In this document: in pieces, positions 1-23,318 of the stretch
Layout: the number at the start of each line of letters is the position of its first letter
How positions within the stretch are numbered: the stretch's first letter is position 1
Virus record (IMG/VR): IMGVR_UViG_3300017726_000089
Location: 1 to 23,318 of that record
From: a virus
Direction: 5' to 3' (one strand)
Length of the DNA: 23,318 nucleotides
Program-made: the position numbers and the translations under genes
Notes under the pieces: generated by a model
Seen by the model: only the letters and a program-made list of their open reading frames with translations
Told to the model about the DNA's origin: nothing
Databases searched by the model: none

Positions 1-269
1 AAACCCATACGCCGCCAAATCTGGTCGTTGACCATGTCTTGGGTGTAAAGAACGTTAGAACCCGCGTCAGAAACGCCTCCACTACCCGTAGTTCTGTCAA
101 CAAAACCAGCGGTAAATTCGTAGCCACCGTCAGAGCGCTCACCTTTAACACCTGTTGAAATATCTAATTCTTCGTAGTTATCACCAATTTCAAAGGTAAA
201 GAACTTCTCTTGTTGTATATTATAAATAATGTCTCTATAACCAAGACCTCTCTTGACAGAATTAAGCAT
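1..269 (-). CDS. Partial phage protein of unknown function (runs off left end)
   Basis: An open frame starts with ATG at 269 and continues without a stop to base 1, giving about 89 residues beginning MLNSVKRGLGYRDIIYN. The visible part is mixed charged and glycine-rich, with a GSGGVSDAGS stretch and no obvious membrane segment or signal peptide. I do not recognise a family. It lies on the same strand as the virion genes and is the last gene of the left run. A perfect TATAAATA box sits at 289-296, about 20 bases before the start. The leader has no convincing ribosome binding site. Being open to the edge, it may be a much longer structural protein. Confidence 0.6.
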   Translation of the reverse strand, partial: MLNSVKRGLGYRDIIYNIQQEKFFTFEIGDNYEELDISTGVKGERSDGGYEFTAGFVDRTTGSGGVSDAGSNVLYTQDMVNDQIWRRMG

Positions 270-288
270 TTTTACAATTCTAAGACGT

Positions 289-296
289 TATTTATA
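289..296 (-). promoter_or_regulatory. TATAAATA box upstream of the partial left-end gene
   Basis: The minus strand reads TATAAATA, identical to the T4-type late promoter core, about 20 bases before the ATG at 269. The region is A/T-rich, so chance is possible. No -35 element is visible. It may instead be a variant of the TANAATARA box found in other gaps of this window. Confidence 0.3.
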
Positions 297-323
297 TTTT
301 AACTTACAATCTGTTTAACTCTT

Positions 324-737
324 TTAGCCCCTATTTCTTGCTGACTTGCCAGCAGCTTTTGCTTTAGAGGTATTAGGTGTCACTTTTTGTCCTGCCTTAG
401 ATGCTCTACGTTTCTTAGCGTCAGTGGCACTTTTTTCTTTAGCACTGAGTTTACCCCAAGCTTTTTTCGGTAGATATCGTTTAGTAGAACCATCAGACTG
501 CTTTGCTTTATCACCTGCACCGTCTTTGGTTTGCCACTTCTCTTTACCCCATTTTTTGAGCTTGTTGGTTTTAGCGCTAGGTTTTTTACCTTCGTATTTG
601 CCGCCGGCATCTTTGTAGTATTTGGTTGCAAGTTGCATAGCACGAGCACTGTGCTTGCCACCCATCTTCGCTTTAGCTTTTGCTTTAGCTGCAGACCAGG
701 CAGCAGGGTTTTTCTTTTTAGCAGTTCCGTCAGCCAT
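324..737 (-). CDS. Lys-rich basic protein, DUF5872-like
   Basis: This is a 137-residue, very basic protein. The N-terminal part (GGKHSARAMQLATKYYKDAG, then KKWGKEKW near residue 63) and the C-terminal part (RYLPKKAWGKLSAKEK, near residues 86-101) match my memory of the DUF5872 family found in marine phages and large algal viruses. The composition fits binding to DNA or to a polyanion, but no function is established and I give none. Its ATG overlaps the stop of the 24-codon gene before it (TAATG), so translation is probably coupled. There are no membrane segments or cysteines. Confidence 0.8.
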   Translation of the reverse strand: MADGTAKKKNPAAWSAAKAKAKAKMGGKHSARAMQLATKYYKDAGGKYEGKKPSAKTNKLKKWGKEKWQTKDGAGDKAKQSDGSTKRYLPKKAWGKLSAKEKSATDAKKRRASKAGQKVTPNTSKAKAAGKSARNRG

Positions 738-811
738 TACTTTTTACCTTTGCTATGTTTGCACCCGCAATTACCTTTAGGTTTAGCGGGTTTCTTAACT
801 GTTTTAGACAT
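737..811 (-). CDS. 24-residue basic micropeptide with CxCxH
   Basis: The frame starts at ATG 811 and stops at TAA 739-737. It encodes MSKTVKKPAKPKGNCGCKHS followed by KGKK. A Shine-Dalgarno-like AGGT lies seven bases before the ATG. The start overlaps the stop of the gene before it (GTATGTCTAA), and its stop overlaps the start of the next (TAATG). The CGCKH arrangement could bind a metal ion, which is inference only. At this length a chance frame cannot be excluded; the ribosome binding site and the two-sided stop-start overlap are the main support. Confidence 0.6.
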   Translation of the reverse strand: MSKTVKKPAKPKGNCGCKHSKGKK

Positions 812-947
812 ACTTTTGACCTAGTAGTTGTGGCCCATGACTCATTCCGCCATGAGGTTTTGCGGGGTAAGTCTCAGGTTTAGTTGCACAACCTTCACCT
901 GTATTGACCATTGGCTTAAGAGCCTGACCTGCCATACGCATCAGCAT
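804..947 (-). CDS. Small phage protein, about 47 residues, unknown
   Basis: The frame runs from ATG at 947, or more likely from the second ATG at 941 that follows GGAAA at proper spacing, to TAA at 806-804. The product starts MLMRMAGQALKPMVNTGEGC and ends GPQLLGQKYV, with one Cys and several Gly, Pro and His residues. It overlaps the stop of the 103-residue gene upstream and the start of the 24-residue gene downstream, so four genes from 1252 to 324 form a tightly coupled chain. I do not recognise a function. Confidence 0.6.
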   Translation of the reverse strand: MLMRMAGQALKPMVNTGEGCATKPETYPAKPHGGMSHGPQLLGQKYV

Positions 948-1252
948 TTCCAGCGCTTGCGTGCTGCCTTACCACGCTCACCATTCCAGCTAGCACTTCT
1001 TGCGCAAAATGCTTTCTTACGTGCACCGGCTTTAGTGCCAGGCTTACCGTTAGGTGCTGGCGCTTTTAAGTTACTACCAGTTTCACGATTGATTTTATCG
1101 CGCCCTTTTTGTGTTAATCCAGCACCTTGTTTTACAGAAAGTTTACCACCGTTTTTTACGGTCACGCCTTTCATTGCGCCTTTCTTCTTACTTTTGGCTG
1201 GAGCTTTTGCAGCAGGTTTAGCCTTAGGCTTTGCCGCAGGTTTAGCAGCCAT
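941..1252 (-). CDS. Basic protein, DUF6321-like
   Basis: This 103-residue protein has an Ala/Lys/Pro-rich N-terminal third (repeated AAKPKAK-type units, residues 1-25). A conserved-looking C-terminal part reads GLTQKGRDKINRETGSNLKA (from about residue 45), then KKAFCARSASW and finally ARKRWKC. This C-terminal pattern (LTxKGRxKxNRxTGSNLKxP, FCARM/S, RRWxC) matches, from memory, a family annotated as DUF6321 in phages and algal viruses. The role is unknown; the N-terminal tail looks like a flexible polycation that could bind DNA. A TACAATAA box lies at 1276-1283, 31 bases before the ATG. Confidence 0.75.
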   Translation of the reverse strand: MAAKPAAKPKAKPAAKAPAKSKKKGAMKGVTVKNGGKLSVKQGAGLTQKGRDKINRETGSNLKAPAPNGKPGTKAGARKKAFCARSASWNGERGKAARKRWKC

Positions 1253-1275
1253 AGCAATATTTATGAACTCTATAT

Positions 1276-1283
1276 TTATTGTA
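1276..1283 (-). promoter_or_regulatory. TACAATAA box before the 103-residue basic protein
   Basis: The minus strand reads TACAATAA 31 bases before the ATG at 1252. It is one of a set of TANAATARA sites in minus-strand gaps of this window. It overlaps the stop codon of the 42-residue gene. No -35 element is evident. Confidence 0.4.
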
Positions 1284-1404
1284 ATGGATCTGGTTTTCCT
1301 TCTGATATTACAACTGCACGCTTATAAAAGTAACAGTCAGTCTTGTTAGCTTTTTCTAAAGCTTCTTTAACCTTCTTCCAGTTTTCTTTTTCTTGATTAT
1401 TCAT
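1276..1404 (-). CDS. Small phage protein, 42 residues, unknown
   Basis: The frame starts at ATG 1404 and stops at TAA 1278-1276. The product begins MNNQEKENWKKVKEALEKAN, continues KTDCYFYKRAVVISEGKPDP and ends LQ. The first half looks like an amphipathic helix and the second like a short beta segment. The gene starts four bases after the stop of the 91-residue gene upstream, so it is probably co-translated with it. I do not recognise it. Its regular amino-acid composition and position are the only support. Confidence 0.55.
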   Translation of the reverse strand: MNNQEKENWKKVKEALEKANKTDCYFYKRAVVISEGKPDPLQ

Positions 1405-1408
1405 AAGA

Positions 1409-1684
1409 TTACTTAGTTTCATTTTCAATTAGAAATGCCATTTCGCTATGCATTTGGTCACTTAGTGCACATACTTGTGCACAAGCACCCATGATTAAGC
1501 CGCGTTGGTTTGGACTGAGGGGAGCAGTTTCGGCATCTTCAGATAGAACATTACCGATGTCTCCTAATGCCATAATAATTGCCGGCAGTCCCCATTTTTC
1601 TACTAAGTTATGAAGCACAGACAGAAGTGGATTCTCTCCACTCTCTACTTCTTTCCAAAATTCAGTGCGTTCTTCAATCGTCAT
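1409..1684 (-). CDS. Helical protein, 91 residues, unknown
   Basis: This 91-residue acidic protein starts MTIEERTEFWKEVESGENPL and looks mostly helical, with an Ala/Ile/Leu-rich stretch (WGLPAIIMALGDIGNVL, about residues 31-47) that could be a buried helix rather than a membrane span. A clear Shine-Dalgarno AAAGGA stands before the ATG, and a TACAATAG box lies at 1703-1710, 26 bases upstream of it. It is divergent from the lysis gene that starts at 1743. No family is recognised. Confidence 0.65.
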   Translation of the reverse strand: MTIEERTEFWKEVESGENPLLSVLHNLVEKWGLPAIIMALGDIGNVLSEDAETAPLSPNQRGLIMGACAQVCALSDQMHSEMAFLIENETK

Positions 1685-1702
1685 TAGTATTGTCCTTTAA
1701 TA

Positions 1703-1710
1703 CTATTGTA
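1703..1710 (-). promoter_or_regulatory. TACAATAG box upstream of the 91-residue gene
   Basis: The minus strand reads TACAATAG, ending 18 bases before the ATG at 1684, inside the 58-base divergent gap. The same octamer occurs in three other gaps (5624-5631, 14350-14357, 16223-16230), each upstream of a minus-strand start. It looks like a -10 element without a consensus -35. Confidence 0.5.
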
Positions 1711-1742
1711 AGCGTTAGAATCACATCAGTTGATTATATAAA

Positions 1743-2453
1743 ATGTCCAAGCTATCCTTTAATGACTTTGAAAATTTTTTCAAGTATTATAAGTCTGAGT
1801 CACAGCAACAGGCTGGCGTCCGTATTCTTTACGAGCAGATGCGGGATGTATTAAAGGATGACGAGCACGATTGGATTAAAACTTACCGTAACAAGCCTAA
1901 GCTTACAATCAGCAACCCCCTTGCAGTGCCGTATCAAAGCCAGAATGATAACGCTAGCGGTACCGGATACCGTGAATGTTTCTCAAGTAGCTGTGCAATG
2001 GTCGCAATGTATTACGGTAAGATTGAGAATGACGATGCTTATAACGTAGTTAGGCAGAAGTATGGCGATAGTACCGATGCACAAGCACAAGTGAGAGCAT
2101 TGCGGTCACTTGGCCTTGAGGCTAATTTTATTAGCAACGGTTCAACAGCTGATTTAAAAGCAGCAATTGATGCGGGGCGTCCTGTGCCTGTCGGTTGGTT
2201 GCACCACGGATCTGCTTCTGCTCCTAGTGGAGGCGGACATTACTCTGTCGTGATTGGTTATACCGATAAAGCGTGGGTAGTGAATGACCCTAATGGGGAA
2301 GCTTTGTTGAGCAGCGGTGGTTATACCGATAATCTCGATGGTTCTAACCAGATCTACAGCTTTAAAAATTTCAATCCACGTTGGGTTGTCGAAGGTCCAA
2401 ATTCAGGATGGTATATGGATATTAGATTAGAGACGTTGACGCAAAAAAAGTAG
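1743..2453 (+). CDS. C39-like cysteine peptidase, N-terminal part of a putative two-domain endolysin
   Basis: This 236-residue frame has a helical N-terminal region (1-55) and a papain-like/C39_2 fold signature. VPYQSQ occurs at 62-67, RECFSSSCAMVAMYYG at 77-92 with the probable catalytic Cys79 in the CxxxSxAM pattern, GGGHYSVVIGY at 163-173 with His166, and VVNDPNG at 179-185 supplying the Asn/Asp. Such domains cleave peptides; beside a lysozyme, the likely substrate is the peptide part of peptidoglycan, which is inference. The frame ends at UAG immediately after A AAA AAG, and the -1 frame opens straight into a GH24 lysozyme. So it probably yields both this short form and a fusion of about 386 residues. 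No strong ribosome binding site precedes the ATG. It is inverted relative to the virion genes. Confidence 0.8.
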   Translation: MSKLSFNDFENFFKYYKSESQQQAGVRILYEQMRDVLKDDEHDWIKTYRNKPKLTISNPLAVPYQSQNDNASGTGYRECFSSSCAMVAMYYGKIENDDAYNVVRQKYGDSTDAQAQVRALRSLGLEANFISNGSTADLKAAIDAGRPVPVGWLHHGSASAPSGGGHYSVVIGYTDKAWVVNDPNGEALLSSGGYTDNLDGSNQIYSFKNFNPRWVVEGPNSGWYMDIRLETLTQKK

Positions 2454-2485
2454 ACGCGGGAGTTCAGACTACTGAGCCTACCCGC
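2444..2485 (+). promoter_or_regulatory. Putative programmed -1 frameshift signal (A AAA AAG plus hairpin)
   Basis: In the peptidase frame, the heptamer A AAA AAG (2444-2450) is followed directly by the UAG stop (2451-2453). After a five-base spacer comes a stem-loop at 2456-2485: outer stem GCGGG (2456-2460) with CCCGC (2481-2485), inner stem TTCAG (2463-2467) with CTGAG (2472-2476), and loop ACTA. This matches the known dnaX-type -1 frameshift layout of a slippery heptamer, a short spacer and a hairpin. Slippage by one base joins the peptidase to the lysozyme frame. Confidence 0.7.
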
Positions 2486-2902
2486 ACTTCACAAGATGGC
2501 ATTAACCTCATTAAGGAATTTGAGGGCTTGCGTTTAGAAAGCTACTATTGTGCAGCAAATGTGCTCACGATTGGCTATGGCCACACGAGTGGTGTCTATG
2601 AAGGTCAAACGATTACCGAGCATGATGCTGAAGAGCTATTGCGTAAAGACCTAATGTGGTTTGAGCAAGAGGTTAGTCGTTTGATTAGTGTGCCTTTAAC
2701 ACAGCACGAGTTTGATGCGATTGTCAGTTTCACATTTAATGTAGGCAGCGGTGCATTATCAGATAGCACCTTCCGTCGCCGAATTAATGCTGGCGAAGAT
2801 AAGGCTACGTGTTTTCGTGAAGAATTTGTACGCTGGATTTCAGGTGGAATACCAGGGTTAATCCGCAGGCGAGATGCTGAAGTAGAACTTGCTACTAACT
2901 AA
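2450..2902 (+). CDS. GH24 (T4-type) lysozyme domain, probably translated by -1 frameshift from the peptidase gene
   Basis: The frame is open from the UAG at 2423 to the TAA at 2902. After the slippery site it reads VDAGVQTTEPTRTSQDGINL, then IKEFEGLRLESYYCAANVLT and IGYGHTSGVYEG. The GH24 catalytic pattern E-x8-C-x5-T is intact: Glu in FEG, Cys in YYCAA, Thr in LTIGYGHT. Later helices include FDAIVSFTFNVGSGAL and FVRWISGGIPGLIRRRDAEVEL, typical of these endolysins, which cleave the MurNAc-GlcNAc bond. The only near-cognate start inside (TTG at 2528) lies after the catalytic Glu and would give a dead enzyme. No ATG or GTG exists upstream in this frame, so fusion by frameshift is the best explanation. 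A 5-bp duplication (ATTAGATTAG at 2421-2430) that shifted the frame is the alternative. Confidence 0.8.
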   Translation, partial: VDAGVQTTEPTRTSQDGINLIKEFEGLRLESYYCAANVLTIGYGHTSGVYEGQTITEHDAEELLRKDLMWFEQEVSRLISVPLTQHEFDAIVSFTFNVGSGALSDSTFRRRINAGEDKATCFREEFVRWISGGIPGLIRRRDAEVELATN

Positions 2903-2945
2903 CTTCTAATCTATTTCTAATTAGAAGCAGCGAGGCTGAAGTAAG

Positions 2946-2972
2946 GCTAGCTCTTAACTAGCTATCTTTTTT
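2946..2972 (+). terminator. Rho-independent terminator after the lysis module
   Basis: The plus strand has GCTAG (2946-2950), a seven-base loop and CTAGC (2958-2962), followed by TATC and six T residues. It lies 44 bases after the lysozyme stop and overlaps the end of the convergent 62-residue gene. A second inverted repeat, CTTCTAAT with ATTAGAAG (2903-2927), lies immediately after the lysozyme stop but has no T run. Confidence 0.6.
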
Positions 2973-3142
2973 ACTACCTCAGTTTCACTGACTGGGGTTT
3001 CTTCTTCTGGTGAAAACTCAAGAGTTTCTACTAGGTCTTCAAGTGCTCTTGCTGACATACTGATAAGGTTAGCATTATTAGTTGTTCCAGCTGCAGCGAA
3101 ACTATTGATTGCGTTTACAAGTTCTGATTTTTTACAAGACAT
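2954..3142 (-). CDS. Small phage protein, 62 residues, unknown
   Basis: I chose ATG at 3142 (MSCKKSELVNAINSFAAAGT) over an upstream TTG at 3160, whose only purine-rich stretch touches the start codon. The product is a small acidic helical protein: a helix at 4-17, a second at about 24-42 (NLISMSARALEDLVETLEF), then an acidic Glu/Pro-rich tail. I have an impression of similar small proteins in other cyanophages but cannot name a family. It converges on the lysozyme gene, and its 3' end overlaps the plus-strand terminator. Confidence 0.6.
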   Translation of the reverse strand: MSCKKSELVNAINSFAAAGTTNNANLISMSARALEDLVETLEFSPEEETPVSETEVVKKIAS

Positions 3143-3173
3143 ATTAAAGGTTTCGTTCAATCTCTAATCTAGC

Positions 3174-3199
3174 AAAAAAAGCCCCTGTAATAGAGGCTT
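3174..3199 (-). terminator. Rho-independent terminator after the tail fibre gene
   Basis: Read on the minus strand, AAGCCTC, a seven-base loop and GGGGCTT form a seven-pair stem (3179-3199) followed by a run of T residues (3174-3180). It lies about 60 bases after the tail fibre stop at 3262 and just before the next minus gene. Confidence 0.8.
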
Positions 3200-3261
3200 G
3201 TGCCCGACTAACTTTTATTGATGTCCGTCAACCCAAGGTTTATCGGGGTATTGAAAAGACA

Positions 3262-4974
3262 TTAGTTGCTACCTACTTCGAGTGATGTGACTTTTGCTTC
3301 AAGTGCTTCAATGCGCGATACTGCTTCTTGTAAGGCGGCTGTGAGGGTTGCTACTACGTGGGAAGCATCAACACCCTGTAAAACTGGTTCACCATCTGCA
3401 TCTACTTCGTCTTTCACACCAGATACTGCTGCAGGAATAACCTCTTGCAGTTCGTGGGCAATGAATCCGACTTGTGTAGAGTTAGCATTGCCGATGAAGT
3501 TGTAGCTAACAGGCTTCAATTGCTTAAGAGCTTGAATGCCTCCTGTATAATCAACGATGTTCTCCTTAGTTCTGTAATCAGATGTGTTCTGATAGAGGAT
3601 AGAACCAGTACTAGCTTGCCAGAAGATAGCACCACGAGTAGATGATGCACTACCAACACGAATTGACATGATGTATTGACTGGCAGGGGAGCTAGTACTC
3701 TTGTTGCCATTTATTGAAATAACATCGGAAGTACTCCTGGTTTCCAAGCGGCAGGCAACCTGTTGACTGGAAGTCGCAAAGACGTCTAACTGGGCTCTTT
3801 CTGTATAGCTTTGACCAGAATTATTGGCAGTAGTTTTACCAACGTAGAGGACATTCTCGGAACCCGAGACAGAGATTACAGGAGTGGAGGAAGCAGCAAA
3901 GATATTTGTAGTTACCGTTGCGTGGTCAGGGTTTACTTCAACTTCGGATGGACTAATCTTAAACCGGTTATTACCATTAGACACGAAAGCCAGCGTTCCA
4001 GCGTTGTTATTATATCCCAAAATTCCAGTATTGCCATCGCCTTGAATACCGATAGATGGAGATGTGTGGGTGCCAACCTTCATCAAGATCTGGCCACTCA
4101 TTGCAATAGTTTGGGCATTTAGGGTTCCCGTTATAGTGTCGCCACTTTTTTTGACGTATCGCCCGTCAGTGTATGTGGTATTTAAGGATAAAGTTCTAGT
4201 TGTAGTTGCACTTTGGTTAGCTCTAGCATTATTGCCACTTGCTGTAATACCTGTTCCGCCATTGATCTGAATTGCTCCGTTACCAGGAGTGACTTGTGTA
4301 TTATCATTCTTTAAAGTAATGGTGGTATCACCTGATTGGTTAACCGTGAAGGTTTGATTGGTCGTACCAGGTTGAACGATTGTGATTTTACCATTATTAG
4401 CAGCTGCTGGAATAGTTGGTTTATTACTTAAGTCCGTGTAACGAATAACAGGGAGAGTTAAAGTGGATGATGAAATCTGATTGGCTGTAAATGATCCTAT
4501 TGCCAATGCTCCTTCTCCCGCAGTTTGAATCGTTAGTGCTCCGTTACCAGGAGTGACTTGTGTATTATCATTCTTTAAAGTAATAGTGGTATTACCTGAT
4601 TGGTTAACCGTGAAGGTTTGATTGGTCGTACCAGGTTGAACGATTGTGATTTTACCATTATTTGCTGCAGCTGGAATACTAGGCGTTCCGCTTAAGTCTC
4701 CATATCGAATAGTAGGAAGAGTTAAGGTAGATGCTTGACTCTGATTGGCTGTAAATGATCCTGTTGCCGATGCTCCTTCTCCCGCAGTTTGAATCGTTAG
4801 TGCTCCATTAGCACCAGCGATACGTATAATATTATTGTCACTAGCTTTTAAGAATACAGCAGGATCGTTTACGTTGTAGTTAACGGCTAATTCACCATAC
4901 TCCATCTGTTCGGCAGAAGGTTCTTTTGCTGCGATATTAACTAATGCGATACTCTTCTTTAATTGAATTTTCAT
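3262..4974 (-). CDS. Tail fibre / host-recognition protein with C-terminal S74 intramolecular chaperone
   Basis: This 570-residue protein is modular. Residues 1-55 (KKSIALVNIAAKEPSAEQ, EYGELAVNYN, FLKASDNNIIRI) form the N-terminal attachment motif I associate with cyanophage fibres. Residues about 57-232 are two near-identical 88-residue beta-rich repeats. DGRYVKKSGDTITGTL (about 270-285) is a common fibre motif. The C-terminus is a peptidase_S74 chaperone: SDYRTKENI starts at Ser465 with Lys470, the known self-cleavage Ser/Lys pair, followed by VGFIAHELQEVIP and a final coiled coil (SRIEALEAKVTSLE). In this family the chaperone drives trimerisation and is cleaved off. A strong ribosome binding site (GAGGCGGAA) precedes the ATG, and a terminator follows the gene. 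It probably binds the host surface; the receptor is unknown. Confidence 0.85.
   Translation of the reverse strand: MKIQLKKSIALVNIAAKEPSAEQMEYGELAVNYNVNDPAVFLKASDNNIIRIAGANGALTIQTAGEGASATGSFTANQSQASTLTLPTIRYGDLSGTPSIPAAANNGKITIVQPGTTNQTFTVNQSGNTTITLKNDNTQVTPGNGALTIQTAGEGALAIGSFTANQISSSTLTLPVIRYTDLSNKPTIPAAANNGKITIVQPGTTNQTFTVNQSGDTTITLKNDNTQVTPGNGAIQINGGTGITASGNNARANQSATTTRTLSLNTTYTDGRYVKKSGDTITGTLNAQTIAMSGQILMKVGTHTSPSIGIQGDGNTGILGYNNNAGTLAFVSNGNNRFKISPSEVEVNPDHATVTTNIFAASSTPVISVSGSENVLYVGKTTANNSGQSYTERAQLDVFATSSQQVACRLETRSTSDVISINGNKSTSSPASQYIMSIRVGSASSTRGAIFWQASTGSILYQNTSDYRTKENIVDYTGGIQALKQLKPVSYNFIGNANSTQVGFIAHELQEVIPAAVSGVKDEVDADGEPVLQGVDASHVVATLTAALQEAVSRIEALEAKVTSLEVGSN
4277..4804 (-). 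repeat. Two tandem 264-bp repeats in the tail fibre gene
   Basis: The copies are at 4277-4540 and 4541-4804, exactly 264 bases (88 codons) apart. Landmarks such as CCGTTACCAG recur at 4277 and 4541, and CAGTTTGAAT at 4521 and 4785. The two halves are nearly identical at the downstream ends and more diverged around the LPxIRYxDLS segment. The copy number could change by unequal recombination without breaking the frame. Confidence 0.85.
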
Positions 4975-5019
4975 TTCCGCCTCGCTAATAAGCTATACCA
5001 CAAATAATAATTTGCTGTA

Positions 5020-5028
5020 TTTATTCTA
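5020..5028 (-). promoter_or_regulatory. TAGAATAAA box upstream of the tail fibre
   Basis: The minus strand reads TAGAATAAA, 54 bases before the fibre ATG, in the 117-base gap 4975-5091. It belongs to the recurrent TANAATARA set. The rest of that gap holds a short dyad (CAAAT-TATT-ATTTG near 5001-5014) and the ribosome binding site; nothing else is seen there. Confidence 0.4.
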
Positions 5029-5091
5029 ACGACTACTAATATCAGCAAAAAATCACGCCGCTATCAATATCATTTAAGATTAATGTCACAT

Positions 5092-5337
5092 TCAGTTGGC
5101 GTCATCTTTGCTCTTATCTGTCACATCTATACTGCCAAGTAATACATTTAACTTACCTTTTATTTGACGTTCTGTCACTTTTGCAAGTATGTTTTGACAC
5201 GAAAGAAGTGCCTCAGTGGTCTTCTTTAGACTTTCTTGTAGGACATCAACATTTGTGCAGTGATCGATTTCATCTAATCTGACACGCAGTATTAATTGTT
5301 TTTCTAGTGAAACTTCAAAGTCTTCAGGCTCAAACAC
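5092..5337 (-). CDS. Small helical protein, 81 residues, unknown
   Basis: The protein starts MFEPEDFEVSLEKQLILRVR and is predicted by eye to be a long helical hairpin (about residues 8-24 and 30-64) with Cys at 27 and 47 and an acidic Asp/Lys tail. I recall similar proteins with a VLQExLKxTTE pattern in cyanophages, but the function is not known to me. It lies between the tail fibre and the two-helix membrane protein in the same direction. A GGAGAA ribosome binding site stands before the start codon. Confidence 0.7.
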   Translation of the reverse strand: MFEPEDFEVSLEKQLILRVRLDEIDHCTNVDVLQESLKKTTEALLSCQNILAKVTERQIKGKLNVLLGSIDVTDKSKDDAN

Positions 5338-5385
5338 TTTTATTCTCCATTATTTATCAAAAGTCTAACAAGCACAGAACCCTGT

Positions 5386-5592
5386 TTATTTTTCTTTTAA
5401 AGTAGAACCCGTAAGTAAGGCTAATGTTGTAGCCACCATCACGTTGAATGTTTGTTGGTATCTTTCACCAATTTCTGGACAACTTTCTAATCCTTTATTT
5501 CGTGAGCAATAATAAAGGCTAGCACCAAAAATGCAGGCTTGAAATGTAAAAACGCCTGTGAGTAACCAAAGTAAGAAACGTCTTTCAGGCAT
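5386..5592 (-). CDS. Small two-helix membrane protein, holin candidate
   Basis: This 68-residue protein has a charged N-terminus (MPERR), a hydrophobic segment at about 6-28 (FLLWLLTGVFTFQACIFGAS), a polar loop with two Cys residues, a second hydrophobic segment at about 48-63 (VMVATTLALLTGSTL) and a Lys/Glu tail. Size and topology fit a class II holin, which would open the inner membrane for the endolysin encoded 3 kb away. That role is inferred only from topology and the presence of a lysis module. It could equally be another small phage membrane protein. A TACAATAG box lies 39 bases before the start. Confidence 0.65.
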   Translation of the reverse strand: MPERRFLLWLLTGVFTFQACIFGASLYYCSRNKGLESCPEIGERYQQTFNVMVATTLALLTGSTLKEK

Positions 5593-5623
5593 TAATTATT
5601 CACCTTCAGCTTTAGTTATTTAC

Positions 5624-5631
5624 CTATTGTA
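5624..5631 (-). promoter_or_regulatory. TACAATAG box upstream of the two-helix membrane protein
   Basis: An exact TACAATAG on the minus strand, 39 bases before the ATG at 5592. Just upstream (5638-5662) is an inverted repeat in which CAGCAC pairs with GTGCTG, without a T run. Confidence 0.45.
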
Positions 5632-5681
5632 GAATCAGCACGCCACATTCTAATGTGCTGGCTGACTTATACTACTATCTA

Positions 5682-7490
5682 TTAGAAGTTGCTATTTAGG
5701 ATTACGTATGCAAGTTCAACGTCATCCAGATTTAAACCTTGAGCTAAGGCAAATATTACCTCAAGTGTTGTAATACCTCCGCGTTTATATGAAGCTATAA
5801 AACGTTCACCCACTTCATCCATTTCTTTACTAAGTTTTTCTTCAAATTGTAAACGAGCTTCTACAGTTGGATATTTGTTTGGTTCTAAAATCTGCTTACG
5901 GTCAATAAACATTGCTGCAATTGAATGTTTACACATTTTAAATTTCATTCTGTCTTCACGACTTTGCCAACTCTCAATTTTACCGGCTGCTTGATTTTTC
6001 CCTAAAGCATCAAAATCACTTTGACCTAAGACAGTAGGCAATGGGTAGCGTCGTTGTCTATTGATTTTACGTGTGCCAGCATCTTCAGTCTGCTGTGGTG
6101 ATGCTAATATAGCCTTTGCGTGATTAGGGCAGCTGCAGGAATAAAGTGTTGCTGGTTGTAGAGGATTTCCTGACGAAAATACTTCATCCATCCAAGGGTC
6201 AACATCAGTATCAATGAGCAACCAAGGTTCTAATTCATTACCATCTTCATCTATGTCAGGATAATCTGTAGTTTTATATTTTGATTTTGTGAAACTGTAA
6301 TCAGTGAATACGAGCGTTCCTGTTGAACCTGTCTTAGCGATGATAGGGGCATAAAGCTCTACCTCTGTAGTAGCAGGCACAGATGTAATAACTAAATTAC
6401 CATCTAATGTAGATACGCCCAAAATCGTAAATGGCAGTACTGTATAAGAGACTGTATCTATTCGTTCTTTGATTAGATCTGCTGTTACATATTGACGACC
6501 ATAAAACCTTTGATATAGCTCTTTTTGATAAATGTATAGACCTTTGATAGTGTAAGTTGCGTTATTAGATTTAAACAGTGTAGGTAATTGAGCGATGTCA
6601 TATAGGGTAGGAGGAAGCAGTTCAGCTGATGCATCTAGTACTGATATCGCAGAATTTGTTTGAGTATCACTTAATCTTACGCCAAAGTAGTCAACTGCAT
6701 CAATCCACTCAATACTGTCCACTGTATCAACTGTTTTTTCAACAAAGAAGTCTGGGATATAAACAACTTGTCCAACTAATGATTGATAGTCAGTCAACGG
6801 ATCAACGCCTTCAGTATAATCTAGATCTGCTATTGGTATTGTCACTTCAATCTCTGTAGGTTCTTGAAATGACTTGCCAATATGAAGTAATGGTTTGTCT
6901 TCGCTATCTAAAACATACGTTAATGTTGCTTCGGTTTCACCATCAGTCAGACGTTCACCTACCATTCGGAATAACAGACGTGAATCAGTACCAAGTGCGT
7001 TTTTGCACCATATTTCCCGATTGGCTTTATTTGTTGGATACTCAAATAAATCGTTCTGTACTGATATGATTGAGCCTAAATCAGGATTACTTGTACACTC
7101 ACGTTTCATTACATAGTGATTGTTACTATCAGCGTTGGTTGTAGCAAACTTATATCCAGTAAAAGTAACATCTACTTCTTCTGGTGTACCTTGATATAGC
7201 TTTGATAGCAGGATTGATTTCTCAAATTCTTGTTCTAATTGATTGTATGTTTCCAATACATACCAAGCAGCACGATTGTAGTATTCGTAACCTTTTCGCC
7301 ATTTCACCCAATCGGAATCTAGGTTCCACTTCTCAATAACACTACGGTGTACTGATGAGCCATAACTTCTATTAGACGGGTATAGGCCGGCAGCACCCTT
7401 CCCTTTGCCTTTATCTATGCGGTCAAAGTCTTTAAGCTTTTTTAATTCAAATGAGTTTGTTTTACCAAACCCATTATTCTTTCTTGGCAT
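5682..7490 (-). CDS. Large virion-type protein with SWIM-like Cys/His motif
   Basis: This 602-residue protein has a basic N-terminus (PRKNNGFGKTNSF), a helical early region around residues 50-95, a long beta-rich middle, and a C-terminal part with LYSCSCPNHAKAILASP (Cys about 450 and 452) and KMCKHSIAAMFI (Cys about 520, His about 522). CxC...CxH is the SWIM zinc-binding signature, here with a spacer of about 67 residues, longer than usual. Between them lies a basic segment (TRKINRQRRYPLP). I have a recollection of this C-terminal block in other cyanophage structural proteins but cannot name the component. It lies at the tail-proximal end of the virion cluster; its start overlaps the stop of the gene before it (TAATG), after a good AAGGTGG site. 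Baseplate, tail or DNA-associated virion roles are all possible. Confidence 0.65.
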   Translation of the reverse strand: MPRKNNGFGKTNSFELKKLKDFDRIDKGKGKGAAGLYPSNRSYGSSVHRSVIEKWNLDSDWVKWRKGYEYYNRAAWYVLETYNQLEQEFEKSILLSKLYQGTPEEVDVTFTGYKFATTNADSNNHYVMKRECTSNPDLGSIISVQNDLFEYPTNKANREIWCKNALGTDSRLLFRMVGERLTDGETEATLTYVLDSEDKPLLHIGKSFQEPTEIEVTIPIADLDYTEGVDPLTDYQSLVGQVVYIPDFFVEKTVDTVDSIEWIDAVDYFGVRLSDTQTNSAISVLDASAELLPPTLYDIAQLPTLFKSNNATYTIKGLYIYQKELYQRFYGRQYVTADLIKERIDTVSYTVLPFTILGVSTLDGNLVITSVPATTEVELYAPIIAKTGSTGTLVFTDYSFTKSKYKTTDYPDIDEDGNELEPWLLIDTDVDPWMDEVFSSGNPLQPATLYSCSCPNHAKAILASPQQTEDAGTRKINRQRRYPLPTVLGQSDFDALGKNQAAGKIESWQSREDRMKFKMCKHSIAAMFIDRKQILEPNKYPTVEARLQFEEKLSKEMDEVGERFIASYKRGGITTLEVIFALAQGLNLDDVELAYVILNSNF

Positions 7491-7987
7491 TAATAATAAC
7501 CACCTTGTAAACCAAGTAGTGGCGCATTAGGTGCTTCATCAACTGCAGACTGTTGTTCTACTGCTGCCCATAAGGCTTTACCTCTAGGTATATACAAGGC
7601 ACTAAACTTATTGTCTGTTGAGCCTGCGTGAGGCATTGGTGCCAGAACAAATGGCAAGCTACCGTCAGCAATTCTTGTAACGTCTCCAGTTGTTGTCCCG
7701 CCTGTCAATGTGGCAACAAAGACGCTTTGCTGTGCTCGCAAATAATCACTGGCAGTGCTTAGATACAGATTAATTTTATAGCCAGTAGCATTTGCTCTAG
7801 AGATTGCATAAATGTCTTCAATGATTGCTCCATCATTTGTTGTGCAATCAATCGCGATTGCTGCACTATTAGTGCCTGTGATATCTAAACCAGCGTTCTC
7901 AGCAACTGTTGCTCCTGCAAGGTCAATGACCTCGTGTAGCACTCTGTCAACTAAGAGTGGCTGTTTGTTTGTAGATGTAGATGCCAT
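7490..7987 (-). CDS. Beta-rich virion protein, decoration-like, unknown
   Basis: This 165-residue protein has Ala/Thr/Gly-rich beta-type composition. One stretch reads VFVATLTGGTTTGDVTRIAD (about residues 88-107), followed by LPFVLAPMPHAG and a C-terminal LLGLQGGYY. No cysteine-rich, membrane or enzymatic motif is visible apart from one Cys near 48. It resembles small capsid-decoration or fibre-attachment proteins in general character only. An AAGGT ribosome binding site precedes the ATG, and its stop overlaps the start of the 602-residue gene, so the two are probably translated together. Confidence 0.55.
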   Translation of the reverse strand: MASTSTNKQPLLVDRVLHEVIDLAGATVAENAGLDITGTNSAAIAIDCTTNDGAIIEDIYAISRANATGYKINLYLSTASDYLRAQQSVFVATLTGGTTTGDVTRIADGSLPFVLAPMPHAGSTDNKFSALYIPRGKALWAAVEQQSAVDEAPNAPLLGLQGGYY

Positions 7988-7998
7988 TGTTATTTACC

Positions 7999-8661
7999 TT
8001 ATGCGTTGTTTGGCTTTTGATTGCGACCGCCACCACGGCCTGTGTTCATACCGCTTTGCTGTACTGATGCGGTGGTATTTCCCATCAATGGCATTGTCGT
8101 ATCTGTTTGACCAGCCATGCCTCCAGGAATTTGTCCAGGATTAACTTGTCCTTGCATTTGTGTCTCTACGGGAGTTCCAACCATTCCCATCGGACCAACT
8201 TGATATGAAGGCATATTGTTATTACTAGACGCATACAGTTTCTCTGCACGTGATGCTGCTTCTTGTGCTAGACCCATTGGTAGCATCATCTTCATTGTCT
8301 CTTCTTCTGGCTGAGGCACTGCGTTATATGGCTGTTGATTTAATCCTCTGCCAGGCACTAAATTCTCAGCTTGACCTGAGTTCTGTACAAAACCTACGCC
8401 ACCCATTCGTCCATCAGCAAGACTTAGCCCACCATCACCATAGGGATAAAGATTAGTGCCACTCATTGAGCCTGACTGTGCTGCACCACCACCCATTGAC
8501 ATTCCTACTTGAGGATTGTTCATCATGTTGCCTTTACCCTGAGGCATCCCAGGCATTGGCTGTGGTGGGATACCACTTGTGCTGTCTGTTGATACAGTCT
8601 TTGCACCAGTTGGGTCTGCATCACCCATTTGCATCCGACGCTTACGCTTTGCTTCTGACAT
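7999..8661 (-). CDS. Met/Gly/Gln-rich low-complexity virion-type protein
   Basis: This 220-residue protein starts with a basic patch (MSEAKRKRRM). The remainder is unusually rich in Met, Gly, Pro and Gln (PPQPMPGMPQGKGNMMNNPQ, GQIPGGMAGQTDTTMPLMGN), with one short helical segment near 120-142 (EETMKMMLPMGLAQEAASRA) and an Arg/Gly tail. It is mostly disordered by appearance. Position among structural genes suggests an internal or ejected virion component, as inference. Its ATG is three bases before the end of the preceding gene. I recognise no family. Confidence 0.55.
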   Translation of the reverse strand: MSEAKRKRRMQMGDADPTGAKTVSTDSTSGIPPQPMPGMPQGKGNMMNNPQVGMSMGGGAAQSGSMSGTNLYPYGDGGLSLADGRMGGVGFVQNSGQAENLVPGRGLNQQPYNAVPQPEEETMKMMLPMGLAQEAASRAEKLYASSNNNMPSYQVGPMGMVGTPVETQMQGQVNPGQIPGGMAGQTDTTMPLMGNTTASVQQSGMNTGRGGGRNQKPNNA

Positions 8662-8663
8662 GA

Positions 8664-9095
8664 TTAAACCTGATACATTTGTTGACGGTCATTGAGGCCC
8701 ATATATTGACGGCCTTGAGCGATCATTTGAACACGTTCAGCAGCTTGTTGTCCTGCCATTTCTGAATCAACCTGAGGTTGAATTGTTTGTGAGTATTGTC
8801 CATCTAGGAAACCCGTCAGATTTTGAGGCTCTTCTGTAACTTGATTACCAGCAGCGTCTGTCTGAGGTTTGAAATTACCAAATTCACCATCCAGTGCATC
8901 ACCAGTGGTTAGATTTGTATTACCATAACGTGGGTCGCGAGTTGCTTTAGTCGCCTGACCTGTGCCGTTTTGATAGACGGATTGAATACCCATAACAAAT
9001 GGATTACTCATACCTGCTTGAGCTAGCGCAGCAGACTTTTTAGCTTCATATTCAGTGTCACCACGTCTCCCCATTGTAATTTTTTGAGTTCCCAT
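8664..9095 (-). CDS. Gln-rich virion-type protein, 143 residues, unknown
   Basis: This 143-residue protein starts MGTQKITMGRRGDTEYEAKK. It has an Ala-rich helix near 18-28, a Gly/Asn/Thr-rich middle, and a Gln/Met-rich C-terminus (EMAGQQAAERVQMIAQGRQY). Composition matches the neighbouring Met/Gln-rich gene and the 164-residue gene at 15.7-16.2 kb, hinting at a shared type of disordered virion component. GGAAACG precedes the ATG as a ribosome binding site, and a TAGAATAAA box lies 31 bases upstream. Confidence 0.55.
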   Translation of the reverse strand: MGTQKITMGRRGDTEYEAKKSAALAQAGMSNPFVMGIQSVYQNGTGQATKATRDPRYGNTNLTTGDALDGEFGNFKPQTDAAGNQVTEEPQNLTGFLDGQYSQTIQPQVDSEMAGQQAAERVQMIAQGRQYMGLNDRQQMYQV

Positions 9096-9117
9096 AATCG
9101 TCTAAACGTTTCCTATG

Positions 9118-9126
9118 TTTATTCTA
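9118..9126 (-). promoter_or_regulatory. TAGAATAAA box upstream of the 143-residue Gln-rich gene
   Basis: The minus strand reads TAGAATAAA, 31 bases before the ATG at 9095, in a 34-base gap. It is the same word as at 5020-5028. Confidence 0.45.
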
Positions 9127-9129
9127 CTA

Positions 9130-9624
9130 TTAACGCCACATAGTATTGAGCATCATTCGTGTTCCAACCGCAGTATCTGCTGGGCCTGGTATCGCCATAA
9201 TAAATTCTGAACCTGAGCGATCAAACATATAACGTCTTACTTCAGGTCGCCTGTAGTTAGCAACATAGAGTGTTTCTGCTAAGCGGTCTACTTCACGCAG
9301 ATATAGTTCCCAAGAATATTCATCTGCCTTCAGTGGGTCCGTCGTGGCAATAGTACGTTGGACGTCACCAGCGATTTGTTCCAGTCTTGATGTTGCTGCG
9401 GTATTGAACTGACCAGTTGTGGGATCAATTTCGTAATACGCACTCTTTTGGAATGTGTAATCACACCGAGTAATGTGATTTATGATTTGGGCATACCATA
9501 GGTTGTCAGGAATTAAAGCCATTGCTTCTTCAACTCTGGCTCTATCACCAGCAGGGATTTGTGACCCTGAGTTGATGCCTAAGTGAAATCTAACTTTAGA
9601 TTTTAGTAGATTGTCTAATTCCAT
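9130..9624 (-). CDS. Possible head-tail connector or head-completion protein
   Basis: This 164-residue, mainly helical protein starts MELDNLLKSKVRFHLGINSG. A segment VEEAMALIPDNLWYAQIINH (about residues 31-50), then RCDYTFQKS and a C-terminal helical stretch (ELYLREVDRLAETLYVANYR) give it the size and helix content of gp6/gp15-type adaptors that sit under the portal. The assignment rests on size, predicted secondary structure and position downstream of the capsid gene, not on a recognised signature. Its ATG overlaps the stop of the glycine-zipper gene (TAATG), indicating coupled translation. Confidence 0.45.
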   Translation of the reverse strand: MELDNLLKSKVRFHLGINSGSQIPAGDRARVEEAMALIPDNLWYAQIINHITRCDYTFQKSAYYEIDPTTGQFNTAATSRLEQIAGDVQRTIATTDPLKADEYSWELYLREVDRLAETLYVANYRRPEVRRYMFDRSGSEFIMAIPGPADTAVGTRMMLNTMWR

Positions 9625-10022
9625 TAGCCAAGTAACCCTTGTTGTGAATAAGCGTCGCGCAAGATTGCTTCAAGTTGTGCTTCATCACCTGGCATCATTC
9701 CGCCTTGTGCTTGAATTTTTGCAAGCATTGCTCCAGCAGGACCGGTTTGATTTACTGCTTGATTTTGAGCAATAGCACCGAGGCCACCACCGACGATTGC
9801 ACCTACAAGTCCGCCAGCCATACGAGCACCTGGCTTCATAAAATGATTAGTTCCACGTAGATGGCCAATTCCTTTACCAACCATGTGTGGGACAGCGCCT
9901 GTTAATGCACCGAGGGCAGCACCGCCGCCAGCACCTAATGCAACCATGTCACTAAGGCGTGGACCCTGTTCAGCTTCTTGTGCTGCTTGTGCTAACAGCA
10001 CTTGTTCAATACGTGGGTCCAT
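9624..10022 (-). CDS. Glycine-zipper protein, possible ejection or membrane-active virion component
   Basis: This 132-residue protein has two Gly/Ala-rich hydrophobic segments: about 27-43 (MVALGAGGGAALGALTG) and about 68-84 (MAGGLVGAIVGGGLGAI). Both have small-residue GxxxG spacing typical of glycine-zipper helices that pack in membranes. Between them is a basic linker with His residues; the ends are polar and helical. In a structural cluster, this suggests a protein that inserts into the host envelope during DNA delivery, which is inference. AAAGGTG gives a good ribosome binding site. It overlaps the next gene by one base. Confidence 0.55.
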   Translation of the reverse strand: MDPRIEQVLLAQAAQEAEQGPRLSDMVALGAGGGAALGALTGAVPHMVGKGIGHLRGTNHFMKPGARMAGGLVGAIVGGGLGAIAQNQAVNQTGPAGAMLAKIQAQGGMMPGDEAQLEAILRDAYSQQGLLG

Positions 10023-10050
10023 TGTTTATAACACCTTTGTTATTAATATT

Positions 10051-10482
10051 TTAACTTATGAAAATGAGGTCTTCCTCAATTAGTTGTTCCCAGTTGACAC
10101 GAGGAATATTCTCTAGTTGCTTGAGGTTTGCGAACCTTTCACCGCTAAGAGACATTCGTAGTTCAACGATACGTTTTGCAGTTGCATAACCAACACCAGG
10201 CAGACGTTTTGCAATTTGTTCAGCAGGAGCGGTATTCAAATTCAGGCGTGTATCTTCAATAGGAACAACTGTATTAGGGATTTGCTCTTCTGGTTCTGGT
10301 GCAATTTGTGGAGCGGCAAGTTTTGTCAGACGACCTTTTTGACGGTCGTAAGGTACAAGTTGCTCAAGATTTACATAAGTAATATTCCCTCCAGCATCTC
10401 TCACCATTGCGAATTCTTTGTCATGCTTGTTGATAAATTCAACAAGTTTGCCTGTTTTCTGGTCTTGAAATAAGTTACTCAT
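10051..10482 (-). CDS. Protein with C-terminal helix-hairpin-helix (ComEA-like) DNA-binding domain
   Basis: This 143-residue protein has an N-terminal small beta domain (GKLVEFINKHDKEFAMVRD, ITYVNLEQLVPYD), a Pro/Glu linker, and a C-terminal double helix-hairpin-helix from about residue 79. Its core LNLNTAPAEQIAKRLPGVGY followed by ATAKRIVELR is close to the ComEA pattern (xNxNTAxxxxLxxLPGIGxxxAxxIIxxR), and a second hairpin LENIPRVNWEQL follows. HhH domains bind the DNA backbone without sequence preference. Here, among capsid and connector genes, it could hold the DNA end or act in head completion; that is inference. It starts a new transcription unit after a terminator, with a TATAATAAA box 29 bases upstream. 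Confidence 0.7.
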   Translation of the reverse strand: MSNLFQDQKTGKLVEFINKHDKEFAMVRDAGGNITYVNLEQLVPYDRQKGRLTKLAAPQIAPEPEEQIPNTVVPIEDTRLNLNTAPAEQIAKRLPGVGYATAKRIVELRMSLSGERFANLKQLENIPRVNWEQLIEEDLIFIS

Positions 10483-10502
10483 TACTATACTTACTACACT
10501 TG

Positions 10503-10511
10503 TTTATTATA
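10503..10511 (-). promoter_or_regulatory. TATAATAAA box after the terminator, before the HhH gene
   Basis: A perfect -10 hexamer TATAAT with AAA following lies 29 bases before the ATG at 10482 and immediately after the terminator hairpin, the expected place for a promoter. No TTGACA is seen at the right distance; the -35 zone is occupied by the terminator. Confidence 0.5.
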
Positions 10512-10515
10512 GGCA

Positions 10516-10545
10516 TAAAAAAGAACGCCTCCGAAAAGACGTTCT
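10516..10545 (-). terminator. Rho-independent terminator with TTCG loop
   Basis: On the minus strand, AGAACGTCTT, loop TTCG and GAGGCGTTCT form a ten-pair stem (10522-10545) including G-T pairs, followed by six T residues. It stands 20 bases after the stop of the 212-residue capsid-type gene and closes that transcript. Confidence 0.9.
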
Positions 10546-10565
10546 ATTTGATTATTGATTATAGA

Positions 10566-11204
10566 TCAATAGCCTTGACCAGCTTCAACAGCGTAAGGGA
10601 TGCTTACGTCATCATAACCTGGAGCAGGGGCTGGGAGGTAGTAGCACACTTCAACCAAGATGGCGGAAGGTGAATTACGGGTAGCACCGGCAGAAGGCTT
10701 AAGTGCAGCTACATAGTCAACACTGGTTGTAACTTCAACAGTGGTATCAACAGAGGTGCTAACAGCAGAGCCGTCAACAATTGAATTGAGTGCAGAAGAA
10801 ACACCATCAGCTGCGAAGAAGCCGTCAGCTTCTGCAGTGAGTGTTGCAGACGTAGGTGCATTAACGCCAAGAGTTTCAAGCGCAATGGTGCCAGTACCAG
10901 CGACTGTTGCTTCCTGCACACCAGGTGCGGAAATTGCAGTGCGATATACGACAGCACCGGTAGGAATTACCAAGGGCTTATCTTTGCGAGGCTTGTCATC
11001 TTGACGAAGGTCAGGAGATAGCACCTGCGGTGTGTATGTACCAGCAGTAAGGGTGCCGCTGATGTCAGTCACACTGTCATTGTCTGGGTTAAGAACAAGA
11101 GCGCCTACGAGGCGATAGAACTCAACACCGGGGAGAGCCACAACACCCTGATCGCGATATGCGTTCAGTTGGGCTACATAGTTACCTGGATAAATTACGG
11201 ACAT
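10566..11204 (-). CDS. Capsid-associated beta-rich protein, unknown
   Basis: The start is ATG at 11204 (MSVIYPGNYVAQLNAYRDQG), preceded by AGGAGA at ideal spacing; an upstream TTG at 11222 only extends the frame over the capsid stop. The 212-residue protein is Ala/Thr/Val/Ser-rich and beta-type, with PGNYVAQL and GVVALPGVEFYRLVGALVLN near the start and YYLPAPAPGYDDVSIPYAVE near the end. It directly follows the major capsid gene with 14 bases between, and a strong terminator follows it. These features suggest a head decoration or second capsid protein made in high amounts. The family is not recognised. Confidence 0.65.
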   Translation of the reverse strand: MSVIYPGNYVAQLNAYRDQGVVALPGVEFYRLVGALVLNPDNDSVTDISGTLTAGTYTPQVLSPDLRQDDKPRKDKPLVIPTGAVVYRTAISAPGVQEATVAGTGTIALETLGVNAPTSATLTAEADGFFAADGVSSALNSIVDGSAVSTSVDTTVEVTTSVDYVAALKPSAGATRNSPSAILVEVCYYLPAPAPGYDDVSIPYAVEAGQGY

Positions 11205-11218
11205 AGTTAGTTCTCCTA

Positions 11219-12379
11219 TCAATATACGAAAGAGTAACCAACCGTGATGAAATCCTTATTAAGGGTTTCAAAACCGGCAAACAGACTCCAGATCATAATG
11301 ATGAAACGTGAGAAGTCATCATTGTTGTTCAGAAGAATCTGAGCGTTATTACCACCGATACCCACGCCAACAGCTTGGGGACCGAAGAAGATAAGCTGCG
11401 ATGCTGTGTAATCGGCAGCAGAAGCGCTTTCATCTGTAATAACCAAGTTGTAATTGGTTTCAGGAAGGTTGGTGGACTCGAACCAACGGACACCCTCAAA
11501 GAGGAAGCCAGTAGGCATTACGGGCTGACCAGCCACAAAACCGGCTTGACCATAAGCAGGACCCATTCCTTGATAGAAATTAGCGTTAGGTGCCTGGTTA
11601 GGTTGCATGGGGTTAATCATGCCGTTGCCGGGATAGCGAGCAATCTCGCGGAAGTCAGAATTCTGACGAAGGTGCATCATTGCCGTTGGGTCAACGATAC
11701 AGCGGTAGTAACCATCAGAGAAGGTTGGGACATTACGCTTACGCAAGTCCTTCACAACTTCGAGAAGGTCGGTAGTTACATCAAACTTGGCAGAATCGCC
11801 AGAATCATAAGTAACTCCAAGGGTGCCACCAGTAGCTCCTTTTTCTTTGCCACCGGGAAGGTAGTAACCGCCTTGCTCATTCGAAGCCTTGCCAGCGGCC
11901 TCAGCCTTAAGCAGTTCGTTTGCAAAGACGCGGTCACGCCAACGACGATAGTCATCAAGCAGCGTCAAGCTACCGATGGACTGGTGAAATACATTCAAAT
12001 TACCTGTATCAAGCAGCAGACGTTGTGCTGTGATCAGGGTTTCACGAGCAACCTTGAAAGTTGAAGGCTGAGCGCTGTCGCGGGTATCGGCAGGGCCTGT
12101 ATATTCCCTTAATGTCACTAATACCTTATCTTTGACAATGTTGCGTGCTGAAGCGGTTCCGAGTGTTTGATCGGCGGTCCGCTCGCGGGACTCCTTGGTA
12201 CCAGGCTTACCCCAGAAGCGGTAACGATCAAGCTGCACGGTCTGGCCGGGCTGCTTACTGAAATCGTGAACTACCACTGGTTCTACCGCCATCTCAATGA
12301 TGTAGGCAGGATGAGGACGGTAAAGTTCTGCACCAAGAAGCTTTGGAAAATCATTCGGTTTATCTAAGACTTTCGTCAA
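11219..12379 (-). CDS. Major capsid protein (probably the 3' exon of an intron-containing gene)
   Basis: This frame of 386 codons has the look of an HK97-fold shell protein: RPHPAYIIEMAVEPVVVHDF near the start, YRFWGKPGTKESRER, a helical spine (ARETLITAQRLLLDTGNLNV), and YRCIVDPTAMMHLRQNSDFR followed by EIARYPGNGMI, a pattern I associate with N4/T7-type capsids. Its place between scaffold-like and head-completion genes agrees. The frame opens only with a TTG at 12379, has no ribosome binding site, and lies immediately after the 3' part of a group I intron core. P9.0/P9 pairing suggests splicing near 12356, so codons before AAT GAT TTT (12355 down) may be intron. The true N-terminus would come from a 5' exon that I could not locate. 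Confidence 0.8.
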   Translation of the reverse strand: MTKVLDKPNDFPKLLGAELYRPHPAYIIEMAVEPVVVHDFSKQPGQTVQLDRYRFWGKPGTKESRERTADQTLGTASARNIVKDKVLVTLREYTGPADTRDSAQPSTFKVARETLITAQRLLLDTGNLNVFHQSIGSLTLLDDYRRWRDRVFANELLKAEAAGKASNEQGGYYLPGGKEKGATGGTLGVTYDSGDSAKFDVTTDLLEVVKDLRKRNVPTFSDGYYRCIVDPTAMMHLRQNSDFREIARYPGNGMINPMQPNQAPNANFYQGMGPAYGQAGFVAGQPVMPTGFLFEGVRWFESTNLPETNYNLVITDESASAADYTASQLIFFGPQAVGVGIGGNNAQILLNNNDDFSRFIIMIWSLFAGFETLNKDFITVGYSFVY

Positions 12380-12600
12380 AGGCCGGACTATCTCTTCAAC
12401 AAGTACATCTTGTTGCTGGGCGCTGATCTGGTCTTACGAAACACGCTTGTTTCCCCCAGTAGTCTCTGCACCTTCCTCACAAGTTCGTGTGAGGCTTGGC
12501 TCAGGATTAGCATCGTCTATACGTTAAGCCTTCCCTGAATTCACCCAGTTTTAAATCGACAGGAGAGCTACACTCTATCGATCCACATTGATCGCTAACT
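12356..12600 (-). ncRNA. Group I intron catalytic core, subgroup IA-like
   Basis: The minus strand contains the full ordered set of core elements. P2 hairpin at 12555-12582 (ATCGATA with TGTCGAT); P3 5' CTGGG at 12544-12548; P element AATTCAGGGAAGGC at 12528-12541; Q element AATCCTGAGCCAAGC at 12494-12508 (P4 TCAGG with CCTGA); P6 hairpin CCTCACA with TGTGAGG at 12475-12494; R element GTGCAGAGACTA at 12460-12471; extra P7.1/P7.2 hairpins at 12428-12459; P3 3' CCCAG at 12416-12420; P8 CAACAAG with CTTGTTG at 12397-12415; S element AAGAGATAGTCC at 12385-12396 (P7 GACTA with TAGTC). A GAC-GAAA-GTC P9 and CGG with CCG P9.0 place the 3' end near 12356. P1 and the 5' splice site are not resolved; CTAACT (12636-12641) with AGTTAG (12595-12600) is one candidate. 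Confidence 0.88.
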
Positions 12601-12667
12601 CCAAAACTAAAATTTATAAGTGACTCGACATGTCACATAGTTAGATACTAATAGTTATATTGGGTGT

Positions 12668-13201
12668 GTGAAAGATATACCCGAAAATACTGTGGAAAGA
12701 TTTATTGATACTAGCGAATGGATACCTGTCCATACACTTGCTGGATTTGAATGTGCAATTGAATACTATGTTAATCGCTCTGGTCAAGTCAAAAGTTCTA
12801 AAGGTAATGTCGAGAGAATACTTAAATACAAGTGGCACAAGGAAGGATATCCTATGGTGACGCTTACTCAACGTATTGGTAGAAAGAAACCTCTCTATGT
12901 TTGTGTACATAAGCTTGTTGCTCTTGCTTTCTTAGGGCAACCTCCTACACCTTACGGACGTGGCAAAGGTTGCACAATGGTTGATCATATTGACGAAGAC
13001 AAATCAAATTGCCATGTAGATAATCTACGCTGGGTTACTCGTACAGAGAACAATACTAAATTTAAATACCAACGTAGACCTAAGAATACTCCTGAACAAG
13101 CTGCTGCTGCAAAGGAGCGCCAACGTATATCAAAGCGTGACTATATGCGTCGTCTCAGAGATAAACAGAAAGCAGTTAAAATAGAAGAAAGTGATACCTA
13201 A
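12668..13201 (+). CDS. HNH homing endonuclease (NUMOD4 plus HNH)
   Basis: This 177-residue protein on the opposite strand to its neighbours starts with GTG at 12668. Residues about 16-45 (EWIPVHTLAGFECAIEYYVN, SGQVKSSKGN) match NUMOD4, and about 77-129 the HNH core (VCVHKLVALAFLG, MVDHIDEDKSNCHVDNLRWV, TENN), with His/Asp/Asn metal and catalytic residues present. The C-terminus is a basic helix (RISKRDYMRRLRDKQKAVK). Such enzymes nick or cut intron-less or empty alleles. It lies beside, and antisense to, a group I intron lacking its own sense-strand endonuclease gene, so it may serve that intron's mobility. No clear ribosome binding site is seen. Confidence 0.85.
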   Translation: MKDIPENTVERFIDTSEWIPVHTLAGFECAIEYYVNRSGQVKSSKGNVERILKYKWHKEGYPMVTLTQRIGRKKPLYVCVHKLVALAFLGQPPTPYGRGKGCTMVDHIDEDKSNCHVDNLRWVTRTENNTKFKYQRRPKNTPEQAAAAKERQRISKRDYMRRLRDKQKAVKIEESDT

Positions 13202-13206
13202 TTCTG

Positions 13207-13611
13207 ATGTCAGATAGTCTTGTACTTAAAGGTCTTAAGGACGTTCGTAAGCATAAAGGTAGCGAAATGATGCTTGTGAAGCCAAAGCGTGGCGGTGATG
13301 TATATCCTGTTAAGAAGTGGTGGGCACTAAATTCTACGCAGGTTACTTACACACCTTGCTCTGTGTTTAAAGTGACTCAGAATGGTTTGTCTGTTTACCT
13401 TGCAGTTACGACGGCTAACTTCTCGTCAATTCGTATTGATAGTAGCGCTGACTTTGCATTCAACTTTTTCGGTATTCATCATATTAATCGTGGCGCACTC
13501 TTTAATGAGAACTGGGAATTGATTGAACATTATGTGTTCCCTAAAATTAGTGGTGGCAGAAGTATGACAGTGACACCAGCTGGTGCTGCTTGCCGTCCTA
13601 AGATTAAATAA
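13207..13611 (+). CDS. Unknown protein in the HNH cassette, with in-frame coding-like tail after the stop
   Basis: The frame encodes 134 residues (MSDSLVLKGLKDVRKHKGSE to SMTVTPAGAACRPKIK). A basic N-terminal third is followed by a beta-rich middle (TYTPCSVFKVTQNGLSVYLA), and HHINRGALFNENWELIEHYV lies near residues 91-110. I recognise no family. It starts five bases after the HNH stop and is presumably co-transcribed. After the TAA at 13609-13611 the same frame stays open for 20 codons (TVTASASVEEETEVTEELDA) to TGA at 13672-13674, overlapping the convergent minus gene by 23 bases. This acidic tail looks like real coding sequence, so the TAA may be a recent mutation, a read-through stop or a sequence error. 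Confidence 0.65.
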   Translation: MSDSLVLKGLKDVRKHKGSEMMLVKPKRGGDVYPVKKWWALNSTQVTYTPCSVFKVTQNGLSVYLAVTTANFSSIRIDSSADFAFNFFGIHHINRGALFNENWELIEHYVFPKISGGRSMTVTPAGAACRPKIK

Positions 13612-13651
13612 ACAGTTACGGCTTCTGCGTCTGTTGAAGAAGAAACTGAAG

Positions 13652-14329
13652 TTACCGAAGAACTTGACGCATGATCAAGTTTTTATCTTCAATTGATTCA
13701 TAAGACCTATACTCTTGCCCTATGTCACACAAGATGTCGTAGGGTAATCTTTTTGTGTTTCTAGCGTGAACACCAATATAAAATGAACCCTTCAGTTTGA
13801 CATACATCTTGTCGTAAGGATGCTCTTCTTTGTCTTGCGTATATAATCTAATATCCAGCCAATCATCTAAAAAGCGATTACCACTTTTGATATTTTTTAA
13901 ATCAATACTGATGTATCCATTGTCAAGCTTTGGGAGGATATCTCCAAGCACATCAGCTTGCTCATATGTATTTTCTACAGGAAAGTCAGAATCATCGATT
14001 TCTGCCGACGAGTAGTAGTCGTCTGTTTCAATGAACAAATAGTCTATCTTTGCACAGGACCAACCATCTTCTTCAAAGCATGCTTTAACAATAGAAGGAT
14101 TAATATCTAAGTCAACTTTTAAATAATAATTTTCAGCGCCAAATAACCCAACACTGTCTGTATACCTCAGTGTTGACGGAACTACACTGATACTAATCTT
14201 ATCTGGATTATTAATCGTAGGACCTTTAGCGTAATTAAGGGATTTGGATGCAGCTAGCCCACCAGGTGCTGTGTAATCACTAGCGCCATAAACAGTATAA
14301 GATTGCTGAATACCTTGTGTAACATTCAT
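13652..14329 (-). CDS. Virion-region protein of 225 residues, unknown
   Basis: The protein starts MNVTQGIQQSYTVYGASDYT and continues with beta-rich, acidic sequence: YYLKVDLDINPSIVKACFEE, YLFIETDDYYSSAEIDDSDF, YISIDLKNIKSGNRFLDDWL and MYVKLKGSFYIGVHARNTKR. The pattern suggests a compact beta domain with a short helical C-terminus; three Cys residues, no membrane segment. I do not recognise it. It lies between the sigma gene and the capsid region, with a TACAATAG box 28 bases before its ATG and only a weak ribosome binding site. Its last codons overlap the possible extended tail of the plus-strand gene. Confidence 0.6.
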   Translation of the reverse strand: MNVTQGIQQSYTVYGASDYTAPGGLAASKSLNYAKGPTINNPDKISISVVPSTLRYTDSVGLFGAENYYLKVDLDINPSIVKACFEEDGWSCAKIDYLFIETDDYYSSAEIDDSDFPVENTYEQADVLGDILPKLDNGYISIDLKNIKSGNRFLDDWLDIRLYTQDKEEHPYDKMYVKLKGSFYIGVHARNTKRLPYDILCDIGQEYRSYESIEDKNLIMRQVLR

Positions 14330-14349
14330 CTATTTAAACGCTGTTTTTT

Positions 14350-14357
14350 CTATTGTA
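14350..14357 (-). promoter_or_regulatory. TACAATAG box upstream of the 225-residue gene
   Basis: An exact TACAATAG on the minus strand, 28 bases before the ATG at 14329, in the 28-base gap directly after the sigma factor stop. Confidence 0.45.
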
Positions 14358-15314
14358 TTAAAGATATTCACTTAGATTTTCTGATTGCTCACGAATTGCA
14401 CGCAGCGCCTTGTTCTCTAGCGTTCGGACACGGTCTCTGCTCATATTAAGCACTTGGCCTATAGCAGTCATTGACATTGGCTCAAGGATGTCCTCACCGA
14501 TTCCATATCGCATACGAACTACTGCAGCCTGCATTTCAGGTAAATCACAGATAATTTCACGCATATCATCTTTTACAGATTGACGTTCCAGCAACATCTC
14601 TGGTAGTTGCGTTTCATCCTCTAGTAAATCTATAAGTGCTGTGTCGCGGTTTTCACCAATTTTAATCTCAAGTGATGTTGGCTGACGTGCTTTGCACATC
14701 AAGTCTTTTATTTCATCTACAGTAAAGTCAAGGTAATCGGCAAGTTGGAAGACGTTAGGCATCTCACCATTAATTTGGCTCAGTTCCCGTTGAGCTTTCT
14801 TGAGTTTGTTGAGGTTTTCTGTAACGTGAATTGGTAAGCGTATTGCCCTCGATTTCTCCGCAATGGCCCTCGTGATGCCTTGGCGTATCCACCAATAAGC
14901 ATAGGTACTAAACTTATAGCCACGGCCAGGGTCAAACTTCTCGACACCACGGACGAGACCAATTGTTCCTTCTTGAATGATGTCCAAGAGTTCCATATTT
15001 CTCTTCGTGTACTTTTTAGCAACAGAAACCACGAGTCTGAGATTTGCCGTGACCATTTTGTCTTTAGCTTTCGTACCTTCACGTATATCTCGTCGTAGTG
15101 CTTTTTGGTCATAGTCAAAACAGGTAGCTAACTCTGTGTTATCAATTTGACGATTGTTTTGTTCCGCAAGTTCTTTACGCTTGCCTTCAATTTCCATTAA
15201 CCGTTGCACCTTACGACCTAGGAGAATCTCTTCATCGTGCCCAAGTAGTGGAATACGTCCGATATCACGCAGATATGACCGGACAGAATCCCCTGAATAT
15301 TTTGGTGATGACAT
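14358..15314 (-). CDS. Sigma-70 family RNA polymerase sigma factor, cyanobacterial group-2-like
   Basis: This 318-residue protein carries all regions of a primary-type sigma factor except the non-conserved 1.1 part. Region 1.2 is at 8-40 (DSVRSYLRDIGRIPLLGHDE). Region 2 is at 85-163, with LRLVVSVAKKYTKRNMELLD, EGTIGLVRGVEKFDPGRGYK and the -10 melting motif FSTYAYWWIRQ at 135-145. Region 3 is at about 165-240 (SLEIKIGENRDTALIDLLED). Region 4 is at 250-312, with the -35 helix-turn-helix SMTAIGQVLNMSRDRVRTLE. Length and sequence match cyanobacterial group 2 factors, suggesting capture from a host. It would bind host core polymerase and redirect it, probably to phage promoters. It has a near-consensus promoter of its own and sits inside the virion gene block, unlike the short gp55-type late factors of T4-like cyanophages. 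Confidence 0.95.
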   Translation of the reverse strand: MSSPKYSGDSVRSYLRDIGRIPLLGHDEEILLGRKVQRLMEIEGKRKELAEQNNRQIDNTELATCFDYDQKALRRDIREGTKAKDKMVTANLRLVVSVAKKYTKRNMELLDIIQEGTIGLVRGVEKFDPGRGYKFSTYAYWWIRQGITRAIAEKSRAIRLPIHVTENLNKLKKAQRELSQINGEMPNVFQLADYLDFTVDEIKDLMCKARQPTSLEIKIGENRDTALIDLLEDETQLPEMLLERQSVKDDMREIICDLPEMQAAVVRMRYGIGEDILEPMSMTAIGQVLNMSRDRVRTLENKALRAIREQSENLSEYL

Positions 15315-15337
15315 ATACTTCTCGTGCCTATGTATTA

Positions 15338-15367
15338 ACTATAGCCTTTAATACTAGCGATTGTCAA
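15338..15367 (-). promoter_or_regulatory. Sigma-70 promoter of the sigma factor gene (TTGACA-18-TATAGT)
   Basis: The minus strand reads TTGACA (15362-15367), an 18-base spacer, then TATAGT (15338-15343), one mismatch from the -10 consensus. Transcription would begin near 15331, about 17 bases before the ATG at 15314, with GAGAAG as the ribosome binding site. It is the only gap in the window where I found a full -35/-10 pair, so the host's primary sigma factor could read it. Confidence 0.75.
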
Positions 15368-15370
15368 TAC

Positions 15371-15661
15371 TTAGCTGCGCATCATTGCAAACCTACGTGA
15401 CTCCGAAGGTTCCTCTTCTCTACCTTCTAATGCTTCTACTGCCATTGCTTGTGCAGCGTGTTCGTTAAACCCTTTTGACTTGTAATTATCTTCGTATTGC
15501 TGATACTTCTCTACAGAGCTTTCAAAGTCTTCGCCGTGCGTAACCATTTCAGCTGTCATTTGATTAGCAGCTTGGTCGGGCACACCATCACGTTTTAGGT
15601 GCCTCCATATAGTCTGATAAATCTCAGGCGTTACCTCTTCGCCGGCTTTGCGTAGATGCAC
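15371..15661 (-). CDS. Helical protein, 96 residues, unknown
   Basis: The frame starts with GTG at 15661 (MHLRKAGEEVTPEIYQTIWR); no ATG is available upstream. It is wholly helical in appearance, with alternating acidic and Ala-rich segments (QAANQMTAEMVTHGEDFESS, NEHAAQAMAVEALEGREEEP) and a basic C-terminus ending RRFAMMRS. A TACAATTG sequence lies 31 bases upstream. No ribosome binding site is evident. The family is not recognised; small helical genes between scaffold and capsid may be assembly factors, but nothing here shows that. Confidence 0.55.
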   Translation of the reverse strand: MHLRKAGEEVTPEIYQTIWRHLKRDGVPDQAANQMTAEMVTHGEDFESSVEKYQQYEDNYKSKGFNEHAAQAMAVEALEGREEEPSESRRFAMMRS

Positions 15662-15684
15662 AGTATTAGTTAATCAGACTATAT

Positions 15685-15692
15685 CAATTGTA
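15685..15692 (-). promoter_or_regulatory. TACAATTG, weak member of the TANAATARA set
   Basis: TACAATTG on the minus strand, 31 bases before the GTG at 15661, and followed closely by ATATAGT. It differs by one base from the four exact TACAATAG sites, so either sequence might serve as a -10 element. Confidence 0.3.
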
Positions 15693-15705
15693 GCGATTAT
15701 TGTTA

Positions 15706-16200
15706 TTAAGCTTGACGATAACGTCCGGCTTCAGCTTGAATCTGTCCGAGTTCAGCAGCTTGCTTTGAATGCATTGCACGATTTACTTTAATATCATTCA
15801 TACGCTTATCTTTAAGCATTGGATTGCCCATCTCCCTGGTTGCTGCGCCGTTACCGGTTGCATCCATAATATTGGCAATTGTAGTATTCAATCCAAGCTG
15901 AGCTTTGTAGTCTGCAGTGCTCTGCTGCGTCATTTGATTTGTCACTTGTCCCATGGCTTGTGATGCCATACCAGACTGTGCTGCAAGTGCATTCTGTTGA
16001 ATGTTTTGCATATCTTGCTGCTGTGCACGCTGAGCTTGTGGATTTACAAACTTTGTGTATGCTCCACCGTCTTGCATGTTTTTCATACCTGCATTAGGCA
16101 GGGTCATTGCACCAAGGCCTCTCTCAACAGATGAGTAAGGGAATGCTTCCTGTGCAAAAGGAATAGCCTCATTAGGCATTTGTGAGATACGCTGTGCCAT
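15706..16200 (-). CDS. Gln/Ala/Met-rich virion-type protein, 164 residues, unknown
   Basis: The protein starts MAQRISQMPNEAIPFAQEAF. A Gln-rich helical middle (AQRAQQQDMQNIQQNALAAQ, about residues 56-75) leads to a C-terminal basic helix (KDKRMNDIKVNRAMHSKQAA). Composition is like the Gln/Met-rich genes at 8-9 kb, which suggests disordered or coiled virion proteins of one type, possibly internal. It has no recognised domain. It follows the scaffold-like gene, from which it is separated by a hairpin and a TACAATAG box. Confidence 0.55.
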   Translation of the reverse strand: MAQRISQMPNEAIPFAQEAFPYSSVERGLGAMTLPNAGMKNMQDGGAYTKFVNPQAQRAQQQDMQNIQQNALAAQSGMASQAMGQVTNQMTQQSTADYKAQLGLNTTIANIMDATGNGAATREMGNPMLKDKRMNDIKVNRAMHSKQAAELGQIQAEAGRYRQA

Positions 16201-16222
16201 CTTTCATTAACAATCTATAGTT

Positions 16223-16230
16223 CTATTGTA
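16223..16230 (-). promoter_or_regulatory. TACAATAG box upstream of the 164-residue gene
   Basis: An exact TACAATAG on the minus strand, 30 bases before the ATG at 16200. It comes directly after the hairpin at 16232-16252. Confidence 0.5.
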
Positions 16231-16231
16231 A

Positions 16232-16252
16232 GGGACTACTTTTAGTAATCCC
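16232..16252 (-). other. Nine-pair hairpin after the scaffold-like gene
   Basis: GGGATTACT and AGTAGTCCC on the minus strand pair over nine bases (one G-T) around an AAA loop. It lies 14 bases after the stop at 16266. No T run follows, so it is not a typical terminator; it may slow polymerase, protect the upstream mRNA end or mark a processing site. Confidence 0.5.
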
Positions 16253-16265
16253 CTACAGTTATTTA

Positions 16266-17318
16266 TCAGAAGTCTTGGACAAGCATCTTGCTTTGGAAAG
16301 CCTGAGCAGGTGCACCGGACAGATACTGCCATGCGTTCTCAGGGTTGTTATCCATCAGCTGGCTGAAGTCACCCCAGAAGGAGTTAGCAGCGTTTTCCTG
16401 ACGACCAGGAGTAGGCATATCCATTACTGGACGCTGGAAGTTTGAAGGAACTCCACGCTCTTCCTGCTGTGCAATTTCGTTAGCAAACTGTTCGCGAGCA
16501 AGATGCTCATCGATTGCTACACGTTCAGCTGCAGTAGGTGTTGGATAAGGACCATCAGGACCGAAGAAACCGTTGGTGTAATCAGCAAGCACGTCGGGGT
16601 CTGTCAGCATGATGTTCATCGCTGCACGCTCTTCAGAAGCTGCATCAAGCATCAGGTTCATTGTGCCATTACGGCCAACCTGTTCAATGAGAGCATCCTC
16701 TACAGCACATGCGTAATTATTAAGCAGTGCAGGAGCTTCCGAACCGAAGTGCTCAAGGACCTCAAGACTTACGTCAGAGATTTGGCTGAGGTAAGAATCA
16801 CTTGGAGCGCTTTCGCTTTGACTTAGATACTGAGCCTGAGCCTGTGCTTGAGCGGCCTGTTGATACTGCTGCTGAGCCACCATTTGCTGGATTTGGCTGA
16901 GCTCCTGGGCCGAATAACCCTGGGTTGAAGCTTGGGGCGCGTAAGTCTGCTGCGCCTGACTGGCCCATTGATTCTGCGCGGGTGATCCCCAGCTGGCCTG
17001 GGTACTGGCCTGTGCTGTCGGTGTCTGATAAGCCGAGTACGACTCCTGGGCCGGGGACGCTTGCTGTGAATTCAGGCTGGCGTTGAGTGCCTGGAACGCC
17101 TCCTGCCAAGGATTGGCTGCTGCTGCCGGGGCCGCCGAAGCCTGCGGGACCGCCGTTGGCTGGTAGGCCATTGAACCCACCGGAGCCGCCTGAGGGGCTG
17201 CCTGGTAGTTGGACGGGGCGCTCATCCCTGGTTGGGAGGCCAAGCTGGGAGCGCTTACGGTCGGCGTCGCTGAGCTTGTTTGAGGTGAGCTCGCCATTGT
17301 CGGGCTTGTACTTTCCAC
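16266..17318 (-). CDS. Scaffold-like protein overlapping the portal gene
   Basis: This 350-residue frame starts with GTG at 17318, preceded by AAGGAG ten bases before it; ATG at 17297 is an alternative. Residues 1-170 are Ser/Ala/Pro/Gln-rich and disordered, with a pure Gln/Ala helix around 145-165 (QQQYQQAAQAQAQAQYLSQS). Residues 175-350 are folded and acidic: DSYLSQISDVSLEVLEHFGS, a central helical region, and a C-terminal DNNPENAWQYLSGAPAQAFQ. Position between portal and capsid, acidic helical content and size fit a head scaffold, which is inference. Its first 174 codons lie within the portal frame's 3' end, in a different frame. Confidence 0.65.
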   Translation of the reverse strand: MESTSPTMASSPQTSSATPTVSAPSLASQPGMSAPSNYQAAPQAAPVGSMAYQPTAVPQASAAPAAAANPWQEAFQALNASLNSQQASPAQESYSAYQTPTAQASTQASWGSPAQNQWASQAQQTYAPQASTQGYSAQELSQIQQMVAQQQYQQAAQAQAQAQYLSQSESAPSDSYLSQISDVSLEVLEHFGSEAPALLNNYACAVEDALIEQVGRNGTMNLMLDAASEERAAMNIMLTDPDVLADYTNGFFGPDGPYPTPTAAERVAIDEHLAREQFANEIAQQEERGVPSNFQRPVMDMPTPGRQENAANSFWGDFSQLMDNNPENAWQYLSGAPAQAFQSKMLVQDF

Positions 17319-19068
17319 TGTAACTTAACTCCTTACGTAAAAAATCGAGTGATCTATATAAGAACCCTGTAATATCAAGATTCGGGTCAGCCGCTAATGG
17401 CTGATTGGGCATTTGTGGATGGGGCAGTTGATATAACTGACCAATCATTGAAATAAATGTGTTAAATGCTTGTTGAGATTGCTGGACCATCCTGAATGGA
17501 AACCCAGTCAACATGGCAGCACGTTCTTCATCTGTTTTGCTAGGGAAGAGATACTTAAGTGCTTCAATAGAATCAACACCTAATTCTTGAAGGTTTCTGA
17601 CGACAATGCTATTATTGAGAATGCCTTGAGAATCTTCTTCAAAAATCTCTCCGGTCCAGCGCCAATTGACTTTGCTGCTGCCATCAGGGATTAAACCAGT
17701 AACCCCATTAGGTATTTGACCTGATTCAATACTAGCAGAAAGCATCTGTGACTTTTTAACAGCATACTTTTCAGATTCTTTTAGATACTTTTCTTGTGCT
17801 GTTTGAAACTGCTGTGGGTCCTCAAACTGCTCTTCCAGAGGTGGCTCAGGCTCTACTAAACCAACTGCCGAGGCAAACGATTTCTCAAAGATATATTCTT
17901 CATGCTGAATCATTAACGAAAATAATTTGCACAGTCCGTACTCAAATAGTGCCTTTGCTTTCTTTTCTGCAGTAGCTGCACACCTGCCATACAGAGACTT
18001 CATCTCATAAGCAGAGGATGCCATATTGAAGTCAAGGTCATCAACACCACCTAGCGCTAATCGTATTTCTGACCTGTACTGCTTTACGTACATATTCTGG
18101 TCACCACTAACGGCATCTGGTGTCATGTAAGACACACGGTCAGTGGGCTCAAGGTTTGCAATAACTCTTGGTACTTTAATTTGTCCATCTATACCAGCAC
18201 TGAAGCCTGGCTGACTTGTACGTGTGCTGGGCCTATCCATTGCATAGAACCCTGCTTGAGAACTAATTGTTGGACGCATTGCTCCCTCATCACCACTCTC
18301 AAGAATGTCGTGACGTGGACGACTAGAGACCAACGTAGGGTTCCCAAAGAACTTCATGTTCTTGCGAACGTTACGTACTAGCTCATCGTGGAACAGAATT
18401 TGATTTGCCATCCAATCAAACTCACCAGTACCAGTAGATTCGCCAGTACAATCCAAGTGATTAAAGACTTCAACAGCTGGAACAAAACCTAGAGTATTGC
18501 TCAAGGTCTGTGTCTGACCTGGCTGTTGCATGGCCATCAAGCCTCCAGAATTTTCAAACTCAATCTTTTCGTTAGAAATTGTTTGCTCAATTCTGTCTTT
18601 ATAAACTTTGAGTTGTATAAATTTTTTACGTCCACCACGTTTACCTGGTGTGGCATACGCATCCATCATATTCGGTTCTTTAACTTCAAAGCTATAAATC
18701 AACTGAACGTGTTCAATCTCACCAAACTGGTCCCGATAACATCTGTAACTATCTTTTGGAAAATACAACAACTGATATGTATCACCCGTTGGTCTGAAAT
18801 AAAATAAACCTTGCCCGTCACACAGGAAATAGTCAATTATACTTTCTAGTTTCATTTCGAGCATATTGCTCTCATAAACTTTTTTTAGAAATTCCCGTCG
18901 TCCGTTATATGAATCTTGCTCACAGAAAAACTCAACACCACGCCTTAAAATAAACAAACGCATTTGAGCGAGATGAGATGAGACAATCATCGTCTCAACT
19001 GGAAGGTCACCTCGCTTCTCTTTTGCAGCGTTTAATATTTCCTGAAACTGTGCACTATTGTTTGACAT
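16798..19068 (-). CDS. Portal protein with long low-complexity C-terminal tail
   Basis: This 756-residue protein lies between the large terminase region and the scaffold/capsid genes. Residues 1-580 look like a portal: a helical N-terminus, a beta segment LFYFRPTGDTYQLLYFPKDS near 90-110, the clip/stem-type region with RSEIRLALGGVDDLDFNMAS followed by a long helix (AEKKAKALFEYGLCKLFSLM), and later helices. From about residue 585 the tail is almost entirely Gly, Pro, Ser, Ala and Asn (GSPSGGSGGFNGLPANGGPA) and ends KSKRKRSK. That tail is coded by the G+C-rich bases that also code for the scaffold-like protein. Portals of short-tailed phages are usually shorter, so the tail is an addition. The portal forms the ring through which DNA enters and leaves. 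Confidence 0.75.
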   Translation of the reverse strand: MSNNSAQFQEILNAAKEKRGDLPVETMIVSSHLAQMRLFILRRGVEFFCEQDSYNGRREFLKKVYESNMLEMKLESIIDYFLCDGQGLFYFRPTGDTYQLLYFPKDSYRCYRDQFGEIEHVQLIYSFEVKEPNMMDAYATPGKRGGRKKFIQLKVYKDRIEQTISNEKIEFENSGGLMAMQQPGQTQTLSNTLGFVPAVEVFNHLDCTGESTGTGEFDWMANQILFHDELVRNVRKNMKFFGNPTLVSSRPRHDILESGDEGAMRPTISSQAGFYAMDRPSTRTSQPGFSAGIDGQIKVPRVIANLEPTDRVSYMTPDAVSGDQNMYVKQYRSEIRLALGGVDDLDFNMASSAYEMKSLYGRCAATAEKKAKALFEYGLCKLFSLMIQHEEYIFEKSFASAVGLVEPEPPLEEQFEDPQQFQTAQEKYLKESEKYAVKKSQMLSASIESGQIPNGVTGLIPDGSSKVNWRWTGEIFEEDSQGILNNSIVVRNLQELGVDSIEALKYLFPSKTDEERAAMLTGFPFRMVQQSQQAFNTFISMIGQLYQLPHPQMPNQPLAADPNLDITGFLYRSLDFLRKELSYSGKYKPDNGELTSNKLSDADRKRSQLGLPTRDERPVQLPGSPSGGSGGFNGLPANGGPAGFGGPGSSSQSLAGGVPGTQRQPEFTASVPGPGVVLGLSDTDSTGQYPGQLGITRAESMGQSGAADLRAPSFNPGLFGPGAQPNPANGGSAAVSTGRSSTGSGSVSKSKRKRSK

Positions 19069-19106
19069 TTAAACTTCTACGTATACACTATAAGTCTAGC
19101 GAGAAG

Positions 19107-19820
19107 TTAACTACCGATTGAATCCCTAAAGTCATCGTAAATTTCTTTTGTCTTATCTCCAGCCATTGGGTCAGATGGTTTTACGCCACCGCCTTTATGT
19201 TCAGGAGCATTCATTTTAAAGATATCGCCTAAGTAGAAATTCTGCTGTGCATCCGATTTCTGTCTCCAGTAATTCTGGGAATACCCCATACTGTTGTACA
19301 GATTTGCTGCTCTATCATAAGCACCAGTTGCGGTTTTTCCATCATTAATTGCTTGCTGCGAACGACCACTACCGCTCAGTTCGCTCTTAGATCGTTGATG
19401 TTGATTGTTGTTTAATGCTTGATAGGCAGCAAGACCTTGCATATTATTAAGAGCGCTACTACTACCACCACCTTCTCCAATACCAACACCTCCAATATTC
19501 ACACTGTAGTCATTGCCGATATTAGAGTTATTGAATGAGTTCTGATCCCCAATAGTAGTTGTCCAATCTCCCTTGTTACCAGTATTCTGTTGAACAGCAT
19601 TGTCAGTACTGTTGTTGGTTATCTTTGTTGTGTTACTAGGAGGCGTTAAATACTTGCTAATATTTGCTTGGTAATTAGATTTATAATTATTAGCAGCATT
19701 CGGCTGATCTTGCTTGTTCTGGCTAGTCTGAATTGATGGAGCCCCCTTGTATTGATACTGCTTGAAGTTATGCTTCAACTGATCCATATCTACGCCATAG
19801 GCGTTACTTTTGTATGACAT
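19107..19820 (-). CDS. Asn-rich protein with a GNKG-DWTTTIG repeat, paralogue of its neighbour
   Basis: This 237-residue protein starts MSYKSNAYGVDMDQLKHNFK. Its N-terminal half is Asn/Gln/Ser-rich. Residues about 78-108 carry QQNTGNKGDWTTTIGDQNSF followed by NNSNIGNDYSVN, the same unit found twice in the 294-residue gene before it. A Gly-rich stretch (GGVGIGEGGGSSS) follows, then a Gln-rich helical region and a C-terminal helix. The repeat, with T/G/N pairs in TTTIG and IGND, looks like beta-helix or beta-roll turns used in fibres and adhesins. Placed between terminase and portal, it is probably a virion protein; its function is unknown. Confidence 0.6.
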   Translation of the reverse strand: MSYKSNAYGVDMDQLKHNFKQYQYKGAPSIQTSQNKQDQPNAANNYKSNYQANISKYLTPPSNTTKITNNSTDNAVQQNTGNKGDWTTTIGDQNSFNNSNIGNDYSVNIGGVGIGEGGGSSSALNNMQGLAAYQALNNNQHQRSKSELSGSGRSQQAINDGKTATGAYDRAANLYNSMGYSQNYWRQKSDAQQNFYLGDIFKMNAPEHKGGGVKPSDPMAGDKTKEIYDDFRDSIGS

Positions 19821-19829
19821 AATTTTTAT

Positions 19830-20714
19830 TTAGTAGAAGGAATTGCTGAAATTTACCTTGCCTTGGTTAAAGCTGTAATCATTACCTATATTAGAACCAT
19901 TGAAAGTATTCCCATCACCAATTTTGGTTGTGAAATTACCTTTGTTGCCAACATTTTGTGTCACTTCATTGGAGATATCAGTATTGCCTTTGTTTTTATA
20001 ATTTTTAGCTAAATCAAGTGCATAGTTATCTATTTCAATTTTTGCTTCTGATTCACTTTTATCATTACCTATCTGTGAATTATTAATTGTGTTCTTATTA
20101 CCGATTGTTGTTGTGAAATCTCCTTTATTGCCAACATTTTGTTCTACGTTGTTAGAGATATTATTTATATGCCCTTGTGCACGATCTTTTGCTTCTGACC
20201 TATTGTTTATTTTGATTGTTGCTTTATTAACGCTTGTATCATTTCCAATCTCCGAATTAACTTGAGAAGATTTTTGTTTAGAGGCTGCTGCCGCTTTTCT
20301 TCTAGCCTCTTCTGCTTGTCTTGCTTTAGCTTGTTGAGCAGCTTTTTGTTTAGAGGCTGCTGCCGCTTTTCTTCTAGCCTCTTCTGCTCGTCTTGCTTTT
20401 GTACTCTCTGATTCACCACGATCTATATCGACTCTTTTATTTAAGTCAACAGTGTTAGCAGAAATTTCATCGTACAGTCCAGAAATTCCACCTTTTCGAT
20501 TATTTACATGTAAACGGCTAATGTCTTGATCAAGCCAACTTTTAATTTGATTATTCGAATATCCAGCTTTCTGCGCCATTTGATAGTCTTTATGACCAAA
20601 TGCACTATCTTGACCATAACGTGCTGCTATATCTGCTAATGATTCTCTTGACATAAGCGCAATACATCCATCTTTTTTATTATAACTAGAGTTACAGTAA
20701 GTTACTGTTTTCAT
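19830..20714 (-). CDS. Repeat protein with Ala/Lys helix and about 60-residue beta units
   Basis: I chose ATG at 20714 because GGAG stands five bases before it; this overlaps the terminase end by 23 bases. ATG at 20654 (MSRESLADIA) is the main alternative. From the first start the protein has 294 residues. Residues 22-90 are a small helical domain (LADIAARYGQDSAFGHKDYQ, AGYSNNQIKSWL). Residues 106-150 are two copies of a 24-residue Ala/Arg/Lys/Glu helix (EEARRKAAAASKQK). From 154 come one partial and two full units, NVGNKGDFTTTIGNKNTINN and NVGNKGNFTTKIGDGNTFNG, each followed by SxIGND and a variable linker, with a period of about 60 residues. This resembles a stalk followed by beta-helical turns. 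The function is unknown. Confidence 0.65.
   Translation of the reverse strand: MKTVTYCNSSYNKKDGCIALMSRESLADIAARYGQDSAFGHKDYQMAQKAGYSNNQIKSWLDQDISRLHVNNRKGGISGLYDEISANTVDLNKRVDIDRGESESTKARRAEEARRKAAAASKQKAAQQAKARQAEEARRKAAAASKQKSSQVNSEIGNDTSVNKATIKINNRSEAKDRAQGHINNISNNVEQNVGNKGDFTTTIGNKNTINNSQIGNDKSESEAKIEIDNYALDLAKNYKNKGNTDISNEVTQNVGNKGNFTTKIGDGNTFNGSNIGNDYSFNQGKVNFSNSFY
20271..20399 (-). repeat. 72-bp in-frame tandem repeat coding for an Ala/Lys helix
   Basis: The segments 20271-20327 and 20343-20399 agree over 57 bases with a single difference and lie exactly 72 bases apart. Each gives 24 codons including AEEARRKAAAASKQK. A charged alpha-helical stalk that can lengthen or shorten by whole units is the likely effect. 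Confidence 0.8.
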
Positions 20715-22230
20715 TAAACTCCATTTGTAAAGCACCACGTCTTAGTAATCCGCCCATCGTCAGCACCATAGAATCCACTGCGTCGTCGTGTGGTGAATGT
20801 CCGAAGTTGATGAGTTCATCTTCAAGGATATTCCACTTACGCCACTTGTTCCATACAACTTTACCGTGCTCATATAGACCAAGCACCCCACGTAGACGTG
20901 CCAGTTTGTCGCCTTTAAATCCTTTCACTGGTGAGCAGCTCAGGTTATACAAAGCACGTTGTTCAAACATTACTCGCTTGAAGTCGCCTTCAAATGACGA
21001 CTGATAAGCAACAGCTTCTGGCCATACCATGCAAGGTGACATTGACGGGAAGAACTGACCATCATCATTTTCAAGCACGATGTTCCAGTCAGCTAACATT
21101 TCGCATAGCGTATCCATCTTCTCTAGGTTTCCCATACTCTTGACCCTGCGCTGGTCAATCAGATATATCTTTCCGTCCTTGATGCCACCTAATGTGAAGA
21201 CAGTCCAGTCGTTCTTTTCGCTTAGACCAGCACTAAGGTCAATACCTACTCCTATACAATCGTAATCTTCTGGGACCTCGCCTTTTACAATAAGGTCTGG
21301 TGAGATACCAACGTCACTTGATTGCACTGCAGTATTGAGATACTGATATGCGAAAGCAACACGGTTCTCCATCTTGCGTTCGTTCAAGTATTTCATAGAC
21401 CAGAACTCTGGCCAATACGAACGTTGCCTACCTTCAGCGTCTGTTATGACAGCTTTCTGGATAATTTGTTTCCAGTTGTTCTTGGGGACAAACAAGGTCG
21501 CGTGAATATCGTCAAAGTGGAAGCGGGTTCCCAGACAGATAGCCCTAGCTCCTTGGAACATCGTTGGTGCGATAACGTTAGACCACGTCTGCTCCATCTC
21601 ACGGCGAATGTCTGGATTGTTGATTGAAGCGGCAGATTTGATAGGGTCATCAATAAGCACCAGCTGCGATCGTTTAGAGGTGATTGCACCTTTGAGACCA
21701 CCACACGCAATTGTGAAAGCTTCTTCACCTGCTGTATCAATACCTGCAAAGTCATAGTCAATACTCCAATACTCATCTGAACGTTTTATCTTTGACAATC
21801 TCACCATTGGAAAGATTTCACGGTATTTATTACTCGTCAAAATACCTTTGATGGTTGCACTCTTGGCTCTACTAATGTCAACCATGTATGCAATATATAG
21901 TATACGCAACATCTTCTTTGCTGCTGTATGTCTACCAATCATCCATGCTGCAAACAATCCAAGCACAGTTGACTTGGCTGAACCTCGTGGTGCAAGGATT
22001 GCCGTGTTAGGCCCACCAATACCTAGTAGACATTCACTATCTACACCTGTGCATAGTTCTGCATGCCATTCCAACATATGCTTGGCTGGAGCTTTACCCA
22101 TAAACACACAGAAGTCTTGAAAGTTATCTCTTGCTTTTAATACTTCTGGTGAAGGGGGCATAACCGTTACCTTAGTGGCATTCATTAATGCCATTCTACG
22201 ATAAGCTAAAGCAACACTAGGGACTGCCAT
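20692..22230 (-). CDS. terL: Terminase large subunit (packaging ATPase and nuclease)
   Basis: This 512-residue protein has both terminase domains. ATPase: Walker A ILAPRGSAKST at 78-88, Walker B QLVLIDD at 189-195, and the coupling motif CLGTRFHFDD at 232-241. RNase H-like nuclease: GVGIDLSAG at 328-335 with Asp331, acidic LENDDGQFF near 386-394, and HSPHDDAVDSMVL at 478-490 with the final acidic residues. It pumps phage DNA into the prohead with the small subunit and cuts the concatemer. The start is taken as ATG at 22230; ATGs at 22194 and 22185 are alternatives, since no strong ribosome binding site precedes the first. The two genes before it are probable packaging partners, and its end overlaps the repeat-protein gene. 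Confidence 0.93.
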   Translation of the reverse strand: MAVPSVALAYRRMALMNATKVTVMPPSPEVLKARDNFQDFCVFMGKAPAKHMLEWHAELCTGVDSECLLGIGGPNTAILAPRGSAKSTVLGLFAAWMIGRHTAAKKMLRILYIAYMVDISRAKSATIKGILTSNKYREIFPMVRLSKIKRSDEYWSIDYDFAGIDTAGEEAFTIACGGLKGAITSKRSQLVLIDDPIKSAASINNPDIRREMEQTWSNVIAPTMFQGARAICLGTRFHFDDIHATLFVPKNNWKQIIQKAVITDAEGRQRSYWPEFWSMKYLNERKMENRVAFAYQYLNTAVQSSDVGISPDLIVKGEVPEDYDCIGVGIDLSAGLSEKNDWTVFTLGGIKDGKIYLIDQRRVKSMGNLEKMDTLCEMLADWNIVLENDDGQFFPSMSPCMVWPEAVAYQSSFEGDFKRVMFEQRALYNLSCSPVKGFKGDKLARLRGVLGLYEHGKVVWNKWRKWNILEDELINFGHSPHDDAVDSMVLTMGGLLRRGALQMEFNENSNLL

Positions 22231-22255
22231 ATAAACATCTAATAGTGTTTACAGT

Positions 22256-22543
22256 CTAACGCCACCATCCTCGCTTACGCTCTGCTTGGTATTGCATCAT
22301 TCTGTCAGTATAAGATGCACGGGCAGCGTTTATTCTATTCTGTCTACGTGTTATCTCATATGCAATTCTGATTGCTTCCTGAAACCTGCGTCGTTCTTCA
22401 ATTCTTGGATCTACTGCGTAATAATCAGCTAGGTCTAAATGCTGCATTCCTGGTAATGGTGCCTGAATTGTCCCACGTAACCTGATAGCACGTGTACTGT
22501 GCTCTCTAATCTCAGGTAATTCTGGCACCTCCGGTATCATCAT
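22256..22543 (-). CDS. Small basic helical protein, 95 residues, unknown
   Basis: The protein starts MMIPEVPELPEIREHSTRAI. After a Pro/Glu-rich start it becomes Arg-rich and helical (RIEERRRFQEAIRIAYEITR, then QNRINAARASYTDRMMQYQA) and ends KRGWWR. Its ATG overlaps the stop of the gene before it (TAATG), with GAGGTGA as ribosome binding site. Between the small-terminase candidate and the large terminase, and being basic, it might bind DNA or a packaging partner; nothing in the sequence proves it. Confidence 0.6.
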   Translation of the reverse strand: MMIPEVPELPEIREHSTRAIRLRGTIQAPLPGMQHLDLADYYAVDPRIEERRRFQEAIRIAYEITRRQNRINAARASYTDRMMQYQAERKRGWWR

Positions 22544-23076
22544 TAGTTGCTCACCTCGCTATACACTTTGGCCCATACAGCATTCATTGCGTTATCAATC
22601 GGTTCTGCAAACTGTGGGTCATCTTTAAAGATATTAGTAAGCTCACGCATTACTCGGTCAGCACCTGCAAGGATCAAACCACGCTTGTCAGTTGAACGAT
22701 TTATACGCTCACTGACTTCAATATGTGACCTTAGTTCTTTCTCTAATGCAGCAAGACGAGCAGCACCATTGTCACCTTTAATCTCACCAGATGTGACGGC
22801 CATACGTAACTCTTGAATGTCACTATGTAGTGCAGCAATCTCACTGTTCAAGATTTCACGTCTATTCAGTTTCTTATACTTCATTTTGACCCATCGTGAT
22901 AGGTCGTTGAATGTACCGTTGTATCCAAGAATGCCGGAGTATACCCAAATTTCAATAATAGATGGAGTGTACTCAGCAAACTCCTTGAACTCTTCACTCT
23001 CAGAAGCAGGTAGGGTGTCTAACCATTGATCTACAAAAGTTAGGTAGACTTTTGAACTTTTAGTTGAAGTAGTCAT
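22543..23076 (-). CDS. Candidate terminase small subunit
   Basis: This 177-residue helical protein starts MTTSTKSSKVYLTFVDQWLD. Residues about 35-70 (PSIIEIWVYSGILGYNGTFN, DLSRWVKMKYKKLN) look like a winged or plain helix-turn-helix. Residues about 72-125 (REILNSEIAALHSDIQELRM ... ARLAALEKELRSHIEVSERI) form a strong heptad coiled coil, followed by C-terminal helices. DNA-binding N-terminus, central coiled coil and position one gene before the large terminase are the usual pattern for a small terminase, which selects the packaging site. No family signature is recognised, so this remains positional. Its start overlaps the preceding stop. Confidence 0.55.
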   Translation of the reverse strand: MTTSTKSSKVYLTFVDQWLDTLPASESEEFKEFAEYTPSIIEIWVYSGILGYNGTFNDLSRWVKMKYKKLNRREILNSEIAALHSDIQELRMAVTSGEIKGDNGAARLAALEKELRSHIEVSERINRSTDKRGLILAGADRVMRELTNIFKDDPQFAEPIDNAMNAVWAKVYSEVSN

Positions 23077-23318
23077 TACATCTTACCTGCTAAGCCGCGT
23101 GCGTATTTGTTCTGCCTTGAAGCAGTCTTACCTTCTTCAATGGTTTGTTGCATCATAGTCTTACGATCCTGATTGCCTTGCGATCCTATTTTACGTACAT
23201 CTTGGTCACCTGTTGCTTTTATATTTTTTCTATCTTGGCGACCTTTGACTTTGGTAAGTGCTTGATCCATAAAGCCTTGAGCATCAATCTTACGAACATC
23301 TTGGTCGCCTTGACCTTT
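23076..23318 (-). CDS. Partial protein of tandem 11-residue repeats (runs off right end)
   Basis: The frame is open to the right edge; a Met at 23270 is internal. The 80 visible residues contain five consecutive 11-residue units: GDQDVRKIDAQ, GFMDQALTKVK, GRQDRKNIKAT, GDQDVRKIGSQ, GNQDRKTMMQQ, followed by a tail TIEEGKTASRQNKYARGLAG ending KM. The unit consensus is GxQDxRKx with a Gly at each first position. An 11-residue period is typical of long amphipathic helices or right-handed coiled coils. The full length and number of units lie outside the window. It overlaps the small-terminase candidate at TAATG. Its role is unknown; a fibrous or internal virion protein is a guess. Confidence 0.65.
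   Translation of the reverse strand, partial: KGQGDQDVRKIDAQGFMDQALTKVKGRQDRKNIKATGDQDVRKIGSQGNQDRKTMMQQTIEEGKTASRQNKYARGLAGKM

Follow-up and report, generated by a model that had tools for sequence, protein, structure and literature searches.

The window analysed here is the whole 23,318-nucleotide stretch of the virus record IMGVR_UViG_3300017726_000089 (IMG/VR). It contains a gene for a C39-like peptidase that ends in a slippery heptamer, and a GH24 lysozyme follows in the −1 frame. The features of this locus, and two others in the window, are as follows.

1716..1721, plus strand: TAGAAT, probable −10 element of the gene's own promoter, at a position conserved in relatives.
1743..2453, plus strand: C39-like peptidase, zero frame, 236 amino acids, from ATG 1743 to stop TAG 2451-2453, with the end CAA AAA AAG TAG.
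2421..2430, plus strand: ATTAG ATTAG, a lineage-specific 5-bp duplication (repeat ATTAGATTAG), seen in the alignment with locus L250.
2444..2450, plus strand: slippery heptamer A AAA AAG in the zero frame; a heptamer of the same class lies at the same place in 8/8 loci.
2450..2902, plus strand: −1 frame extension, linker and GH24 lysozyme; GTA would be the first new codon after slippage.
2451..2455, plus strand: spacer TAGAC, 5 nt, made up of the stop codon TAG and 2 nt; 5 nt in 7/8 loci and 7 nt in L005.
2456..2485, plus strand: predicted stimulatory hairpin in two parts, −16.8 kcal/mol, z −3.4.
2945..2998, plus strand: two terminator-like hairpins with T-runs, 3' of the lysozyme, from a terminator scan.
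12364-12625 (minus strand) and 12668-13201 (plus strand): group I intron of the capsid region (Rfam RF00028) and, on the other strand, an HNH/NUMOD4 endonuclease ORF.
14358-15314, minus strand: sigma-70 factor with regions 1.2, 2, 3 and 4.

The major capsid protein and the terminase of the window are 67% and 54% identical, respectively, to those of Synechococcus phage S-EIV1, and an S-EIV1-type capsid is common to most of the group of related loci described below. Judged from these relatives, the host is likely to be a cyanobacterium such as Synechococcus. A megablast search of the whole window against isolate phages returned no match. The group I intron (90.8 bits) overlaps the major capsid ORF (11219-12379) at its 5' end; the capsid gene probably has a short upstream exon. 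In phage S-CBS1 an annotated group 2 sigma factor adjoins the C39 endolysin gene. Within the tail-fibre-like gene at 3262-4974, positions 4273-4810 consist of tandem duplicated segments of ~270 bp that are ~89% identical.

The peptidase matches Pfam family Peptidase_C39_2 (PF13529) at 5.3e-13 and 50.2 bits, against a cut-off of 24. Its triad Cys79, His166 and Asp182, a papain-like Cys-His-Asp arrangement, shows no variation in 26 relatives. An AlphaFold model of the C39 part built with these relatives has a pLDDT of 89.7; the relatives were needed, as prediction from the single sequence reached a pLDDT of 32 only. The model resembles the C39-like peptidase 3erv (Z 16.1, rmsd 3.1 over 158 residues) and the pseudomurein endoisopeptidase PeiR (Z 15.7), and the predicted structure has the C39/papain-like fold. 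A PDB sequence search with the C39 profile found nothing. From the likeness to PeiR and the fusions of such domains with glycan hydrolases, we infer that the C39 domain may cleave cell-wall peptides. The modelled fold is complete upstream of the shift site, before the last few residues, and the close stand-alone relatives L302, L303 and L304 comprise just the peptidase and terminate near the same residue. For these reasons, and because the triad is invariant, the 236-residue product is plausibly an enzyme in its own right. Further stand-alone C39 genes, 51–54% identical to the window peptidase, sit in picocyanobacterial genomes (Cyanobium and Synechococcus; L251, L253, L256–L260, L264 and L265), twice in strain SynAce01, and may belong to prophages or to the host.

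The −1 frame stays open between 2426 and a TAA at 2900-2902 and contains a Phage_lysozyme domain at ~2513-2881 (PF00959, GH24; 4.1e-41 and 140.7 bits against a curated cut-off of 22.3). It carries the GH24 catalytic motif E-8-D/C-5-T in the form E-8-C-5-T (FEGLRLESYYCAANVLT), which agrees with the earlier, sequence-only reading that the shifted frame enters a lysozyme with its catalytic residues. The motif is present in 7/8 loci, L095 having Ser in place of Thr. The lysozyme was also said to lack a usable start codon, and the earliest ATG, GTG or TTG of its frame is indeed a TTG that lies beyond the catalytic Glu, at 2528. The computed products are a peptidase of 236 residues and a peptidase-lysozyme of 386 residues. 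With regard to selection and SIGNIFICANCE of both products, dN/dS was 0.06–0.17 in both domains where dS was measurable and 0.09–0.16 in the GH24 domain (0.09 for the window against L250), which shows that both domains are under purifying selection. Contigs of the group of 77, 67 and 57 kb have a single GH24 gene each; there is thus no other source of lysozyme in those sequences. In an 80-kb contig that carries a stand-alone C39 gene, no GH24 domain was found.

The two coding regions are probably transcribed together. All eight loci with this junction, and three stand-alone C39 relatives, have a TAGAAT box ~20–26 nt ahead of the C39 start, and the motif is not enriched across the window. Because this box precedes the peptidase and the terminator-like hairpins come after the lysozyme, peptidase and lysozyme look like one transcription unit. 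The interval 1690-1743, between the C39 gene and a divergent upstream gene, contains TAGAAT boxes in both orientations, arranged as ATTCTA-n5-TAGAAT in L094, L096 and L302, and is probably a conserved promoter, possibly one that acts in both directions.

Relatives were gathered by scanning viral and genome contigs. Eight distinct loci with the order C39-then-GH24 were obtained, all metagenomic: the window (with the near-identical contig L001), L250, L095 (identical to L002, with L023 in the same group), L003, L005, L096, L094 and L004. The phages concerned belong to two or more unrelated lineages, and GH24 lies in the −1 frame in every one of the eight loci. The reverse order, GH24-then-C39, was found in about 50 full loci, every one an in-frame fusion; in L193 only the N-terminal part of a C39 protein is joined in frame to GH24. 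Additional searches with the C39 domains of L004 and L094, the GH24 domain of L094 and the signal as a DNA pattern revealed no frameshift groups beyond the eight. Some sequences contain breaks of another kind. The C39 gene of L005 (1768-2478) has an internal stop, due to error or decay, and L303 and records G001 and G010 have internal stops or frame breaks in otherwise conserved genes; the breaks in the 3300050343 contigs have the appearance of errors from assembly or long reads. In S-CREM2 (L089, 2492-3696) the annotation gives a C39 domain and the downstream part of an endolysin as two genes that overlap in different frames, with no clear slippery heptamer at the junction, which may reflect a sequencing indel or another case of recoding.

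At the junction of the window the peptidase frame ends in A AAA AAG UAG, the heptamer of E. coli dnaX, exactly as the sequence-only reading had it. The heptamers of the eight loci are A_AAA_AAG (six), G_GGA_AAG (L004) and C_CCA_AAG (L094), and the distance from the end of the heptamer to the zero-frame stop is 0 or 3 nt throughout. Since the two open frames overlap by just 13–34 nt in seven of the eight loci, the frame switch must occur within that short overlap. Such a terminal placement is infrequent: of the 4571 long open frames that the fetched loci contain, 86 have a terminal in-frame XXXYYYZ heptamer when family members are counted, and among 68 stand-alone C39 genes a terminal slippery heptamer was found in none. 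All three heptamers are highly shift-prone in E. coli, where the presence of a single tRNA-Lys(UUU) is the condition that makes an AAG codon in the A site slippery (2016 review, PMC5009743). In Synechococcus SynAce01, which serves here as a stand-in for the host, an Rfam tRNA scan and ARAGORN identified 44 tRNA genes and among these a single tRNA-Lys, of anticodon UUU. That the bases of the heptamer change while its predicted shiftiness is kept is the strongest single argument for frameshifting.

Downstream of the heptamer, GCGGG (2456-2460) pairs with CCCGC (2481-2485) in the outer stem and GTTCAG (2462-2467) with CTGAGC (2472-2477) in the inner stem of the predicted hairpin. The spacer and the outer stem are as originally described, but the inner stem is one pair longer. 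The z score of −3.4 was obtained with dinucleotide shuffles and becomes −4.2 with synonymous-codon shuffles, which preserve the encoded protein; among segments of its length across the window, the hairpin ranks in the top 0.5%. A hairpin is predicted in all eight loci (−15 to −26 kcal/mol, z −1.3 to −5.7), that of L004 (z −1.3) being the sole weak one. Synonymous-codon shuffles of the other loci gave p <0.03, except for L005 (p 0.06) and L004 (p 0.17). L094 and L096 have one common hairpin, in which three of eleven pairs show two-sided compensatory change. In the four window-type sequences the stems are almost invariant and devoid of two-sided covariation, so that covariation is uninformative there. 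Between relatives the codons of the hairpin show no synonymous differences, as compared with ~40% in the rest of the lysozyme; for the window and L250, 8/8 codons are kept in the hairpin and 64/102 elsewhere in the lysozyme.

The junction combines the features by which X_XXY_YYZ −1 frameshift signals are recognised: a heptamer, a predicted structure ~5–9 nt downstream of it, a conserved new frame that lacks a start, and conservation of the arrangement. Since 8/8 loci have the −1 layout, a tandem-slip heptamer just ahead of the C39 stop and a hairpin prediction, the comparison upholds the proposal of programmed frameshifting made from the single sequence. We consider it very likely that this endolysin gene is expressed in two forms by programmed −1 ribosomal frameshifting. 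Ribosomes would translate the C39-like peptidase and reach A_AAA_AAG against the hairpin 5 nt downstream. Most of them would stop at the adjoining UAG and release the complete 236-residue peptidase. In some, both tRNAs would slip back by one base and the lysozyme would be read, which would give a peptidase-muramidase of 386 residues (~43 kDa). Together the two forms would attack the cell wall at its peptide stems and its glycan, in proportions that depend on how efficient the shift is.

An in-frame mRNA could instead be made by slippage of RNA polymerase on the run of A residues, which counts seven in the window and six in five other loci. The corresponding sequences of L004 (GGGAAAG) and L094 (CCCAAAG) have runs of three, however, and runs of three are too short for transcriptional slippage; a heptamer suited to tandem tRNA slippage is nevertheless kept in both. 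The RNA hairpin 5–7 nt downstream also fits stimulation of the ribosome. Polymerase slippage is therefore improbable, and unlikely as a general explanation given GGGAAAG and CCCAAAG. A shade less probable still is the synthesis of the lysozyme as a separate protein, by reinitiation or from an internal start near the C39 stop. A start codon of the −1 frame does lie ~31–34 nt upstream in L094 (ATG) and L096 (GTG), where it might allow separate initiation, but the remaining six of the eight loci have no ATG, GTG or TTG ahead of the catalytic Glu, and separate initiation would leave the conserved shift-prone heptamers and the hairpin unexplained.

Least probable, and to our mind very improbable, is that one fused gene was disrupted by a recent 5-bp duplication (ATTAGATTAG) and that the heptamer is coincidental. 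This rival had been raised together with the frameshift proposal and is correct in its premise: the duplication is real, and removal of one copy from the window yields a continuous peptidase-lysozyme frame. It fails in that the seven other groups lack both the duplication and a continuous frame; all show the same two-frame layout with a heptamer, and the uninterrupted frame that had been named as contrary evidence was seen in none of them. Moreover, the window differs from L250 (86% identical) by the duplication (+5) and by one additional A in the A-run (+1). The net change is +6, so that the C39 frame still reaches A_AAA_AAG UAG and the layout is preserved. Purifying selection on GH24 likewise argues against a broken gene. 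Because relatives without the duplication are two-frame and the extra A offsets the duplication, the layout was kept rather than created: comparison of these sequences points to the two-frame layout as the older state and to the duplication as one half of a pair of changes that maintained it. An in-frame fusion with a recent break is contradicted by the two-frame layout of the relatives, a pseudogene was also rejected, readthrough of the stop is ruled out by the lysozyme lying in another frame, and an assembly artefact by independent contigs, the near-identical L001 sharing the junction.

The two domains appear to differ in their history. The GH24 domains of all eight loci form one clade (SH-aLRT 95), and the eight loci are therefore not eight independent events. 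Their C39 partners are not one clade: stand-alone genes fall among them, and the C39 domain of L004 branches elsewhere. L004 itself is an unrelated siphovirus (portal phrog_145) with a distant C39 domain and a different heptamer. On these grounds, it seems that the lysozyme has become attached to, or detached from, more than one peptidase gene at this seam. It is possible, if somewhat doubtful, that the startless GH24 is a module able to combine with various C39 genes in unrelated phages, always via a shift-prone heptamer and hairpin, and that frameshifting at the seam has been selected for dosing. If so, selection would have favoured frameshifting as a means of dosing a second and more dangerous activity against the wall, and the shift would help to set the strength or the timing of lysis.

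To our knowledge, programmed frameshifting in tailed phages occurs chiefly in tail chaperones and in a small number of capsid genes. A conserved endolysin case would extend this list to lysis enzymes and would show a new route from one gene to two wall hydrolases at a fixed ratio. It would also offer three naturally interchanged heptamers with which frameshifting could be tested in cyanobacteria. Genes of this kind are easily mistaken in annotation for two separate genes or for one that is broken.

Among known systems, dnaX (tau/gamma) shares with the window the heptamer A_AAA_AAG, a downstream stem-loop and the decoding of AAG by a single tRNA-Lys(UUU). It differs in that the shift gives the short form in dnaX and would give the long form here; in the window no upstream Shine-Dalgarno-like stimulator is established, and the gene encodes a lysis enzyme. 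The lambda genes G/GT also belong to a phage and gain a C-terminal domain by a −1 shift shortly before their first ORF ends; their heptamer, G_GGA_AAG, is that of L004. Their product is a tail chaperone, by contrast with a lysis enzyme whose extension is a second catalytic domain. A Lactococcus lysin studied in 1994 is reportedly spread over two overlapping genes, a likeness in gene layout. With reference to that study, lysins are named among the genes known to contain a frameshift (PMC10885494). This qualifies the earlier statement that no endolysin with such a layout is known, which otherwise stands inasmuch as no description of an endolysin with a frameshift joining two catalytic domains was found in the open-access literature. 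LysIME-EF1 and CTP1L also produce a long and a short polypeptide from a single endolysin gene, through an internal start (PMC9430671). Their short form is the C-terminal wall-binding part, made from an in-frame internal start. In the window, by contrast, the short form would be the N-terminal enzyme and the second form requires a change of frame; an in-frame internal start was not found, the second domain lying in the other frame and being startless in 6/8 loci. Finally, the same C39 family is found in the endolysins of Synechococcus phages, joined to wall hydrolases: S-N03 has C39 with a C-terminal domain, S-CBS1 a glucosaminidase-C39 protein, and S-CBP2 and S-SRP02 stand-alone C39. These are single-frame proteins, none with a frameshift junction. 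Compared with all of these systems the signal described here is classical, and its use for a bifunctional endolysin appears to be new.
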